Of a stretch of 64,000 nt of DNA, positions 1 to 64,000 are shown piece after piece (the stretch's first letter is position 1; every line of letters begins with the position of its first letter). The position numbers and the translations under genes were made by a program. A model generated the notes under the pieces. The model had not been told where the DNA came from. It ran no database searches and saw only the letters and a program-made list of their open reading frames with translations. Origin of the DNA: Faecalibacterium sp. An121 (lineage in GTDB: Bacteria; Bacillota; Clostridia; Oscillospirales; Ruminococcaceae); NCBI RefSeq assembly GCF_002160915.1, contig NZ_NFLM01000002.1, positions 1 through 64,000 on the forward strand. Direction: 5' to 3'.

Positions 1-30
1 GTATAGTTTTTTGTACACAGGAGACAAATC

Positions 31-1335
31 ATGCGTTTGAGACGGCCTATTGCGTTCATCCTGTCGGCGGCGGTGGCGGCAAGCGCCCTCACCGGCTGCG
101 ACAGTTTTTCGGGCCACGCGGCGGCTGCGGCCAACAGCGCCCAGGTGCAGCAGCTGATCGAATTCATCGCGGACCTCGGTCTGGAGCGGGACCTGCGGCA
201 GGCATTGCAGAAGGGCGGCGACCTGCGCCAGGCCCTGCTCACCCTGCTGGGGCTGGAAAGCGCGGTCAACTTCAATGTGGACGATCTGACCGGCGCCCGG
301 CCCGGCCAGCACGCGGTGCAGGTGTGGGAGGTGACCGCCCAGAGCGCCGAGGATGCCGCCGCCCTGGCGGCTTCCCAGATCCGCGCGGTGCTGGAGCAGC
401 TGAAATCCAACGGCGTAACGGAAGGCCGCATCGGCATGGTGGAAGTAGACGGCAAATACTACGTCGTGGTGGACGTGGAAGTGACCGAGGAGAATACCTT
501 TGAGCCGGTAAAACCTGTGAGTGATGATGACGACAGTGAGGATACGCCCTCTGCGTCGGCCCCTACGGCAACGGTTGGCGGCATGACAATCGATTTGTCA
601 GAGCTAGACGACAATGAAATAACGGCTGCTAAAATCCTTGAATTAGCAGGGAAAGTTTCCAGCGAAAAAGACTCCATCACCGAGCTTGATTTGAGCGGCT
701 GCACGAATTTGACCACCATTGACAACAATGCATTTGATAGCTGCAAAAATCTGACAACAGTCACCCTGCCCAGCTCTGTGACCAGCATTGGCAAGGTGGC
801 ATTTGCATACAGCGGTCTGACCTCAATCAACTTGAGCGGCTGCAAAAACTTGACCAGCATTGGCTTCGGGGCATTTGGGAAATGCAAAAACCTGACCTCA
901 ATCAACTTGAGCGGCTGCACAAGATTGGAAAGCATTGATGAATCTGCATTTATATCCAGCGGTCTGACCGAAATCAACTTGGGCGGCTGCACAAGCTTGC
1001 AAAGGATTGGCAACTATGCATTTGAAAACAGTGGCCTGACCTCAATCACCTTGCCCGCGAGCTTAACCACCATTGGCACCGCTGCATTTTGGGGCTGCTC
1101 CAGCCTGAAAAATATAACCTTTTACAATGTCCCAGAGATTGGGGATTATGCATTTTACGGCGTCATTTCTGACAATGATCCATCTGACAAGCTCATCATT
1201 CATTGCCCCGAAGGTTGCAGTGGTGACCTCCAGCAAAAATTAATAAAGAGCAAAAGTTTTACAGAAGATGACATTAACAATAAAATAAGTTTTGATGAAA
1301 CCCTCACCCCCCTCGCCTACCTCCTCGGCCTCTGA
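31..1335 (+). CDS. BspA-like leucine-rich-repeat lipoprotein
   Basis: The 434-residue protein starts with a lipoprotein signal peptide (hydrophobic stretch then lipobox LTGC, Cys about 23), so it should be anchored outside the membrane. Residues 30-165 form a domain I do not recognise, followed by an acidic Asp/Ser linker. Residues 190-400 carry BspA-type leucine-rich repeats with the pattern LTSINLSGCKNLTSIG and AF at regular spacing; a 28-nt stretch (817-844) recurs at 892-919. Such repeats usually serve binding to host or bacterial surfaces, but no ligand can be named. The tail LAYLLGL is not a sortase signal. AGGAG lies before the ATG. The repeat half is clearly richer in A and T than the first half and the neighbours, which suggests a spliced or acquired domain. 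Confidence 0.85.
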   Translation: MRLRRPIAFILSAAVAASALTGCDSFSGHAAAAANSAQVQQLIEFIADLGLERDLRQALQKGGDLRQALLTLLGLESAVNFNVDDLTGARPGQHAVQVWEVTAQSAEDAAALAASQIRAVLEQLKSNGVTEGRIGMVEVDGKYYVVVDVEVTEENTFEPVKPVSDDDDSEDTPSASAPTATVGGMTIDLSELDDNEITAAKILELAGKVSSEKDSITELDLSGCTNLTTIDNNAFDSCKNLTTVTLPSSVTSIGKVAFAYSGLTSINLSGCKNLTSIGFGAFGKCKNLTSINLSGCTRLESIDESAFISSGLTEINLGGCTSLQRIGNYAFENSGLTSITLPASLTTIGTAAFWGCSSLKNITFYNVPEIGDYAFYGVISDNDPSDKLIIHCPEGCSGDLQQKLIKSKSFTEDDINNKISFDETLTPLAYLLGL

Positions 1336-1339
1336 CCCA
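1302..1339 (+). repeat. 38-nt block shared with the truncated LRR copy
   Basis: The last codons of the LRR gene and the bases just after its stop are identical to 36655..36692. The block encodes LTPLAYLLGL and the stop. Both copies are followed by a similar GC-rich terminator. Confidence 0.85.
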
Positions 1340-1344
1340 CAGCG

Positions 1345-1375
1345 CCCCCGCCCTTGCAAAAGGGGCGGGGGTTTT
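1345..1375 (+). terminator. Intrinsic terminator after the LRR gene
   Basis: CCCCCGCCC (1345-1353) pairs with GGGCGGGGG (1363-1371) and is followed by TTTT. It closes the LRR transcript and rules out an upstream start for the following threonine deaminase. Confidence 0.85.
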
Positions 1376-1408
1376 GCTGTGCCGGCGGGTTGGGCGGGCG
1401 GCGTGGTG

Positions 1409-1452
1409 AAACTGTTTCATTTGACAAAACAGTTTTTTTAAACTATACTGTT
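1409..1452 (+). promoter_or_regulatory. Promoter of ilvA-ridA with inverted repeats
   Basis: TTGACA (1421-1426) and TATACT (1444-1449) are 17 bp apart, a near-consensus vegetative promoter. AAACTGTTT (1409-1417) and AAACAGTTT (1427-1435) form a perfect inverted repeat around the -35 box, and a third CTGTT at 1448-1452 overlaps the -10 end. The repeat is a candidate operator; the regulator is unknown. Confidence 0.75.
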
Positions 1453-1527
1453 CTCTATCAGCAGAAAAAGTCTAAGCGGAAAGGATGTTGCAGGGCCAAG
1501 CGCCCTGCGTGGTTTACGAGAGGGATT

Positions 1528-2724
1528 ATGCTTACACTGGATAAAATCTATCACGCCGCCTTTGTCCTCAAGGACATCGCCCGCCGCACCGACCTGATCG
1601 AAGCGCCGCAGCTGTCCCAGGGATGCAGGCTGTACCTCAAGACCGAAAACCTGCAGGTGACCGGCAGCTTCAAAGTCCGGGGCGCCTACTACAAGATCAG
1701 CCAGCTGTCCGAGGCAGAGCGGGCCAAGGGGGTCATCGCCTGTTCGGCCGGCAACCACGCCCAGGGCGTGGCCCTGGCGGCTACCCGGATGGGCATCCGC
1801 AGCATTGTCTGTATGCCCGACGGCGCGCCCATCATGAAGGTGGAAAACACCAAGAGCCTGGGCGCGGAAGTATGCCTGGTGCCCGGCACCTACGACGACG
1901 CCCACGATTACGCCGTCCAGCTGCAGTCCGAGACCGGTATGACCTTCATCCACCCCTACGACGACGAACTGGTCATCGCGGGGCAGGGCACCATCGGCCT
2001 GGAGATCCTGGACCAGCTGCCCGACCTGGACGCGGTGATCGTGCCGGTGGGCGGCGGCGGCCTGATCTCGGGCATCGCCTTTACCATCAAGAGCCTGCGC
2101 CCGGACGTCAAGGTCTACGGCGTCCAGGCGGCGGGGGCGCCCAGTATGGTGCTCTCGATGCAGAACCACCAGTACCAGACCCTGGAGGCCGCCTCCACCT
2201 TTGCCGACGGCATCCAGGTCAAGACCCCCGGCGAGGTCACCTACCAGATGTGCGAAACGTACGTGGACGGCATGGTCACCGTCAGCGAGGACGAGATCGC
2301 GGCGGCCATCCTCTCCCTGATGGAGAATCAGAAACTGGTGGCCGAGGGCGCCGGCGCGGTGCCGGTGGCGGCAGCCCTCTACGATAAACTGCCCATCCAG
2401 GGCAAAAAGGTGGTCTGCCTGGTCTCGGGCGGCAACATCGACGTCAATATCCTCAGCCGGGTGATCACCCGCGGCCTGATCATGAGCGGGCGCAAGTCCA
2501 ATCTGACCATCGCCCTGGAGGACAAGCCCGGCCAGCTGACCAAAGTATCCCGGATCGTGGCCGACTGCGGCGGCAATGTGGTGTCGGTGCAGTACGACGG
2601 TTCCGACCCCAATATGCCCATTTCCAGCTGCTTCCTCAAGCTGGGCATGGAGACCCGCGACGCCGCCCAGATCAACCAGATCCGGGCCGAACTGGCCAAA
2701 GCCGGCTTCCAGCTGGTGGGCTGA
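1528..2724 (+). CDS. ilvA: Threonine ammonia-lyase (threonine deaminase)
   Basis: It deaminates L-threonine to 2-oxobutanoate (and probably serine to pyruvate) with PLP in the cytoplasm, feeding isoleucine synthesis or threonine catabolism. The 398-residue product has the PLP lysine in GSFKVRGAYYK (K49), the phosphate-binding VGGGGLISG loop and a C-terminal ACT-like domain from about residue 325, so it is the short 400-residue type rather than the 514-residue E. coli IlvA. The ATG at 1528 is chosen because it follows GAGAGGG and the frame upstream runs through the promoter and the preceding terminator. ridA follows 21 bp downstream. Biosynthetic against catabolic role cannot be settled from the sequence. 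Confidence 0.93.
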   Translation: MLTLDKIYHAAFVLKDIARRTDLIEAPQLSQGCRLYLKTENLQVTGSFKVRGAYYKISQLSEAERAKGVIACSAGNHAQGVALAATRMGIRSIVCMPDGAPIMKVENTKSLGAEVCLVPGTYDDAHDYAVQLQSETGMTFIHPYDDELVIAGQGTIGLEILDQLPDLDAVIVPVGGGGLISGIAFTIKSLRPDVKVYGVQAAGAPSMVLSMQNHQYQTLEAASTFADGIQVKTPGEVTYQMCETYVDGMVTVSEDEIAAAILSLMENQKLVAEGAGAVPVAAALYDKLPIQGKKVVCLVSGGNIDVNILSRVITRGLIMSGRKSNLTIALEDKPGQLTKVSRIVADCGGNVVSVQYDGSDPNMPISSCFLKLGMETRDAAQINQIRAELAKAGFQLVG

Positions 2725-2745
2725 CCCAAGAAAGGAGCTTTTACC

Positions 2746-3117
2746 ATGAACGTGATCTCTACATCCAACGCGCCTGCGGCCATCGGCCCTTACAGCCAGG
2801 CGCTCGACCTGGGCGATCTGGTGTTTGTTTCGGGGCAGCTCCCGGTGGACCCCGCCACCGGCGCCATGCCCGACACGGTGGAGGCACAGGCCGCCCAGAG
2901 CCTGGCCAACATCCGGGCCATCCTGGCCGAGGCCGGCCTAACCATGGCCCACGTGGTCAAAACGGTGATCTTCCTGGCCGACATCAACGACTTCGCCGCC
3001 GTCAACCAGGTCTATGCCCAGGTATTCGCCCAGCCCTACCCTGCCCGCAGCTGCGTGCAGGTGGCCGCCATCCCCAAGGGCGCCCGGCTGGAGATCGAGT
3101 GCATCGCCAAGCGCTGA
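2746..3117 (+). CDS. ridA: RidA family enamine/imine deaminase
   Basis: RidA proteins hydrolyse the reactive 2-aminoacrylate and 2-aminocrotonate released by PLP dehydratases. The 123-residue length is typical, and GPYSQA near the N-terminus, the FVSGQLPVDP strand and the C-terminal RSCVQVAAIPKGARLEIE block with its conserved Arg are all present. It has its own AAAGGAG site and directly follows ilvA, whose toxic intermediate it would clear, so the two almost certainly share a transcript. Confidence 0.95.
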   Translation: MNVISTSNAPAAIGPYSQALDLGDLVFVSGQLPVDPATGAMPDTVEAQAAQSLANIRAILAEAGLTMAHVVKTVIFLADINDFAAVNQVYAQVFAQPYPARSCVQVAAIPKGARLEIECIAKR

Positions 3118-3123
3118 ACCATC

Positions 3124-3173
3124 TGCAAAAAAGCAGCGCCCCTGCTCTTCCCTGCGGAAGGGCGGGGGCGCTG
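3124..3173 (-). terminator. Terminator of the SGNH hydrolase gene
   Basis: CAGCGCCCC (3134-3142) pairs with GGGGCGCTG (3165-3173), with further inner pairing TTCC/GGAA. The run of six A before it gives a T-tract on the minus strand. It lies between two convergent genes. Confidence 0.75.
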
Positions 3174-3184
3174 TCGCGTCCGGT

Positions 3185-4168
3185 TCAGGCGGCCAGAGGG
3201 GCAGCCGAAGCGGCTGCGGCACTGTCCGCCGTCTGGGCGGTGGGGTCCTCGGGGGTAACGATCTCGGTGTGCGCCACATGGGTGCGCAGATAGCTCACCC
3301 AGGCCGCATAACCCTCGGGCAGTAGATGGTAGCCGTCGGGCTGGGCGTACTCGGCTTTCAGGTCGCCGTTGGCGTCGGCCAGCACTTCCCACAGGTCCAG
3401 GAAATAACAGCCCTTCTCCACTGCCAGGGCGGCCAGGTCGTTGTTGACCCGGATGAACCGGGCCCCATACATCCCGCTGTGGCCCGCGCCGGCGCTGACC
3501 TCGGGCCGCACTGGCGTGATGGACTGGACGTAGATATCCGCGTCGGGCAGCAGCGCCCGGATGTTGTCCAGCATCAGGCTGTAATAATTCAAAAAGCTGG
3601 TGTAATCGGTGTCCTGGGTCAGGACGTTGGTGCCCAGCAGGATGTACACCGACTTGGGCGCATAGGAGGCCAGAGCCTCCAGCGGCACTTCCTGTACGCC
3701 GTCGATGCGGGTGCAGGTGGTCCCGTTGACCACCGCGTTGGGCCCTACCCCGCGGTAGGCGCAGTAATGGGCGTTGGGCAGGCCGGTGTCGTAGATCTGC
3801 AGCCCCTGGGTCAGGCTGTCCCCCAGAAAGACCGCGCTGTCAAAATAACTCAGGTCCACCGGCTCCGACTCGGTCACCGGCATGGACGCCAGCCGGAAAT
3901 CCATCGCCGTCGAGCCGTCGGCCCGGGTCTGCACCTGCAGGGCGGTGGAGTTCTCATAGCTGAGGGTCCGCCAGGAGGCATCGGGCAGCGCCTGCTCCAG
4001 CAGCGTGATCTGGGGTTCCTGCCGGCTGGGCGGGGTGGGATACAGCTGCCTCCACAGCACCCATACGCCGCACAAAAGCACCAGCATCACCAGCGCCAGA
4101 AAGGTCGCAAACATCCTGCGCCAGCGCCTGTGCAGCACATGACGCCGGTATTCCTGATAATCTGCCAT
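3185..4168 (-). CDS. Membrane-anchored SGNH/GDSL hydrolase
   Basis: This is a 327-residue protein with a basic N-terminus, one transmembrane helix (about residues 20-40) and an extracellular SGNH esterase domain. The nucleophile motif is FLGDSLTQG, the oxyanion motif GTNV and the catalytic DGYHLL (D-x-x-H). Enzymes of this build remove or move acyl groups on cell-wall polymers or glycans, but the substrate here is unknown. The C-terminus is Ala/Ser-rich. A GGGAGGTG site precedes the ATG. It stands alone, convergent with ridA. Confidence 0.85.
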   Translation of the reverse strand: MADYQEYRRHVLHRRWRRMFATFLALVMLVLLCGVWVLWRQLYPTPPSRQEPQITLLEQALPDASWRTLSYENSTALQVQTRADGSTAMDFRLASMPVTESEPVDLSYFDSAVFLGDSLTQGLQIYDTGLPNAHYCAYRGVGPNAVVNGTTCTRIDGVQEVPLEALASYAPKSVYILLGTNVLTQDTDYTSFLNYYSLMLDNIRALLPDADIYVQSITPVRPEVSAGAGHSGMYGARFIRVNNDLAALAVEKGCYFLDLWEVLADANGDLKAEYAQPDGYHLLPEGYAAWVSYLRTHVAHTEIVTPEDPTAQTADSAAAASAAPLAA

Positions 4169-4294
4169 GAGGCAGCACCTCCCTTGCCCCGGCGGGGGCG
4201 AATTTTGTTGATCCTGTTCCTATTGTACCATGCCGGCCGCCGGCAGACAAGATTGGATATTAACTGCCGCCCCCTTTTCCCCAGGGGGATTTTA

Positions 4295-4303
4295 TGTTAT
4301 ACT
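4295..4303 (+). promoter_or_regulatory. Extended -10 promoter before the desulfurase gene
   Basis: TGTTATACT has the TGn extension plus TATACT. No good -35 box is visible, as expected for extended -10 promoters. It lies about 50 bp before the ATG. Confidence 0.55.
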
Positions 4304-4350
4304 GCTATATTGATGCATCCGACATTTTTGACAGAAAGCAGGTATTTTTC

Positions 4351-5502
4351 ATGCGCACAGACCCTTCGCTCCACTATCTGGACAATGCGGCCACCACCCT
4401 GGTGGACCCTGCGGTGGCCGATGTGATCCACCAGGCCATGCTTGACCACTGGGCCAACCCCTCCTCCCTCTACGGGCCCGGCGCCGAGAGCGAGGACGCC
4501 CTTCACCAAGCGCGGGCCGCCCTGGCCCACACCCTCGGGTGCAAAAGCCGCGAATGGTATTTCACCTCCTGCGGCAGCGAGGGGAACAATCTGGCCCTGC
4601 TGGGAGGCGTCCGCACCAAGACCTTCGGCAAAAAGATCGTCTGTTCGGGCTTTGAACATCCCAGTGTCCGCCGCCCGCTGGAAGACCTGGCCAGCGCAGG
4701 CTGGCAGGTGGTGTTCGTGCCGCCCCACGCCGACGGCAGCTTTGCGGTGGACGAGATGCTCAGCCAGATCGACCGCTCCACCGTGCTGGCGGCCTGCATG
4801 ATGGTGAACAACGAGACCGGCGCCGTGTGCGACGTGGCCCGCCTGGCCCGGGAAGCCAAAAAGATCAACAGCCGGATGATGGTCCATGTGGACGGGGTGC
4901 AGGCCTGGATGCGGCTGCCGGTGCGCCTGGCCGACAGCGGCATCGACAGCTTTACGGTCAGCGGACACAAGATCCACGCCCCCAAAGGGGTGGGCGGGCT
5001 GTACCTCAGCGACAAGCTGATCCAGAGCTTCCGCCCGCCCTACCTGGGCGGCGAACAGGAGCGGGGCATCCGCCCCGGCACCGAAAACCTGCCCTATGCA
5101 CTGGGGCTGGCGGCTGCCGCCCAGAAGCTGGCCCCCACCCTCGGCCAGCGCGCCGCACAGGCCCGGGCCCTCAACCAGCGGCTGCGGCAGGGTCTGGCCG
5201 CCTTCCCCACCGTGGAGATCAACAGCCCCGACGGGGCGGTGCCCGAGATCCTGAATTTCAGCGAAAACAAGGTGCGCAGCGAGACCATGCTGGCCTGGCT
5301 GGCCCAGGAAAAGATTTATGTATCCTCTGCGTCGGCCTGCGGCCGGGGCGAGCCCAGCCACACCCTGGCGGCCATGGGCCGGCCGGCCCGGGCGGTGGAT
5401 ACCGCCATCCGGGTGTCCTTCTGCGCCGACAACACCGAGGCCGACGTGGACGCCTTCCTGGAGCGGTTCGAGGCGGGCATGAAGACCCTGCAGGGAATTT
5501 GA
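4351..5502 (+). CDS. Cysteine desulfurase (NifS/IscS family)
   Basis: It moves sulfur from L-cysteine to an enzyme persulfide using PLP. In the 383-residue product the PLP lysine is in SGHKIHAPKG (K207) and the persulfide cysteine in SSASACGRGEP (C330). HLDNAATT-like LDNAATT opens the protein and RPGTEN lies near residue 241. The ATG at 4351 is chosen because upstream codons overlap the promoter. thiI follows after 24 bp, so the desulfurase probably supplies ThiI with sulfur for tRNA 4-thiouridine, as the NifZ-ThiI pair does in Bacillus; a general role in Fe-S assembly is also possible. Confidence 0.93.
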   Translation: MRTDPSLHYLDNAATTLVDPAVADVIHQAMLDHWANPSSLYGPGAESEDALHQARAALAHTLGCKSREWYFTSCGSEGNNLALLGGVRTKTFGKKIVCSGFEHPSVRRPLEDLASAGWQVVFVPPHADGSFAVDEMLSQIDRSTVLAACMMVNNETGAVCDVARLAREAKKINSRMMVHVDGVQAWMRLPVRLADSGIDSFTVSGHKIHAPKGVGGLYLSDKLIQSFRPPYLGGEQERGIRPGTENLPYALGLAAAAQKLAPTLGQRAAQARALNQRLRQGLAAFPTVEINSPDGAVPEILNFSENKVRSETMLAWLAQEKIYVSSASACGRGEPSHTLAAMGRPARAVDTAIRVSFCADNTEADVDAFLERFEAGMKTLQGI

Positions 5503-5526
5503 CATCTGTATAACAGGAGAGAAATT

Positions 5527-6726
5527 ATGCGTGAAGTAATCATCGGTTACCAGGGGGAGATGTCCCTCAAGGGGCTCAACCGCAACCAGTTCGAGTCGGC
5601 CCTCATGAAGATCCTGCGCTACCGCCTCAAGGACGCGGGCCGTTTCCAGGTGTGGTGCGCCCAGTCCACCTTCTACATCGAGCCGGAGGACGACGCGGCG
5701 GACCTGGACCTGGCCTTTGCCCGGGTGTCCAAGGTGTTCGGCCTGGCGGCCGTCAGCCGCTGCGCCGTCTGCGACAAGGATTTTGACGCCATCTGCGCCG
5801 CGGCCGAGAGCTACCTCGGCCAGGCCCTGCGCCAGGTCAAGACCTTCAAGGTGGAGGCACGCCGGGCCGACAAGTCCTTCCCCATGACCAGCCCCCAGCT
5901 GATGCGGGAACTGGGCGCCTTCCTGCTGTCCAGGCATCCCTACCTGCGGGTGGATGTCCACCAGCCCGACTTCAAGGTGATCGTCGAGGTGCGGGACCGC
6001 GGGGCCTACGTCCACGGACCCAAGACCCCCGGCGAAGGGGGCCTGCCGGTGGGCACCAGCGGCCGGGCTCTGAATATGCTGTCGGGCGGCATCGACAGCC
6101 CGGTGGCGGCCTACCGGATGGCCAAGCGGGGTCTGGCGCTGGATCACATCCACTTCGCTTCCCCGCCCTACACCTCCGAGCGGGCCCGCCGCAAGGTGAT
6201 CGCCCTGGCCCAGCGCACCACCGTCTACACCGGCAGCTGCAATCTGTTCATCGTGCCCTATACCCGTCCCCAGGAGTGCATCCGGGACAACGCCCCGCCC
6301 ATGCTGTTCACGGTGCTGATGCGCCGCAGCATGATGCGGATCGCCGGGCAGATCGCCCAGCGGCAGGGCTGCGAGGCGCTGGTCACCGGCGAGAGCCTGG
6401 CCCAGGTGGCCAGCCAGACCGTCCAGGCCCTGCGCTGCACCGACGCTGCCCAGGACCTGCCGGTGCTGCGCCCCCTGATCGGGATGGACAAGACCGAGAT
6501 CATCGAAACGGCCCGCCGCATCGGCACCTTTGAGACCAGCATCCTGCCCTATGAGGACTGCTGCACCATCTTCACGCCGCCCCACCCCAAGCTGCGTCCC
6601 ACCCTGGAGGAGGTACTGGAGGCCGAGGCCGCCATGCCCGATCTGGCCGCCCTGGAGGCTGAGGCCGCCGCTTCGGCCCAGCGGCTGCGCATCCGCATCG
6701 ACGACCAGACTGAACTGGACGACTGA
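5527..6726 (+). CDS. thiI: tRNA 4-thiouridine synthase ThiI
   Basis: ThiI activates U8 of tRNA with ATP and inserts sulfur. The 399-residue protein has an N-terminal ferredoxin-like and THUMP region (about 1-165), the PP-loop SGGIDSP (186-192) and the DCCTIFTPPHP block near residue 345. There is no C-terminal rhodanese domain, as in Firmicute ThiI proteins, so sulfur must come from a partner, most likely the upstream desulfurase. The AGGAG site is well spaced. The acidic, Ala/Glu-rich tail is weakly conserved. Confidence 0.95.
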   Translation: MREVIIGYQGEMSLKGLNRNQFESALMKILRYRLKDAGRFQVWCAQSTFYIEPEDDAADLDLAFARVSKVFGLAAVSRCAVCDKDFDAICAAAESYLGQALRQVKTFKVEARRADKSFPMTSPQLMRELGAFLLSRHPYLRVDVHQPDFKVIVEVRDRGAYVHGPKTPGEGGLPVGTSGRALNMLSGGIDSPVAAYRMAKRGLALDHIHFASPPYTSERARRKVIALAQRTTVYTGSCNLFIVPYTRPQECIRDNAPPMLFTVLMRRSMMRIAGQIAQRQGCEALVTGESLAQVASQTVQALRCTDAAQDLPVLRPLIGMDKTEIIETARRIGTFETSILPYEDCCTIFTPPHPKLRPTLEEVLEAEAAMPDLAALEAEAAASAQRLRIRIDDQTELDD

Positions 6727-6740
6727 AAGGAGGCCGCACC

Positions 6741-8057
6741 ATGACAGCGGAGATCATCAGCGTAGGCACCGAGCTTCTGCTGGGCAACATCCTGAACACC
6801 AACGCCCAGTATCTCAGCCGGGAACTGGCCGATCTGGGCATCACGGTCCAGCGGCAGAGCACCGTCGGGGACAACCACCAGCGTCTGGCCGAGTGGGTGC
6901 AGTCGGCCAAGGACCGCTGCGACCTGCTGGTATTCACCGGGGGCCTGGGCCCCACCGACGACGACCTGACCAAAGAGACGGTGGCCGCCTGCTACGGGGA
7001 CACCCTGGCCTTTGACCCCGAGGAGTGGGAAAAGATCACCTCTTTCTTCACCCGGATGGGGCGCCAGACCACCCCCAACAACCGCAAACAGGCCATGGTG
7101 CCGGTGCACGGCCGCAAGATCCCCAACGCCCATGGCACCGCGCCGGGAGCCTGGTTTGAGCAGGAGGGCAAATGCGCCGTCCTGATGCCGGGCGTACCGG
7201 CCGAGATGAAAGCCATGTGGACCGAACAGATCCGTCCCCTCCTGCTGGCCCGTCAAAACTGCTCCCTCCACTCCCTGACCCTGCGGGTGCTGGGGGGCGA
7301 AAGCGAGATCGAGTACCGGGTGCGGGACCTGTTGAAAAACGAAAATCCCACCGCCGCCATCTACTGCAAGACCGGCGAAAGTGAGATCCGGATCACCGCC
7401 CGGGCCGCTACTGCCGGGCAGGGTGCGGAAATGTGCCGGGCATATGCCAAAAAGTTCTATGATATTCTGGGCGATGCGGTGTATGATGAAGATGTGCCCA
7501 GCCTGGCCCACACGGTGGTGCACACCCTGGAGGCCCAGGGCCGGACCATTGCCACCGCCGAGAGCTGCACCGGCGGCCTGATCGCCCAGCAGCTGACCGG
7601 GGTGCCGGGGGCCAGCAACGTCTTTGGCTATGGCTTTGTCACCTATTGGGAACAGGCCAAGGCCCGCCTGATCGGGGTGGACCCGGCGGTCATCCGGCGC
7701 TACAACGTGGTGTCGGGGCCGGTGGCGGCCCAGATGGCCCGGGGCGCCAAAGAAGTCTCGGGGGCGGATATCGCGGTGGCGGTCACCGGGCTGGCAGGCC
7801 CGGGCGGCGGCGACGCCGTGCGCCCGGTGGGCACCGTCTACATCGCGGGGGCCGGTCCGGCGGGGGTGTATGTGGAGAAATTCCACTATGTCCGGGCAGA
7901 CCGTGAAAACATCCGCGCCCGGGCGGCTCACGCCGCCCTGGAGCTGGCGCTGCGGCTGGCCCAGGGCAAGGCTCCGGCGGGCTGTTACCGACTGGAAGCC
8001 GGCGCCTGCGGGGATGCCCAGGCCCTGGAGGCCCTGAACGAGGCGCTGATCTTGTAA
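6741..8057 (+). CDS. cinA: CinA, competence/damage-inducible protein A
   Basis: The 438-residue protein has an N-terminal MoaB/MogA-like nucleotide-binding domain (VGTELLLGNILNTN, TGGLGPTDDDLTKE), a KH-like linker around residues 210-255 and a C-terminal NMN/ADP-ribose amidohydrolase domain with the catalytic AESCTGGL motif and VTGLAGPGGG. The family salvages pyridine nucleotides and is often competence-linked. AAAGGAGG precedes the ATG, 14 bp after thiI. The gene is intact. Confidence 0.95.
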   Translation: MTAEIISVGTELLLGNILNTNAQYLSRELADLGITVQRQSTVGDNHQRLAEWVQSAKDRCDLLVFTGGLGPTDDDLTKETVAACYGDTLAFDPEEWEKITSFFTRMGRQTTPNNRKQAMVPVHGRKIPNAHGTAPGAWFEQEGKCAVLMPGVPAEMKAMWTEQIRPLLLARQNCSLHSLTLRVLGGESEIEYRVRDLLKNENPTAAIYCKTGESEIRITARAATAGQGAEMCRAYAKKFYDILGDAVYDEDVPSLAHTVVHTLEAQGRTIATAESCTGGLIAQQLTGVPGASNVFGYGFVTYWEQAKARLIGVDPAVIRRYNVVSGPVAAQMARGAKEVSGADIAVAVTGLAGPGGGDAVRPVGTVYIAGAGPAGVYVEKFHYVRADRENIRARAAHAALELALRLAQGKAPAGCYRLEAGACGDAQALEALNEALIL

Positions 8058-8087
8058 CTTTAAAAACGACGGCAGGGGGTATGCGTG

Positions 8088-8948
8088 ATGGCAGCGGCAA
8101 ACGAGAGCCGGGTGCTCCGCTTTTTTGGGGTGGAACCGGCAGAGGTGGAACAGGCGGCAGCCGGGCTGGCAGGCCGGTGCGGCCTGGCCCATGTGGAAAG
8201 CCGGGCCCAGGGCGCCGAGACCCTGCTGGCCCTGACCGCGCCGCCCCGCGCGCTGCACCGGGCCGGGGAGCGGCTGCGCCGCGCCTTTGCCGGAGGGCTG
8301 TACGGAGCCGGGGGCGACACCCTGGCCGACTGCACCGCCCAGGCCCTGGTGGGGCGGGACAGGCTGCTGGCCTGCGCCGACCCCGAAGCCCTGGCCCTTC
8401 TGGCCTCCCGGCTGGAAGGGCGGCCTGGGATCAGCCGGGTGTTTGATTTTGGGGCGGGCAGCTGCCTGGACGCCGCTCTCATGGCCAAAGTGGATGCCCG
8501 GGTAAGCCGCGCTCCGGCCCAGGACCCCCTGGCGGACAAGCTGTGCCGGATGCAGGCCGCCGTCCATCTGACCCACGCCGACCTGGTGGCCGGCGTGCTG
8601 GCCCGGGATGGGGATACCCTGGTGCTGCTGGCCCGGCGCAAGGGCTGCTGGGTGTGCAGCGTGCCGCCGGAGGGCAGCCCCGCTCTCTGGCTGCTGGACA
8701 TGATCCGGCGGGCCGCCAAGCGTCTGCCCCAGGCCAAGGGGGTCCGTTATTGCAGAGCGGGCCGTGCACACGGCGCCGCACGCCGCTGGCGGACGCGGCT
8801 GCTGCTGGCCCTTCTGCTGGCCGCGGCCGTGGGTCTGGTGCTGGCTTTGCAGGCCACCGGCGGGGACCTCTCTGCTCTGCCCCAGCTGCTGCGCAGCCTG
8901 GCGGGGGCATCCCAGCCGCCCGCCCACTCGGGAGCGATCTTTCTATAA
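8088..8948 (+). CDS. Putative degenerate CinA-like membrane protein
   Basis: I do not recognise this 286-residue protein from its motifs. Read against the CinA gene just upstream, residues about 35-215 follow the CinA linker and amidohydrolase domains in order: DTLADCTAQAL matches CinA PSLAHTVVHTL, SRLEGRPGISRVFDFG matches QQLTGVPGASNVFGYG, and the end fits the CinA C-terminal helices. The ESCTGG catalytic motif is replaced by CADPEA, so activity is unlikely. A transmembrane helix (about 228-250) and a short tail follow. ATG 8088 (GTG 8085 possible) lies after GGGGG. The alignment was made by eye and needs a structure-based test. Confidence 0.6.
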   Translation: MAAANESRVLRFFGVEPAEVEQAAAGLAGRCGLAHVESRAQGAETLLALTAPPRALHRAGERLRRAFAGGLYGAGGDTLADCTAQALVGRDRLLACADPEALALLASRLEGRPGISRVFDFGAGSCLDAALMAKVDARVSRAPAQDPLADKLCRMQAAVHLTHADLVAGVLARDGDTLVLLARRKGCWVCSVPPEGSPALWLLDMIRRAAKRLPQAKGVRYCRAGRAHGAARRWRTRLLLALLLAAAVGLVLALQATGGDLSALPQLLRSLAGASQPPAHSGAIFL

Positions 8949-8960
8949 ACAAAAACAAAG

Positions 8961-8991
8961 GCCCCGCCTTCTTGGGAAGGCGGAGCTTTTT
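8961..8991. terminator. Bidirectional terminator between convergent genes
   Basis: GCCCCGCCTTC (8961-8971) pairs with GAAGGCGGAGC (8976-8986) with one mismatch. TTTTT follows on the plus strand and an A-rich stretch precedes it, so both the CinA-like gene and trkH can end here. Confidence 0.85.
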
Positions 8992-8997
8992 CTATGT

Positions 8998-10440
8998 TCA
9001 GAACTTTTTCCACGTCTCCGGGACGAACAGCATCAGCAGGGGGAACAGTTCCAGGCGGCCCGCCAGCATATCCACCGTCAGCACCAGTTTGGAAAAGCCC
9101 GAGTACAGCCCAAAGTTTGCCATAGGGCCTACCCCCTCCAGGCCGGGGCCGATGTTGTTGAAGGTGGCCGCCACAGCGGTGAAATTGGTCACCAGGCCCT
9201 GGCCGTCCAGGCTGACCAGCAGCACCGACGCCCCAAAGATGATGAAATAGGCCGCCATGAACACGTTGGTGGAGCGCAGGGTGTCCTGGTCCAGAGGCTT
9301 GCCGTCCACACGCACCGGCGCCACCACGTTGGGGTGCAGCGTCTGGGCGATCTCCTTGCGGATGCTCTTGGCCAGGATCATAAAGCGGCTGATCTTCATG
9401 CCGCCGCCGGTGCTGCCCGCGCAGGCGCCGATGAACATCAGCACCACCAGAATGCTCTTGGCAAAGGAGGGCCACTGGTCAAAGTCGCAGGAGGAGAACC
9501 CGGTGGTGGTGATGATGGACCCTACCTGGAAGGCAGCCTGCTGGATGGCGGTGAGGAGGTTGGGGAACAAATCGCGGATGTTCCAGCTGATGAGGGCGAT
9601 GGCCGCAAAGACCACCCCCAGATACCAGCGCACCTCCTCGATGGCGGCGGCCTTGCGCCACTTGCGCCGCATCAGGTAGAAATAGGCGCTGAAGTTGACG
9701 CCGAACAGGATCATAAAGACGGTGACCACCACCTGGATGTAGGTGGAATAGCTGGCCATGCTGTCATTCTTGATGCCAAAACCGCCGGTGCCCGCCGAAC
9801 CAAAGGTGATCAGCAGGGTGTCCATCAGGGGGCAGCCCCCCGCCAGCATAAAGATGATCTGCAGGACGGTCATGCCCAGGTAGATGCCATAGAGGATCTT
9901 GGCCGTGGCCTGCACCGAGGGCACCATTTTTTCCACCTGGGGACCGGGGCTCTCGGCCTTCATCAGGTTGACATGGCTGCCGCCGGTAAGGGGCAGCACA
10001 GCCAGCAGGAACACCAGGATGCCCATGCCGCCGATCCAGTGGGTGAAGCTGCGCCAGAACAAAATGCCCATGGGCAGGCTTTCCACGTCGGCCAGCACCG
10101 ATGCGCCGGTGGTGGTAAAGCCGGACACCGTCTCAAACAAGGCCCCGATGGGGTCGGGGATGGCGCCCGACAGGACAAAGGGCACCGCCCCCATGATGCT
10201 GATGACGATCCAGGTCAGGGCGGCGGTGACGCAGCTCTCCCGCATGTAGAAGATCTTGCTGCGGGGCTTGATGCGGGTCAGCAGGCCCCCAATGACCAGG
10301 CACAGGGCGATGGTGAACAGGAACACCCCCAGGATGTCCCACTCGCCGTACAGGACGCTGACTGCCGCCGGGAAGGCCATCAGCCCGCCCTCACACAGCA
10401 GGATGTAGCCCAGCAGGCGGAACACTATGGCATAGTTCAT
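8998..10440 (-). CDS. trkH: TrkH/KtrB-family potassium uptake channel subunit
   Basis: This integral membrane protein of 480 residues has the fourfold M-P-M repeats of the Trk/Ktr family. The selectivity-filter glycines show in TVSGFTTTGAS, FGSAGTGGFG, IITTTGFSS and FNNIGPG, and CAGSTGGGMK lies in the third repeat. It moves K+ (possibly with Na+ or H+) and needs the cytosolic RCK partner encoded by the overlapping upstream gene. Its ATG overlaps the TGA of trkA by 4 bp, so translation is coupled. Confidence 0.95.
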   Translation of the reverse strand: MNYAIVFRLLGYILLCEGGLMAFPAAVSVLYGEWDILGVFLFTIALCLVIGGLLTRIKPRSKIFYMRESCVTAALTWIVISIMGAVPFVLSGAIPDPIGALFETVSGFTTTGASVLADVESLPMGILFWRSFTHWIGGMGILVFLLAVLPLTGGSHVNLMKAESPGPQVEKMVPSVQATAKILYGIYLGMTVLQIIFMLAGGCPLMDTLLITFGSAGTGGFGIKNDSMASYSTYIQVVVTVFMILFGVNFSAYFYLMRRKWRKAAAIEEVRWYLGVVFAAIALISWNIRDLFPNLLTAIQQAAFQVGSIITTTGFSSCDFDQWPSFAKSILVVLMFIGACAGSTGGGMKISRFMILAKSIRKEIAQTLHPNVVAPVRVDGKPLDQDTLRSTNVFMAAYFIIFGASVLLVSLDGQGLVTNFTAVAATFNNIGPGLEGVGPMANFGLYSGFSKLVLTVDMLAGRLELFPLLMLFVPETWKKF

Positions 10441-11804
10441 CGTGCGCCTCCCTGCCCGGCCACGATATCCCGCAGGTCATGCAGGCCGTGCTGCAGGGTG
10501 ACCACAATGACGGTATCCCCCAGCTGGATGGTGTCGCCGCCCCGGGGAATGATGATCTCATCCCCCCGGGTGATGCAGCACAACAGCAGGTTGGGCTTGA
10601 GGTGCAGCTCGCTCAGGGGCACGCCGGTGGCGGCGCTGACTTCGTGGACGGTGAATTCCAGGGCTTCCACCCGGTCGTCCAGGATGCGGTACAGGGTCTT
10701 GACATTGCTGCCCGCCGCGTTTTGCAGGGCGCGGACATACTGCACCACAAAGTCGCAGGTCATGTATTTGGGGTAGATGATGCTGCCCAGGTCAAAGCTG
10801 GAGAGGATGTCGTCAAACTCCAGACGGTTGATCTTGGTGACCAGTTTGGCTTTGGAGTGGTTGGAGGCGAACAGGGACAGCAGGATGTTCTCCTCGTCCA
10901 TATTGGTCAGGGCCACAAAGGACTCGGCCGAATCCAGCCCTTCGCTGAGCAGGAAGCCCCGGTTGGAGCCGTCCTCGCAGAGGATCTGGGCCTGGGGCAG
11001 TTCCTCGGCCAGGTAGTCGCAGCGCTCGAGGTCCCGCTCGATGATCCGCACCTTGATCTTGCTCTCCAACAGGTACTGGCTGAGATAGAAGGCGATGGCG
11101 CCGCCCCCCACGATCATGGCGTTCTTCACCGGCTTGACCGGCAGGCCCAGCTTGACAAAGAACTGCTGGGCCTTCTCCTCGGTGGCCAGGAAGGTGACCA
11201 GGTCCCCTTTGCGCAGCACAAAGCTGCCGTCAGGGATGGTGACGGTCTGCCCCCGCTCCACCGCGCACACCAGGATATCGCATCCCATCCGGGAAGGGAT
11301 ATCCCGAATGGGCATCCCATCCAGCTGGTCGGCCAGGGCAAACTTGATCAGCCGCACCCGGCCCCCCGCAAAGGTGTCGATCTTGCTGGCGCCGGGGAAG
11401 CGCAGCAGCCGGGAGATCTCCTTGGCGGCGGCCATCTCGGGGTTGATGATGGCCGAAATGCCGGTCTGCTGGCGGATGAAGTCCAGCTCGTGGCTGTACG
11501 ACGGGTTGCGCACCCGGGCGATGGTATGGCGGCTGCCCGCCTTTTTGGCAAACATGCAGCAGAGCAGATTCAGCTCATCCGAGCCGGTGATGGAGATAAA
11601 GACGTCGGTGTCCTCGATGCCGGCCTCGTTCAGGGTGGTGATGGAGGAACCGTTGCCCACCACGCCCAGCACATCGTAAGCCTGTACGATCTGCTCCACG
11701 CGGGCCTTGTTGGTGTCGATCACCGTCACGCTGTGGCCTTCCTCACTGAGCTGGCGGGCCAGGGCTGTGCCCACTTTGCCGCCGCCCACAAGTATGATCT
11801 TCAT
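10437..11804 (-). CDS. trkA: TrkA potassium uptake regulatory subunit
   Basis: The 455-residue cytosolic protein has two RCK halves, each with an NAD-binding Rossmann fold and a C-terminal RCK domain. The first opens with IILVGGGKVGTALA and an acidic VIDTN; the second restarts near residue 230 with MIVGGGAIAFYLS and ends the strand with IERD. It gates TrkH in response to nucleotides. It is the first gene of the trkA-trkH operon, with GAAAGGA before the ATG. Confidence 0.95.
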   Translation of the reverse strand: MKIILVGGGKVGTALARQLSEEGHSVTVIDTNKARVEQIVQAYDVLGVVGNGSSITTLNEAGIEDTDVFISITGSDELNLLCCMFAKKAGSRHTIARVRNPSYSHELDFIRQQTGISAIINPEMAAAKEISRLLRFPGASKIDTFAGGRVRLIKFALADQLDGMPIRDIPSRMGCDILVCAVERGQTVTIPDGSFVLRKGDLVTFLATEEKAQQFFVKLGLPVKPVKNAMIVGGGAIAFYLSQYLLESKIKVRIIERDLERCDYLAEELPQAQILCEDGSNRGFLLSEGLDSAESFVALTNMDEENILLSLFASNHSKAKLVTKINRLEFDDILSSFDLGSIIYPKYMTCDFVVQYVRALQNAAGSNVKTLYRILDDRVEALEFTVHEVSAATGVPLSELHLKPNLLLCCITRGDEIIIPRGGDTIQLGDTVIVVTLQHGLHDLRDIVAGQGGAR

Positions 11805-11874
11805 ACAAAAGCGTCCTTTCTATTCTCACGCAGGGCCGGCCCTTGCCTGTCGGCCAATGGATGGAATACACCTT

Positions 11875-11883
11875 ATTCTAGCA
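11875..11883 (-). promoter_or_regulatory. Extended -10 promoter of trkA-trkH
   Basis: On the minus strand TGCTAGAAT gives the TGn extension and TAGAAT, about 70 bp before the trkA start. No convincing -35 box was found. Confidence 0.5.
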
Positions 11884-11924
11884 CAATCGGACCCAAAGGT
11901 CTATAAGCACATGGGCCGGACAGC

Positions 11925-11966
11925 AAAACGGCCAGCCCGGAAAGGAGCATCCCTCCCGGCTGGCCG
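11925..11966 (-). terminator. Terminator of the LacI-type regulator gene
   Basis: CGGCCAGCC (11929-11937) pairs with GGCTGGCCG (11958-11966); the adjacent AAAA gives TTTT on the minus strand. It sits 26 bp past the regulator stop. Confidence 0.7.
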
Positions 11967-11992
11967 CGGTATCGTTTGCAGTTTGGCTGCAC

Positions 11993-12985
11993 TCACAGCC
12001 TGGGCGCGGGCCCGGTGGAACCCCGCAGGATCAGCTGGGCGTGCAGCAGCAGGCTGCTGATGGGCACTCCGTTCAAAAGGCTGTCCAGGGCATAATAGCC
12101 GCTCTTGCCGATCTGCAGCCGGTCCTGACGGATGGTGGTCAGGGGGGGCGAGGTGTGGGCGCAGAAAGGCAGGTCGTCAAAGCCGATGATGCTCAGCCGC
12201 TGGGGCACCTGGATGCCCAGTTCCAGGCAGCGGATCAGGGCGGTGTGGGCCAGCAGATCCGAGCTGCACAGCACGGCGGTCACCCCCATGTCCAGCAGGC
12301 GGGGCAGATGGGTGTTGACGCACTCGGAAAAGGAGTAGGCATAGCCCGCCATCGACACCCCACTGGGCAGCTTGCGGCGGCGTATCTCATGGAAAAAGCT
12401 CTTATACCGCACCTGGGTGATATGGGAGCCCAGCGCCCCGCTGAGGTAGCCGATCTTCTGGTGGCCCATGCCGCACAGCGCGTTGACCGCCTGGCCGATG
12501 GCCTCGTTGTTGTCCACGCCCAGGGTGGAGATGGTGGGGTTGCCCAGGATCAGGTTGTCATACAGCACCGCCGGGGTGCGGCTGGTGGGAAATTCCTTCA
12601 TCCAGGGGTCGTTCAGGGTGGCCCCCAGGATCAAGGCCCCCAGGTAGCCCTCCTGCAGCATGAAGGTGTCGTAGCTCACCGAGCGCTGCATCTCCTTGCT
12701 CATATCCACCACGCGGACGCTGTAGCCGGAAGGCTCTGCCATCTGCCGGAAGCCGGCGATGACATCGTAGCCGAAATCCTCAGGCTTTGCGTAGTCCATG
12801 TTCTCGATCAGGACGCACAGGGTGCGTACCGCCCCCCGCCGGGCCCGGGTATAGCCCAGGGTGACGGCGGTCTCGAGGATGGTTTTGCGCAAAGTTTCGC
12901 TGATATCCGGCGCGCCGTTCAGGGCTTTGGACACCGTCCCCTTGGACACCCCCACTTTTTTGGCAATATCTTCCATAGTCGGCAT
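11993..12985 (-). CDS. LacI/GalR-family regulator of the alpha-glucan locus
   Basis: The 330-residue protein starts with the LacI helix-turn-helix (MEDIAKKVGVSKGTVSKAL) and continues with a periplasmic-binding-protein-like effector domain; IGFDDLPFCAHTSPPLTTIRQ is the typical C-terminal signature. It is divergent from the maltodextrin transport operon and is very likely its MalR-like repressor, with maltose or a related sugar as the presumed inducer. Strong AAAGGAGG site. The TACGAAAC inverted repeat just upstream of its own promoter suggests autoregulation. Confidence 0.9.
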   Translation of the reverse strand: MPTMEDIAKKVGVSKGTVSKALNGAPDISETLRKTILETAVTLGYTRARRGAVRTLCVLIENMDYAKPEDFGYDVIAGFRQMAEPSGYSVRVVDMSKEMQRSVSYDTFMLQEGYLGALILGATLNDPWMKEFPTSRTPAVLYDNLILGNPTISTLGVDNNEAIGQAVNALCGMGHQKIGYLSGALGSHITQVRYKSFFHEIRRRKLPSGVSMAGYAYSFSECVNTHLPRLLDMGVTAVLCSSDLLAHTALIRCLELGIQVPQRLSIIGFDDLPFCAHTSPPLTTIRQDRLQIGKSGYYALDSLLNGVPISSLLLHAQLILRGSTGPAPRL

Positions 12986-13031
12986 CTGTTTGCACCTCCT
13001 TTCCGGCCGAAGATAGTCTTTTCATGGTTTT

Positions 13032-13060
13032 ATTATACCCATCCCGGGTCCAAAAGGCAA
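13032..13060 (-). promoter_or_regulatory. Promoter of the LacI-type regulator
   Basis: On the minus strand TTGCCT (13055-13060) and TATAAT (13032-13037) are 17 bp apart, about 50 bp before the ATG. Confidence 0.75.
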
Positions 13061-13073
13061 ATGCCGGAGCCTG

Positions 13074-13099
13074 TACGAAACCTCAAAAAAAGTTTCGTA
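13074..13099. promoter_or_regulatory. Inverted TACGAAAC operator candidate
   Basis: TACGAAAC (13074-13081) and GTTTCGTA (13092-13099) form a perfect 8-bp inverted repeat with a 10-nt, mostly A spacer. It lies 13 bp upstream of the regulator -35 box and shares its half-site with the sites at 13236 and 29329. Confidence 0.65.
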
Positions 13100-13197
13100 T
13101 TTTTGTGCATCGCAGTCGCCCGTTGTTAAATCGCCTGAAATCAATGGATTTTGGTTGTACATGATTCACAAAAAATTCACGATTTTCAAAAAAAGAC

Positions 13198-13226
13198 TTG
13201 ATTCTTAGCGCAATTTGGTTTATGAT
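13198..13226 (+). promoter_or_regulatory. Promoter of the maltodextrin transport operon
   Basis: TTGATT (13198-13203) and TATGAT (13221-13226) are 17 bp apart, followed at once by the CGAAAC operator. Confidence 0.7.
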
Positions 13227-13235
13227 AATGCCATC

Positions 13236-13257
13236 GCGAAACATTACGAAACTTCGC
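13236..13257 (+). promoter_or_regulatory. CGAAAC-N4-CGAAAC operator of the transport operon
   Basis: Two CGAAAC blocks (13237-13242 and 13247-13252) repeat with a 10-bp period, bounded by GCGAA and TTCGC. The site starts 9 bp after the -10 box, where a bound repressor would block initiation. It matches the site at 29329..29349 in 18 of 21 positions. Confidence 0.65.
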
Positions 13258-13304
13258 AACGCCCTTCGCACCCGTTTATGAGAAGCAAAAAGGAGGAATT
13301 GCTA

Positions 13305-14567
13305 ATGCGCAAAAACTGGTCCGCTCCCCGCCTTCTGTCCAGAAGGGACTTTCTGCGCCTGTCTGCGGTGGCGGCCGGGACTGCCGCTGCGGGCGGCATG
13401 CTGAGCGGATGTTCCGAGGGCAGCGGCGAAAATGTCCGTCTGATGGTCTGGAGCCCGTCCCAGGACCAGGCCAAGGACAGCGGTGAATGGCTGCAGACCT
13501 GCTGCGACCGTTTTGCCGAGCTGCACCCCGAGTGGAACATCACCTTTGTCTATGGCGTCGCCGACGAGGCCGGTGCGGCAGGCACCGTCAGCCAGGATGC
13601 GGAGGCCAGCGCCGATGTGTTCATGTTCGCCAACGACACCCTCACCACCCTGACCGACGCCGGCGCCCTGGCCAAATTCGGCGGCATCTACGCCGATGAG
13701 ATCAGCGCCAGCAACAGCCCCAGCCTGGTGGACAGCCTGACCATGGACGACTACATCTACGGCGTGCCCTTCACCACCAACACCTGGTTCATGTACTACG
13801 ATAAGTCCACCTTCTCGGAGGACGACATCAAGAACCTGGACACCATGCTCACCAAGGGCGTGGTCAGCTTCCCCTTCACCAACTCCTGGTATCTGCCCGC
13901 CTTCTATTTCGGCAACGGCTGCACCCTGTTCGGGGACGGCACCCAGGAAGAGCTGGGCGCGGACTTTGCAGGCCAGAAGGCGGTGGACGTCACCAACTAC
14001 CTGATCGACCTGTACAACAACCCCAACTTCACGGTGGACGCCGACGGTTCCGGCATGGCCGGCCTGCGCGACGGCAGCATCAAGGCCATCTTCACCGGCT
14101 CGTGGGACGCGGAGGCCATCAAGGAGATCCTGGGCGACAACATGGGCGTGGCCGCGCTGCCCACCTTCACCCTGAACGGGGAGGAAAAGCAGATGTACGC
14201 CTACGCCGGCAGCAAAGCCATCGGCGTCAACACCAACAGCAAGTACATGGTGCAGGCCATCCAGCTGGCCCTCTACCTGGGCGGCCCCGAGGCACAGCAG
14301 CTGCACTACGACCTGCGCACCGTCATCCCCTGCAACACCGAGCTTCTGGCCGACCCCGCCATCGCCAGCGACGAGCTGGTGGCCGCCCAGAACGACACCT
14401 TCAACCGCACCTCGATCCTCCAGCCTTTCGTCTCGGGCATGAGCAACTGCTGGACCCCGGTCGAGAACATGGGCAAGGGCATCCGCAGCGGGACCATCAC
14501 CCACGACAACGCCGCTGAGCAGACCCAGGCCATGAACGATGCCATGAACAGCGACGGCATCTCATAA
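13305..14567 (+). CDS. Maltodextrin-type ABC transporter binding lipoprotein
   Basis: A 420-residue extracellular solute-binding protein (family 1, MalE-like). The N-terminus has a twin-arginine motif SRRDFLRLSA followed by a lipobox LSGC, so it looks like a Tat-exported lipoprotein, which is unusual for a Firmicute sugar-binding protein. Features of the fold include LMVWSPSQDQ, GVPFTTNTW and FTGSWDAEAIKE. The ATG at 13305 follows AAAGGAGG; codons upstream overlap the operator. It is the first gene of a three-gene import operon beside glucan enzymes, hence the maltodextrin assignment. Confidence 0.88.
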   Translation: MRKNWSAPRLLSRRDFLRLSAVAAGTAAAGGMLSGCSEGSGENVRLMVWSPSQDQAKDSGEWLQTCCDRFAELHPEWNITFVYGVADEAGAAGTVSQDAEASADVFMFANDTLTTLTDAGALAKFGGIYADEISASNSPSLVDSLTMDDYIYGVPFTTNTWFMYYDKSTFSEDDIKNLDTMLTKGVVSFPFTNSWYLPAFYFGNGCTLFGDGTQEELGADFAGQKAVDVTNYLIDLYNNPNFTVDADGSGMAGLRDGSIKAIFTGSWDAEAIKEILGDNMGVAALPTFTLNGEEKQMYAYAGSKAIGVNTNSKYMVQAIQLALYLGGPEAQQLHYDLRTVIPCNTELLADPAIASDELVAAQNDTFNRTSILQPFVSGMSNCWTPVENMGKGIRSGTITHDNAAEQTQAMNDAMNSDGIS

Positions 14568-14586
14568 GGAAAGGGAGGATTCGTGC

Positions 14587-15981
14587 ATGAATGCCACAAG
14601 TGCTTTAAAACTGCGCAGCAACACCCTCAAGATCGACAACCCCATCACCTGCATGGAAGCCATCAAGAACGGCGATATCTTCACCCGGCTGTCCATGGTG
14701 GTGATGGGCCTGGGCAATATGGTCCACGGCCAGGTGGTCAAGGGGCTGCTGTTCCTGGCAGCCGAGGTCGCCTACATCGCCTTTATGGTGACCAACGGCT
14801 TTTACAATCTGTCCATGCTGGTATCCCTGGGCAGCGTCGAGCGCCAGGAGGTCTGGAACGAGGAGCTCCAGATCTTTGAGTACACCCATGGCGACCAATC
14901 CATCCTGCTTTTGCTGTACGGCCTGGCCACCATCCTTGTGACCGGCGTCATGTTCTGGATCTGGCGCGGCACCCTCAAGAGCGCCTACAACGTCCAGCTG
15001 CAGGCCAAAGCCGGCAAGCACATCTTCACCTTCAGCGAGGACATCAAGGAGCTGTTCGACTCCAACCTCTACCGTCTCCTGATGACCCCCTCCATGTTCT
15101 TCATCACCGCCCTGACCATCCTGCCTCTGATCTTCATGATCTGCATGGCGTTCACCAATTACAGCAAGATCGACAACCACCTGGTCCTGTTCGACTGGGT
15201 GGGCCTGGACAACTTCCGCACCCTGTTCGACTCCAACTCGATCCTGGGCTCCACCTTCTGGAAGGTGCTGGGCTGGACGCTGGTGTGGGCCTTCTTTGCC
15301 ACCTTCACCAACTACTTTGCAGGCATGATCCTGGCCATCATCATCAACCGCAAGGACACCAAGGCCAAGGGTTTCTGGCGTTTCTGCTTCGTTCTGCCCT
15401 GCGCGGTGCCCATGTTCGTCTCCCTGCTGATCATGCGCACCATGCTGCAGCCCGAAGGCGCTGTCAACGTGCTGCTGCGGCAGCTGGGCCTCATCGCGGA
15501 CGGCGTGAGCCTTCCCTTCTTCACCGATCCCACCTGGGCCCGGGTGACCGTCATCCTGATCAACATCTGGGTGGGCGTGCCCTACACCCTGCTGCAGCTG
15601 ACCGGCGTGCTGCAGAACATCCCCTCCGACCTGTATGAGGCTGCCACCGTAGACGGCGCCAACGCAGTGCAGACCTTCTTCCGCATCACGCTGCCCTATA
15701 TGTTCTACGTCACCACCCCGTACCTGATCGCCACCTTCACCGGCAACGTCAACAACTTCAACGTCATCTACCTGCTGTCCGGCGGCGACCCCGTCACCGA
15801 CCTGGCCTCCACGGCCGGCAGCACCGACCTGCTGGTCACCTGGCTGTACAAGCTGACCATCGACAAACAGTACTACAATGTGGGCGCCGTGGTCGGCATC
15901 CTGACATTCATCATCCTGGCCATCGGCTCGCTGCTGACTTACCGCCGCAGCAAGTCCTACCGTGAAGAAGGAGGCATCTGA
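14587..15981 (+). CDS. Maltodextrin-type ABC permease, MalF-like
   Basis: The 464-residue inner membrane protein has extra N-terminal helices and a long loop before the core permease domain, as MalF does. The ATPase-docking EAA loop is seen as YEAATVDGANAVQTFFRITLP near residue 355. It pairs with the following MalG-like permease. The start follows GGGAGG, 19 bp after the binding-protein gene. No transporter ATPase lies in the operon, so a shared MsmK/MalK-type ATPase encoded elsewhere is expected. Confidence 0.92.
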   Translation: MNATSALKLRSNTLKIDNPITCMEAIKNGDIFTRLSMVVMGLGNMVHGQVVKGLLFLAAEVAYIAFMVTNGFYNLSMLVSLGSVERQEVWNEELQIFEYTHGDQSILLLLYGLATILVTGVMFWIWRGTLKSAYNVQLQAKAGKHIFTFSEDIKELFDSNLYRLLMTPSMFFITALTILPLIFMICMAFTNYSKIDNHLVLFDWVGLDNFRTLFDSNSILGSTFWKVLGWTLVWAFFATFTNYFAGMILAIIINRKDTKAKGFWRFCFVLPCAVPMFVSLLIMRTMLQPEGAVNVLLRQLGLIADGVSLPFFTDPTWARVTVILINIWVGVPYTLLQLTGVLQNIPSDLYEAATVDGANAVQTFFRITLPYMFYVTTPYLIATFTGNVNNFNVIYLLSGGDPVTDLASTAGSTDLLVTWLYKLTIDKQYYNVGAVVGILTFIILAIGSLLTYRRSKSYREEGGI

Positions 15982-15983
15982 GC

Positions 15984-16859
15984 ATGAGCAACAATGCAAA
16001 GCAGTTAAGTGCCAAACGCATCCGGACACGCAACAACGTCATCGTCTACATCGTCCTTTCCATCCTGGCGGTGATCTGGCTGTTCCCGGTGGCGTGGGTG
16101 GTCATGACCAGTTTCCGCGCCGAAAAGGGCAGCTACGTCTCCACCTTCTTCCCCAAGAGCTTCACGCTGGACAACTACATCAAGCTGTTCACCGATACGA
16201 GCCTGCTCAACTTCCCGCAGATGTTCATGAATACCCTGTTCATCGCCATCTGCTCGTGCATCCTCTCCTCGTTCTTTTTGCTGTCGGCTTCCTTCTGCCT
16301 GTCCCGGCTCAAGTTCAAGCTGCGCAAGCCCTACATGAACATGGCCATGATCCTGGGCCTGTTCCCCGGCTTCATGTCCATGGTGGCCGTCTACTTCATC
16401 CTGAAGGCCGTGGGCCTGACCGAGGGCAACAACGTCCGTCTGGCTCTGATCCTCTGCTACTCGGGCGGCGCGGCCCTGGGCTTCCAGATCACCAAGGGCT
16501 TCTTTGACACCATCCCCAAGGACCTGGACGAGGCCGCCATGCTGGACGGCTGCACCCGCTGGCAGATCTTCACCAAGATCACCCTGCCCCTTTCCAAGCC
16601 CATCGTCATCTACACCATCCTGACCTCCTTCACCGCCCCCTGGGTGGACTTCATCTTCGCCAAGGTCATCTGCCGGGCCAACGCCGACCAGTACACCGTC
16701 GCCATCGGCCTGTGGCGTATGCTTGAAAAGGAATACATCGACAGCTGGTACACCAGCTTCGCCGCGGGCGCGGTGCTGATCTCGATCCCCATTGCGATCC
16801 TCTTCCTCAAACTGCAGAAATACTACGTCAACGGCATGGCTGGTGCGGTCAAAGGCTAA
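15984..16859 (+). CDS. Maltodextrin-type ABC permease, MalG-like
   Basis: This 291-residue permease has six predicted helices and the EAA loop DEAAMLDGCTRWQIFTKITLP-like around residue 190. It begins two bases after the MalF-like gene, with the GAAGGAGG site inside that gene, and ends in a strong terminator. It forms the translocation pore with MalF. Confidence 0.92.
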   Translation: MSNNAKQLSAKRIRTRNNVIVYIVLSILAVIWLFPVAWVVMTSFRAEKGSYVSTFFPKSFTLDNYIKLFTDTSLLNFPQMFMNTLFIAICSCILSSFFLLSASFCLSRLKFKLRKPYMNMAMILGLFPGFMSMVAVYFILKAVGLTEGNNVRLALILCYSGGAALGFQITKGFFDTIPKDLDEAAMLDGCTRWQIFTKITLPLSKPIVIYTILTSFTAPWVDFIFAKVICRANADQYTVAIGLWRMLEKEYIDSWYTSFAAGAVLISIPIAILFLKLQKYYVNGMAGAVKG

Positions 16860-16897
16860 TCGGGTATCTCTGAAACACACACCCCTTCTGCAACACA

Positions 16898-16936
16898 GCA
16901 GCCGCCAGACCGTCACTCTCTGGCGGCTGCCCTTTT
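16898..16936 (+). terminator. Terminator of the transport operon
   Basis: GCAGCCGCCAGA (16898-16909) pairs perfectly with TCTGGCGGCTGC (16919-16930), followed by CCTTTT. Read-through or a promoter within 16930-16960 must feed the enzyme genes; GTATACATATTATAA there is AT-rich, but no clear -35 box is present. Confidence 0.85.
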
Positions 16937-16969
16937 GTATACATATTATAAAGGACGGTAACCTGATCC

Positions 16970-18955
16970 ATGCAAACTGCCACCCAGAACCCTGCGGCAG
17001 CTTCCGCCCGCCGCAGGATGTACGACTCCAAAGCATTCGAGGCCCAATACCACACCGACCAGCCTCTGGGCGCCCTGTGGACCCCCCAGGCCACCCGCTT
17101 TGCCCTGTGGGCCCCTACCGCCCGCCGCGTGGAGCTGTCCCTGTATGAGGATGGCTGCTCCGGCGCGCCCCAGCTGACCACGGAACTGGCGCGCGCCGGA
17201 CGGGGGGTCTGGCAGGTCCTGCTGGAAGGGGATCTGGACGGCCGCTACTACGATTTCTCCGTCACCGACAGCGAAGGCGTCACCCGCCGCACCGCCGACC
17301 CCTGGGCCAGGGCCTGCGGCCGGGACGGCGCCCGCAGCATGGTGGTGGACCTGCGCCGCACCGACCCCGAAGGCTGGCAGCAGGACGCGCCCCCGGCCCA
17401 CGGCACGGAGGACATCATCTATGAGGTGCACGTCAAGGACTTCTCCCACGATCCCCACAGCGGCGTACCCGAGGCGCTGCGAGGCAAATACCTGGCTCTG
17501 ACCCTCAACGGCACCACTCTGGACGGGGACGGCATCCACCCCACCTGCATCGACTACCTCCGGCAGCTGGGGGTCACCCATGTGCAGCTGATGCCGGTGT
17601 ACGACTTCGGTTCGGTGCCCGAAGGCCAGGGGGACAACTACAACTGGGGCTATGACCCGGTGAATTACAACGTCCCCGACGGCTGGTATGCCACCGATCC
17701 CGACAACGGCGCCGTGCGCATCCGGGAGCTGAAGGCCGCGGTGCAGGCTCTGCACCGCAACGGCTTCCGGGTGGTGATGGATGTGGTGTACAACCACACC
17801 TATAAGCTGGATTCCTGGCTGTGGCGCACCGAGCCCTGGTATTTCTACCGCCAGAACCCCGACGGCACCCCCGCCGACGGCTCGGGCTGCGGCAACGATC
17901 TGGCCAGCGAACGCAGCATGTGCGCCCGCTACATCCTGGAATCGGTGCTGTACTGGGCCGAGGAATACCATATGGACGGCTTCCGCTTTGACCTGATGGC
18001 CCTGCTGGACACGGGCCTGATGAGCCGCATCCGCGCCGAACTGGACCGCCGCTACGGCAAAGGGGAAAAGATCCTCTACGGCGAGCCCTGGAGCGCCCAC
18101 ACCAGCGCCATGCGCCGGGGGGCCATCCCCTCGGGCAAGCGGGCCCTGCCCACCCTGGATGAGAACATCGGCGCGTTCTGCGACGCCACCCGGGACCTGG
18201 TCAAGGGGCATATCCTCCACGCCGAACGGCCCGGCTTTGTCAACGGCGGGTCGGCCCGGCTGTCCGCCCTGGCCTCGGCCATCACCGGCTGGGCCGGGGT
18301 GCAGGGCGGGCGCTTTGCCTCCCGGGCCCCCTCCCAGACCATCAGCTATCTGTCCAGCCACGACGACTGGACCCTGTGGGACAAGCTGGTGATCACCATG
18401 GACCCCCAGCGCGGTTTTGACCAGCCCACCCCCGCCATCCTGCGGGCCAACCGCCTGGCCGCAGCCTTCTGCTTTGGCTGCCAGGGCCATTGGTTCCTGC
18501 TGGCCGGCGAGGAGTTCGGCCGCACCAAACAGGGCCTGCAGGACAGCTTCAACGCCCCCGCCGACCTCAACCGTCTGGACTGGACCCGGGCCTGGACCGG
18601 CCCCTGGCGTCAGCTGGCGGAATACTATCAGGGCCTGATGGCCCTGCGCAAGCAGCTGCCCGCCCTGTGCGACAAGAGCGAGGCGGCGCCCCGGCGGCTG
18701 CTGGGCGCCTGGAGGCCGGGCCGCCAGTGCGCGGCTTTCCTGCTGGACAACAAGGGCCACAGCCACTGGGATCAGCTGCTGCTGATCTACAACGCCGGCC
18801 GCGCCCGGCCCGCTCCTCTGCCCGCCGGGCAATGGCAGCTGCTGGCCGACGCCGACAGCAGCACCCTCTGGGCCGAAGCGCAGCCCACCCTGCTGCAGGA
18901 CCAGGCCGAGCTGCCCGAAAGCGGGGCCCTGATCCTGGGGCGTCTGCACCCATAA
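16970..18955 (+). CDS. pulA: Type I pullulanase (GH13)
   Basis: It hydrolyses alpha-1,6 branches in pullulan and branched maltodextrins. The 661-residue protein has an N-terminal CBM48-like domain (about 40-120) and a GH13 barrel with the pullulanase signature YNWGYDPVNYN, the nucleophile in DGFRFDLM, the acid/base in LYGEPW and the third carboxylate in SSHDD. No signal peptide, so it works on imported glucans in the cytoplasm. AAAGGA precedes ATG 16970; a second in-frame ATG 16 codons later is possible. First of five glucan enzyme genes in a row. Confidence 0.92.
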   Translation: MQTATQNPAAASARRRMYDSKAFEAQYHTDQPLGALWTPQATRFALWAPTARRVELSLYEDGCSGAPQLTTELARAGRGVWQVLLEGDLDGRYYDFSVTDSEGVTRRTADPWARACGRDGARSMVVDLRRTDPEGWQQDAPPAHGTEDIIYEVHVKDFSHDPHSGVPEALRGKYLALTLNGTTLDGDGIHPTCIDYLRQLGVTHVQLMPVYDFGSVPEGQGDNYNWGYDPVNYNVPDGWYATDPDNGAVRIRELKAAVQALHRNGFRVVMDVVYNHTYKLDSWLWRTEPWYFYRQNPDGTPADGSGCGNDLASERSMCARYILESVLYWAEEYHMDGFRFDLMALLDTGLMSRIRAELDRRYGKGEKILYGEPWSAHTSAMRRGAIPSGKRALPTLDENIGAFCDATRDLVKGHILHAERPGFVNGGSARLSALASAITGWAGVQGGRFASRAPSQTISYLSSHDDWTLWDKLVITMDPQRGFDQPTPAILRANRLAAAFCFGCQGHWFLLAGEEFGRTKQGLQDSFNAPADLNRLDWTRAWTGPWRQLAEYYQGLMALRKQLPALCDKSEAAPRRLLGAWRPGRQCAAFLLDNKGHSHWDQLLLIYNAGRARPAPLPAGQWQLLADADSSTLWAEAQPTLLQDQAELPESGALILGRLHP

Positions 18956-18978
18956 CACGACAAGGAGCAACAAAACCT

Positions 18979-20958
18979 ATGGATCTTCTTTTTGGAAGGC
19001 AGGATTTCGCCAGCGAAGCCTGCCAGCAGAACACCTTTTTGCTGACCAACGGCCTGGGGGGCTATTGCTCCCTGTCGGCGGCCTTTTCGGCCACCCGGGG
19101 GGATCACGCCCTGCTGATGGCCAGCCTGCGGGCCCCCACCGCCCGCTTTGACCTGGTGCACCGTATGTCCGAGCAGCTGACGGTGGGCCAGCAGACGGTC
19201 TGGCTGTCCACCCAGGACAAGGCCGGCTGTCCCGACGAGGACGGCTGGCGCCACCTGGTCCTGTTCGATGGGGACGGCCCCCGGTGGGTGTACGAGGTCG
19301 CCGGCGTCCGTGTGACCCGGCAGCTGGCCATGGACTATGGGCAGAACACGGTGGCGGTGCAGTACACCATCGAGAACCATAGCCAGGCCCCCTGCACCCT
19401 GACCGCCACCCCCTGGCTGCGGTTCATCCCCAAGGGGGGCCGCATGACCAGCCGCCGCCGCTTTGACTGGAGCGCCAGCCAGGTGCGCAGCGGCGGGCTC
19501 CGGCTCCGCTTTGCCGTGGAGGGAGGCATCGCGGAAGCCCTGCCCGACTGCCTATACGAGACGCTGCGGTTCCGTCACGATGCGCCCGACGGCCGCACCC
19601 CCACCGGCCTGTGCGGAGCGGCCGGGCGGTTCGTCTTTACCGCTGCGCCCGGGCAGACCCGTCCGTGCGCGGTGGTGCTGGGCACCGGCGCCGACCTGCC
19701 CACCGCAGGCGCCGTGCTGGCTTCCCAGGCCAGGCGCCGGCAGGAGCAGGCCGAGGCGGCCGGGCTGCACACGGCGCTGGGGCAGGCGCTGTCGGCGGCG
19801 GCCGACGCCTTCATCGTGGAGCGGGCCTCCACCCAGGGCAAGACCATCGTGGCGGGCTACCCCTTCTTCACCGACTGGGGCCGCGACACCATGATCGCCC
19901 TGCCCGGCTGCACCCTGTCCACCGGCCGCTATGAGGACGCCAGGAGCATCCTGCGCACCTTTGCCGCCAACGAACGGGACGGCCTGCTGCCCAACCTCTT
20001 TCCCGACCAGGACGCACAGCCCCAGTACAACACGGCGGACGCGGCCCTGCTGTTCATCAACTGCCTGTGGCTGTACTACACCCGCACCCAGGACGATGCC
20101 TTTGCAGCCGAGATGTGGCCCTGTGCCGCCCGGATCGTCCAGTGCTACCGGCAGGGCACCAGCCATGGCATCCACATGGACGCCGACGGCCTGCTGTGCG
20201 CCGGCGAGGGCCTGGACCAGGTGACCTGGATGGACGTGCGGATCGGCACCCATCTGCCCACCCCACGCCACGGCAAGCCGGTGGAGATCAACGCCTACTG
20301 GTACAACGCCCTGCGCATCATGGCCCGGCTGGCGCCCCTGGCCGGCGCCGACGGCGGCCCCTACGCACAGCTGGCCGCGCAGGCGGGGGCCAGCTTCCGC
20401 CAGGCTTTCTGGATGCCCGGGGAGCAGCGGCTGCGGGACGTCATCAGCCCCCAGCCCTCCCCTGCCGACACCCAGCTGCGGTGCAACCAGATCTGGGCCG
20501 TATCCATGCCCTTCACCCCCCTCACCCGGGACCAGGCCGCCGGGGTGGTGCGCAGCGTCCGTCAGGCTTTATGGACCCCCTGCGGCCTGCGCACCCTCGA
20601 CCCCGCCGACCCCGACTTCCACCCCGTCTACGGCGGGCCCCAGAAGGTCCGGGATCTGGCCTACCACCAGGGGACGGTGTGGCCCTTCCCCCTGGGAGGC
20701 TACTATCTGGCCCAGCTGCGTGTGGGCGATTTCTCCCCCGCGAGCTGCCGCCAGGTGCGCCAGGACCTGGACGCTTTGCTCCCCGCCCTGCGGGAAGGGT
20801 GCCTGGGCTCGCTGCCCGAGATCTACGACGGCGGCGTGCCCGGCCCCTCCCGCGGGTGCTTTGCCCAGGCCTGGAGCGTGGGCGAGCTGCTGCGGGTCTG
20901 TGAGGCGCTGGAGCGTCCCCAGGCCGCGGGCCTGGAGGGCGGCTGGGCCCAGGCGTGA
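18979..20958 (+). CDS. Glycogen debranching enzyme, amylo-alpha-1,6-glucosidase type
   Basis: The 659-residue cytoplasmic protein has an N-terminal GDE_N beta-sandwich (about 1-250) and a C-terminal (alpha/alpha)6 barrel with FFTDWGRDTMIALPG and GTVWPFPLGGY, the hallmarks of bacterial GH133-like debranching enzymes. It would remove glucosyl branch stubs. The ATG at 18979 follows AAGGAG and is 23 bp after pulA; longer readings of the frame overlap pulA. Having this and a pullulanase side by side suggests handling of both long and limit branches. Confidence 0.88.
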   Translation: MDLLFGRQDFASEACQQNTFLLTNGLGGYCSLSAAFSATRGDHALLMASLRAPTARFDLVHRMSEQLTVGQQTVWLSTQDKAGCPDEDGWRHLVLFDGDGPRWVYEVAGVRVTRQLAMDYGQNTVAVQYTIENHSQAPCTLTATPWLRFIPKGGRMTSRRRFDWSASQVRSGGLRLRFAVEGGIAEALPDCLYETLRFRHDAPDGRTPTGLCGAAGRFVFTAAPGQTRPCAVVLGTGADLPTAGAVLASQARRRQEQAEAAGLHTALGQALSAAADAFIVERASTQGKTIVAGYPFFTDWGRDTMIALPGCTLSTGRYEDARSILRTFAANERDGLLPNLFPDQDAQPQYNTADAALLFINCLWLYYTRTQDDAFAAEMWPCAARIVQCYRQGTSHGIHMDADGLLCAGEGLDQVTWMDVRIGTHLPTPRHGKPVEINAYWYNALRIMARLAPLAGADGGPYAQLAAQAGASFRQAFWMPGEQRLRDVISPQPSPADTQLRCNQIWAVSMPFTPLTRDQAAGVVRSVRQALWTPCGLRTLDPADPDFHPVYGGPQKVRDLAYHQGTVWPFPLGGYYLAQLRVGDFSPASCRQVRQDLDALLPALREGCLGSLPEIYDGGVPGPSRGCFAQAWSVGELLRVCEALERPQAAGLEGGWAQA

Positions 20959-21009
20959 GATATCCTGCTCCTTTTGTCCATTTATTGATAGGATGTGGCG
21001 GTTTTCGCA

Positions 21010-21038
21010 TTGAATTATCCGGCGTTCCATAGTATCCT
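21010..21038 (+). promoter_or_regulatory. Possible promoter before the GH13_20 gene
   Basis: TTGAAT (21010-21015) and TATCCT (21033-21038) are 17 bp apart in the 133-bp gap. The -10 is weak. A single GTTTCG half-site follows at about 21070. Confidence 0.35.
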
Positions 21039-21091
21039 TATTCTGCAAAAACGAGAAGGTAACGGAAGGGTTTCGATAAGGAGGTTCCCCT

Positions 21092-22813
21092 ATGATGGAT
21101 CTAGCCGCCATTTTCCACCAGGCGCGGGTGCCCATGTGCTGCGCCCTGGATCAAGACACCCTGCAGATCACCCTGCGCACCGGTCTGGAAGTGGACAGCG
21201 TCCAGCTGATCTACGCCGACCCCTACGAGGCCGGCATTGCCGGGGGCGAGGAGAGCTGGGAAGGCCGCCGGATGGCCATGCAGCCATCCTTCCGGCTGGA
21301 GCACAGCCGCCTGTGGCAGGCCGTGCTCCGCCCGCCCTACCGCCGGCTGCGCTACTGCTTCGCCCTGCAGCAGGGCCAGGAGACCTGGTACTACTACGAG
21401 GACGGCCTGCGTCCGGTGCTGCAGCTGGACGCCCGTGTGCAGTGCTTCGCCATGCCCTGGATGAATCCCGCCGACTGCATCGCCCCGCCCGACTGGGTGC
21501 GGCACACCGTCTGGTATCAGATCTTCCCCGACCGGTTCTGCCGCGGCGGCAGCGGCCGGACGGCGGACCAGCCCTGGCGCAAAGGCCCCGTCACCAACGC
21601 CCAGCGCTTTGGCGGGGATCTGGCGGGCATCACCGCCAAGCTGCCCTATCTGGCCCGGCTGGGGATCAGCGGCCTGTACCTCAACCCTATCTTTCTGGCC
21701 GCCAGCGTCCACAAGTACGACACAGCCGACTACACCCGCATCGATCCCGATTTCGGCTGCGAGGAGGATTTCCGCCGGCTGGTGCACGCCGCCCACGACC
21801 AGGGCATCCGGGTGATGGTGGACGCGGTGTTCAACCACTGCGGCCCCCACTTCGGCCCCTGGCGGGACGTGGTGGCCCATGGGCCCCACTCCCCCTACTG
21901 GAGCTGGTTCTTCGTCCATCGGTGGCCCTTTGAGGAGGGCGACACCCGGGACGGCCGGTACTACTCCTTCGCCTTCCACGGCGGGATGCCCAAGCTGAAC
22001 ACCAACCTGCCCGCCGTCCAGGATTATCTGATCGGGCTGTGTGAAAGCTGGGTGCGCCAGTACGACATCGACGCCATCCGCTTTGATGTGGGCAACGAGA
22101 TCTCCCACGATCTCCTGCGCAGGCTGCGGGTCCGGCTGAAGGCCATCAAGCCCGGCCTCTATCTGCTGGGCGAGATCTGGCACGACGCCCCGGCCTGGCT
22201 GGAGGGGGACGAGTACGACGCCGTCATGCACTATCCCCTGCAGAGCGCCCTGCGCCGCTTCTTTGAGGACGAGAGCCAGCCCGCCCAGGCCTTTGGCTGG
22301 GATGTGGCCCGGTGTATGTCGGTATACGCACCCCAGGTCAACACCGCCCAGTTCATCCTGCTGGACTCCCACGACACCATCCGGCTGCGCAGCCGGGTGC
22401 GCAGCGAGGACGAGTACTGGCAGCAGCTGGCGGCCCTGTTCACCCTGCCGGGCAGCCCCTGCGTCTATTACGGCACCGAGGTGGTGCTGGAAGGCGGGCC
22501 TGACCCCGACTGCCGCCGCTGTATGCCCTGGGACGAACTGGACACCCCCGCAGGCCAGGCCTCCTGCCAGACGCTGCGCGCCCTCATCGCCCTGCGCCGG
22601 CAGGAACCCGCTTTGCAGGGCGGGGAGATCGCGTTCCTGGACGGGCCCGACCGGCTGGTGCGCTACCGCCGCGGCAGCGTCCGTCCGCTGGAAGTCTGCC
22701 TGAACGCGGGCCGGGAGCCCGAAGCGCCGGCTCCCACAGGTGAGGTGCTGTTCGCACGGGGCTGGGACGGGAACCGGCTGGCCCCGGGCGGCGTCCTGAT
22801 CTGCCGCGTCTGA
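21092..22813 (+). CDS. Neopullulanase/cyclomaltodextrinase-type GH13 enzyme
   Basis: The 573-residue protein has the N-terminal domain typical of subfamily GH13_20, then a barrel entered by WYQIFPDRFC. Catalytic residues lie in IDAIRFDVGNEI (nucleophile), LLGEIWHD (acid/base) and LDSHDTIRL. MPKLNT is the GH13_20 marker. Such enzymes cut cyclodextrins, pullulan and maltodextrins to maltose or panose. No signal peptide. AAGGAGG precedes ATG 21092. The exact substrate preference cannot be read from sequence. Confidence 0.88.
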   Translation: MMDLAAIFHQARVPMCCALDQDTLQITLRTGLEVDSVQLIYADPYEAGIAGGEESWEGRRMAMQPSFRLEHSRLWQAVLRPPYRRLRYCFALQQGQETWYYYEDGLRPVLQLDARVQCFAMPWMNPADCIAPPDWVRHTVWYQIFPDRFCRGGSGRTADQPWRKGPVTNAQRFGGDLAGITAKLPYLARLGISGLYLNPIFLAASVHKYDTADYTRIDPDFGCEEDFRRLVHAAHDQGIRVMVDAVFNHCGPHFGPWRDVVAHGPHSPYWSWFFVHRWPFEEGDTRDGRYYSFAFHGGMPKLNTNLPAVQDYLIGLCESWVRQYDIDAIRFDVGNEISHDLLRRLRVRLKAIKPGLYLLGEIWHDAPAWLEGDEYDAVMHYPLQSALRRFFEDESQPAQAFGWDVARCMSVYAPQVNTAQFILLDSHDTIRLRSRVRSEDEYWQQLAALFTLPGSPCVYYGTEVVLEGGPDPDCRRCMPWDELDTPAGQASCQTLRALIALRRQEPALQGGEIAFLDGPDRLVRYRRGSVRPLEVCLNAGREPEAPAPTGEVLFARGWDGNRLAPGGVLICRV

Positions 22814-22841
22814 TCCATATCATACAATAAGGAGCGTTTTT

Positions 22842-24467
22842 ATGATCGATTTCAGCAAAAAGGACTGGTGGAAGGAAGCCGTCATCTACCAGATCTATCC
22901 CAAGAGCTTTCAGGATTCCAACGGGGACGGCATCGGTGACCTGCCGGGCATCCTGTCCCGGCTGGACTACCTGCAAAAGCTGGGGGTGAACGCTTTGTGG
23001 ATCAGCCCGGTGTTCGCCTCTCCCCAGGTGGACAACGGCTACGATGTCTCCGACTACCGCGCCATCGATCCCATGTTCGGCACCATGGAGGATATGCGCA
23101 CCCTCATCCGGGAGGCGGGGGCCCGGGGCATCGGCATCCTGCTGGATCTGGTGCTCAACCACACCAGCGACCAGCACCGCTGGTTTCTGGAGGCCTGCAA
23201 GGGCCGGGATAACCCCTGCCACGATTATTACATCTGGCGGGACGGCCAGCCCGGCGTCCTGCCCAACGAGATGCGCGCCGCCTTTGGGGGGCCTGCCTGG
23301 ACCTATGTGCCCCAGCTGGGCCAATACTACTTCCATCAGTTCGCTCCCCAGCAGCCCGACCTGAACTGGGAGAACCCCGCCGTCCGCCAGGAGCTGTACG
23401 CCATGATCCGCGCCTGGATGGCCGAGGGGGTCAAGGGGTTCCGGCTGGACGTCATCGACCAGATCGCCAAGGACCCCGACCGCCAGATCACCGCCAACGG
23501 CCCCCGGCTGATGGAGTTCCTGCACGAGCTGAACCGGGAGACTTGGGGCGGGGCCAACCTTGTGACGGTGGGCGAAGCCTGGGGCGCGGATATCCCCCGG
23601 GCCCGGCAGTACAGCGCCCCCGACGGCAGCGTGTTCAGCATGGTGTTCCAGTTCGAGCAGATGTGCCTGGACCACGAGGCCGACAAGTGGGTGCCCAAAG
23701 CCATGGCCCTGCCCGAGCTGAAGGCCAGCATCGCCCGCTGGCAGCAGGGCCTGCACGGCTGCGGCTGGAACAGCCTGTTCTGGGACAACCACGACCTGCC
23801 CCGCATCGTCAGCCGCTGGGGCGACGACGGCCAAGCCCGGGTGGATTCGGCCAAGGCCCTTGCGGTGGCGCTGCACGGCCTCCAGGGCACCCCTTATATC
23901 TACCAGGGCGAGGAGCTGGGCATGACCAACGCCCCCTATCCCGTGGAGGACCTGCGGGATGTGGAGAGCATCAACGCTTACCACGAGCTGGTGGACGGAG
24001 GCAAGAGCCCCGAGGAGGCCCTGGCGCTGATCCACCGGATGATGCGGGACAACGCCCGCACCCCCATGCAGTGGACCGCCGGGGAGAACGCCGGCTTCAC
24101 CACCGGCACCCCCTGGATGCGGGTCAACCCCAACCACACCGTCATCAACGCCGAGGCCGCCCTGGCTGACCCGGACTCGGTGTTCCACACCTATCGGAAG
24201 CTGATCGCGCTGCGCAAGGCATACCCCGTCTTTGTGGAGGGGGATTTCACCCTGCTGTGCCCCGAGGACCCGCAGGTGTTTGCCTATCTGCGCCGGGGCG
24301 CGGGCCAGGAGCTGCTTGCCACTGTCAACCTCAGCGGCAAGCCCGCCGCCTTCGCCCTGCCCGAGGCCTTCCGGGGCTGCCAGCCCCTGCTGGCCACCCA
24401 GGGCACGCCCGACAGCGGTGTGCTGCGCCCCTGGGAGGCTCTGCTCTACCTGCGTGACGCGATCTGA
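22842..24467 (+). CDS. malL: Oligo-1,6-glucosidase (GH13_31)
   Basis: A 541-residue alpha-glucosidase starting with [31 protein letters not shown] marks GH13_31; the nucleophile is in GFRLDVIDQ, the acid/base in TVGEAWG and the third carboxylate in WDNHDLPR. The Val after the nucleophile (LDV) is the residue associated with alpha-1,6 rather than alpha-1,4 specificity, so isomaltose, panose and branch remnants are likely substrates. It follows the GH13_20 gene by 28 bp with AAGGAG and belongs to the same enzyme run. Confidence 0.88.
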
Positions 24468-24508
24468 GAACGTTATCACCAACGTTACAAACAAGGGAGG
24501 GTTTCACC

Positions 24509-26785
24509 ATGGAACTCAAACAGCAACTGTCCGCCATCACCAATGCCCGCTTTGGCTGCGGGCCCGAGGGGTGCACCGACGCCCAGCTCTACCAGGCCCT
24601 GCTGACCCTGACCCAGCAGCTGGCAGCCGGCCGGCCCGCACCCAAAGGTCCGCGCAAGCTCTATTACTTCTCGGCTGAATTTTTGATGGGCAAACTGCTC
24701 AGCAACAACCTGCTGGCCCTGGACCTCTTTGAGCCCGTGCGCGCCCTGCTGGATGCGATGGGCCGCAGCCTGGCCGCTCTGGAGGAGTACGAGCCCGAGC
24801 CCTCGCTGGGCAACGGCGGTCTGGGCCGTCTGGCTGCCTGCTTTTTGGACTCCATCGCCGCTCTGGGCCTGCCCGGGGACGGCGTGGGCCTGAACTATCA
24901 CTACGGCCTGTTCCATCAGAAATTCGTGGACCGCAGGCAGCAGGAGCAGCCCGACCCCTGGATCCAGCCCGAAAGCTGGCTGCTGCCCACCGGAAAGAGC
25001 TACACCGTCCCCTTTGGCGGCTTTGATCTGGAGGCCGTGCTGTACGACATCGCCATCCCCGGCGCCCGGAGCGGCATCGCCAACCGGCTGCACCTGTTCG
25101 ATGTCACCGACCCGGCCCAGCCCCCCGCCAACGGCATCGACTTTGACAAGCGGGATATCCCCCACTGTCTGACCGCTTTCCTCTACCCCGACGACAGCGA
25201 CCGGGACGGCCAGCTGCTGCGGGTGTACCAGCAGTACTTTATGGTCTCGGCCGGCGCACAGCTGATCCTGGATGAACTGGAGGCGCAGGGCTTTGGTCCC
25301 GAGACCCTCAGCCAGCATGTGGCCATCCAGATCAACGACACTCATCCCTCCATGGTCATCCCCGAGATGATCCGTCTGCTGACCGGCAGGGGCCTGACCT
25401 TTGACGAGGCAGTGGAACAGGTGGAACAGACCTGCGCCTACACCAACCACACCATCCTGGCCGAAGCCCTCGAGAAGTGGCCGCTGGACTATCTGCAGAC
25501 GGTGGCCCCCCAGATCGTACCCATCATCCGGGAGCTGGACAGCCGGGCGCGGCAGCGCAGCGGCGACTCCCGGGTGGCCATCCTGGACGATGCCGGCCGG
25601 GTGCACATGGCCCACATGGACATCCACTACGGCCATTCGGTGAACGGCGTGGCCGCCCTCCACACCGAGATCCTCAAATCCAGCGAGCTGAAACCCTTCT
25701 ACGACCTCTATCCCGACAAGTTCAACAACAAGACCAACGGCGTCACCTTCCGCCGCTGGCTGGAGGTGTGCGACCCGGCCCTGTCCCACTGGATCACCCA
25801 GCGGATTGGCGACGGCTGGACCCGCGACCCCGAGGAGCTGGAAAAGCTGCTGCCCTTTGCCGAGGACCCCAACAGCCTGAACGCCCTGCTGGAGGTCAAG
25901 CAGCACAACAAGCGCAAGCTGCAGGCCCTGCTGCGGCAGCGCCAGGGCGTGGAGGTGGACGAGAACTCCATCTTTGACATCCAGGTCAAGCGTCTGCACG
26001 AGTACAAACGCCAGCAGATGAACGCTTTGTGGGTCATCTACAAATACTGTCAGATCAAGGGCGGCAACCGTCCGGCCCGGCCCATCACGGTGCTGTTCGG
26101 CGCCAAGGCGGCCCCCGCTTACACCATGGCCAAGAACATCATCCATCTGATCCTCTGCTTGCAGGCCCTCACCGAGTCCGATCCCGATGTCCGGCCCTGG
26201 CTGCACGTGGTGATGGTGGAGAACTACAACGTCAGCTGGGCCGAGGCCCTCATCCCCGCCTGCGACATCTCGGAGCAGATCTCCCTGGCCTCCAAGGAAG
26301 CCAGCGGTACCAGCAACATGAAGTTCATGGCCAACGGCGCCGTCACCCTGGGCACCATGGACGGCGCCAATGTGGAGATCGCCGGCCTGGTGGGCCAGGA
26401 CAACATCTTCACCTTCGGCGCTTCCAGCGACGAAGTCATCGGGCTGTATGCCAACGGCGGCTATCATCCCCTGGATCACTACCACCGTCCCGGCATCGAA
26501 TATCTGGTGGACTTCCTGCTGACCCCCCAGATGCTGTCCATCGGCGACCCCCAGATGCTGTGGGCGCTGTGGAACGACATGAAGTACAAGGACTGGTTCA
26601 TGGCCCTGCTGGATGTGGAGAGCTATATCGCCGAGAAGGAGCGCGCCCTGGCCGCCTATGAGGACCGCACCGCCTGGGCCAAAAAGATGCTGGTCAACAT
26701 CGCCCGGTCGGGCTACTTCTCCTCCGACCGCACCATCGCCCAGTACGATGCCGATATCTGGCACCTGCGCCCCGCCAAGGATTGA
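24509..26785 (+). CDS. glgP: Alpha-glucan phosphorylase (GT35)
   Basis: It releases glucose-1-phosphate from the non-reducing ends of glycogen or maltodextrins with PLP. The 758-residue length fits bacterial GlgP/Mal[15 protein letters not shown], the [11 protein letters not shown] block and the PLP lysine motif [14 protein letters not shown] with GTMDGANVE are intact. It is the last gene of the plus-strand glucan run and ends at a strong terminator. Whether its main substrate is stored glycogen or imported maltodextrin cannot be decided; the context favours the latter. Confidence 0.95.
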
Positions 26786-26799
26786 TTTCAACCAAAAAG

Positions 26800-26846
26800 A
26801 GCCGGAGGGCTGTGGAACGTTCCGCAGCCCTCCGGCTTGTTTTTTT
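26800..26846. terminator. Bidirectional terminator between glgP and the GH31 gene
   Basis: AGCCGGAGGGCTG (26800-26812) pairs with CAGCCCTCCGGCT (26825-26837), and the loop itself folds (GGAAC/GTTCC). T7 follows on the plus strand and AAAAA precedes it for the minus strand. Confidence 0.9.
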
Positions 26847-26856
26847 CAGCAAAGAC

Positions 26857-29244
26857 TTAATTTGTTTGAGCCAGCAGCACCTCGGCCAGCATCCCGTACA
26901 CCGCCTCGTCCAGGTGCATGGTCTGCAAAACGCCCAGCAGGGCGGCAGCGCTCATGCCGCCGTGCAGATAGCCGAAGATCTGCTCTTTGAGGTCGTACTT
27001 CATCTCTGCCTGGTACAGCAGGCGGTACAGCTGCCCTTCCAGGTCGTTGGGCAGCAGCCTGGGAGCCGCGCCGAACTGCACCTGCAGCCGGTCTTCCGGC
27101 CGGATGGCCGGGGCTTCCAGGGTGAGGATGTGCTTTTCGGGGTCATAGGACACCGCGGCCTCTGCCTCCTGCCCGTTGCACAGCAGCCGGGGCGCCTCGG
27201 GGCCCACCCCATAGAAGCAGAACGCATAGCTCCGCCGGGCGGGCACCACCGGCCGGTTGCCCTCCACCGGCCCAACGGTCAGACAGCCGGCCTCCTGCTC
27301 CCAGGTCATGCGGGTGACGGCAAAGCTGCCCTCTGTGGGGATGCTGATGCCGTCGTCTTCGTACAGCTCGAAGGAGCCGTCCGCCCCCGGGAACACCCGC
27401 ACTTCCATGCAGGCGGGATTGTCGGTGCTGCTGCCCGGCTGCAGCCGGGCCATGGGCAGGATAGCCCCTGCCCTGGCCAGCACCGGGATATCCTCCAGGC
27501 TGCGGTAGAGCGTCAGCTTGCGGCCGCCGTCGTAGATGCGGCCCTCGAACAGGTCGAACCAGCGGCCCGCGGGCAGCCAGGCTTCAAAGGGGGCGGCGCC
27601 CGCCTTTTTGTCCATGGGGGTGGTGATGGGGCAGACCAGCAGCTGGGTGCCGAAATAGTACTCGTTGGGCGCGCTGTATGCCTCGGCGCGCTGGGGCTCC
27701 AGGTAGTACAGGGGCCGGATGAGGGGCTGGCCCTGACGGCTGGCCAGCACGTTCATGGTGTAGAGATAGGGCACCAGCTGGTGGCGCAGACGCAGATAGC
27801 GCTTCATCACGGTCTGGGCGATGAGGTTGTAGTTCCAGGGCTCCTTGCCGGTAAAGCGGCTGTTGGAGCTGTGCAGCCGCATGATGGGAGAGAACACGCC
27901 GAACTGCACCCACCGGGTGGACAGCTCATCGTCCTTGCCGCCCTGCATATGCCCGCCGATGTCATGGCTCCACCAGCCGTAGCCGATGTTGCTGGCGTTG
28001 GCGGTGAAGTAGGGCTGGAAATCCAGCGACTTCCACGAGATAATGGTATCCCCTGAGAAGCCGATGGGGTAGCGGTGGCTGCCCGGCCCGCTGTAACGGG
28101 AGAAGGTCAGTCCGCGCTTGCCGCCCCGCATACTGTCCAGGTAGTGGTAGTGGTTCAGCATCCAGAGGGGGTCCAGCCCGGGGATGCGGGTGCGGGTGCC
28201 CTGCTGCCAGTCCACCCACCAGAAGTCCACCCCCATCGCCTCGTTGGGATGGTGCAGGTATTGGAAATAGGCCTCCAGAAAGGCCGGGTCGGTGCTATCG
28301 AAGGGGATGGGTTCCTCCTTGCTCCAGTCCAGCCCCAGGGCCTGGGCCATGGGCCGGTAGGCCTCCTCAAAGGGGCGCACCCCGTCGGCGGGGTGGACAT
28401 TGAGGGTCACTTTGAGGCCGTGCCGATGCAGCCAGCCCATGAACTCGGCCGGATCGGGGAAAAGTTCCCGGTTCCAGGTGTAGCCGGTCCAGCCGCTGCC
28501 GTACTTGGGGTCCACGTCCACCAGATGCCAGTCCATATCGATGACCGCCACCGAGAAGGGGATCTGCTCGGCCTCAAACCGCCGGATCAGCGCCTTGTAT
28601 TCCTGCTCGTCGTAGCGGTGGTAGCGGCTCCACCAGTTGCCGAATACGAACCGGGGCAGCAAAGGCACCGGGCCGGTCAGGTGGTAAAAGTCCCGCAGGC
28701 AGTCCTGGTAGGCGAGGCCATAGCCAAAGAAATACAGGTCGGTCCGCTCCCCCTGGCGGGGCTCCACCCAGCCGTCGGAGCGGATCAGCAGAGACTTGCT
28801 GTCATCCAGCACCCCAAAGCCGCCCCAGCGGGACAGCAGGCCGTGCTCCAGAGGGATGGCGCCGTCGGCGGTATCCAGCGTCCGGGCGGTGCCGCCCAGG
28901 TCCTCCACCTCGTCCCCATAGTGCCACACGCCATTGTGGCTGCCGCCCTTGGCCTTGACGGTGACGGACAGCCCGCTGGGGGAAAACTTCTGCTTGTCGT
29001 ACAGCAGCTGCACCCCTTCGGTGACGATCTTGAGGGTGTCCTCCGTCTCAAACACCTGGAACGCAGGGGTGGCAAAATCCCGGTTGAGAACGCACTGGGT
29101 GGGCCGGTCCTCAAAAACGCCGTCCTCGCTGTACTCCAGCCGGAACAGGCGCGGGGTCAAAACACTGATGCGATACCGCTCCCCCTGCACCACCGACGCG
29201 GTCGGGCACAGAGGATGACTTTCGATCCGATACAGTTCTTCCAT
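26857..29244 (-). CDS. GH31 family alpha-glucosidase-like enzyme
   Basis: The 795-residue protein has the GH31 order: N-terminal beta-sandwich, barrel, C-terminal beta domains. FGNWWSRYHRYDEQEY opens the barrel. The nucleophile region reads VDFWWVDWQQG, a variant of the usual W-x-D-M-N-E, and the acid/base aspartate is likely in FSGDTIISW. SHDIGGH is conserved. No signal peptide. ATG 29244 is preferred, 9 nt after AGGAAAGG; ATG 29253 abuts that site. The DWQQ subgroup has mixed activities, so the linkage cut is unknown. An operator shared with the maltodextrin importer ties it to that regulon. Confidence 0.88.
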   Translation of the reverse strand: MEELYRIESHPLCPTASVVQGERYRISVLTPRLFRLEYSEDGVFEDRPTQCVLNRDFATPAFQVFETEDTLKIVTEGVQLLYDKQKFSPSGLSVTVKAKGGSHNGVWHYGDEVEDLGGTARTLDTADGAIPLEHGLLSRWGGFGVLDDSKSLLIRSDGWVEPRQGERTDLYFFGYGLAYQDCLRDFYHLTGPVPLLPRFVFGNWWSRYHRYDEQEYKALIRRFEAEQIPFSVAVIDMDWHLVDVDPKYGSGWTGYTWNRELFPDPAEFMGWLHRHGLKVTLNVHPADGVRPFEEAYRPMAQALGLDWSKEEPIPFDSTDPAFLEAYFQYLHHPNEAMGVDFWWVDWQQGTRTRIPGLDPLWMLNHYHYLDSMRGGKRGLTFSRYSGPGSHRYPIGFSGDTIISWKSLDFQPYFTANASNIGYGWWSHDIGGHMQGGKDDELSTRWVQFGVFSPIMRLHSSNSRFTGKEPWNYNLIAQTVMKRYLRLRHQLVPYLYTMNVLASRQGQPLIRPLYYLEPQRAEAYSAPNEYYFGTQLLVCPITTPMDKKAGAAPFEAWLPAGRWFDLFEGRIYDGGRKLTLYRSLEDIPVLARAGAILPMARLQPGSSTDNPACMEVRVFPGADGSFELYEDDGISIPTEGSFAVTRMTWEQEAGCLTVGPVEGNRPVVPARRSYAFCFYGVGPEAPRLLCNGQEAEAAVSYDPEKHILTLEAPAIRPEDRLQVQFGAAPRLLPNDLEGQLYRLLYQAEMKYDLKEQIFGYLHGGMSAAALLGVLQTMHLDEAVYGMLAEVLLAQTN

Positions 29245-29298
29245 ATGCAGCATCCTTTCCTTCTTATCCGGTGGGGCATTCGCCCCCTCCGCAGCCCT

Positions 29299-29326
29299 AT
29301 TATAGCAGATGGACGCAACAGTGCAA
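29299..29326 (-). promoter_or_regulatory. Promoter of the GH31 gene
   Basis: On the minus strand TTGCAC (29321-29326) and TATAAT (29299-29304) are 16 bp apart, with TGC before the -10. Confidence 0.75.
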
Positions 29327-29328
29327 GA

Positions 29329-29349
29329 CAAAGTTTCGGATTGTTTCGC
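29329..29349 (-). promoter_or_regulatory. CGAAAC-N4-CGAAAC operator of the GH31 gene
   Basis: On the minus strand two CGAAAC blocks (29348-29343 and 29338-29333) repeat with a 10-bp period. It agrees with 13236..13256 in 18 of 21 positions. It lies just upstream of the -35 box, unlike the transport-operon copy, which lies downstream of the -10. Confidence 0.65.
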
Positions 29350-29593
29350 CGCTTTTGCCAAAGCCGCCCGCCTGCGGTCTTCCGCCCGGCGCAGCGCATC
29401 ATTTATTTGTTTTTTGTATACACCTGTCCGCCTTTTTGTGCTATACTGATTTTATAGAAATGTCTTATCCATGTCCTGGGCTGCCGGCCGTTCCAGGCGG
29501 AAGGCGCCTGCACGTTTTTTCGATCCGCCAGGCCCTGTGTGCCATCGTTTTCCGTCTGCCGGGCATCGAAAGGAAAGAAGTGTTGTTTGTCTT

Positions 29594-32500
29594 ATGGAAG
29601 ATCCTGCTGTGACCACCGTCCCGCCGGAGGGACTGCCGCCTCAGTATGAGGAGCTGTTGCTCCGCGCCTCTTACGACGCGCTCTCTGGCCTGCTCAACCG
29701 CGGCGCCATGGAGCAGACCATCCATCAAAGGCTCGAGGAACTTGGCCCCGGGCATCCCTGCGCCCTTTTCATCGTGGACCTGGACGACTTCAAAAAAGTC
29801 AACGACACCCTGGGCCACCGGGCCGGGGATGAGGCCATCCGCCAGTCGGCCGCCATCCTCGCCAGCATCTTCCGCGTGCACGACATCATCGGGCGGCTGG
29901 GCGGCGATGAGTTCGCGGTCTTTCTGTCGGGGGACGGCCTGAACGAGCGGGTGCTGCTGCGCAAGGCCGCCCAGATCTGCGACCGGGTGCAGCTGTCCCT
30001 GGGGGACAACGGGACCGTCATCCTGACCGCCAGCGCCGGAGGGTGGATGGGGGACAGTTCCCAGAGCTTCGAGACCATGTACCAGGCCGCCGACCAGGCC
30101 CTCTACCGGGCCAAGGAGGCGGGCAAGCACCGCTACTGCCTCAAGTCCAACGAGAGCTACCAGTCGGGCGGGGAGGAAGCCCCCCGCCCCGTGGCCGCCA
30201 TCCCCCTGAATATCCTGCTGGAATCGATGGCCACCGGGGTGGCGCTGGTGGAGATGGCCTCCCAGCCCCGGCTGATCTATGTCAGCCCCAGCTTCTGCCG
30301 CCTGGTGGGGGCGGACCCCGGCGCCTATTCCCTGCCCCTGCCTCTGTCGGCCCTGATCCATCCCGACGACCTGCACGGCCTCATCCAGGCTTTCCAGGAG
30401 GGGGTGCGCCTGGGCCAGCCGGCGGAACATACCCACCGCATCCAGTCGGCGGACGGGCGGCGGTGGCTGTGGTGCCACATCCGCGCCGTGCCCATCCCCT
30501 ACGACAGGCCCCTCCCGGTGCTGCTGGTCACCGCCAGTGACGTATCGGCCTACAAGACCAGCCAGCTGCAGCTGGAGGAATCCAACCAGCGGCTGCGGGC
30601 AGCCTTCGACCAGGTGGCCCAGCAGCTGTGGGAGGTGGACCTTTCCACCCGGACCTTGACCCTGTACGGGCGCGGCTCCGGCAGTCCGGACCAGACCTTC
30701 CGCTTCCCCGACCAGATGGTGGAAAGCGGGCTGATCCATCCCCGCTCGGCAGAGCCGTTCCGCCGCTTTGCCCGGGAGCTGTTCACCGGCCAGGCCCAGG
30801 GCTTTGGCAATTTCATCCTGCGCAGCCATACCAACGAGTGCTTCCGCTGGACCTCCCTGTCCTACCAGATGATCTTCGACGAGATCGGCCACGCCGTCCG
30901 GGCCGTGGGCGTGGCGGAGGAGCTGCGCAATACCTTCAAGCGTCTCAACCCCTACCGCAATCCCAAGGGGGTGATCCCCGAGGTCATGCTGGCCAGCCTG
31001 ACGGCCGAGATGCGCCTGGACCTGACCCAGGACACCATCCTGGAACTGTGGATCGAGGGCAAGGACCTGACCGCCGACTACCAGCAGACCAGCTGCACCC
31101 AACTGCTGCGGGCCATCAAGGAGCGCCTGTGCCGGGACAACAGCGTCAACGGGGAGGACGATTTCCCCGCCTGCTTCTCCCCCGCCCAGATGCGCGTCCT
31201 CTACCGGGAAGGGCGGCGGTGGCTGTCCGCCGCCTATATGCGCGCCGACGCCGGGGGCAACCTGCGCCGGGTGCGCCATGTGCTGCACCTGACCGAGGAC
31301 GGCCGCACCCACCACATCCAGGCGGTCGCCTGCATTTTGCAGATGCAGCTGCCTCCTGCCTGGGAGCAGGCCGTGGCCGGCCAGAGCGGCGCCTGCGACC
31401 CTGTCACACGTCTGTATACCAAGCAGTCGATGCAGCACGCCATCCAGGCCATGGTCCAGGCAGGGGCCGCCCCCGAGGCGGCGGCTGTCTTTCAGATCAT
31501 GGGGCTGGCCGTCCGCCCCGGGGAGGACCCCCTGCCCGCCCGGCAGGCCCGCAGCGGCATTGCGGCGGCCCTGTCGGCGGCGCTGGGCGGCAGCTGCCTG
31601 CTGGCGCAGTACGGACCGGACCAGATCCTGGCGCTGTTCCCCCAGCAGGCTTCCAGGGAGGACCTGCACCGCCGCTTTGAGGAGGCCTTTGCCTTTGTGC
31701 GGCTGGTGGTCAACGAGGGCACCCCGCTGGGCCGGCTGCGCTTTGTGGCGGGCATCGCCCTGCGCACCGAGGACAAAACCGACTGCGACGGCCTGATCAG
31801 CCGGGCCCTCTACGCCTGCAGCCTGTGCTGGAACGCGCCGGTGGACATGGCCGTCTTTGCACAGGAGAAGGAGGACCACAGCTGGACCCAGCTGCAGGAG
31901 GCCGGCCGGTCGGACGACCAGGTCTCGGTGGGGCCCGGAGAGCCGGGCCGCCCCCTCTCGGAGGGGGAAAAGGATGTGGCGTTCAGCTGTATGTCCGCCA
32001 TGCTGAACGCAGGCTCCCTGGAGGCTTCCATCCACGGGGTGCTGCAGAACCTGGGCACCTATTACCAGGCCGACCGGGTCTACATCCTCACCCTGGCCCA
32101 GGACAGCCGGGTGGTGGCCATGCCCTATGAATGGATCAGCCCCAGCAAATACAGCATCCAGCAGACGGTGTCGGGGATGCAGCTGAGCCGCTTCCCGCTG
32201 CTGGAGCGCTGCGTCCGGGAGCAGGCCCCCGTCTTTCTCACCCGGCGGCTGGCCGCCTCGGTGCAGGGCGCGGGCCAGCCCGACCCGCCCGGCCAGTGGC
32301 ACTTTGCCGCCTTTCCCCTCATCCGGGGCCAGCAGGTGGACGGTTTCCTGTGCATCGAGAACGCCCGCCAGTACCCTGCCGACGCCGCCCTGTCCAGCAT
32401 CCTGATCCCCTATGTGCTGCGGGAACCCGACCGCTTCAAGCGCAGCGGAGGCATCTCGGGGGACGTGGGCCAGCTGATGGGGATGCCCGACCTGCGCGCC

Positions 32501-33745
32501 TACATGGGCGCCATCTACTCCGTCCATTCCGGCCATTATGTCTCGCTGGGGGCGGTCTGCCTGGATATCCCGGGCCTGGCGGCCATCAACGGCACCATGG
32601 GGTTTGAATACGGCAGCAAGATGCTGTGGTATGCCTCCAAGTCCCTCACCGATGTGTTCGGGCCCTCGATGCTGTTCCGCACCGGAGAGGCGGAATTTGT
32701 GGCCCTGCTGCCCAACACCACCCGCCAGGTCTTTCTGGGCCGGTGCGGGCGGCTGCGCTCCATCCTGCAGCGGCGTTATCCCCGGGACATCCGGATGGGC
32801 TGCGCCTGGGCCGACAAGGACTTCACCGGCAAAAAGCTGGTGGAGGTGGCCCGGCAGAACATGGCCCTGGAGCCGGCCCACGCCCTCGAGCCCCCCGCCC
32901 TGCAGCTCCAGCAGACGGGTCCGACCCTTTTGACCCTGGCCGGCGGCTACCAGGCGACGGTCTACTACCAGCCCAAGGTGGACCTGTACACAGGCCGGCT
33001 GGTGGGAGCCGAGGCCCTGGTGCGCGGCATCGACCGCAGCGGCAAGGTGGCCTCCCCTTCCGCCCTCCTCCCCGAGCTGGAGGAAAACGGCGGCATCCGG
33101 GAGCTGGACCTGTTCGTGCTCAACGAGGCGCTGCGCCAGGTCGATCGGTGGCGGCAGGCCGGTTTCGGCGTCCTGCCGGTGTCGGTCAACTTTTCCCGGG
33201 TGACGCTGCGCTCGGGTTCCATCCTGGCCTCCATCCTGGCCCTTCAGAGCCGCTATCCCCAGCTGCCCGCCGCCGCCCTGGAGCTGGAGCTGACCGAACA
33301 GGCGGACGTTTTGCAGACCGCCCAGATCCGGGAGCTCATCGAGCGGTTCCGCTCCTACGGGCTGCGGGTCAGTCTGGATGACTTCGGGGCCCGGTATGCC
33401 AACCTCTCCCTGTTCACCAGCGTATCCTTTGACACCATCAAGCTGGACCGCAGCCTGACCATCCAGCTGCCCGAAAACCCCATCAGCCGGATGCTGGTGC
33501 GGGACATCGTCCAGATGTGCCAGGCCCGCCGGATGACCTGTCTGGCCGAGGGGGTGGAGACCCCCGAACAGATCGCCGCCCTGCTGGACGCCGGGTGCAG
33601 CTACGCCCAGGGCTATTATTACGACCCGCCCCTGCCCGCGGCGGAATTTGAAGAAAAATACCTGCGGCCCCATGGCGGCCCGTCCCCGTCCGACCGCACC
33701 CAGGACTTTACAAGGCAAGAAGGAGAAAAAAATGAGCAATCCTGA
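29594..33745 (+). CDS. Large GGDEF-PAS-GAF-EAL cyclic-di-GMP protein
   Basis: A 1383-residue protein with no signal or membrane segment. Order: N-terminal GGDEF domain with intact RLGGDEF (103-107); PAS (about 207-321); a second PAS-like region; a degenerate GGDEF with YGPDQI at 672-677; GAF-like (about 805-945); a second degenerate GGDEF with RTGEAEF at 1029-1035; EAL domain (about 1115-1350). The EAL domain keeps GAEALVRG, NFSR, ELTEQ, DDFGARYANL, TIKLDRS and AEGVET, so it may hydrolyse c-di-GMP, and the first GGDEF may make it. ATG 29594 is 16 nt from AAAGGAAAG. It overlaps the CheB-CheR gene by 14 bp. Confidence 0.9.
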   Translation: MEDPAVTTVPPEGLPPQYEELLLRASYDALSGLLNRGAMEQTIHQRLEELGPGHPCALFIVDLDDFKKVNDTLGHRAGDEAIRQSAAILASIFRVHDIIGRLGGDEFAVFLSGDGLNERVLLRKAAQICDRVQLSLGDNGTVILTASAGGWMGDSSQSFETMYQAADQALYRAKEAGKHRYCLKSNESYQSGGEEAPRPVAAIPLNILLESMATGVALVEMASQPRLIYVSPSFCRLVGADPGAYSLPLPLSALIHPDDLHGLIQAFQEGVRLGQPAEHTHRIQSADGRRWLWCHIRAVPIPYDRPLPVLLVTASDVSAYKTSQLQLEESNQRLRAAFDQVAQQLWEVDLSTRTLTLYGRGSGSPDQTFRFPDQMVESGLIHPRSAEPFRRFARELFTGQAQGFGNFILRSHTNECFRWTSLSYQMIFDEIGHAVRAVGVAEELRNTFKRLNPYRNPKGVIPEVMLASLTAEMRLDLTQDTILELWIEGKDLTADYQQTSCTQLLRAIKERLCRDNSVNGEDDFPACFSPAQMRVLYREGRRWLSAAYMRADAGGNLRRVRHVLHLTEDGRTHHIQAVACILQMQLPPAWEQAVAGQSGACDPVTRLYTKQSMQHAIQAMVQAGAAPEAAAVFQIMGLAVRPGEDPLPARQARSGIAAALSAALGGSCLLAQYGPDQILALFPQQASREDLHRRFEEAFAFVRLVVNEGTPLGRLRFVAGIALRTEDKTDCDGLISRALYACSLCWNAPVDMAVFAQEKEDHSWTQLQEAGRSDDQVSVGPGEPGRPLSEGEKDVAFSCMSAMLNAGSLEASIHGVLQNLGTYYQADRVYILTLAQDSRVVAMPYEWISPSKYSIQQTVSGMQLSRFPLLERCVREQAPVFLTRRLAASVQGAGQPDPPGQWHFAAFPLIRGQQVDGFLCIENARQYPADAALSSILIPYVLREPDRFKRSGGISGDVGQLMGMPDLRAYMGAIYSVHSGHYVSLGAVCLDIPGLAAINGTMGFEYGSKMLWYASKSLTDVFGPSMLFRTGEAEFVALLPNTTRQVFLGRCGRLRSILQRRYPRDIRMGCAWADKDFTGKKLVEVARQNMALEPAHALEPPALQLQQTGPTLLTLAGGYQATVYYQPKVDLYTGRLVGAEALVRGIDRSGKVASPSALLPELEENGGIRELDLFVLNEALRQVDRWRQAGFGVLPVSVNFSRVTLRSGSILASILALQSRYPQLPAAALELELTEQADVLQTAQIRELIERFRSYGLRVSLDDFGARYANLSLFTSVSFDTIKLDRSLTIQLPENPISRMLVRDIVQMCQARRMTCLAEGVETPEQIAALLDAGCSYAQGYYYDPPLPAAEFEEKYLRPHGGPSPSDRTQDFTRQEGEKNEQS

Positions 33746-36281
33746 CGACACCCGCATCCCCGCCACCATCATCGGCATCGGCGCGTCCGCCGGCGGGCTG
33801 GAGGCCCTGCAGCAGTTCTTCGACTATATGCCGGCCGACAGCGGGCTGGGCTTTGTGGTGATCCAGCACCTCTCCCCCGATTACAAGAGCCTGATGGCGG
33901 ACATCCTTGCCAAGCACACCGAAATGCCGGTGCGGCAGGCCGAGGACGGCATGCCCGTCCGGCCCGACCATGTCTATCTGATCCCGCCCAAAAAGAATCT
34001 GACCATCCAGAGCGGCCGGCTGGTGCTGTCCGACTACGACCCCAGCGCCCTCAACCACCCCATCGACCTGTTTTTCAGTTCCCTGGCGGAGGAGAAGAAG
34101 GAGCACGCCATCGTGGTGGTGCTGTCGGGCACCGGCACCGACGGCACCAACGGGGTCAAGGCGGTGAAGGAGCGCGGGGGCCTGGTCATTGCGCAGGCGC
34201 CCGAGAGCGCCAAATTCGACGGGATGCCCCGCAGCGCCATCAGCACCGGCCTGGCCGATTTCATCCTGTCCCCCCAGGAGATCGCGGAGGAGATCCTCAA
34301 TTTTTCCCTGACGCCGGCTCTGCTGCGCCGCCCGGGAGACGCGGCCCTGTCGGAGGAGGATGAGCTGTTCTCGGAGGAGGAGACCCTCTCCCACATCTAC
34401 GCCATCCTCAAAAACGCCAGCGGCATCGACTTCACCTACTACAAGCGCTCCACCATCCTGCGGCGGATCGAGCGGCGGATGCTGGTGACCCACACCGCCA
34501 CCCTGGCCGATTTTGCGCGGCTCCTGGGGGACTCGGCCGACGAGGTGCACACTTTGGTGAAGGAGATCCTCATCGGCGTGACCAACTTTTTCCGGGACCC
34601 CGCCTTTTTTGAAAAGCTCAAGTACAACGCCATCTACAAGATCGTGGAGCGGGCCGCCGAGGATGAACCCATCCGTGTATGGAGCGCAGGCTGCTCCACC
34701 GGCGAGGAGGCCTATTCCATCGCCATCCTGTTCCGGGAAGTGATGGAGGAGATGCAGGTCAGCCGGGATATCAAGATCTTTGCCACCGACGTGGACAGCC
34801 GGGCCATCGAACAGGCGGGCCGCGGGTTGTTTTCGGAGAACATCATCGACGACGTCACCCCGGACCGGCTGGCCAAATTCTTCATCAAGCAGAATGACCA
34901 GTACCAGATCTGCAAGGAAGTGCGCCGGATGATCGTTTTTGCCACCCACAACATCTTTTCCGACCCGCCCTTCGGCAAGCTGGACCTGATCAGCTGCCGC
35001 AACGTGATGATCTATTTCCAGCCGGTGCTGCGGCGGGGCCTGTTCGCCATCTTCCATCAGGCGCTCAAGAACAACGGCTATCTGTTTTTGGGCAAGAGCG
35101 AGACGGCGGGCGAGTACATCAACCTGTTCAAACCGGTGTGCAGCACCGAGAAGATCTACATCCACAAGAGCGAGGGCAAGGTGGAGGACCTGACCCCGCC
35201 CGCCTTCAACATCCCCAACATCCATGCCATCTCCCCGCTGGGCAGCCGCCAGAGCGGCGCCCATCCGGAGCCTGCCGGGGCCGAGGCGCTCTACACCCAT
35301 TTCCTGGAGCAGTTCATGCCCGCCTCGGTCATCCTGAACCAGGACGACAGCGTCCTGCACTTCTTCGGCAATTACGGCGATTACCTCACCCTGGCCCCCG
35401 GCAAGGCCACCCTCAATTTCTTCTCGATGCTCCACAAGGACCTCAACCTGGCGGCCGCCACCGCCGTCAGCCGCTGCCGCACCGAGCGCAAGGCCGTCAC
35501 CTACACCGGCATCGCGGTGGACTGCCCTTCGGGCCGCAAGGTGGTGGACCTGAGCGTCCAGCCCATCCCCTCCGAGGACGAGGACAGCGCCCCGCTGCTG
35601 GCCGTCCTGTTTTTGGAGAACCGGCCCGCCGCCATGAACGGCACGGTGGAAAAATACGATCTGGACGCCACCGCCGCCCGCCGCATTGCTGAGCTGGAGC
35701 ACGAGTTCTCGGTCTCCCAGAGCGACCTGCGCGCCACCATCCAGCGGCTGGAGACGGTGAACGGCGAGCTGCAGGCCGCCAATGAGGAACTGCTGACCGC
35801 CAACGAGGAATTGCAGAGCTCCACCGAGGAATTGCAGTCGGTGAACGAGGAGCTGTACACCGTCAACACCGAGCATCAGCTCAAACTGGACGAGCTGACC
35901 ATGATGACCAACGACCTGTCCAACTTCCTGTCCTCCACCATGATCGGTATTCTGTTTGTGGACAGCAACCTGAACATCCGCAAGTTCACCGAGTATGTGG
36001 GGCGGGAGTTCCAGCTGATGGATCACGACATCGGCCGTTCGATCCAGATCTTTGCCCACAGCTTCCCGAGCGAGGCCATTGAGGCCGACTGCCGCGCGGT
36101 GCTGAAAGACCTGATCTCGATCGACCGGGAGGTCACCGCCATGAACGGCCGGTTCTACACCCTGCGCATCGCCCCCTACCGCACCACCGAGAACAGCATC
36201 CGGGGGCTGGTCATCACCATCATCGACAGCCTGGGCGCCTCCCCTGCCCAGAGCCAGCCCAAACAGCCCGCCACCGTCTGA
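33732..36281 (+). CDS. CheB-CheR-PAS fusion protein
   Basis: The 849-residue protein joins a CheB methylesterase domain (about 10-190; catalytic S19 in GASAGG, H46, D137 in GTGTDG) without a receiver domain, a CheR methyltransferase domain (about 225-480; SAM loop WSAGCSTGEEAYS), a PAS-like region (about 520-630), a coiled coil (about 650-730, repeated NEEL and TEEL) and a C-terminal PAS domain (about 735-835). Such fusions act in two-component-like sensing rather than classical chemotaxis; no flagellar or Che genes are near. The start follows AAGGAG inside the upstream gene, so the two are translationally linked. Confidence 0.92.
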   Translation: MSNPDDTRIPATIIGIGASAGGLEALQQFFDYMPADSGLGFVVIQHLSPDYKSLMADILAKHTEMPVRQAEDGMPVRPDHVYLIPPKKNLTIQSGRLVLSDYDPSALNHPIDLFFSSLAEEKKEHAIVVVLSGTGTDGTNGVKAVKERGGLVIAQAPESAKFDGMPRSAISTGLADFILSPQEIAEEILNFSLTPALLRRPGDAALSEEDELFSEEETLSHIYAILKNASGIDFTYYKRSTILRRIERRMLVTHTATLADFARLLGDSADEVHTLVKEILIGVTNFFRDPAFFEKLKYNAIYKIVERAAEDEPIRVWSAGCSTGEEAYSIAILFREVMEEMQVSRDIKIFATDVDSRAIEQAGRGLFSENIIDDVTPDRLAKFFIKQNDQYQICKEVRRMIVFATHNIFSDPPFGKLDLISCRNVMIYFQPVLRRGLFAIFHQALKNNGYLFLGKSETAGEYINLFKPVCSTEKIYIHKSEGKVEDLTPPAFNIPNIHAISPLGSRQSGAHPEPAGAEALYTHFLEQFMPASVILNQDDSVLHFFGNYGDYLTLAPGKATLNFFSMLHKDLNLAAATAVSRCRTERKAVTYTGIAVDCPSGRKVVDLSVQPIPSEDEDSAPLLAVLFLENRPAAMNGTVEKYDLDATAARRIAELEHEFSVSQSDLRATIQRLETVNGELQAANEELLTANEELQSSTEELQSVNEELYTVNTEHQLKLDELTMMTNDLSNFLSSTMIGILFVDSNLNIRKFTEYVGREFQLMDHDIGRSIQIFAHSFPSEAIEADCRAVLKDLISIDREVTAMNGRFYTLRIAPYRTTENSIRGLVITIIDSLGASPAQSQPKQPATV

Positions 36282-36287
36282 CCCGGC

Positions 36288-36333
36288 AGGCAAAAAGAAA
36301 GACCGCTGCACGGCTGTGCGGCGGTTTTTGCCT
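36288..36333. terminator. Terminator after the CheB-CheR gene
   Basis: ACCGCTGCAC (36302-36311) pairs with GTGCGGCGGT (36316-36325, one G-U) and is followed by T5; AGGCAAAAA and TTTTTGCCT extend the pairing outward. Confidence 0.85.
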
Positions 36334-36392
36334 GTTTGGGAAGGTATACCTTTCCAATTTGCGGACAAATCGTCCCGTTTGCGGTAAAACGC

Positions 36393-36421
36393 TTGAATGA
36401 CGGCGCTTTTTCCTGTATACT
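36393..36421 (+). promoter_or_regulatory. Promoter left in front of the truncated LRR copy
   Basis: TTGAAT (36393-36398) and TATACT (36416-36421) are 17 bp apart. No intact gene lies downstream on this strand before the terminator. Confidence 0.6.
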
Positions 36422-36461
36422 AAGTTTGCAAAAATCGGAAAACAAACCCTTTCATTTTGTA

Positions 36462-36688
36462 TACTTTTATAGTGCTGTTGCCCCAGAGATTGGAGAGGAT
36501 GCATTTGAGGGCGTCATTTTGACACTGATCCACCTAACGAGCTCACCATTCATTGCCCTGAAGGTATCAGTACTACGCTCCGGGAAGAGTTAACACAAAG
36601 CGAAAGTTTTACAGAATCTGATTTTACTAATGGCAAGGTAGTTATTAAAGAGGACCTCACCCCCCTCGCCTACCTCCTCGGCCTCTGA
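36462..36688 (+). pseudogene. Truncated, frameshifted 3' end of an LRR lipoprotein gene
   Basis: The stretch encodes the last 70 or so residues of a relative of the LRR lipoprotein at 31..1335. PEIGEDAFEGVI matches PEIGDYAFYGVI; then one base is missing (ATTTT for ATTTCT), and in the next frame ELTIHCPEG, ESFTESDF and LTPLAYLLGL continue the match to the stop. The signal peptide, N-terminal domain and most repeats are absent. The remnant shares the A+T-richer codon use of the LRR half of the intact gene. Confidence 0.85.
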
Positions 36689-36692
36689 CCCA
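36655..36692 (+). repeat. Second copy of the 38-nt LRR 3' block
   Basis: Identical to 1302..1339; the rest of the remnant matches the intact gene only at the level of related sequence. Confidence 0.85.
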
Positions 36693-36693
36693 T

Positions 36694-36728
36694 ACAAAAA
36701 AGCCCTGCCCTTGCAAAAGGGGCGGGGC
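36694..36728. terminator. Terminator between the LRR remnant and glycerate kinase
   Basis: GCCCTGCCC (36702-36710) pairs with GGGCGGGGC (36720-36728) with one G-U. The A6 run before it gives a T-tract for the minus-strand glycerate kinase. The TTGCAAAA loop is the same as in the terminator at 1345. Confidence 0.8.
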
Positions 36729-36737
36729 CTTTGTGTT

Positions 36738-37970
36738 TTACCCGTCGATGAGGAGGGCGGAGAGGTCGTTGACGTTGGTGCCGGTGGGGCCGGTGTAGAG
36801 CAGGCCGTCCACCGCCTGTAAGGCGTGGTATGCGTCGTTGTCCCGGAGGGCGGCGTCCACCTGCCAGCCCTGCGCGGCCAGCGCCGCCAGGGTGGAGCCG
36901 TCCGCATAGCCGCCGGCGGCGTCGGTGGGGCCGTCGGTGCCGTCCGACCCCACGCTGAACACAGCCGCCCGCAGCCCGGCCAGCCCGGGCGCGGCCGCCA
37001 GCGCGATCTCCTGATTGCGGCCGCCCAGGCCATGGCCGGTCAGATGCACCACCGTCTCCCCGCCGGCCAGAAAAGCCAGCCGCCTGCCCTGCCCGGCATG
37101 GGTGCGGGCCATGGCCCCCAGGAACCGTCCCGCCTCCCGGGCCTCGCAGGAGAGGCAGTCGGTGAGCAGCACCGGCCGGTATCCCCGGGCCTCGCAGGCT
37201 GCGGCGGCGGCCCGGCACAGCTGCCGCACGCTGCCGGTGATGCAGGTGGTGACGTTGTCCAGGGACTTGGGGGTCTCCCGGGCCAGCAGGGCCCGGGCCT
37301 GGGGCGAAAGGCGCAGCGCATACTTTGCGGCGATGGCCGCGGCCTCGGCGCAGGTGGAGCGGTCGGGACAGGCCGGCCCCGAGGCGATCATGTCCAGAGG
37401 GTCCCCCAAAATATCGCTGAGCACCACGCTGAACACCCGGGCCGGGGCGCAGGCCAGCGCGAACCGCCCGCCCTTGACGGCGGACAGCCGCTTGCGGATG
37501 GTGTTGATCTCCACGATATCCGCCCCGCAGGCCAGAAGCTGCCGGGTGATATCCTGCAGCTGGCCGGCGGGCAGAAGGGGCTGTTCCAGCAGGGCGCTGC
37601 CCCCGCCCGAAAGCAAAAACAGCACCCGGTCCCGGGCCGCAAGGCCCTGCACCAGCGCCAGCGCCCGCCGGGTGGCGTCAAAGCCGGCCTGGTCGGGCAC
37701 GGGGTGTCCCGCCTCGCAGCAGACCACCCCGGGCAGTTCCCCCCTGACATGGCCGTACTTGGTAATGACGATGCCCGCATCCACATGGCCCAGACCGTCC
37801 AGGGCGGCGCGGGCCATCTGCCAGGCGGCCTTGCCGGCGGCCACCAGCACCACCCGGCCGCCGCCGGGGTCGAACCGCTCCAATGCCCGGGCCACCGCCG
37901 CATCGGGCAGGACCGCCTCGATACCGGCCCGGACGATGGCGTCGGCTGTCTTTCGCAGCGATCGATCCAT
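36738..37970 (-). CDS. Glycerate 2-kinase (MOFRL family)
   Basis: Phosphorylates D-glycerate to 2-phosphoglycerate. The 410-residue protein has the DUF4147 N-terminal domain (VVLVAAGKAAWQMA, LLSGGGSALL, NTIRKRLSAVKGG) and the MOFRL C-terminal domain (LAGGETVVHLTG, GGRNQE, VGSDGTDGPTDAAGG, GPTGTNVNDL). The ATG at 37970 follows AAGGAGGAGG. It stands alone between the LRR remnant and a TPR gene, so its pathway context is not visible here. Confidence 0.92.
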   Translation of the reverse strand: MDRSLRKTADAIVRAGIEAVLPDAAVARALERFDPGGGRVVLVAAGKAAWQMARAALDGLGHVDAGIVITKYGHVRGELPGVVCCEAGHPVPDQAGFDATRRALALVQGLAARDRVLFLLSGGGSALLEQPLLPAGQLQDITRQLLACGADIVEINTIRKRLSAVKGGRFALACAPARVFSVVLSDILGDPLDMIASGPACPDRSTCAEAAAIAAKYALRLSPQARALLARETPKSLDNVTTCITGSVRQLCRAAAAACEARGYRPVLLTDCLSCEAREAGRFLGAMARTHAGQGRRLAFLAGGETVVHLTGHGLGGRNQEIALAAAPGLAGLRAAVFSVGSDGTDGPTDAAGGYADGSTLAALAAQGWQVDAALRDNDAYHALQAVDGLLYTGPTGTNVNDLSALLIDG

Positions 37971-38099
37971 ATCCCAAACCTCCTCCTTCCGATCCGCCTC
38001 TATCGTAACACAAACGGGCGGGGGCGTCCGGCCTTTTTTGTGAATCTTTTGTGAAAAACCGCCTCTCCCGCTTTTTCTGCGCAGTTTATCCAAAACCTC

Positions 38100-38128
38100 T
38101 TGCATTTCGAGCCCCATTCCTGTACCAT
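38100..38128 (+). promoter_or_regulatory. Promoter of the TPR protein gene
   Basis: TTGCAT (38100-38105) and TACCAT (38123-38128) are 17 bp apart, 40 bp before the start. Confidence 0.5.
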
Positions 38129-38167
38129 AGAGACAGATACGCCCCGAAACCAAGAGGAGGAATCCGT

Positions 38168-39619
38168 ATGACCGTACTGGAGCAGTGCCAGGCGTGGCAC
38201 GAACAAGACAAACACAACGCCATCGTCAACACCCTGGAAGCCCTGCCGGACAGCCAGCGCACCGCTGAGACCGACATGGAGCTGGCCCGGGCCTACAACA
38301 ACCTGGCCGATCCGGGCAAGGTCAATGCGCGCGACCTGCTGTGGCGGGCCATCCACCGGATGGAGCCCCACCGCAGCCGGCTGCAGGATACGTACAGCTG
38401 GAATTTCCGGATGGGCTACGCCTACTACTACCTCGACATGGGGGACGCGGCGCGGCCGTATCTCGAACGGGCTTTGGCCCTGCATCCCGGGGACGACCCC
38501 AGCGTCAACACCGTCAGCGAGCTGCGGGAGATGATCGACGGCTGCGTCACCCCGCCTCCCCCGCAGCTGGACCCCGACACCGGCTCCATCCTGACCCGGG
38601 AGGACATCGACTTTTTGCGGTCCTGCGATGAAGGCACCTACGGCTATTTCTACAAGATGCTGCACCACCTGTACGAGTTGATCCAGCGCGGGATCGAGGA
38701 AGGCCGCTTTACCGAAGTGCAGGCCCGGCAGGATCTCCAGATGGCCCTTTGGTTCTGCTATGCGTGCAACAACATCGGCACCTATGAATATTACTACCAG
38801 GCCGCCATGTGGATGCCCGACTCGGAGGCTGCGGCCGACGCCGCCGGCTGCGGGATGTGGTACTACCGCTACGCCTGCGCGCTGGTCTACTGCGGCCGGC
38901 TGTCGGAGGCCCGCCGCTATGCCGAGGCAGGCGCCCTGAAAGACCCCGACTATCCCTGGACCTGGCTGCTTTTGGGCAAGCTGCGGGCGCACGACGGCTG
39001 CAAGGCGCAGGCCCTGGAAGCGGTGCAGAAGGGTCTGGCCCTGGTGCCCGGGGACTACGAATTCCTGACCTTGCAGCAGGAGATCCTGGCCGGGGCCAGC
39101 CTGGAACAGATGGAGTACCACTGGATCGATCCCACCGCGGACGGCGATCTGCAGGACGGCCAGGGCCCGCAGGAGGACGCGGACGAGAAGATGCGCGTCA
39201 TCTCCTGCATCGTCACCGACCCCAAGCGGCTGCGGCAGTTCTACAAGCTGTTCCGCTGCCAGCCCACCGACTATGAGCGCAACTGCCCTTACTGCACCCT
39301 GCACTATAAGGTGCGGCGGAAGTATCCGGTGGACCTGGTGTTCCGGATGAACGAGGCGGCCATTTCCAAGATCGACCCCGACTGGCTGCACCTCCAGAAG
39401 GAGCGCCTGGACGATGGCCGCTGGCTGACCCGCCGCGCCCGGCTGGACGTCACCGGCACGCTGGACACCGTCCTGATCGATCTGGGCCGGACCGTCAGCC
39501 TGATCTACAAGGTGGACGGCGCAGAGGACCAGTTCTTCCAGGTGTGGCTGGACAGCGACGGCAACCTGACTTCTCCCCCCGACAGCGGCGAGGAGGACGG
39601 CGCAGACGATGAAGCATGA
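38168..39619 (+). CDS. TPR-repeat protein of unknown function
   Basis: A 483-residue cytoplasmic protein without signal or membrane segment. Helical repeats of TPR type fill residues 10-330 (for example ARAYNNLADPGKVNARDLLWRA-like units and AMWFCYACNNIGTYEYYYQAA-like units). The last third is a separate domain containing a single NCPYC motif and a VDLVFRMN strand region, ending in an acidic tail. I do not recognise the family. AGAGGAGG precedes ATG 38168. A role as scaffold or adaptor would fit TPR repeats but is only inference. Confidence 0.75.
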   Translation: MTVLEQCQAWHEQDKHNAIVNTLEALPDSQRTAETDMELARAYNNLADPGKVNARDLLWRAIHRMEPHRSRLQDTYSWNFRMGYAYYYLDMGDAARPYLERALALHPGDDPSVNTVSELREMIDGCVTPPPPQLDPDTGSILTREDIDFLRSCDEGTYGYFYKMLHHLYELIQRGIEEGRFTEVQARQDLQMALWFCYACNNIGTYEYYYQAAMWMPDSEAAADAAGCGMWYYRYACALVYCGRLSEARRYAEAGALKDPDYPWTWLLLGKLRAHDGCKAQALEAVQKGLALVPGDYEFLTLQQEILAGASLEQMEYHWIDPTADGDLQDGQGPQEDADEKMRVISCIVTDPKRLRQFYKLFRCQPTDYERNCPYCTLHYKVRRKYPVDLVFRMNEAAISKIDPDWLHLQKERLDDGRWLTRRARLDVTGTLDTVLIDLGRTVSLIYKVDGAEDQFFQVWLDSDGNLTSPPDSGEEDGADDEA

Positions 39620-39649
39620 CATTGGCCCGCAGCATTTTGGGAGGCCCCC

Positions 39650-39700
39650 ATGGACTACACAAAAGAACAGCTGACCGCAGCCCGGCTGGCCGCAGACTAA
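39650..39700 (+). CDS. Possible 16-residue ORF
   Basis: MDYTKEQLTAARLAAD follows GGGAGG at good spacing, 30 bp after the TPR gene and directly before the terminator. It may be a tiny peptide or the stub of a deleted gene. No homology can be claimed. Confidence 0.25.
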   Translation: MDYTKEQLTAARLAAD

Positions 39701-39711
39701 CCAGACAGCAC

Positions 39712-39764
39712 AAAACCCCCGCCTGGAGCGTGCGCTGCGCTCCGAGCGGGGGTCTTTTCTTTTT
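39712..39764. terminator. Bidirectional terminator after the TPR gene
   Basis: CCCCCGC (39716-39722) pairs with GCGGGGG (39746-39752); inside, GGAGCG pairs with CGCTCC. TCTTTTCTTTTT follows, and AAAA precedes it for the minus-strand gene. Confidence 0.85.
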
Positions 39765-39796
39765 CCGGCGCCGCACGCCGGAGAGGAAACGCTTTT

Positions 39797-40003
39797 TTAC
39801 GGCCGGCCGGAGCCGTCCAGCAGGCCGTATTGCTGATACCACCCAAAGATCTGATTGTATACCAGGCGGTTGCCCAGGTACTGGCGGTAGGTGGCCGACT
39901 TCTCTTTGCCGGCCGCCTTCAGCTTTTCCATCTGTTCTTTCTCATAGGCAGCCTGTTTCTGCAGGCCGGCCAGCATGGCTTCAAAGGCTTCCAGACGGTC
40001 CAT
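39797..40003 (-). CDS. Small charged hypothetical protein
   Basis: A 68-residue product rich in Lys, Glu and Gln with a predicted helix (residues 1-40) and an aromatic end (YNQIFGWYQQYG). GGGGAGGG precedes the ATG, and it starts 3 bp after the stop of the YunG-like gene, so it is the second gene of that pair. Function unknown. Confidence 0.6.
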   Translation of the reverse strand: MDRLEAFEAMLAGLQKQAAYEKEQMEKLKAAGKEKSATYRQYLGNRLVYNQIFGWYQQYGLLDGSGRP

Positions 40004-40006
40004 GGT

Positions 40007-40450
40007 TCAGCCCTCCCCGCCGCATTCTTCCCGCAGGCGCCGGCACAGCAGCAGATAGCGCTGGTGCTTTTCCTCTTTGGCAAAATGCACCTGCCGGGAC
40101 TGCTCCGGGTTGCCCTCGTAGCACAGCTTCTCGCCGCCGAACTGCTCGCTGGTCAGGTCAAAGACATGGCCGTCCACCACATTGTAGCAGTGGTAGTTGC
40201 CGTCGGGGCGGCGGATGCCATACACCTGCCCGCCGAAGATATCCTGTGCCAGAAAGGCCGTGATGGAGCACTGGCCCAGGGTGGGATTCGCCGGCGACCA
40301 GCCGTCCCGCAGCCGGGGCGCACAGGTCTCGGCGCACCAGATCCCACGCAGCTTGTCGTAGAGGTCCCGCGGGGTGCGGATGCCCGGGTACGCCCCGCCG
40401 GCCGCAGGCACATCCGCCTGCTGCCACCCATAAAAGTGATATTCCTGCAT
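40007..40450 (-). CDS. YunG-like small protein with Cys-His-Asp residues
   Basis: The 147-residue protein contains PTLGQCSITAFLAQDIFGG, GNYHCYNVVDG and VFDLTSEQF. The order Cys, His, Asp resembles a papain or transglutaminase-like fold and recalls Bacillus YunG; no activity is established. AAAGGAGG precedes ATG 40450. Longer readings of the frame overlap the upstream peptidase gene. Confidence 0.6.
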   Translation of the reverse strand: MQEYHFYGWQQADVPAAGGAYPGIRTPRDLYDKLRGIWCAETCAPRLRDGWSPANPTLGQCSITAFLAQDIFGGQVYGIRRPDGNYHCYNVVDGHVFDLTSEQFGGEKLCYEGNPEQSRQVHFAKEEKHQRYLLLCRRLREECGGEG

Positions 40451-40490
40451 CGGTATTGCCTCCTTTTGCACGAAACGGTCTTTGCCCATC

Positions 40491-40519
40491 CGTATACCAC
40501 AAATCGCCGCGCCGTGCCA
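40491..40519 (-). promoter_or_regulatory. Promoter of the YunG-like gene pair
   Basis: On the minus strand TGGCAC (40514-40519) and TATACG (40491-40496) are 17 bp apart, with TGG before the -10. Confidence 0.4.
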
Positions 40520-40529
40520 TGGCCCATGT

Positions 40530-42638
40530 TCAGTTCCCGCCGTCGGTATCGGCGGCCGGACCGGACAGCCGGCTGCCGTCACTGCCGCAGTAATACCAGC
40601 CCTCCAGGTCCCGGTGCCAGCCCTCCAGGCTGACCCCCTTCTCCTGGTATACTTCCAGGCCCAGCGCGTCCCGGGTGTCGTCGTCCTGGAAATGCCACCA
40701 CTCGCTGGTCAGGGGCGCAAAGCCCGCCCCCATCATATAATCCGCCAGCAGCTCGGCGGCTTGGTTGTTTCGGGCCAGCACCGCATAGCAGCTCAGATCG
40801 TGCATGGCGGTCTGCATTTGCAGTTCTTCCCCGGTGTCCACATCCACCAGCGTCAGATCCATGGCAATGCCCAGATTGTGGGTGGAGCCGTTCCGCGCCA
40901 GGAAGCTGCCCAGATGGTAGCGCCCGCCGGTCATCAGCTGGTAATAGGTCAGGTAGCCCTCGGGCTGCGGGGGCGTCTCGGCGGGGACGTCGGGCTGCGG
41001 CACAGTTTCCTCCGGCACGGGCGGCGGCACGGCCTCGCTGGACGCAGCCGCCTCCGAGGAGGCCGCCTCGCTGCCGGCGGACGTCTCGCCGCCCACGGCC
41101 CAGTCCAGCAGCCAGCCGTTGGTCGCATCGGACGGCACAGGCGGGTCTGCTTCCTGCCCGGCCAGCAGTTCATGCAGCAGCGGGATGCCCTCGGGCAGGT
41201 CGTCCACAGGCTGGCCGGTGTAGGTCTGCTCGGGGATGGGGTCCTGCAGGTGCTCGCCGGTGATGCGGTAGAGCTCCAGAGTGGCCTGCCGCGGCCGGTA
41301 GGCATCGTAGATCTTGAGCCGGTAGCCGTCCTCCAGCGCCGCCCGGGCGGCCTGGGCCAGCTTCTGCGCCGAAGGGTAGAGCAGAGGCGCCAGGTACTCC
41401 CCCTGCGCCAGGCAGACGTTTTCATACCCCACGATCACGGTGCCGGTGATCTCGGGGATGCCGTAGCCGTGGACCATATACCGGGAGTCATAACTATTCG
41501 TGATATCGTACAAGCACAATTCCCCGATGTAATCCGGCAGGTTGATGAGGCAGAGATCGGCGTCGATGTAGCCTTCCCCTTCCGGGGTGCGGACCCGGAA
41601 CAGGCCCTCCGTTTCCTCCAGCACGCAGCAGGCGGAGACAGCCGGCAAAGTGCCCATCACCTGCTGGCGGCCGGTATCGGCGTACACTTCCAGGTCCTGG
41701 ATGGGCCACACGGTGGCATAGAGGGTGGAAAGGCCGGTGGTCAGCCGGATGGGCTCGGACCGGGACGCCGCCCCCTCCGCCACCACACGCAGGCTGTAAT
41801 CGGTGCCGCTGCGCAGCTTGACCTGGCAGCTGGGCTGTTCGGCGGGCTGCACCCGGGCCAGGTCGGTCCACTGCCGGGTCTGGCCGGTCTGGTATTGCAG
41901 GATGTAGCCGCTGCCCTTGGCCTCGTTCCAGCGGAAGGTGTAGCAGTTGTCCTCCTGCTGGACGGCGTTCAGGTGGATCTCGGTGCCCAGGAAGTCCTCC
42001 CGCACAAAGGTGTGCGGCGCAGACACAGGGCAGCAGAACAGGATATCCCCCTGCAGGCGGCCCAGACTGCCGGCAAACTGGATCTGCTGGCCATAGGCGG
42101 GCAGGGGCATCTGCCCCTCCTGTCCCAGATACATGGTATAGGTGGGCATCGGACGCTCCATGACCGTGCCGTCCTCGCCCAGACGGTAGAGCAGATAGCG
42201 GTCGGCCCCCTCGCCCTGCCAGGCAAAGTCGATGGCGCAGGCGTCGTCGTTTGCCCTGGCCTCAAAGCCGGTCAGGCTGGGCCAGGGGATGGCGCCGGCG
42301 TCCTCCACCTGCCAGGTGCGGGCCGCGCCCCGGCCCCGGGCGCTCAGCGGCCGGATGCGGATGCGCACCCGCCCGTCCTGCACGGCGGGCAGGGTGCAGC
42401 CGGGCTGGTCCACCGTCTGTTCCAGCAGGGTCTGGCCCTGGCTTTCCGCCTGGACCTGGTAGCGTTCGGCCCCCTGCACCTGGGGCCAGGCCAGCTGCCA
42501 GCCGTCCTCCTGGCGTGTTACGGTCAGCTGGGCGTCCGGGTCAAAGCGGGGCCTGCCCCGGTGCAGCAACAGCGCTCCTGCCGCCGCGATGAGCACCGCC
42601 AGCAGCAGGAGCAGCCACCGTTTGCGTTTGCCCCGCAT
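40530..42638 (-). CDS. Membrane-anchored VanX-like M15 peptidase with Fn3/SH3-like domains
   Basis: One N-terminal transmembrane helix (about 10-28) is followed by beta-rich, fibronectin-III-like modules (about 35-300), an SH3-like domain (about 308-370) and an M15 zinc peptidase. The zinc and catalytic residues are present: KIYDAYRP (about 444-451), STHNLGIAMD (587-596) and SEWWHF (647-652). This is the D-Ala-D-Ala dipeptidase/carboxypeptidase pattern, so it probably trims peptidoglycan precursors or stems outside the cell. About 135 residues separate the first two motifs, including a Ser-Ala-Glu and Pro-rich linker. ATG 42638 is used; TTG 42644 is possible. Last gene of the envelope operon. 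Confidence 0.82.
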   Translation of the reverse strand: MRGKRKRWLLLLLAVLIAAAGALLLHRGRPRFDPDAQLTVTRQEDGWQLAWPQVQGAERYQVQAESQGQTLLEQTVDQPGCTLPAVQDGRVRIRIRPLSARGRGAARTWQVEDAGAIPWPSLTGFEARANDDACAIDFAWQGEGADRYLLYRLGEDGTVMERPMPTYTMYLGQEGQMPLPAYGQQIQFAGSLGRLQGDILFCCPVSAPHTFVREDFLGTEIHLNAVQQEDNCYTFRWNEAKGSGYILQYQTGQTRQWTDLARVQPAEQPSCQVKLRSGTDYSLRVVAEGAASRSEPIRLTTGLSTLYATVWPIQDLEVYADTGRQQVMGTLPAVSACCVLEETEGLFRVRTPEGEGYIDADLCLINLPDYIGELCLYDITNSYDSRYMVHGYGIPEITGTVIVGYENVCLAQGEYLAPLLYPSAQKLAQAARAALEDGYRLKIYDAYRPRQATLELYRITGEHLQDPIPEQTYTGQPVDDLPEGIPLLHELLAGQEADPPVPSDATNGWLLDWAVGGETSAGSEAASSEAAASSEAVPPPVPEETVPQPDVPAETPPQPEGYLTYYQLMTGGRYHLGSFLARNGSTHNLGIAMDLTLVDVDTGEELQMQTAMHDLSCYAVLARNNQAAELLADYMMGAGFAPLTSEWWHFQDDDTRDALGLEVYQEKGVSLEGWHRDLEGWYYCGSDGSRLSGPAADTDGGN

Positions 42639-42640
42639 GA

Positions 42641-43306
42641 TCAAAAGACGTCTTCCACCCGCTCGGAGCCGTCGGTGCCCCGATAGGTGTAGACGGTGAA
42701 GCCGTCATAATACCAGATGCCGTCCTCCCCGTCTCCGATGCAGCTGGAGGCGTATTCGGTGGAGTTGGGCTGGCCGATGGCAGCCGCCAGTTCGGCGGCG
42801 CTGCGGCCCACATAGCTCAGGGCGGTCTGCTTGGGGTCCGCCGCCGGGACAGAAGCCGCCGGGGCGGGGGCCGGAGCGGCCTCGCTCGGAGCGGAAACCG
42901 TCGGGGCGGGAGCCGGTTCTGCTGCCGGTTCTGCTTTGGACGAAGGCGCGGCGCTCTCGGCTGCCGGTTCTGCTTCGGACGAAGGCGCGGCGCTCTCGGC
43001 CGCCGGTTCTGCCTCGGACGAAGGCGCGGCGCTCTCGGCCGCCGGTTCTGCTTCGGACGAAGGTGCGGCGCTCTCGGCTGCCGGTTCTGCCTCGGACGAA
43101 GATGCGTCGTTCTCGGCTGCCGGTTCCGCTTCAGACGAAGGCGCGGCGCTCTCGGCCGCCGGTTCTGCTTCGGACGAAGGCGCGGCGGACACAGCCGAAG
43201 GGGCGGCGCTCGGGGCCGGGGAGGCCGCAGTGCCGGCGGCTCCTCCGCAGGCGCTGAGGGCGCAGGCCAGGATCAGGACTGCGGCGATGGGATTGCGTTT
43301 GCGCAT
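42641..43306 (-). CDS. Lipoprotein with seven 13-residue repeats
   Basis: The 221-residue product has a lipoprotein signal with lipobox LSAC (Cys 20), a low-complexity region of seven AAPSSEAEPAAES units (41-131), a Pro-Ala segment, and a small C-terminal domain (about 158-221: ALSYVGRSAAELAAAIGQP, then YASSCIGDG, GIWYYDGFTVYTY). The last part resembles the BamE/SmpA-like small fold, by inference. The repeat region is probably a wall-spanning stalk that holds the end domain away from the membrane. Stop and next start are 2 bp apart, so the peptidase downstream is cotranslated. Confidence 0.8.
   Translation of the reverse strand: MRKRNPIAAVLILACALSACGGAAGTAASPAPSAAPSAVSAAPSSEAEPAAESAAPSSEAEPAAENDASSSEAEPAAESAAPSSEAEPAAESAAPSSEAEPAAESAAPSSEAEPAAESAAPSSKAEPAAEPAPAPTVSAPSEAAPAPAPAASVPAADPKQTALSYVGRSAAELAAAIGQPNSTEYASSCIGDGEDGIWYYDGFTVYTYRGTDGSERVEDVF
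42914..43186 (-). repeat. Seven tandem 39-bp repeats
   Basis: The 273 bp are seven in-frame 39-bp units encoding AAPSSEAEPAAES with few changes (AEN, DASSSEA, SSKAEPAAEP). Synonymous differences are few, so copy number may vary between strains. Confidence 0.9.
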
Positions 43307-43330
43307 GGTTTTGGTTTCCTTTCTGTCTTG

Positions 43331-44719
43331 CTATCGTGTGAGGTCCAGGGGGGCGGCCTGCCAGACGCCGCCGGCCCGGACGGCCAGTTCCAGCCTGCCG
43401 TCCGCCGCAGCGGCGGGCAGATAGAGGGTGAAGGGCTCCTCCCCTTCCCCGGCGGGGGTGGCCTCGTAGACCAGGCCGTCGGCTCCCTGGAGATAGATGG
43501 GGCTGTCGGGGTCGAGGCCCGGGCACCGGATGCTGCCGGTCATCTCGACATAGCCCTCCAGGCCGGCGGCCTCGGTACAGACGGCGGATGCGGCAAAGTC
43601 CCCCGGCTGCCAGCTCTGGTCCACCTGCCGCACCGGGGCGGGCATCCGGGTGGGACGCTCCACCAGCCAGCGCAGGTTGCGCTCCACCAGCTCGATCACC
43701 AGGGTGTCGGCCTGTTCCCGTTCCAGATAGGTCAGGTTGTAGGGCATGGCCCGGGAGATGCAGGCCGCGCCATAGCGCTGCGCCAGGAAGGGATACAGCG
43801 CATTGCCGAAGGAATCCCGGAACAGCAGCAGGCTGCCGCCGGCATCGGGGTTCTGGGTGCGGATGGTGATATCCTCCGCCGAGCGCAGGCCGTTGGGATA
43901 GGTGAAGGTAAATCCCTTTTCAAAGACGGCGTCCGGCTCCAGCTCGGTCCCGGCCGGATAGGCCATGGCATACAGGTCCCCCAGGTGGGACGGCTGGAGG
44001 CTGTACCCGCCCCTGTCATCCTCCGGACCCCGGCCCAGCGCATCGGCCAGGGCGTCGGCTGCCAGGGCCGCGCCCAGGTTGTTCCAGTGGCTGTCCCAGG
44101 CAAAGTAGAGCCGGGTCTGTCCGGCCTCCTGCCGCAGCACCGAAAACAGGTCCACATAGGCCACTCCCTGCTGCCGCAGGCAGTCCGCCAGACGGCTGGC
44201 GTTGCCGGGAGAGGCGGCGGGGCGGTAGCGCGCGGGCATATACTGGGGATAGATGCTGTTCTTGTTGGGCGCGATGGTGAACACAAAGTCCACCCCCTGC
44301 CCCTGGCAGTATTCCTGGATGAGGGCCAGGGCGCGGGCTGCGGCCCAGCACTGGCGCTGGGTCAGCCGGGCGGTGCCCTGGTAGTCCGGGAGGGTCTCGG
44401 CGTAGTACAGCCAGCCCTCGCGGCCCAGCACCACGTCCTCCCCGGGCAGGGTGCCGAACACCCCGCTGCACAGCCGGGCATAGAGGGTGGCAAACGAATG
44501 CCGGAAGGCGATGTGGTCGGCCAGGTAGTCCGAGACTTCGCTCAGATACGCCCGGTTCCAGCCGCCGTCGGCGGTGTGGAGCTGGGGCCACAGGGCCAGC
44601 TGCTCATTGCCCACAGCCCGGGTGGTGTGCGCCGCCAGCATCCCGGCGCTGGGCAGGATGCTGAGCGCCAGAAACAGGCCGATGAAGGCCGCAAGGCCCG
44701 GCTTTGCACTGCGTTTCAT
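43331..44719 (-). CDS. AlgX/AlgJ-like SGNH acyl-transfer protein
   Basis: A 462-residue protein with an N-terminal signal/anchor helix and an extracellular SGNH-like domain of the AlgX/AlgJ type: YLADHIAFRHSF, then VLGREGWLYYAE, FAWDSHWNNLG (Asp-x-His) and LLFRDSFGNALYPFL (Ser nucleophile). A C-terminal beta domain follows (about 380-462). In alginate and related systems such proteins work with an MBOAT partner to put acetyl groups on a polysaccharide outside the membrane. The MBOAT gene lies 12 bp upstream in the same operon. AAAGGAGG precedes the ATG. Confidence 0.88.
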   Translation of the reverse strand: MKRSAKPGLAAFIGLFLALSILPSAGMLAAHTTRAVGNEQLALWPQLHTADGGWNRAYLSEVSDYLADHIAFRHSFATLYARLCSGVFGTLPGEDVVLGREGWLYYAETLPDYQGTARLTQRQCWAAARALALIQEYCQGQGVDFVFTIAPNKNSIYPQYMPARYRPAASPGNASRLADCLRQQGVAYVDLFSVLRQEAGQTRLYFAWDSHWNNLGAALAADALADALGRGPEDDRGGYSLQPSHLGDLYAMAYPAGTELEPDAVFEKGFTFTYPNGLRSAEDITIRTQNPDAGGSLLLFRDSFGNALYPFLAQRYGAACISRAMPYNLTYLEREQADTLVIELVERNLRWLVERPTRMPAPVRQVDQSWQPGDFAASAVCTEAAGLEGYVEMTGSIRCPGLDPDSPIYLQGADGLVYEATPAGEGEEPFTLYLPAAAADGRLELAVRAGGVWQAAPLDLTR

Positions 44720-44731
44720 GGGGCGCCTCCT

Positions 44732-46129
44732 TTAAAACTGGAAATAGATGAAGGGCACGAAGCTGGCCGCCGCCAGGTGCATCACGTCCAGCCCGTACAA
44801 GGCCAGCGTCGCCGGGTAGGACAGGCGCTCCAGCACAGGATGCTTTGCCGACAGGGCGCGGAGCTTATCCAGCACGGGCAAACTGACCACGCAGCCCAGG
44901 GCCAGCACCGCCAGGTGCAGCGGGTCGATCAGGCCGGCCAGGGCGGCGCTGCCCTCCACCGTAAAGGAGAAGCCGGTGAACATCCGCCCGATGATGGCGC
45001 CCGCCTGTTCCAGGCTGGCGGCCCGGAAGAACACAAAGCCCACCACCGCCACCAGCAGGGTGTACAGCCACCCCACCCAGCGCCAGCGGCGGCCCAGCCG
45101 CTGCACCGGCAGCAGGCGGTCCTCCGCCACCAGGAACGCCCCGTGCCACAGGCCCCAGACCACATAGGTCCAGTTGGCGCCGTGCCACAGGCCGGTGCAG
45201 AAGAACACCAGCAGTTTGTTGGCGTAGGTGCGCCACCGGCCCCGGCGGTTGCCCCCCAGGGGGATGTAAAGATAATCCCGGAACCAGCTGGACAGGGAGA
45301 TATGCCACCGCCGCCAGAACATCTTGACCGAGGTGCTGGCATAGGGGTGGTCGAAGTTTTCCTTGAAGTGGAACCCGAAGATCCACCCCATCCCGATGGC
45401 CATGTCGCTGTATCCGCTGAAATCGAAGTAGATCTGCAGGGTATAGGCCACCGCCCCCAGCCAGGCCAGCCGGATATCCAGAAAAGCCGCGTCCAGGCCA
45501 AAGACGGTGTCGGCCACCCCCGCCATGGTGTCCGCGATCAGCAGCTTCTTGCTCAGGCCCAGCACAAAGCGGCGCAGGCCCTGGGCCGTCTCGGGCAGAG
45601 TGGCGCGGCGCACCCGGATCTCCCGGGCGATGTCGCGGTATTTGACGATGGGGCCCGCCACCAGCTGGGGGAACAGGCAGATGTACAGCAGCACGTCAAA
45701 AAAGCTGCTGGTCTGCAAATCGGGCTCCCGGTAGACGTCGATGACGTACGACAGCCCCTGGAAGGTGAAAAAGGAGATGCCGATGGGCAGTGTGATCTGG
45801 GGCACCGGCAGCTGCGCGCCCAGCAGGGCGTTGAGGTTCGCGGCAAAGAACCCCAGATACTTGTAAAAGGCCAGCAGACCCAGGTTGAACGCCACCGCCA
45901 GCGCCAAAAACAGCCTGCGCCTGCGGCCGGTGACCAGGAGGCCGGCGGTGTAGTTGCAGAGCACCGACGCCAGCAGCAGCACCAGATTGAAGGGGTCGCC
46001 GAAGCCGTAGAAAATCAGGCTGGCGACGGTGAGCAGGGCGTTTTTGCTCCGGATGCCCGGCATGGCCCAGTTGAGCAGGCAGACGGCGGGCAGGAAAAAG
46101 CAGACAAAGACGACCGAACTGAACGCCAT
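44732..46129 (-). CDS. MBOAT O-acyltransferase (AlgI/PatA type)
   Basis: This 465-residue polytopic membrane protein moves acyl groups from a cytoplasmic donor across the membrane. ITLPIGISFFTFQGLSY, FPQLVAGPIVKY, the MFWRRWHISLSSWFRDYLY block and the catalytic histidine in TGLWHGANWTYVVWG mark the AlgI/DltB-like MBOAT family. With the SGNH protein downstream it should O-acylate an exopolysaccharide, teichoic acid or peptidoglycan; which one is unknown. GGAAGGAGGG precedes the ATG, 16 bp after the transglutaminase-like gene. Confidence 0.92.
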   Translation of the reverse strand: MAFSSVVFVCFFLPAVCLLNWAMPGIRSKNALLTVASLIFYGFGDPFNLVLLLASVLCNYTAGLLVTGRRRRLFLALAVAFNLGLLAFYKYLGFFAANLNALLGAQLPVPQITLPIGISFFTFQGLSYVIDVYREPDLQTSSFFDVLLYICLFPQLVAGPIVKYRDIAREIRVRRATLPETAQGLRRFVLGLSKKLLIADTMAGVADTVFGLDAAFLDIRLAWLGAVAYTLQIYFDFSGYSDMAIGMGWIFGFHFKENFDHPYASTSVKMFWRRWHISLSSWFRDYLYIPLGGNRRGRWRTYANKLLVFFCTGLWHGANWTYVVWGLWHGAFLVAEDRLLPVQRLGRRWRWVGWLYTLLVAVVGFVFFRAASLEQAGAIIGRMFTGFSFTVEGSAALAGLIDPLHLAVLALGCVVSLPVLDKLRALSAKHPVLERLSYPATLALYGLDVMHLAAASFVPFIYFQF

Positions 46130-46145
46130 AGCACCCTCCTTCCGC

Positions 46146-47150
46146 TCACTGGGGGAAGGTATAGACGAAGGGCGCGGTGGCCGGCGTCATCTGGTACAGG
46201 TTGAGGAGGCGGCGGTTGGCGTAGCGGTAGCGGTAGGCATACTCCAGCTCCACATCGAACATATAGGTGGTGCCGTTCCACCAGGGGATCATGACCCAGG
46301 CGTGGTCCCGGTCGTCATAGCCCACCCCGCCCGAGACCGGGTAGGCCTGGTAGCCCAGCTGCCGGGCCATGTACAGAAAGGCGCCCGCGAAGCCGTAGCA
46401 GTTGCCCCGGTGGTTCTCCAGGAAGAACTGTCCCTCCGCCATCGCCCAGTCCACGCTCCCGCGGGGGTAGTGGCTGCGGGCCAGATACCGGCCGTTGTCC
46501 CGCAGGTAGAGGTAGGCGGCGCGGAGCTTCTCCTCCTGGGTCATGGAGGGGTCGCAGCAGGCGTCCAGGGCCTGCCGCACCAGGCCGTCCAGCTGGGCAT
46601 TGCCGCTGGTGTAGCGGCCGTCCGGGCCGAACTGCAGGCCGTTGTAGACGCCGTTTGTCAGGAATTCGGCGCCGTCTGCGGGGACGCAGTAGACCTCGTC
46701 CCCCAAAAGATAGACGCCGGCGGTGCGGCATTCAAAGCTGTACCCGTCCGCCGCCACCCGGTACAGCCTGCCGTCCAGCGTCACAAAGCCGGGCGCAAAG
46801 GTCCGGATGGACAGCCCGTCGCTGCTGTAACACACCGAGCCGTCCACCACCGACAGCCCCAGGGGCAGCCGGGTGAAGGTGACGCCGTCCGCTTCCACAT
46901 GGTACAGCTGTCCCTCCACCGTCACAAACCCCGGCTCGAACCGCTGCCAGTCGCCCCACCCGCTGCGGTAGCGCACCTGGCCGTCCTCCGCCGTGACAAA
47001 GCCGCTGCCCTGCAGCGCCTCAAAAAGGCCGGACAGGCAGTTCTCGCTCTGGGCAAACTGCGCCGGACCCGGAGCTGCGGCGGCCGGCATGGCCAGCGCG
47101 GCCGCGCAGACCACGCAGAGCCCCATCATCCATTTGTGCTTCATGATCAC
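46146..47150 (-). CDS. Secreted transglutaminase-like protein
   Basis: A 334-residue protein with a Sec signal peptide ending near AMPAAAA. Residues 45-170 contain short repeated strands (GFVTVEGQLYHVEADG, GFVTLDGRLYRVAADG), like small cell-wall-binding repeats. The C-terminal half is a transglutaminase-like domain: Cys in RGNCYGFAGAFLYMA, His in DRDHAWVMI, Asp in YMFDVELEY. It may be a protease or a cross-linking enzyme. First gene of the five-gene envelope operon. GTG 47150 (5 nt after GGGG) or ATG 47144 starts it. Confidence 0.82.
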   Translation of the reverse strand: MIMKHKWMMGLCVVCAAALAMPAAAAPGPAQFAQSENCLSGLFEALQGSGFVTAEDGQVRYRSGWGDWQRFEPGFVTVEGQLYHVEADGVTFTRLPLGLSVVDGSVCYSSDGLSIRTFAPGFVTLDGRLYRVAADGYSFECRTAGVYLLGDEVYCVPADGAEFLTNGVYNGLQFGPDGRYTSGNAQLDGLVRQALDACCDPSMTQEEKLRAAYLYLRDNGRYLARSHYPRGSVDWAMAEGQFFLENHRGNCYGFAGAFLYMARQLGYQAYPVSGGVGYDDRDHAWVMIPWWNGTTYMFDVELEYAYRYRYANRRLLNLYQMTPATAPFVYTFPQ

Positions 47151-47259
47151 TCATACCCCTTTTGTCCTGCGGCGGGTTTATGCAGGAAGTCCCGAATGTA
47201 TGCAGCCGCGCGCGCCCGCGCCCGCCGTCCCGCCTTCGGCAAAAAAGCGCGTCCTGCAA

Positions 47260-47281
47260 GCTATATTTTCAAAAGTATAGC
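47260..47281. promoter_or_regulatory. 22-bp palindrome over the envelope operon start
   Basis: GCTATA (47260-47265) and TATAGC (47276-47281) flank TTTTCAAAAG; the two 11-bp halves agree in 9 positions. It overlaps the -10 box and the start site of the minus-strand promoter, so it is a candidate repressor site. Confidence 0.5.
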
Positions 47282-47302
47282 ATCTTTTGCCGCTTTTTGC
47301 AA
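47274..47302 (-). promoter_or_regulatory. Promoter of the envelope operon
   Basis: On the minus strand TTGCAA (47297-47302) and TATACT (47274-47279) are 17 bp apart, with the TGC extension before the -10. It is the strongest-looking promoter in the window. Confidence 0.8.
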
Positions 47303-47366
47303 GAAATGTAACAGACTGCATATTTCATGTAATGAACTGCATCTTTTTGCAAAAACGCCCTCCGCC

Positions 47367-47524
47367 TCATTCTCCCCAAAAGACGGTCCGGGCGTTCTGG
47401 CAGAGGTTTGCCATCAGACCCGAGCCGGTGCTCACCTCGAATTTCACCACCCGCAGCCCCAGCTCCTCAAACCGGTGCCGGCAATGCACTGCACCAGGTG
47501 GACATGGGCGTCGATGATCTTCAT
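47367..47524 (-). pseudogene. Deletion scar beginning with an amidohydrolase start
   Basis: A perfect AAAGGAGG site precedes MKIIDAHVHLVQCIAGTG, the opening of an amidohydrolase with its metal-binding HxH, but the frame stops after 26 codons. From about 47470 the next frame reads HRFEELGLRVVKFEVSTG and on to NARTVFWGE and a stop, which looks like the end of a protein. The piece is best explained as one or two genes shortened by an internal deletion. The identity of the second part is not clear. Confidence 0.7.
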
Positions 47525-47590
47525 AAGAGTCCTCCTTTGGTTTTTCTTATAGTATACAACGGACCGGGCGCAACTTCCAGCCCGCAGCGC

Positions 47591-47620
47591 TTGACAGCCG
47601 GCGCACGGGCTGTGTACAAT
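47591..47620 (+). promoter_or_regulatory. Promoter of the membrane GGDEF gene, with a dyad in the spacer
   Basis: TTGACA (47591-47596) and TACAAT (47615-47620) are 18 bp apart. ACAGCC (47595-47600) and GGCTGT (47608-47613) form an inverted repeat in the spacer, a possible operator. Confidence 0.65.
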
Positions 47621-47662
47621 AGGCTCGACAAGCGCAAACCGAACAGGCGGAGGGAATGCAGG

Positions 47663-49075
47663 ATGCGAAACGACCGAGTCCATTGGGGCAGGCCGCTGGC
47701 TGCGGCGATGGTGCTGGTGCTGTGGGTGGCCGTCGCCAGCTTTTGGGTCACCGAACAGGTCAACCGGCAGGAGGAACAGGCCAGCTTTACCTCCTTGGCC
47801 GAAGAAGCGGACAAGCTGGCCCGCAGCATCGAGGAGCGGGTGGACAGCGACCGGGAGAAGCTGACCCTGCTGGCCGAGATCCTGGCGATGGGCGAGGAGG
47901 CCCCGGCGGAATATCTGGCGCTGTACCAGGACACCGGCAGCTTCTTTTCCCGGCTGGAACTGCTGCTGCCCGGGGACCGGGTGGTCACCGCCGACGGCGA
48001 GGAGGTCAGCGCGGCGGGCCGGCTGTCCTTTGCGCAGGAGGCCGCCCGGGGGGCCCACGTCACCGACCGGGAGACCGACCTGGACGGTCAGAGCCCGGTG
48101 GTCCGCCACTATGTGCCGGTGGTCCGCCAGGGGCAGACAGCAGCCCTGCTGTGCGGGGTGATCGAGCTGGGCGAGCTGGCGCGGGAGCTGCCCTACCAGC
48201 CCTACGGCGGCCAGACGGCGGTCTACCTCATCGACGGCGCGACCGGCGACTTCCTGGTGGATACCTGGCACACCGGCCAGCAGCCCGGCAACATCTGGGC
48301 GCTGGGCAGCCGCCCGATGGCGGAAGGCTACAACGACGCCCAGCTGCGCCAGGGCCTTGTGAACGGAGAGAGCAACTTTGTGGTCTTTCGGTCCCAGACC
48401 ACCGGCGAATACCTCTATTTTTACTACACCCCCCTCGCGGTCAACCAGTGGCGGGTGGCGCTGTCGGTGCCGGAGCACCTGGTCTTTGCAAGGGCGCAGT
48501 ACGTCCGCAGCCTGCTCGACCGGATGCTGGCGGCGGAGGGCGCGGCCTTCCTGCTCTACCTGTGCTGGATGGTCTATTACATCCGGCGCGAGACGCGGGA
48601 AATGGAGCGCCAGGGGTGGGAGGACGCCCTCACCGGGCTGTACAACCGCAACCGCTACCAGCACGACCTGCCCATTCTGGCCCAGGAGGGCCGCCGGGAA
48701 CTGTGCTGCATCTTTGTGGACGTCAACGGCCTGCACGAGCTGAACAACACCCAGGGCCACCAGACCGGCGACCGGATGCTGCAGGAGGTAGCCCGGCAGA
48801 TCCGGCAGGACTTCGGCACCCAGTGGTCCTATCGGGTGGGCGGCGACGAGTTCGTCATCTTTGCGGTGGACCGGGACCGGGAGGAGATCCTCCGCCGCAC
48901 CCGGACCGCCACCCGGGAGCTGGAGCGCAAGGGCTACTACATCTCCGCCGGCGTCGCCTGGACGCCCGCCCCCGCCCGGGACCTTGCGCCGCTGCTCCAG
49001 GCCGCCGAACAGCGTATGTACGAGGCCAAACGCTCCTTCTACCAGAACGCCGCCTTCGACCGGCGGGCACGGTAG
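47663..49075 (+). CDS. Membrane diguanylate cyclase with extracellular sensor
   Basis: The 470-residue protein has a first transmembrane helix (about 10-30), an extracellular Cache-like sensor region (about 35-280), a second helix (about 290-310) and a cytoplasmic GGDEF domain (about 320-470). DALTGLYNRNRYQHD opens the GGDEF domain, and YRVGGDEFVIF is intact. It probably makes c-di-GMP in response to an outside signal. ATG 47663 follows GGAGGG and AGG; upstream codons cross the promoter. It is the second c-di-GMP gene in the window. Confidence 0.88.
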   Translation: MRNDRVHWGRPLAAAMVLVLWVAVASFWVTEQVNRQEEQASFTSLAEEADKLARSIEERVDSDREKLTLLAEILAMGEEAPAEYLALYQDTGSFFSRLELLLPGDRVVTADGEEVSAAGRLSFAQEAARGAHVTDRETDLDGQSPVVRHYVPVVRQGQTAALLCGVIELGELARELPYQPYGGQTAVYLIDGATGDFLVDTWHTGQQPGNIWALGSRPMAEGYNDAQLRQGLVNGESNFVVFRSQTTGEYLYFYYTPLAVNQWRVALSVPEHLVFARAQYVRSLLDRMLAAEGAAFLLYLCWMVYYIRRETREMERQGWEDALTGLYNRNRYQHDLPILAQEGRRELCCIFVDVNGLHELNNTQGHQTGDRMLQEVARQIRQDFGTQWSYRVGGDEFVIFAVDRDREEILRRTRTATRELERKGYYISAGVAWTPAPARDLAPLLQAAEQRMYEAKRSFYQNAAFDRRAR

Positions 49076-49100
49076 CCGCGACGGACGCTGCCTTTTGTTC

Positions 49101-49129
49101 TTGCGCTGCGGCTGCATTTGTGTTATTCT
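49101..49129 (+). promoter_or_regulatory. Promoter of the cobalamin riboswitch operon
   Basis: TTGCGC (49101-49106) and TATTCT (49124-49129) are 17 bp apart, with a TGT extension. The transcript would start just before the aptamer. Confidence 0.65.
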
Positions 49130-49144
49130 GTGCATAACAAAGCG

Positions 49145-49339
49145 CCGCAGGGTGCCCGGGGCCTTTTGCCAGAGGCCGGCCGGGAGAATAGGGAAACAGG
49201 TGCAAAGCCTGTGCGGGACCGCCGCCGTAGGGGGAGAGCTCCGGCCAAGGATGTCACTGCGTCCATGACGTGGGAAGACGGGCCGGCGCGCAGGGCAGAT
49301 GTCTGCCCCCATCCCCGAGCCGGAAGACCTGCCCTGCGG
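49145..49339 (+). promoter_or_regulatory. Cobalamin (B12) riboswitch aptamer
   Basis: CCGCAGGG (49145-49152) and CCCTGCGG (49332-49339) close the P1 stem. Between them lie the class hallmarks: GGGAAACAGGTGCAAAGCCT near 49190, GTCACTG and GTGGGAAG near 49255-49275, and the B12 box AGCCGGAAGACCTGCC just before the 3' P1 strand. It precedes a BtuFCD-type importer and should switch it off when cobalamin is plentiful. Confidence 0.92.
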
Positions 49340-49510
49340 TTCATACTGCGCGCCGCCCGGCTGCCTGCCGGGGCGGCGGGGAGGCAGGAGACGCGCCGCG
49401 GACGGACCAAACGCCGGCGTGGAAAATCATGGCGCAGAGCCGTTGTGCGCGCTGCGCTTTGGTTGTGCGCTGTTTTTTGGAGGGGCCGGGCCCCTCGCAG
49501 ACGCTTTGTC

Positions 49511-49550
49511 AAGTGCCTTTCTCACAGGGTGAGGAGGGCGCTTTCTTTTT
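49511..49550 (+). terminator. Riboswitch-controlled terminator
   Basis: AAGTGCCTTTCTCAC (49511-49525) pairs over 15 bp, three of them G-U, with GTGAGGAGGGCGCTT (49529-49543), then TTTCTTTTT. It lies 170 nt after the aptamer and 43 nt before the first gene, which implies control by transcription termination. Confidence 0.85.
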
Positions 49551-49592
49551 GCAGCGCGGCAGCGGACCGGCAGGCGAAAGGAGCATGAACGT

Positions 49593-50618
49593 ATGAAACG
49601 CACCCGCTTTTTGGCATCCCTTGCGGCCCTGACCCTGGCTTTGCAGCTGGCCGGCTGCGGCAGCACGGCCCCCGGCGCGTCCCAGGCCCCGGCGGCCCTC
49701 GCCGCCCGGGAGACAGGCCACTATCCCGTGACCATCACCAACTACGACTACGCCGGCAACGAAGTCGCCTATACCTACCACCAGGCCCCGCAGCGGGTGG
49801 TGGCGGTGTACCAGGGCTCCATCGAGACCATGATCGCCCTGGGCCTGGAGGACCATGTCATTGCCTCCTACGGGCTGGACAATGCCGTCAAGGAAGAATG
49901 GCAGAACGGCTTTGCCCGGATGAACTACCAGGAGGACGTGTTCGCCCCCGACAAGGAGACGGTCACTTTGCTGCAGCCCGATCTGATCCTCTCCTGGGGA
50001 TCGCTGTTCGGGGAGAAAAAGCTGGGCGACGTGACCGGCTGGAACGCCAAAGGGGTGGCCACCTATCTCAACACCAACACCCGGGCCGGCGGCCATCCCC
50101 GCACCCTGGAGAACGAGTACAGCGACATCCTCAGCCTGGGCCGGATCTTTGATGTGGAGGACCGGGCCCAGGCCCTGGTGGACGGGATGAAGTCTGCGGT
50201 GGCGGACACTCTGGCCGCCGTGGAGGGCAAAGACTCCGTCCGGGTGGCGGTGGTGGAACCCATCGGCGGGAACGTCACCAACTACGGCGCCAACTCGCTG
50301 GCGGGCGACATGGTCACCCAGCTGGGGGGCGTGCTGGTCCAGCCCGAGGGCAGCGAGATGAGCAAAGAGACGCTGGTGGTGGCCGACCCCGATGTGATCT
50401 TTGTGGTGTATATGGCCTACTCCGGCGATGACCCCGAAACGGTGATCGCCAGCCAGCTGGCGGCCATCCGGGAAGACCCCGCCCTGGCCAGCCTGTCCGC
50501 CGTGCAGCAGGGGCGGGTGTACCCCGTCATGCTGGGGGACATCTACGCCGCAGGTCCCCGCACTCTGGACGGCATCCGCACCATTGCCGCCGGGATGTAT
50601 GGCGAGGAGGCAGCCTGA
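49593..50618 (+). CDS. btuF: Cobalamin-type ABC transporter binding lipoprotein
   Basis: A 341-residue FecB/BtuF-family substrate-binding protein. It has a lipoprotein signal (lipobox LAGC, Cys about 22), then two lobes joined by a long helix; APQRVVAVYQGSIETMIALG and LLQPDLILSWGS are typical. By itself it could bind a siderophore, but the upstream cobalamin riboswitch points to B12 or its precursors. GAAAGGAG precedes ATG 49593. Its stop shares one base with the next start. Confidence 0.9.
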   Translation: MKRTRFLASLAALTLALQLAGCGSTAPGASQAPAALAARETGHYPVTITNYDYAGNEVAYTYHQAPQRVVAVYQGSIETMIALGLEDHVIASYGLDNAVKEEWQNGFARMNYQEDVFAPDKETVTLLQPDLILSWGSLFGEKKLGDVTGWNAKGVATYLNTNTRAGGHPRTLENEYSDILSLGRIFDVEDRAQALVDGMKSAVADTLAAVEGKDSVRVAVVEPIGGNVTNYGANSLAGDMVTQLGGVLVQPEGSEMSKETLVVADPDVIFVVYMAYSGDDPETVIASQLAAIREDPALASLSAVQQGRVYPVMLGDIYAAGPRTLDGIRTIAAGMYGEEAA

Positions 50619-51679
50619 TGGCCCGGCTGCGCAGCCGCCCGGCCTTCCTGGCCGCACTGGCCGTGCTGGGGGCGGCTTTGCCCCTGTCCCTTTTGGCGGC
50701 GGTGAGCCTGGGCACCACTTCCCTGCCGCCGGGACAGGTCTATACCGTCCTGCGGCATGAGCTGGCCCACTGTCTGGCCGGCGTCCCCATCCCCGAGGGG
50801 TGGGGCCCCGGCACTCCCCTGCACGACGTGGTCTGGCTGATCCGCCTGCCCCGCCTGGTGCTGGCGGCGGCGGTAGGGACCTGCCTGGCCCTCAGCGGAG
50901 CGGTGATGCAGGCCATTGTCCAGAACCCCCTGGCCGACCCCTATGTGCTGGGCATTTCCTCGGGGGCGTCCCTGGGAGCCTCTCTGGCCCTGCTGCTGGG
51001 CATCGGGGGCGGTTTTGTGGGCGGCATGGCCTTTGCAGGGGCTTTGGGCGCCTGCGGGGCGGTGATGTTCCTGGCAGGCCTCGGCGGCCGTCCCAATACG
51101 GTCAAGCTGCTTTTGGCAGGGTCTGCTCTGGCGGCGGTGTGCGGGGCCTTCTCCAACTTCCTGATCTACCAGGCCGACGCAGACCACGCAGCCAGCCAGG
51201 TGGCCCGCTGGACCATGGGCAGTATGGCCGCGGCCAGCTGGCCCTCCAACGGGGTGCTGGTGCCGGCGGCTTTGGCGGGCGCCGTCTTTTTCCTGACCCA
51301 GAGCCGCACCCTCGACCGGATGCTGCTGGGGGACGATGCCGCCGTCACCCTGGGGACCGACCTGCACCGGCTGCGGATGATCTATCTGGCGGTGTCCGCC
51401 CTCCTGACCGGTCTGGCCGTGTGGGCGGCGGGGATCATCGGTTTTGTGGGTCTGGTGGCGCCCCATGTGGTGCGGATCCTGTTTGGGGCCGGCCACCGGC
51501 GGCTGATCCCCCTGACAGCCCTGACCGGGGGACTGTTCCTGCTCTGGGCCGACGTGCTGTGCCGGGTGGTGCTGCCCGGCAACGAGCTGCCGGTGGGCAT
51601 CCTGACCTCCATGCTGGGGGCGCCGGTCTTTTTGTGTCTGATGGCCCGCAGCCGGTACGGATTTGGAGGGAACGCCTGA
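50618..51679 (+). CDS. btuC: Cobalamin-type ABC permease (FecCD family)
   Basis: The 353-residue membrane protein has about ten helices. RLPRLVLAAAVGTCLALSGAVMQ-like start of the domain, QNPLADPYVLGISSGAS and GLVAPHVVRILFGAGHRRLIP are conserved BtuC/FecCD motifs. It forms the transmembrane channel of the importer. It overlaps the neighbouring genes by one base on each side (TGATG), so all three are translated together. Confidence 0.93.
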   Translation: MARLRSRPAFLAALAVLGAALPLSLLAAVSLGTTSLPPGQVYTVLRHELAHCLAGVPIPEGWGPGTPLHDVVWLIRLPRLVLAAAVGTCLALSGAVMQAIVQNPLADPYVLGISSGASLGASLALLLGIGGGFVGGMAFAGALGACGAVMFLAGLGGRPNTVKLLLAGSALAAVCGAFSNFLIYQADADHAASQVARWTMGSMAAASWPSNGVLVPAALAGAVFFLTQSRTLDRMLLGDDAAVTLGTDLHRLRMIYLAVSALLTGLAVWAAGIIGFVGLVAPHVVRILFGAGHRRLIPLTALTGGLFLLWADVLCRVVLPGNELPVGILTSMLGAPVFLCLMARSRYGFGGNA

Positions 51680-52446
51680 TGAAGCTGGAGATCCGGGAAC
51701 TGAAAGCCGCGCCCGGCGGCAAGGAGATCCTTCACGGCATCGACCTGGCCGCCCACAAGGGCCAGTTCGTGGGGATCATCGGGCCCAACGGCAGCGGCAA
51801 ATCCACCCTGCTCAAGTGCGTCTACCGCACCCTCCGGCCCACCGGGGGCGCCGTGCTGCTGGACGACTGTCCGCAGGAGAGCTGCTCCCCCCGCCAATGG
51901 GCCCAAAAGCTGGCCGTAGTGGCCCAGCACAACGCCTGCGCCTTTGATCTGACGGTGGAGGAGATGGTTCGGATGGGACGCGCGCCCCACAAGCGCGCCC
52001 TGGAGCGGGACACGCCCCAGGACAGGCAGACCGCCGCCCGGGCGCTGGCCGCCGTGGGAATGGCCGGGTTTGAAACGCGCAGCTTTTCCAGCCTTTCGGG
52101 CGGAGAACAGCAGCGGGTCATCCTGGCCCGGGCCCTGGCCCAGCAGACCCCCTGCCTGATCCTGGACGAGCCCACCAACCACCTGGACATCCAGTATCAG
52201 CTGGGCATGATGGACCTGGTGCGGGGGCTGGGCAAAACGGTGCTGGCCGCCCTGCACGATCTGAACATCGCGGCGGCCTACTGCGACTGGCTGTACGCCC
52301 TCCAGGACGGCCGCCTGGTGGGCAGCGGCCCGCCCCGCGCCCTCCTGACCCCCGCCTTCATCCGCAGGGTCTACCAGGTGGAGGCCCGGGTCCTCGAGAT
52401 CGACGGCCAGCTGACGGTGCTCTACCGCACCAAACACACACAATAA
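51679..52446 (+). CDS. btuD: Cobalamin-type ABC transporter ATPase
   Basis: The 255-residue ATPase has Walker A GPNGSGKST, the Q-loop region, signature LSGGEQQR, Walker B CLILDEPTNHLD and the switch histidine in ALHDLN. It powers import through the BtuC-like permease. ATG 51679 overlaps the permease stop, with GGAGGG upstream. Confidence 0.95.
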   Translation: MKLEIRELKAAPGGKEILHGIDLAAHKGQFVGIIGPNGSGKSTLLKCVYRTLRPTGGAVLLDDCPQESCSPRQWAQKLAVVAQHNACAFDLTVEEMVRMGRAPHKRALERDTPQDRQTAARALAAVGMAGFETRSFSSLSGGEQQRVILARALAQQTPCLILDEPTNHLDIQYQLGMMDLVRGLGKTVLAALHDLNIAAAYCDWLYALQDGRLVGSGPPRALLTPAFIRRVYQVEARVLEIDGQLTVLYRTKHTQ

Positions 52447-52449
52447 ATA

Positions 52450-52492
52450 AAAGCGCCCCTGCTTTCCCACAAGGAAAAGCGGGGGTGCTTTG
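52450..52492. terminator. Bidirectional terminator after the B12 operon
   Basis: AAGCGCCCCTGCTTTCC pairs imperfectly with GGAAAAGCGGGGGTGCTT around a CACAA loop. A-rich and T-rich flanks serve the btuD and HAD genes, which converge here. Confidence 0.8.
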
Positions 52493-52501
52493 TGTTTGGT
52501 T

Positions 52502-53326
52502 TCAGCCGTTCAGCAGAAATCGGCGGATGGCGTCTGCGGCGCCGCCTTCGGTGTTGCGGCCTGTCACGGTGTGGGCAGCTGCCAGGACTTCCGCCTGTCC
52601 GTTGCCCATGGCCACCCCCAGTCCGGCGGCCTGCAGGAGGGCAGCGTCGTTGCCACTGTCCCCCAGGGCCATCACATCCTTCATCCCAAGGCCCAGCGTC
52701 CGGACCAGGACCTGCACCGCAGCCAGCTTGCCTGCCCTGGGAGCGGTCAGTTCCAGGCCCCCGGGGCCGCAGTCCAGGATGAGGGCCGCATCCCCGACGG
52801 CAGCGGCAAAGCCCGGCCGCAGCTCCTGCGGGACAAAGGGCATATTGATCTTCAGCACGTCCAGGCCGGCCAGTGAGGCCGCCGGGGCGTCCAGCAGGCG
52901 GCCATGCCGGGCCACCACATTCTTATGGAACGCGCTTGGGCCCGAGGCTTCCACCCAGCGCCGCGCAGCCGCTGTCAGGTGGTAGCAGCTGCTGCGGTCT
53001 ATGTACTCAACGGGGAGGTCCCAGCGCGCTGCGGCCTGTTCCACACAGGCCAGGGAGGCAGCGGAAAAGGCTCTGCGCCAAAGGCAGGCGCGGGTCCGGG
53101 CGTCCTGTATTTCGGCTCCGTCGCAGAGGATCAGCCATCCGACCCAGTCCGGCATGGGGTCCATCGCTGCAGGCAGACAGGCGGCAGGCCGGCCTGTGGC
53201 CACCACCACGGTGCACCCTCCTGCCGCCGCTCCTGCCGCCGCCTCGGCCAGACCGGACGCAAACAGGTCTGGGTCGCCGCCAAGAGCGGTGCCGTCCAGA
53301 TCCAGAGCCAACAGTTTATAGTTCAC
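52502..53326 (-). CDS. Cof-type HAD hydrolase in the MurNAc operon
   Basis: A 274-residue HAD-IIB phosphatase: motif I LLALDLDGTALGG, motif II ATGRP-like VVVATGRPAAC, motif IV ALGDSGNDAALLQAAG. GTG 53326 is the start: AAAGGAGG sits at ideal distance, and the codons overlap the last 11 bp of mupG. Position in the salvage operon suggests that it dephosphorylates a sugar phosphate of the pathway, for example GlcNAc-6P or MurNAc-6P, but this is inference. Confidence 0.85.
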   Translation of the reverse strand: MNYKLLALDLDGTALGGDPDLFASGLAEAAAGAAAGGCTVVVATGRPAACLPAAMDPMPDWVGWLILCDGAEIQDARTRACLWRRAFSAASLACVEQAAARWDLPVEYIDRSSCYHLTAAARRWVEASGPSAFHKNVVARHGRLLDAPAASLAGLDVLKINMPFVPQELRPGFAAAVGDAALILDCGPGGLELTAPRAGKLAAVQVLVRTLGLGMKDVMALGDSGNDAALLQAAGLGVAMGNGQAEVLAAAHTVTGRNTEGGAADAIRRFLLNG

Positions 53327-54377
53327 AGGTGTCCTCCTTTACCATGCAGAACCGGCTGCCCCTGCGGATGCAGTCCATCAACAGCTCATACCCCGGCTGG
53401 ATATGGCCGATGACGTTCACTTTCTCATCGGCGGGCAGGTCCTGGCGGATCAGCTGCACCTCCCCGGAATAGCGGCCGTAAAGGCAATTGTCCATGGTGA
53501 TGCTCCCCCGCCTGCGCTCCTCACAGCGGTCCGGCTGCACCGGCGGACCGGCCTTGGCATAGGCCCGGGACTCCTGGAAGCGGACCAGCCAGCGGGGCGA
53601 ATCCGGCCGGCAGGTGAACACCTTTCCATACAGCCCCTCCCAATCCGCCGTGAGGCGGACCGGCACCGGCAGCACCCCTTCGGTGCAAAAGCGGGCGATC
53701 TGGCCCAGCTGGTATGCGCTGACGCCCGGGTCACCGGCAAAAATGCCGTCCATTCCATAATTGACCGCCAGGTCGGCAAAGGCGGCCAGCGGGGCGGCCC
53801 CGCGGTGGGCTTCCAGGGTGGGCAATCCGGCGTGGAGAGGCCCCCGCAGCCCTTCATCCCCCGGGATAAAGGCATAGACCTTCATGCCGGCCGCCTGCAG
53901 CATCCGGGTGCTCTCGCGGAGAAAATCGGGGTCCAGGCCGGTCTCAGGGCGGGGATAAAAGTTGTGGATGGCGATGACATCCGGTCCCGCCGCCGCCAGG
54001 ACCCTGGCCTGCTGCTCCGTGGTGGTAGAGGCATTGACCGCCACCGGCATCCGGGCGGCCAGGGCGCAGGCCTCTTCCAGGGTGAAGCCGTCATCCAGGC
54101 GCAGGCCCCACAGGCCCAGCCGCTGCGCCAGCTCCGCGATGTCCCGGCAGCCCAGCTGCCGGGCCGTCACCTCGGACACATCCGCCAGGATGCGCCAGCC
54201 CTGCCGGCGCAGCCAGCCGCACATTTCCCCCACACGGGCAGGGTAGTCGGGGGCAAATTCTTCCCCGATATGCAGTGAGATAAAAACAGGCGCACCGCCT
54301 GCCGGGCAGGCGGCAAGCGGTGCTTTCTGTTTCTCAAACTCTGTCAGGTAAGCCGACCGTCCGAGAAAATCAGGCAT
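53316..54377 (-). CDS. mupG: 6-phospho-N-acetylmuramidase MupG (DUF871 family)
   Basis: MupG cleaves MurNAc-6P-GlcNAc disaccharides after PTS import, giving MurNAc-6P for MurQ. The 353-residue protein has the MupG/DUF871 TIM barrel (FISLHIGEE, ILADVSEVTARQLG, LRLDDGF, VAVNASTTTEQQA, IHNFYPRPETGLD, AFIPGD) and a C-terminal cyclophilin-like domain (about 230-353, VRLTADWEGLYGKVF). ATG 54377 follows GAGGAGG and overlaps murP by 8 bp. TTG 54383 is less likely. No signal peptide, as expected for an intracellular enzyme. Confidence 0.9.
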   Translation of the reverse strand: MPDFLGRSAYLTEFEKQKAPLAACPAGGAPVFISLHIGEEFAPDYPARVGEMCGWLRRQGWRILADVSEVTARQLGCRDIAELAQRLGLWGLRLDDGFTLEEACALAARMPVAVNASTTTEQQARVLAAAGPDVIAIHNFYPRPETGLDPDFLRESTRMLQAAGMKVYAFIPGDEGLRGPLHAGLPTLEAHRGAAPLAAFADLAVNYGMDGIFAGDPGVSAYQLGQIARFCTEGVLPVPVRLTADWEGLYGKVFTCRPDSPRWLVRFQESRAYAKAGPPVQPDRCEERRRGSITMDNCLYGRYSGEVQLIRQDLPADEKVNVIGHIQPGYELLMDCIRRGSRFCMVKEDTCEL

Positions 54378-55812
54378 CGGCAACCTCCTCGGGCTTGATC
54401 ATGGCGTTGGTGATCAGGAAGCCCATCACATAGCTGATGAGCAGACCCACCACATAGCAGCCCACACTGAGGGTGGCGCCGGAAGGCCCGGCCGTCATAA
54501 CGAAGATGGCCAGCAGACCCGAGGGGCCCCAGGTGGTGGCAGCCACCTGCATGGCCATGACGAAGGCGCCGCCGAAGCCTGCGCCCAGACCGGCCGTGAT
54601 GAAGGGACGGCCCATGGGGAGGGTGACACCGTAGATCAGGGGCTCGCCAACACCCAGGATACCTGCGGGCAGAGCGCCGGTGATGACTTCTTTCATCCGG
54701 GTGTTGCCCACCTTCTTGGCCTTGAGGTAGATGGCGATGGCCGCGCCCACCTGGCCGGCACCGGCCATGGCCAGCGCGGGGTACAGGGTGACATAGCCCA
54801 GCGTTTCCAGCTGTACCGAGTACAGGGCCACCAGGCCGTGGTGCATGCCCATGGCCACCATGGGCAGGAACAGGGCGGTGGAGATGTAGCCGGCCACGAT
54901 GCGCATGATGAGGCTCTCACTCATGCAGACCTGCTGCACGATCCAGCACAGGCCGGTGGAGATGTAGCCGGTGATGGGCATGACCACCAGGATGTAAGGC
55001 ACCGAGCAGACGATGAGGGTCAGCAGCGGGGTGAACATGATGTCCAGCGACTCGGGCATATACTTGCGGATGAACTTCTCCACATAGCTCAGGCACCACA
55101 CGCCGATGACAGCGGCCAGGACGCCGCCGCGGCCGGCGCGCAGGATGGAATCCAGAGGCTGCACTTCATCGTACAGACCCAGGATCCGGGAGATCGTGTC
55201 GATGTTGCCAAGGCCGGTGATCATGCCCAGCATACCGCCCAGGATGGGGGTGGCGCCGAACTTCTCGGCGGCCCGGTAGCCAGCCCATGCCGTCAGGTAG
55301 CTCAGGAATGCGGCGTTGATCAGGGCCAGAAGGTTGTAAACGATGCTCCAGAAGGAGCTTTCGGCATAGTTGGGCATTACCTGGGTCATCAGGGTAGCCA
55401 GGCCCGAGCACAGGCCGGCCGCGATGACGCCAGGCAGCAGGGGCACAAAGATGTCTCCGAAGGTCTTGAGCATACTCTTGACCTTGCTCTGCTTCTGGCC
55501 CGCCTTGACAGCCGCCTTGTTGGCCTGCCAGTCGTTTTTGGTATTGGCACTGCCCGCAGCGGGGATGCCCATGCTGCGGCAGATGTCGGCGCACTTGCGG
55601 CACTTGCCGGGGCCCACCACGATCTCCACATAGCCGGGCCTGTCGTGCACCACCCCGAGGACGCCCTCGATCTTCTTGATGGCTTCCTCGTTGATCTTGC
55701 TTGCATCCTTGACCTCGATCCGCAGTCGGGTCATGCAGTTGGTGGCAGAGACGACATTCTGTTTGCCGCCCAGGTTTTCCAGCGACTGCCGGACCAGTTC
55801 TTCATTGGTCAT
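54370..55812 (-). CDS. murP: MurNAc-type PTS EIIBC permease
   Basis: The 480-residue protein has an N-terminal EIIB domain with the phosphorylated Cys in SATNCMTRLRI (Cys 26) and a C-terminal EIIC membrane domain of the glucose-sucrose superfamily (about 110-470; GVGEPLIYGV is typical). It lacks an EIIA domain, which must be supplied elsewhere, as for MurP and related systems. Neighbouring murQ, mupG and murR make MurNAc or a MurNAc disaccharide the likely substrate. AAAAGGAGG precedes the ATG. Confidence 0.9.
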   Translation of the reverse strand: MTNEELVRQSLENLGGKQNVVSATNCMTRLRIEVKDASKINEEAIKKIEGVLGVVHDRPGYVEIVVGPGKCRKCADICRSMGIPAAGSANTKNDWQANKAAVKAGQKQSKVKSMLKTFGDIFVPLLPGVIAAGLCSGLATLMTQVMPNYAESSFWSIVYNLLALINAAFLSYLTAWAGYRAAEKFGATPILGGMLGMITGLGNIDTISRILGLYDEVQPLDSILRAGRGGVLAAVIGVWCLSYVEKFIRKYMPESLDIMFTPLLTLIVCSVPYILVVMPITGYISTGLCWIVQQVCMSESLIMRIVAGYISTALFLPMVAMGMHHGLVALYSVQLETLGYVTLYPALAMAGAGQVGAAIAIYLKAKKVGNTRMKEVITGALPAGILGVGEPLIYGVTLPMGRPFITAGLGAGFGGAFVMAMQVAATTWGPSGLLAIFVMTAGPSGATLSVGCYVVGLLISYVMGFLITNAMIKPEEVADA

Positions 55813-55879
55813 TGCTTAGTCCTCCTTTTTGATCCGCATGGTTTTATTCGACAGGCGGCTCGCGCCGCATTGTCCACAA

Positions 55880-56779
55880 TCATCCCTCGATGGCGGCCCG
55901 CACATGGCCGTGGGCCTGTTCGAGGCGGCGGGCGGCTTCCTCTGCCCCGCAGCCGGCCAGCAGCATGGTGATGGCGCACTTGACGCTCCCCCCTGCCGCA
56001 TCGATGGCCCTGCGCGCTTCCTGCCGCTCCACGCCGGTGGCATCTATGACGATATTTTCGGCCCGCACGTGCAGCTTTTCGTTGGTCTGCATCACATCCA
56101 CCATCAGATTCTGATAAGCCTTGCCGATCCGCACCATCGACGCGGTGGAGATCATATTCAGGATCATCTTCTGGGCGGTGCCCGATTTCATCCGGGTGGA
56201 GCCGGTCAGCACCTCGGGCCCTACCTCCACCTCAATAGCGAGGTCAGCAGCTTTCCCCACGGCGCTGCCTGTATTGCAGGCAATGGCGGCAGTGCGGCAG
56301 CCCACGCTTTTGGCGTATTCCAGACCTCCCAGCACATAGGGAGTACGGCCCGATGCCGCGATCCCCACCACAAAATCTTTGGCGGTCAGGCCATGGGCCT
56401 CCAGGTCGCTGCGGCCCAGTTCACGGCTGTCCTCTGCCCCCTCGATGGCCTTGAGGAAAGCTTTCTCGCCGCCGGCGATCAGCCCCACCACCATCCCGGG
56501 ATCCACTCCGAAGGTGGGCGGACATTCGGCTGCATCCAGTACGCCCAGCCGGCCGCTGGTGCCCGCGCCCATATAGAACAGCCTTCCGCCCTGTTCAAAG
56601 GCTTCCACCGCCCAGTGGGCTGCCTGCGCGATCTCGGGCAGCTTTTTGGCGATCGCCAGAGGCACCCGGGCATCCTCCTCGTTGATGGCACTGACGATCT
56701 CCAGCTCGGTCATGGTATCCAGATCCATGGTGCGGGGGTTGCGCCGCTCGGTGGTCATTCCGTTCAGATTCAGTTTCAT
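55880..56779 (-). CDS. murQ: N-acetylmuramic acid 6-phosphate etherase MurQ
   Basis: MurQ removes the lactyl ether from MurNAc-6P, giving GlcNAc-6P and lactate. The 299-residue length is usual. TTERRNPRTMDLDTM opens the protein, the SIS domain shows YMGAGTSGRLGVLDAAECPPTFG, the family signature GSTRMKSGTAQKMILNM is present, and the C-terminal helical domain follows. First gene of murQ-murP-mupG-HAD. Confidence 0.96.
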   Translation of the reverse strand: MKLNLNGMTTERRNPRTMDLDTMTELEIVSAINEEDARVPLAIAKKLPEIAQAAHWAVEAFEQGGRLFYMGAGTSGRLGVLDAAECPPTFGVDPGMVVGLIAGGEKAFLKAIEGAEDSRELGRSDLEAHGLTAKDFVVGIAASGRTPYVLGGLEYAKSVGCRTAAIACNTGSAVGKAADLAIEVEVGPEVLTGSTRMKSGTAQKMILNMISTASMVRIGKAYQNLMVDVMQTNEKLHVRAENIVIDATGVERQEARRAIDAAGGSVKCAITMLLAGCGAEEAARRLEQAHGHVRAAIEG

Positions 56780-56836
56780 TTCTTACCCGGCCTTTCTGCT
56801 GTTAAATACACCCTGATGGAGCGTTCGTGTGACTGC

Positions 56837-56865
56837 ATTATAGGCCTTTGAAAACAAAATGTCCA
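56837..56865 (-). promoter_or_regulatory. Promoter of the murQ operon
   Basis: On the minus strand TGGACA (56860-56865) and TATAAT (56837-56842) are 17 bp apart, about 60 bp before murQ. Confidence 0.8.
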
Positions 56866-56884
56866 CATTTTCCGGCAATTGTGG
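56863..56884. promoter_or_regulatory. 22-bp palindrome between murQ and murR
   Basis: CCACA (56863-56867) and TGTGG (56880-56884) close a palindrome whose 11-bp halves agree at 9 positions. It touches the murQ -35 box and the murR extended -10 box, so one bound MurR dimer could control both. Confidence 0.65.
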
Positions 56885-56890
56885 TATAAT
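56882..56890 (+). promoter_or_regulatory. Extended -10 promoter of murR
   Basis: TGGTATAAT has the TGn extension and a perfect -10. The -35 region is occupied by the palindrome. Confidence 0.7.
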
Positions 56891-56972
56891 GTTTCACGAT
56901 AGGATGATTTCTGAAATTCTTCTCCATGTTTTAGATATTTTTTGTGCAAAAGCCATAATCGAGGAGGTTTTT

Positions 56973-57836
56973 ATGAAGAATGCACTGCTCCGGCTGCGGG
57001 AGAGCTGCGCCTCCCTCAGTCCTGCCGAACAGCAGATCGCCCGCTATATCATCTCAAATCCCGAGGAATCCACCCTGCTCTCGGTCCGGCAGCTGGCCCA
57101 GCGGACCTTCACGTCCCCTTCCAGCGTGGTGCGGGTCTGCCGGTCGGTGGGCTTTGAGGGATACAAGGAGCTGCGCCGTGCTCTGGTGGGAGAACTGGCC
57201 GCCCTGGGAGAGACAGGCCGTCACCCCGAGCAGGAGCTGACCGCCGGGGACAGCGTCCACGAGATCATCCAGAAGGTGACCCAAAAGAATATCCAGTCCC
57301 TGTCCGATTCCCAGCGTCTGCTGGCGCCCGACACGGTGGAGCAGTGCGCACAACTGCTGGACAACTGCCGCAGCGTGCTGCTGTTTGGGCTGGGGTCCTC
57401 GCTGTGTGTGGCCCGGGACGCCTATCTCAAGTTCCTGCGGCTGGACAAGCCCTGCGTCATCAACGAGGACTGGCACGCCCAGCTCCTTTCGGCCCGCTAT
57501 GCCACCAGCCGGGACGTGGGGATCGTCTTTTCCTATTCGGGTCAGACGGTGGAAGTGATCGAGTGCATGAAAGCCATGAAGGCAAACGGCGCGCCCCTCA
57601 TTGCCGTCACCCGCTATTACCCCTCCGAAGTGGCCAAGCTGGCCGACTACAATCTTTACATTGCGGCCAACGAGTCACTTTTCCGCAATGGGGCCATGTC
57701 CTCCCGTCTGGCACAGCTCAACGTGGTGGACATTCTGTACACCACTTATGCCAGCCTCCACTACGAGGACACCCTGCGCAAACTGACTCTGACCCATATC
57801 TACAAGCCCGGCGAGCCGGAAGACGCCGCGCCATAA
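56973..57836 (+). CDS. murR: RpiR/MurR-family regulator of MurNAc salvage
   Basis: The 287-residue protein has the N-terminal RpiR helix-turn-helix (about 1-75; LSPAEQQIARYIISNPEE, SSVVRVCRSVGFEGYKE) and a C-terminal SIS sugar-phosphate-binding domain (about 125-260; VLLFGLGSSLCVA, VFSYSGQTVEVIE). Divergent from murQ, it is most likely the MurR-type repressor released by MurNAc-6P. ATG 56973 follows GAGGAGG; longer readings begin inside the operator. Confidence 0.9.
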   Translation: MKNALLRLRESCASLSPAEQQIARYIISNPEESTLLSVRQLAQRTFTSPSSVVRVCRSVGFEGYKELRRALVGELAALGETGRHPEQELTAGDSVHEIIQKVTQKNIQSLSDSQRLLAPDTVEQCAQLLDNCRSVLLFGLGSSLCVARDAYLKFLRLDKPCVINEDWHAQLLSARYATSRDVGIVFSYSGQTVEVIECMKAMKANGAPLIAVTRYYPSEVAKLADYNLYIAANESLFRNGAMSSRLAQLNVVDILYTTYASLHYEDTLRKLTLTHIYKPGEPEDAAP

Positions 57837-57851
57837 AGCTGTATATGCGTC

Positions 57852-57886
57852 AGGGCGAAAAAAGCGCCCGCCAAAGATGCGGGCGC
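57852..57886 (-). terminator. Terminator of the flavodoxin scar unit
   Basis: GCGCCCGC pairs with GCGGGCGC; the A6 before it gives T6 on the minus strand. It ended the minus-strand unit that is now a scar. Confidence 0.75.
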
Positions 57887-57934
57887 GCCAGGCTTCTTGT
57901 CCGGACTGCGGCCTGTCACGGTTTGGGCCGGGCC

Positions 57935-58166
57935 TTACAGTTCCAGGCCGCCGACCCATTCGGTCACTGCGGCCGGGGCGTCCAGCACGCTGCTGCGGGA
58001 GATGGAAAGCCCGTCCTCCCAAACGGCAGCGCCCGGCTGGAGCTGCTGGATGGTCTGGATGGTGCCGGCAAACCGGCTGCCGCCGTGGACGGTAAAGGGC
58101 ACGATGGTCTTGCCGCTCAGGTCATAAATAGACTTTTGTGGGATACGAATACGTAAACGCTTGCAT
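57935..58166 (-). pseudogene. Deletion scar: alcohol dehydrogenase start joined to flavodoxin end
   Basis: After an intact AGGAGG site the frame reads MQAFTYSYPTKVYL and stops. This is how iron-containing alcohol dehydrogenases begin. In the next frame the sequence runs from QKSIYDLSGKTIVPF through FAGTIQTIQQLQPGAAV and LSISRSSVLDAPAAVTEW to LEL and a stop, the last 60 residues of a flavodoxin. A deletion has removed most of a dehydrogenase gene and the front of a flavodoxin gene and fused the ends out of frame. The family matches are by recognition. Confidence 0.75.
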
Positions 58167-58228
58167 GGTTTCTGCCTCCTGTACACATTCGAATGAACAG
58201 CTGTGTCCCGCCCGGCTCGTTTGGTCTC

Positions 58229-58257
58229 TTGTGGAACGGGAAGTTTCCTGCTATAAT
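58229..58257 (+). promoter_or_regulatory. Promoter of merR-rpiR
   Basis: TTGTGG (58229-58234) and TATAAT (58252-58257) are 17 bp apart, with the TGC extension. The transcript crosses the MerR dyad before the gene. Confidence 0.65.
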
Positions 58258-58286
58258 GCAGAGGGCAGGACCGTTTGCTGCTTCCG

Positions 58287-58317
58287 ATTATAAACTCCGG
58301 TTGTAACAACCGGTCAA
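58287..58317 (-). promoter_or_regulatory. MerR-type promoter with 19-bp spacer and dyad
   Basis: On the minus strand TTGACC (58312-58317) and TATAAT (58287-58292) are 19 bp apart, the over-long spacer typical of MerR-activated promoters. A perfect 17-bp palindrome, CCGGTTGTAACAACCGG (58297-58313), fills the spacer. It points at the dehydrogenase-flavodoxin scar. Confidence 0.9.
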
Positions 58318-58360
58318 GTCCCCCATTTTAAATTTTTTGTGAATGAACCGGGAGGCTGCC

Positions 58361-58801
58361 ATGATCTATACCATGATGCAGGTGTGCAAAGAGGCGGATA
58401 TGACCTATCAGGCCCTGAAATTTTACTGCAACGAGGGCCTTGTGCCCTATGTCAAGCGGGACCACAACAACCGCCGGGTCTTTGATGAGCGGGATCTGAA
58501 ATGGATCAAGGACCTGGTCTGTCTGAAACGGTGCGGCATGAGCATCCAGGAGATGAAGGAATACCTGGAGCTGTGTTTGCAGGGCCCGTCCAGCATCCCC
58601 CAGCGCAAGCAGATGCTGGAACGCAAGCAGGAGGCCCTGCGCAGCACCATCCAACAGCTGGAGGAAAGCGTCGCCTACATCGACTGGAAACAGACCTTCT
58701 ACGACGAGGTGCTGGCGGGCAAGCGCCCCTACGAGAGCAATCTCATCCCGGCCGGCGGCCAGACAGAATATGCCAAGACGGGGAGGGACCCGAATCTATG
58801 A
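58361..58801 (+). CDS. MerR-family transcriptional regulator
   Basis: The 146-residue protein has the MerR winged helix (MQVCKEADMTYQALKFYCNEGLV, RVFDERDLKWI) followed by a dimerisation coiled coil (about 80-115) and a short tail without metal-binding cysteine clusters. Regulators of this subgroup often sit next to oxidoreductase, flavodoxin or alcohol dehydrogenase genes. ATG 58361 follows GGGAGG; ATG 58343 is weaker. The stop overlaps the next start (ATGA). Its direct target is now only a scar. Confidence 0.88.
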   Translation: MIYTMMQVCKEADMTYQALKFYCNEGLVPYVKRDHNNRRVFDERDLKWIKDLVCLKRCGMSIQEMKEYLELCLQGPSSIPQRKQMLERKQEALRSTIQQLEESVAYIDWKQTFYDEVLAGKRPYESNLIPAGGQTEYAKTGRDPNL

Positions 58802-59568
58802 AACTTGAAAAGCTGATCCAGGACAAGGGGCTGACGGGCACCGAAGCCGCCGTGCTGGAATACATCGTGGCAAACCTGGACCATGTGCTGCGCGACGGGG
58901 TGCGCGGGGTGGCGCGGGCCAACTTCACCTCCACCTCCACCATCATGCGGCTGGCCAAAAAGATGGGCTATGGCGGGTTTGTGGATATGTGCTACAAGCT
59001 GCGCTCGCTGGTGGAGATGCCCCAAAAGACCGAGCAGGAGGAAGTGGACTTTCTCAGCAGCTTCGGCACCGTCTCCCTGCTCAACTACAACACCTACACC
59101 CAGGTCAAGAGCTGCGCCCAGCAGATCATCCGGCAGACCGAACGGACCATCTTCATCTATGGCACCGGCTTTTCGGGCACGGCGGGCGAATACCTCTATC
59201 ATAAGCTGCTGAATATGGGCAAGCACTGTCTGTTTGCCAGCGGCGGCGATTCGGTGGGCATCTTCGAGAACTCCCTGGACCGGATGGGGATGTTCATCGG
59301 CATCTCAAAGTCGGGCGAGACCTCCCTGGTGCGGGACAAGATCAAGACCGCCCAGGAGAACGGCGTCTTTACGGTGGCCATCACCGGCGACCATGAGAAC
59401 AGCGTGGGCCAGTTCGCCGACATCTGGTTCCGGGTGGAGGATCTGTGGAAGCTGGACGATCTGAACGTCATGCCCAACACCTTTTTCCCCCAGACCCTGA
59501 TGCTGATGGAATTGATCGCGTATGAATACCGCCGCTTGTGCAAGTCCGACAATGACCTGCCGGTGTGA
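58798..59568 (+). CDS. RpiR-family regulator of the alpha-glucoside PTS
   Basis: A 256-residue RpiR regulator: helix-turn-helix (about 1-75; LTGTEAAVLEYIVANLDHV, TSTSTIMRLAKKMGYGGF) and SIS domain (about 105-230; IFIYGTGFSGTAGEYL, FIGISKSGETSLVRD). It precedes a PTS permease and a GH4 6-phospho-glucosidase and is the probable GlvR-like controller, sensing a phosphorylated disaccharide. ATG 58798 overlaps the MerR stop by 4 bp; longer readings overlap merR. Confidence 0.88.
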   Translation: MKLEKLIQDKGLTGTEAAVLEYIVANLDHVLRDGVRGVARANFTSTSTIMRLAKKMGYGGFVDMCYKLRSLVEMPQKTEQEEVDFLSSFGTVSLLNYNTYTQVKSCAQQIIRQTERTIFIYGTGFSGTAGEYLYHKLLNMGKHCLFASGGDSVGIFENSLDRMGMFIGISKSGETSLVRDKIKTAQENGVFTVAITGDHENSVGQFADIWFRVEDLWKLDDLNVMPNTFFPQTLMLMELIAYEYRRLCKSDNDLPV

Positions 59569-59606
59569 TTGTGTATTCCGCACAACCGTTTTCGCGCGCT
59601 GGCCGC

Positions 59607-59640
59607 AACCTGTTACCGATTGGGGTAACAGGTTTTCTTT
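59607..59640 (+). terminator. Terminator after the RpiR gene
   Basis: AACCTGTTACC (59607-59617) pairs with GGTAACAGGTT (59624-59634), then TTCTTT. Confidence 0.8.
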
Positions 59641-59653
59641 TGCCCAAAAAGAG

Positions 59654-59691
59654 TTTACACAGGGCAATTTTTTTGGCATATTGTGTGTAAA
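59654..59691 (+). promoter_or_regulatory. TTTACACA inverted repeat before the PTS gene
   Basis: TTTACACA (59654-59661) and TGTGTAAA (59684-59691) are perfect 8-bp inverted repeats 22 bp apart, on either side of an AT-rich, promoter-like stretch (TTTACA and TATTGT, 19 bp apart). A pair of regulator half-sites is likely. Confidence 0.5.
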
Positions 59692-59760
59692 GACAGCTGT
59701 CGCGCAAACCGGGCGGACGCGCCCCGCGGAAAACACAATGGAAAGAAGGAATCATTTCTC

Positions 59761-62701
<2,941 letters not shown>

Positions 62702-62715
62702 AATATCCATCGCCC

Positions 62716-62747
62716 GCCGCCGCAGTGTGCCCCTGCCCTGCGGCGGC
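62716..62747 (+). terminator. Hairpin after the GH4 gene
   Basis: GCCGCCGCAG (62716-62725) pairs perfectly with CTGCGGCGGC (62738-62747), but only TTGTG follows, so termination may be weak and the next gene partly cotranscribed. Confidence 0.5.
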
Positions 62748-62773
62748 TTGTGCGTACCAAAGGAGGAAACAAG

Positions 62774-64000
62774 ATGGAACTGATCAGTCAGAAAATGCGC
62801 ACCCTGGCCCCCGAGCTGGACCCGCTGCGGATCGGCACCGGGTGGGCCCCGGAGGACCTTGCAAAGCCCCAGGTCATCATCGAGAGCACCGCCGGGGACA
62901 GCCATCCCGGCAGCGGCCACCTGCCCATCCTGGTGGAGGAGGTGCGCAAGGGGGTGGCCGAGGCCGGAGGCTATGGCGCCCGGTACGCCTGCACCGACAT
63001 CTGCGACGGCGAGAGCCAGGGCACCGACGGCATCAATTACAGCCTGGCCAGCCGGGAGATCATCGCCAACATGATCGAGATCCACGCGAACGCCACCCCC
63101 TTTGACGCCGGGGTCTACCTGGCCAGCTGCGACAAGGGGATGCCCGCGAACCTCATGGGCTGCCTGCGGGTGGACATCCCCTCGGTGGTGGTGCCCGGCG
63201 GCACCATGAACGCCGGCCCCGAGATGCTCACCCTCGAGCAGCTGGGGATGTACAGCGCCAAATTTGAGCGGGGCGAGATCGACCAGGACAGGCTCAACTG
63301 GGCCAAGCAGAACGCCTGTCCCAGCTGCGGGGCCTGCAGCTTCATCGGCACGGCTTCCACCATGCAGATCATGGCCGAGGCTTTGGGCCTGGCTTTGCCC
63401 GGCAGCGCCCTGATGCCCGCCACCAGCCCCGACCTGCTGGCCTATGCCCGGCAGGCCGGCCGCCGCGCCGTCGAGATGGCCGGCTGCGACGCCATGCGCC
63501 CCAGCCGCATCGTCACCATGGACAGCTTTGAGAACGCCATTCTGGTCCATGCCGCCATCTCCGGCTCCACCAACTGCCTGCTGCACCTGCCCGCCATCGC
63601 CCACGAACTGGGCATCGAGATCACCGGCGACACCTTCGACCGGCTGCACCGGGGCGCCCGGTACCTGCTGGACGTCCGCCCCGCCGGCCGCTGGCCCGCC
63701 GAGTGCTTCTACTACGCCGGCGGCGTGCCCGCCATCATGGAGGAGATCCGGGACCACCTGCACCTGGATGCGATGACCGTCACCGGCAAGACCCTGGGCG
63801 AGAACCTGGACGAACTGAAAGCCAATGGCTTCTACCAGCGCTGCCAGAAGTGGCTGGACCAGTTCAACGCGCGCTATGGCGTCCACATCACCCGGGAGGA
63901 CATCATCCGTCCCTACGACAAGGCCATCGGCACCGACGGCTCCATCGCCATCCTCAAGGGCAACCTCGCCCCCGAGGGCGCGGTCATCAAGCACACCGCC
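62774..64000 (+). CDS. IlvD/Edd-family sugar-acid dehydratase (partial)
   Basis: The reading frame is open from ATG 62774 (after AAAGGAGG) to the window end, 409 codons, without its C-terminus. IESTAGDSHPGSGHL, YLASCDKGMPANLMG and CPSCGACSFIGTASTM carry the Fe-S cluster cysteines and metal site of the dihydroxy-acid/phosphogluconate dehydratase family. The EDLxKPQ start and GDSHPGS wording resemble the YjhG/YagF xylonate-type dehydratases more than IlvD, so a sugar-acid substrate is likelier than a branched-chain precursor. This is moderately sure. Confidence 0.85.
   Translation, partial: MELISQKMRTLAPELDPLRIGTGWAPEDLAKPQVIIESTAGDSHPGSGHLPILVEEVRKGVAEAGGYGARYACTDICDGESQGTDGINYSLASREIIANMIEIHANATPFDAGVYLASCDKGMPANLMGCLRVDIPSVVVPGGTMNAGPEMLTLEQLGMYSAKFERGEIDQDRLNWAKQNACPSCGACSFIGTASTMQIMAEALGLALPGSALMPATSPDLLAYARQAGRRAVEMAGCDAMRPSRIVTMDSFENAILVHAAISGSTNCLLHLPAIAHELGIEITGDTFDRLHRGARYLLDVRPAGRWPAECFYYAGGVPAIMEEIRDHLHLDAMTVTGKTLGENLDELKANGFYQRCQKWLDQFNARYGVHITREDIIRPYDKAIGTDGSIAILKGNLAPEGAVIKHTA

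Follow-up and report, generated by a model that had tools for sequence, protein, structure and literature searches.

The minus-strand unit divergent from a merR gene in Faecalibacterium sp. An121 is very probably the remains of an electrophile- or aldehyde-response operon controlled by an NmlR/AdhR-like MerR regulator and lost by a recent deletion. Comparison of the surviving pieces with intact genes shows that the window (the whole 64,000-nucleotide stretch of DNA analyzed, positions 1 to 64,000 of contig NZ_NFLM01000002.1) retains nothing of the sequence that separates codon 14 of an iron-type alcohol dehydrogenase (ADH) gene from the final quarter of a flavodoxin gene. The features of the locus are as follows, with scores from a position weight matrix (PWM) where given.

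58798..59568, plus strand: RpiR-family regulator gene (HTH_6 and SIS; Pfam)
58361..58801, plus strand: merR gene, 146 aa, NmlR/AdhR-like, Cys54, intact (Pfam and PDB matches)
58312..58317, minus strand: -35 element TTGACC (read directly)
58297..58313, minus strand: primary MerR operator, perfect 17-bp dyad CCGGTTGTTACAACCGG (read directly; PWM score 29.6)
58287..58292, minus strand: -10 element TATAAT, 19-bp spacer (read directly)
58284..58300, minus strand: second box, step 13, weak, overlapping the -10 (PWM score 5.9)
58271..58287, minus strand: third box, step 26, weak (PWM score 4.7)
58258..58274, minus strand: place of the fourth box, step 39, absent in the window (PWM score -18.3)
58175..58180, minus strand: ribosome site AGGAGG (read directly)
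58125..58166, minus strand: ADH remnant, 14 codons, stop at 58124-58122 (match to ADH)
58125..58126, minus strand: deletion junction, one base either way (comparison with the hybrid gene of sister locus L014)
57935..58126, minus strand: flavodoxin C-terminal remnant, 63 residues plus stop (Pfam and sister match)
57858..57886, minus strand: intrinsic terminator (stem 57886-57864, 8 G-C pairs, T6)

The deletion scar

The frame that opens at the ATG at 58166 reads MQAFTYSYPTKVYL and then stops, while the flavodoxin tail lies in a different frame from the ADH codons (58126-57938, with its stop at 57937-57935). An earlier note, made from the sequence alone, had described this unit as 14 ADH codons joined out of frame to the last 60 residues of a flavodoxin. 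Matches to a dehydrogenase and a flavodoxin were sought for the two parts and both were found. In the ADH half, 12 of the 14 residues are shared with the Candidatus Gemmiger faecigallinarum ADH, MQAFVYSYPTKVYF. The flavodoxin half is recognized as Pfam Flavodoxin_4 (E-value: 2.2e-5; 24.4 bits, the cut-off being 24) and is 75% identical over 63 residues to a hybrid protein of a sister species. The out-of-frame fusion is thus as described, but the tail has 63 residues instead of 60 and codon 14 is partly made by the junction, so that ADH codons 1-14 and residues 188-250 of a 253-residue reference flavodoxin remain in the window. Measured against the sister hybrid gene, the two sides of the junction overlap by approximately 1 bp, and one recent illegitimate deletion with such an overlap would produce this arrangement.

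The junction was not found outside the window's own genome: it occurs in 6 of 135 fetched loci, all of which are stretches of that genome. When the remnant was compared with 60 relatives, the only long match was to a flavodoxin tail in genome G004, that of the sister species (79% identical over 190 bases). The same short frame in relatives, which would count against a deletion, was found neither in the 135 fetched loci nor in the 60 relatives.

The intact operon and its promoter

Genome contigs were scanned with the window MerR, giving 80 loci in which operon genes were located by tblastn with operon proteins. The divergent side of these loci is a mosaic of genes for EFR1, carboxymuconolactone decarboxylase, iron-type ADH, a RibD-like protein, a hydrolase, flavodoxins, an FMN reductase and aldo-keto and short-chain reductases; the names EFR1, ADH, hydrolase, decarboxylase and one flavodoxin are backed by Pfam, and the others are a reading of the sequences. 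A merR gene divergent from both a complete ADH gene and a complete flavodoxin gene, the arrangement that the earlier note had suggested looking for, was found in eight loci, with the nearest flavodoxin type present in each (L031, L033, L036, L041, L054, L060, L071 and L073, of 78 loci). Because these relatives carry the complete genes at this place, a deletion inside a merR-controlled operon is well supported. The same comparison shows the MerR regulator, its operator and the ADH/flavodoxin operon to be recurrent partners among the relatives.

By eye, the operon flavodoxins of L033, L036, L040, L054, L060 and others have a lipoprotein-like start (signal peptide and LAACG-type motif), a location not usual for flavodoxins. 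In L043, L074 and L076, a single frame contains two flavodoxin-like stretches.

Direct reading bore out the promoter claimed earlier, with its 19-bp spacer and perfect 17-bp dyad, as well as the ribosome site and terminator of the minus-strand unit. On the minus strand, the series of TTGACC, spacer dyad and TATAAT starts at a distance of 43 bases from the start of merR. Two terminator-like sites were found compared to a mean of 1.0 in shuffles, one of the two being the operator dyad itself. The operator is found at the same place and with the same spacing in 72 of 78 related merR loci (L014-L091), the exceptions being L024, L059, L070, L077, L084 and L087. In the window's genome there is no second copy of the operator: the 21-base stretch covering the -35 and operator is unique when up to 3 mismatches are allowed, and an operator search near the three other iron-type ADH genes (55%, 29% and 29% identity) gave no second site. 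A chance promoter is ruled out by the presence of the operator in 72 of the 78 relatives and by the genome-unique 21-base stretch.

Age of the loss and the sister species

In the sister species Candidatus Faecalibacterium gallistercoris (L014), merR is followed by EFR1, which the window lacks, and then by an in-frame ADH(38)-flavodoxin(110) hybrid. The window tail differs from this hybrid at 39 of 189 bases, with 7, 9 and 23 changes at the first, second and third codon positions, respectively; without constraint, the chance of at least 23 of 39 changes falling at third positions is 0.0009. The dN (0.145) and dS (0.607) of the tail are near those of merR (0.123 and 0.529), and its dN/dS of approximately 0.24 is like that of merR. 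There is no stop within the 63 codons of the tail, and comparison with the tails of 19 relatives shows one departure from columns that are at least 90% conserved, which is shared with L014. The tail still diverges like coding sequence, in support of the recent loss proposed in the earlier note. Most of its divergence arose under constraint; either the loss is recent or hybrids of the L014 type are functional, the latter being judged unlikely because these hybrids lack the front half of the flavodoxin.

Alternatively, an ancestor of the window may already have carried an in-frame ADH-flavodoxin hybrid like the one in Candidatus F. gallistercoris, in which case the first deletion would be shared and that of the window would be a second, smaller one. 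The same two genes are joined in both species, the gap in the window spans the L014 junction and the merR genes of the two group together, weakly (95/65), but the merR neighbours differ (in the sister genome G004 the murR-like gene lies on a different contig and the following 1.5 kb contain no merR), EFR1 is present in only one of the two species and the coding-like pattern of the tail since their split fits independent losses unless the hybrid is functional. On this evidence we regard shared descent from a hybrid as possible but rather doubtful. As the comparison covered one genome of this species, the scar is possibly a strain-level variant.

At 6369-8033 of L014 lies a serine-recombinase gene (Resolvase and Recombinase domains) that is oriented opposite to merR and extends into its 3' end.

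The regulator and its neighbours

The merR gene is intact, as claimed previously: it has a full frame and its product departs only once from columns that are at least 90% conserved among relatives. The protein matches Pfam MerR_1 (PF13411; E-value: 4.9e-12), and at E-values of 0.1 or below Pfam detected only MerR domains in it and no cobalamin-binding domain. Its nearest solved structures are PDB 3gpv, 5d90, 5d8c and 5e01 (E-values of approximately 1e-18). Position 54 is occupied in 75 aligned rows, and 73 of these, including that of the window, have a cysteine there. Judged from its sequence, the window has the features tested for the NmlR/AdhR clade, namely a MerR winged-helix domain, short length, Cys54 and an operator with a 19-bp spacer before a divergent dehydrogenase operon (of which only the remnant is found here). 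Among the related MerR proteins with a full frame, just one is not shorter than the window protein (146 aa); those of L045 and L068 start one codon later.

The merR stop codon and the ATG of the RpiR-family gene overlap as ATGA (58798-58801), and behind the latter gene are PTS EIIC/EIIB and family 4 glycosidase genes. Alignment with Faecalibacterium genomes ends at 57809-57832 in 11 of 11 fetched relatives, corresponding to the end of an RpiR/murR-like gene (56973-57836), and resumes exactly at 58798 in G002. This is the only other one of 61 genomes with the RpiR-family gene (E-value ≤ 1e-30), and it has no close merR (best E-value: 4.9e-4). As the relatives' alignment ends before the remnant and resumes at 58798, the remnant and merR form a module of their own.

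It is unlikely that the PTS and family 4 glycosidase genes to the right of the regulator have become its new target and are the reason for its retention. The overlap of its stop codon with the start of the RpiR-family gene heading that cluster, and the occurrence of that gene without merR in G002, are consistent with such rewiring, but the genome has no second operator copy and the overlap may reflect no more than the site at which the module inserted. The survival of the regulator is probably due to the short time elapsed, and perhaps also to translational coupling ahead of the RpiR-family gene.

Repeated erosion of the operon

Within 6 kb of related merR genes, ADH was scored as intact in 30 cases, broken in 14 and cut by contig ends in 3. 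The 14 broken genes, of 44 scorable, include a second ADH fragment of L021 and the in-frame internal losses of L043 and L052, which might be shorter working forms, and exclude the remnants of L014, L019 and the window, which are too short for the scorer. Automatic scoring of EFR1 gave 19 intact, 8 broken and 1 cut. The flavodoxin counts (FLDa, 22 intact and 8 broken; FLDb, 11 and 15) were kept out of the recurrence claim because N-terminal linkers vary and the automatic test over-calls broken genes. The forms of damage are diverse: EFR1(1-109) is fused to the end of ADH in L019, ADH(1-113) is fused to the end of a flavodoxin in L086, EFR1(1-54) is followed by ADH from 284 in L044, three cut genes stand in a row in L042, ADH is reduced to its last 46 residues in L091, and internal losses are found in L027, L035, L043, L052 and L064.

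As a control, ADH genes were compared in 50 genomes of the 80 loci (at least 150 rows, reduced to 145 by merging five second fragments). Operon type was defined as an identity of at least 59%, to which a 55% Adlercreutzia row (the copy beside its merR) was added by hand; the class includes copies away from merR. Among the rows listed, 12 of 46 operon-type genes were broken compared to 6 of 99 paralogs (Fisher p = 0.002), a contrast that may be overstated as divergent paralogs reduced to short fragments are more easily missed, and some of the broken genes may be contig-end cuts. The regulator itself is broken in 3 of 78 loci (a stop at codon 7 in L066, a frameshift in L090 and a lost N-terminus in L092), the 78 being L014-L092 minus the contig-cut L089, with L093, which begins at a contig end, left out. 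The difference from ADH (14 of 44) has a Fisher p of 4e-5 and is biased towards intact merR because merR was the query.

A merR tree, built from the relatives found here and having few columns and many open forks, carries 17 broken and 28 intact labels (L067, scored as a contig-end cut, is labelled broken). These labels require 11 changes, at least 5 of which are forced by starred branches, compared to a mean of 13.8 for shuffled labels; as few changes as observed occurred in 35-38 of 500 shuffles, and the broken label is slightly clustered. Faecalibacterium stands beside Merdivicinus, Acetatifactor and Blautia in this tree, and such mixing of families suggests horizontal spread. Across the compared loci, breakage of this operon recurs in gut Clostridia and some other lineages, through several independent events. 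The window shows operon loss caught in the act, with a sensor and promoter outliving the genes they once served, and the intact and half-eroded versions in dozens of relatives make the tempo of regulator and target loss measurable.

Although the window comes from a single assembly of 62 contigs, an assembly artefact is very improbable, as the junction lies well inside a 203-kb contig of a genome that is 99.3% complete and 0.07% contaminated, and comparable broken loci are present in isolate genomes (L064, L065, L077 and L091).

Predicted behaviour of the switch

In MerR systems of this kind, the uninduced regulator sits on the spacer and holds the promoter, and electrophile stress leads to distortion of the spacer and a start of operon transcription. 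The inducer class proposed for the window is taken by analogy from the NmlR/AdhR family. A triggered regulator is still expected to distort the 19-bp spacer, giving rise to a transcript of about 420 nt that runs from approximately 58280 to the terminator at 57858. This transcript would encode a useless 14-residue peptide; the switch is predicted to fire with nothing of use being made.

That the short transcript or the 14-residue peptide has acquired a new function and is kept by selection would fit the intact primary operator, -35, -10, ribosome site and terminator, but is hardly credible, as the unit is in no other genome searched (60 relatives, fetched loci and viral contigs) and matches no Rfam family at cut-off. 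A structured RNA was likewise rejected, the only candidate being Trp_leader, far below the Rfam cut-off (20.5 against 41 bits).

A 13-bp array of MerR boxes

The primary operator is followed in many relatives by further dyads at 13-bp steps. Scanning the leaders of 73 relatives with the matrix of the primary operator gave positive scores at steps 0, 13, 26 and 39 in 72, 48, 47 and 43 relatives, respectively, counts that come from loci related by descent and hence are not independent; the step-13 score gains from outer bases in common with the first box. With this matrix, none of the 73 relatives scored above zero at any other step from 1 to 51. Exact half-sites fall on the 13-base period in 138 of 140 cases for the left type and 106 of 108 for the right type, and in the fourth box the halves are paired in 49% of cells, a value reached in 0 of 2000 shuffles. 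The array spans the -35/-10 spacer and continues into the transcribed leader. All four boxes are present in 28 of 74 loci (the window counted among the 74), and a Mediterraneibacter/Blautia group has neither the third nor the fourth.

The window has the first three boxes. The earlier note held that the control elements survive; this stands for the primary operator, -35, -10, ribosome site and terminator, but with the fourth box absent it may not hold for every element. The fourth box has likely decayed in the window, because the sister L014 has it (score of 15.9). Its absence is no mark of broken loci, since it is present in 10 of 16 of them and absent in 6, including the window. Six other loci have the same pattern of three boxes without the fourth, among them L017, which is near the window in the merR tree.

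DNA boxes appear to be a better reading of the repeats than a leader RNA hairpin, because a hairpin would give the same dyad but need not reuse the operator half-sites. We tentatively propose, as a reading nearly as open to doubt as to belief, that MerR dimers may occupy dyads spaced every 13 bp from the -35/-10 spacer past the start site to approximately +25, forming a cooperative, steep switch or, in the uninduced state, a roadblock, and that the operons behind such arrays are repeatedly shed by internal deletion while the switch is kept, with the window as a fresh case. The further boxes might confer cooperativity or a block to early elongation. If bound, the array would make this a rarely seen type of promoter for the family, whose usual description is one dimer on one spacer. 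No description of a 13-bp box array for this MerR clade was found among the matches listed in the literature searched, which included parts of PMC5045206.

Comparison with known systems

In the MerR family, the DNA is kinked at the centre of the palindromic dyad (PMC9909328, in part). Tandem arrangements are described for CarH/CarA, in which repeats around the -35 are bound cooperatively by two dimers or a tetramer (excerpts of PMC9304148). MerR-type DNA-binding domains on tandem repeats are common to both systems, but CarH and CarA are cobalamin-binding repressors on 11-bp direct repeats, while the window has a 13-bp dyadic period running from the 19-bp spacer into the leader and a regulator with MerR domains only. 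CvkR is also of the MerR type, and its site may cover the transcription start instead of occupying a long spacer; as described in PMC9938897, it has a single 15-nt motif per promoter and no 13-bp array.

The closest parallels are the NmlR/AdhR regulons, which include nmlR-adhC-estD of Haemophilus and Neisseria and adhA, yraC and yraA of Bacillus subtilis (excerpts of PMC4776306). Like the module described here, these pair a divergent alcohol dehydrogenase gene with the gene of a short MerR protein that has the conserved sensing cysteine; a carboxymuconolactone decarboxylase gene is likewise found in relatives of the window. They differ in that the dehydrogenase here is iron-type and accompanied by EFR1, a hydrolase and lipoprotein-like flavodoxins, in the 13-bp box array and in the loss of the operon from the window. 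According to the same excerpts, Neisseria gonorrhoeae retains a regulator of this clade, nmlR, beside a dead dehydrogenase gene: its adhC is inactivated by one frameshift, whereas nearly the whole operon is deleted in the window.
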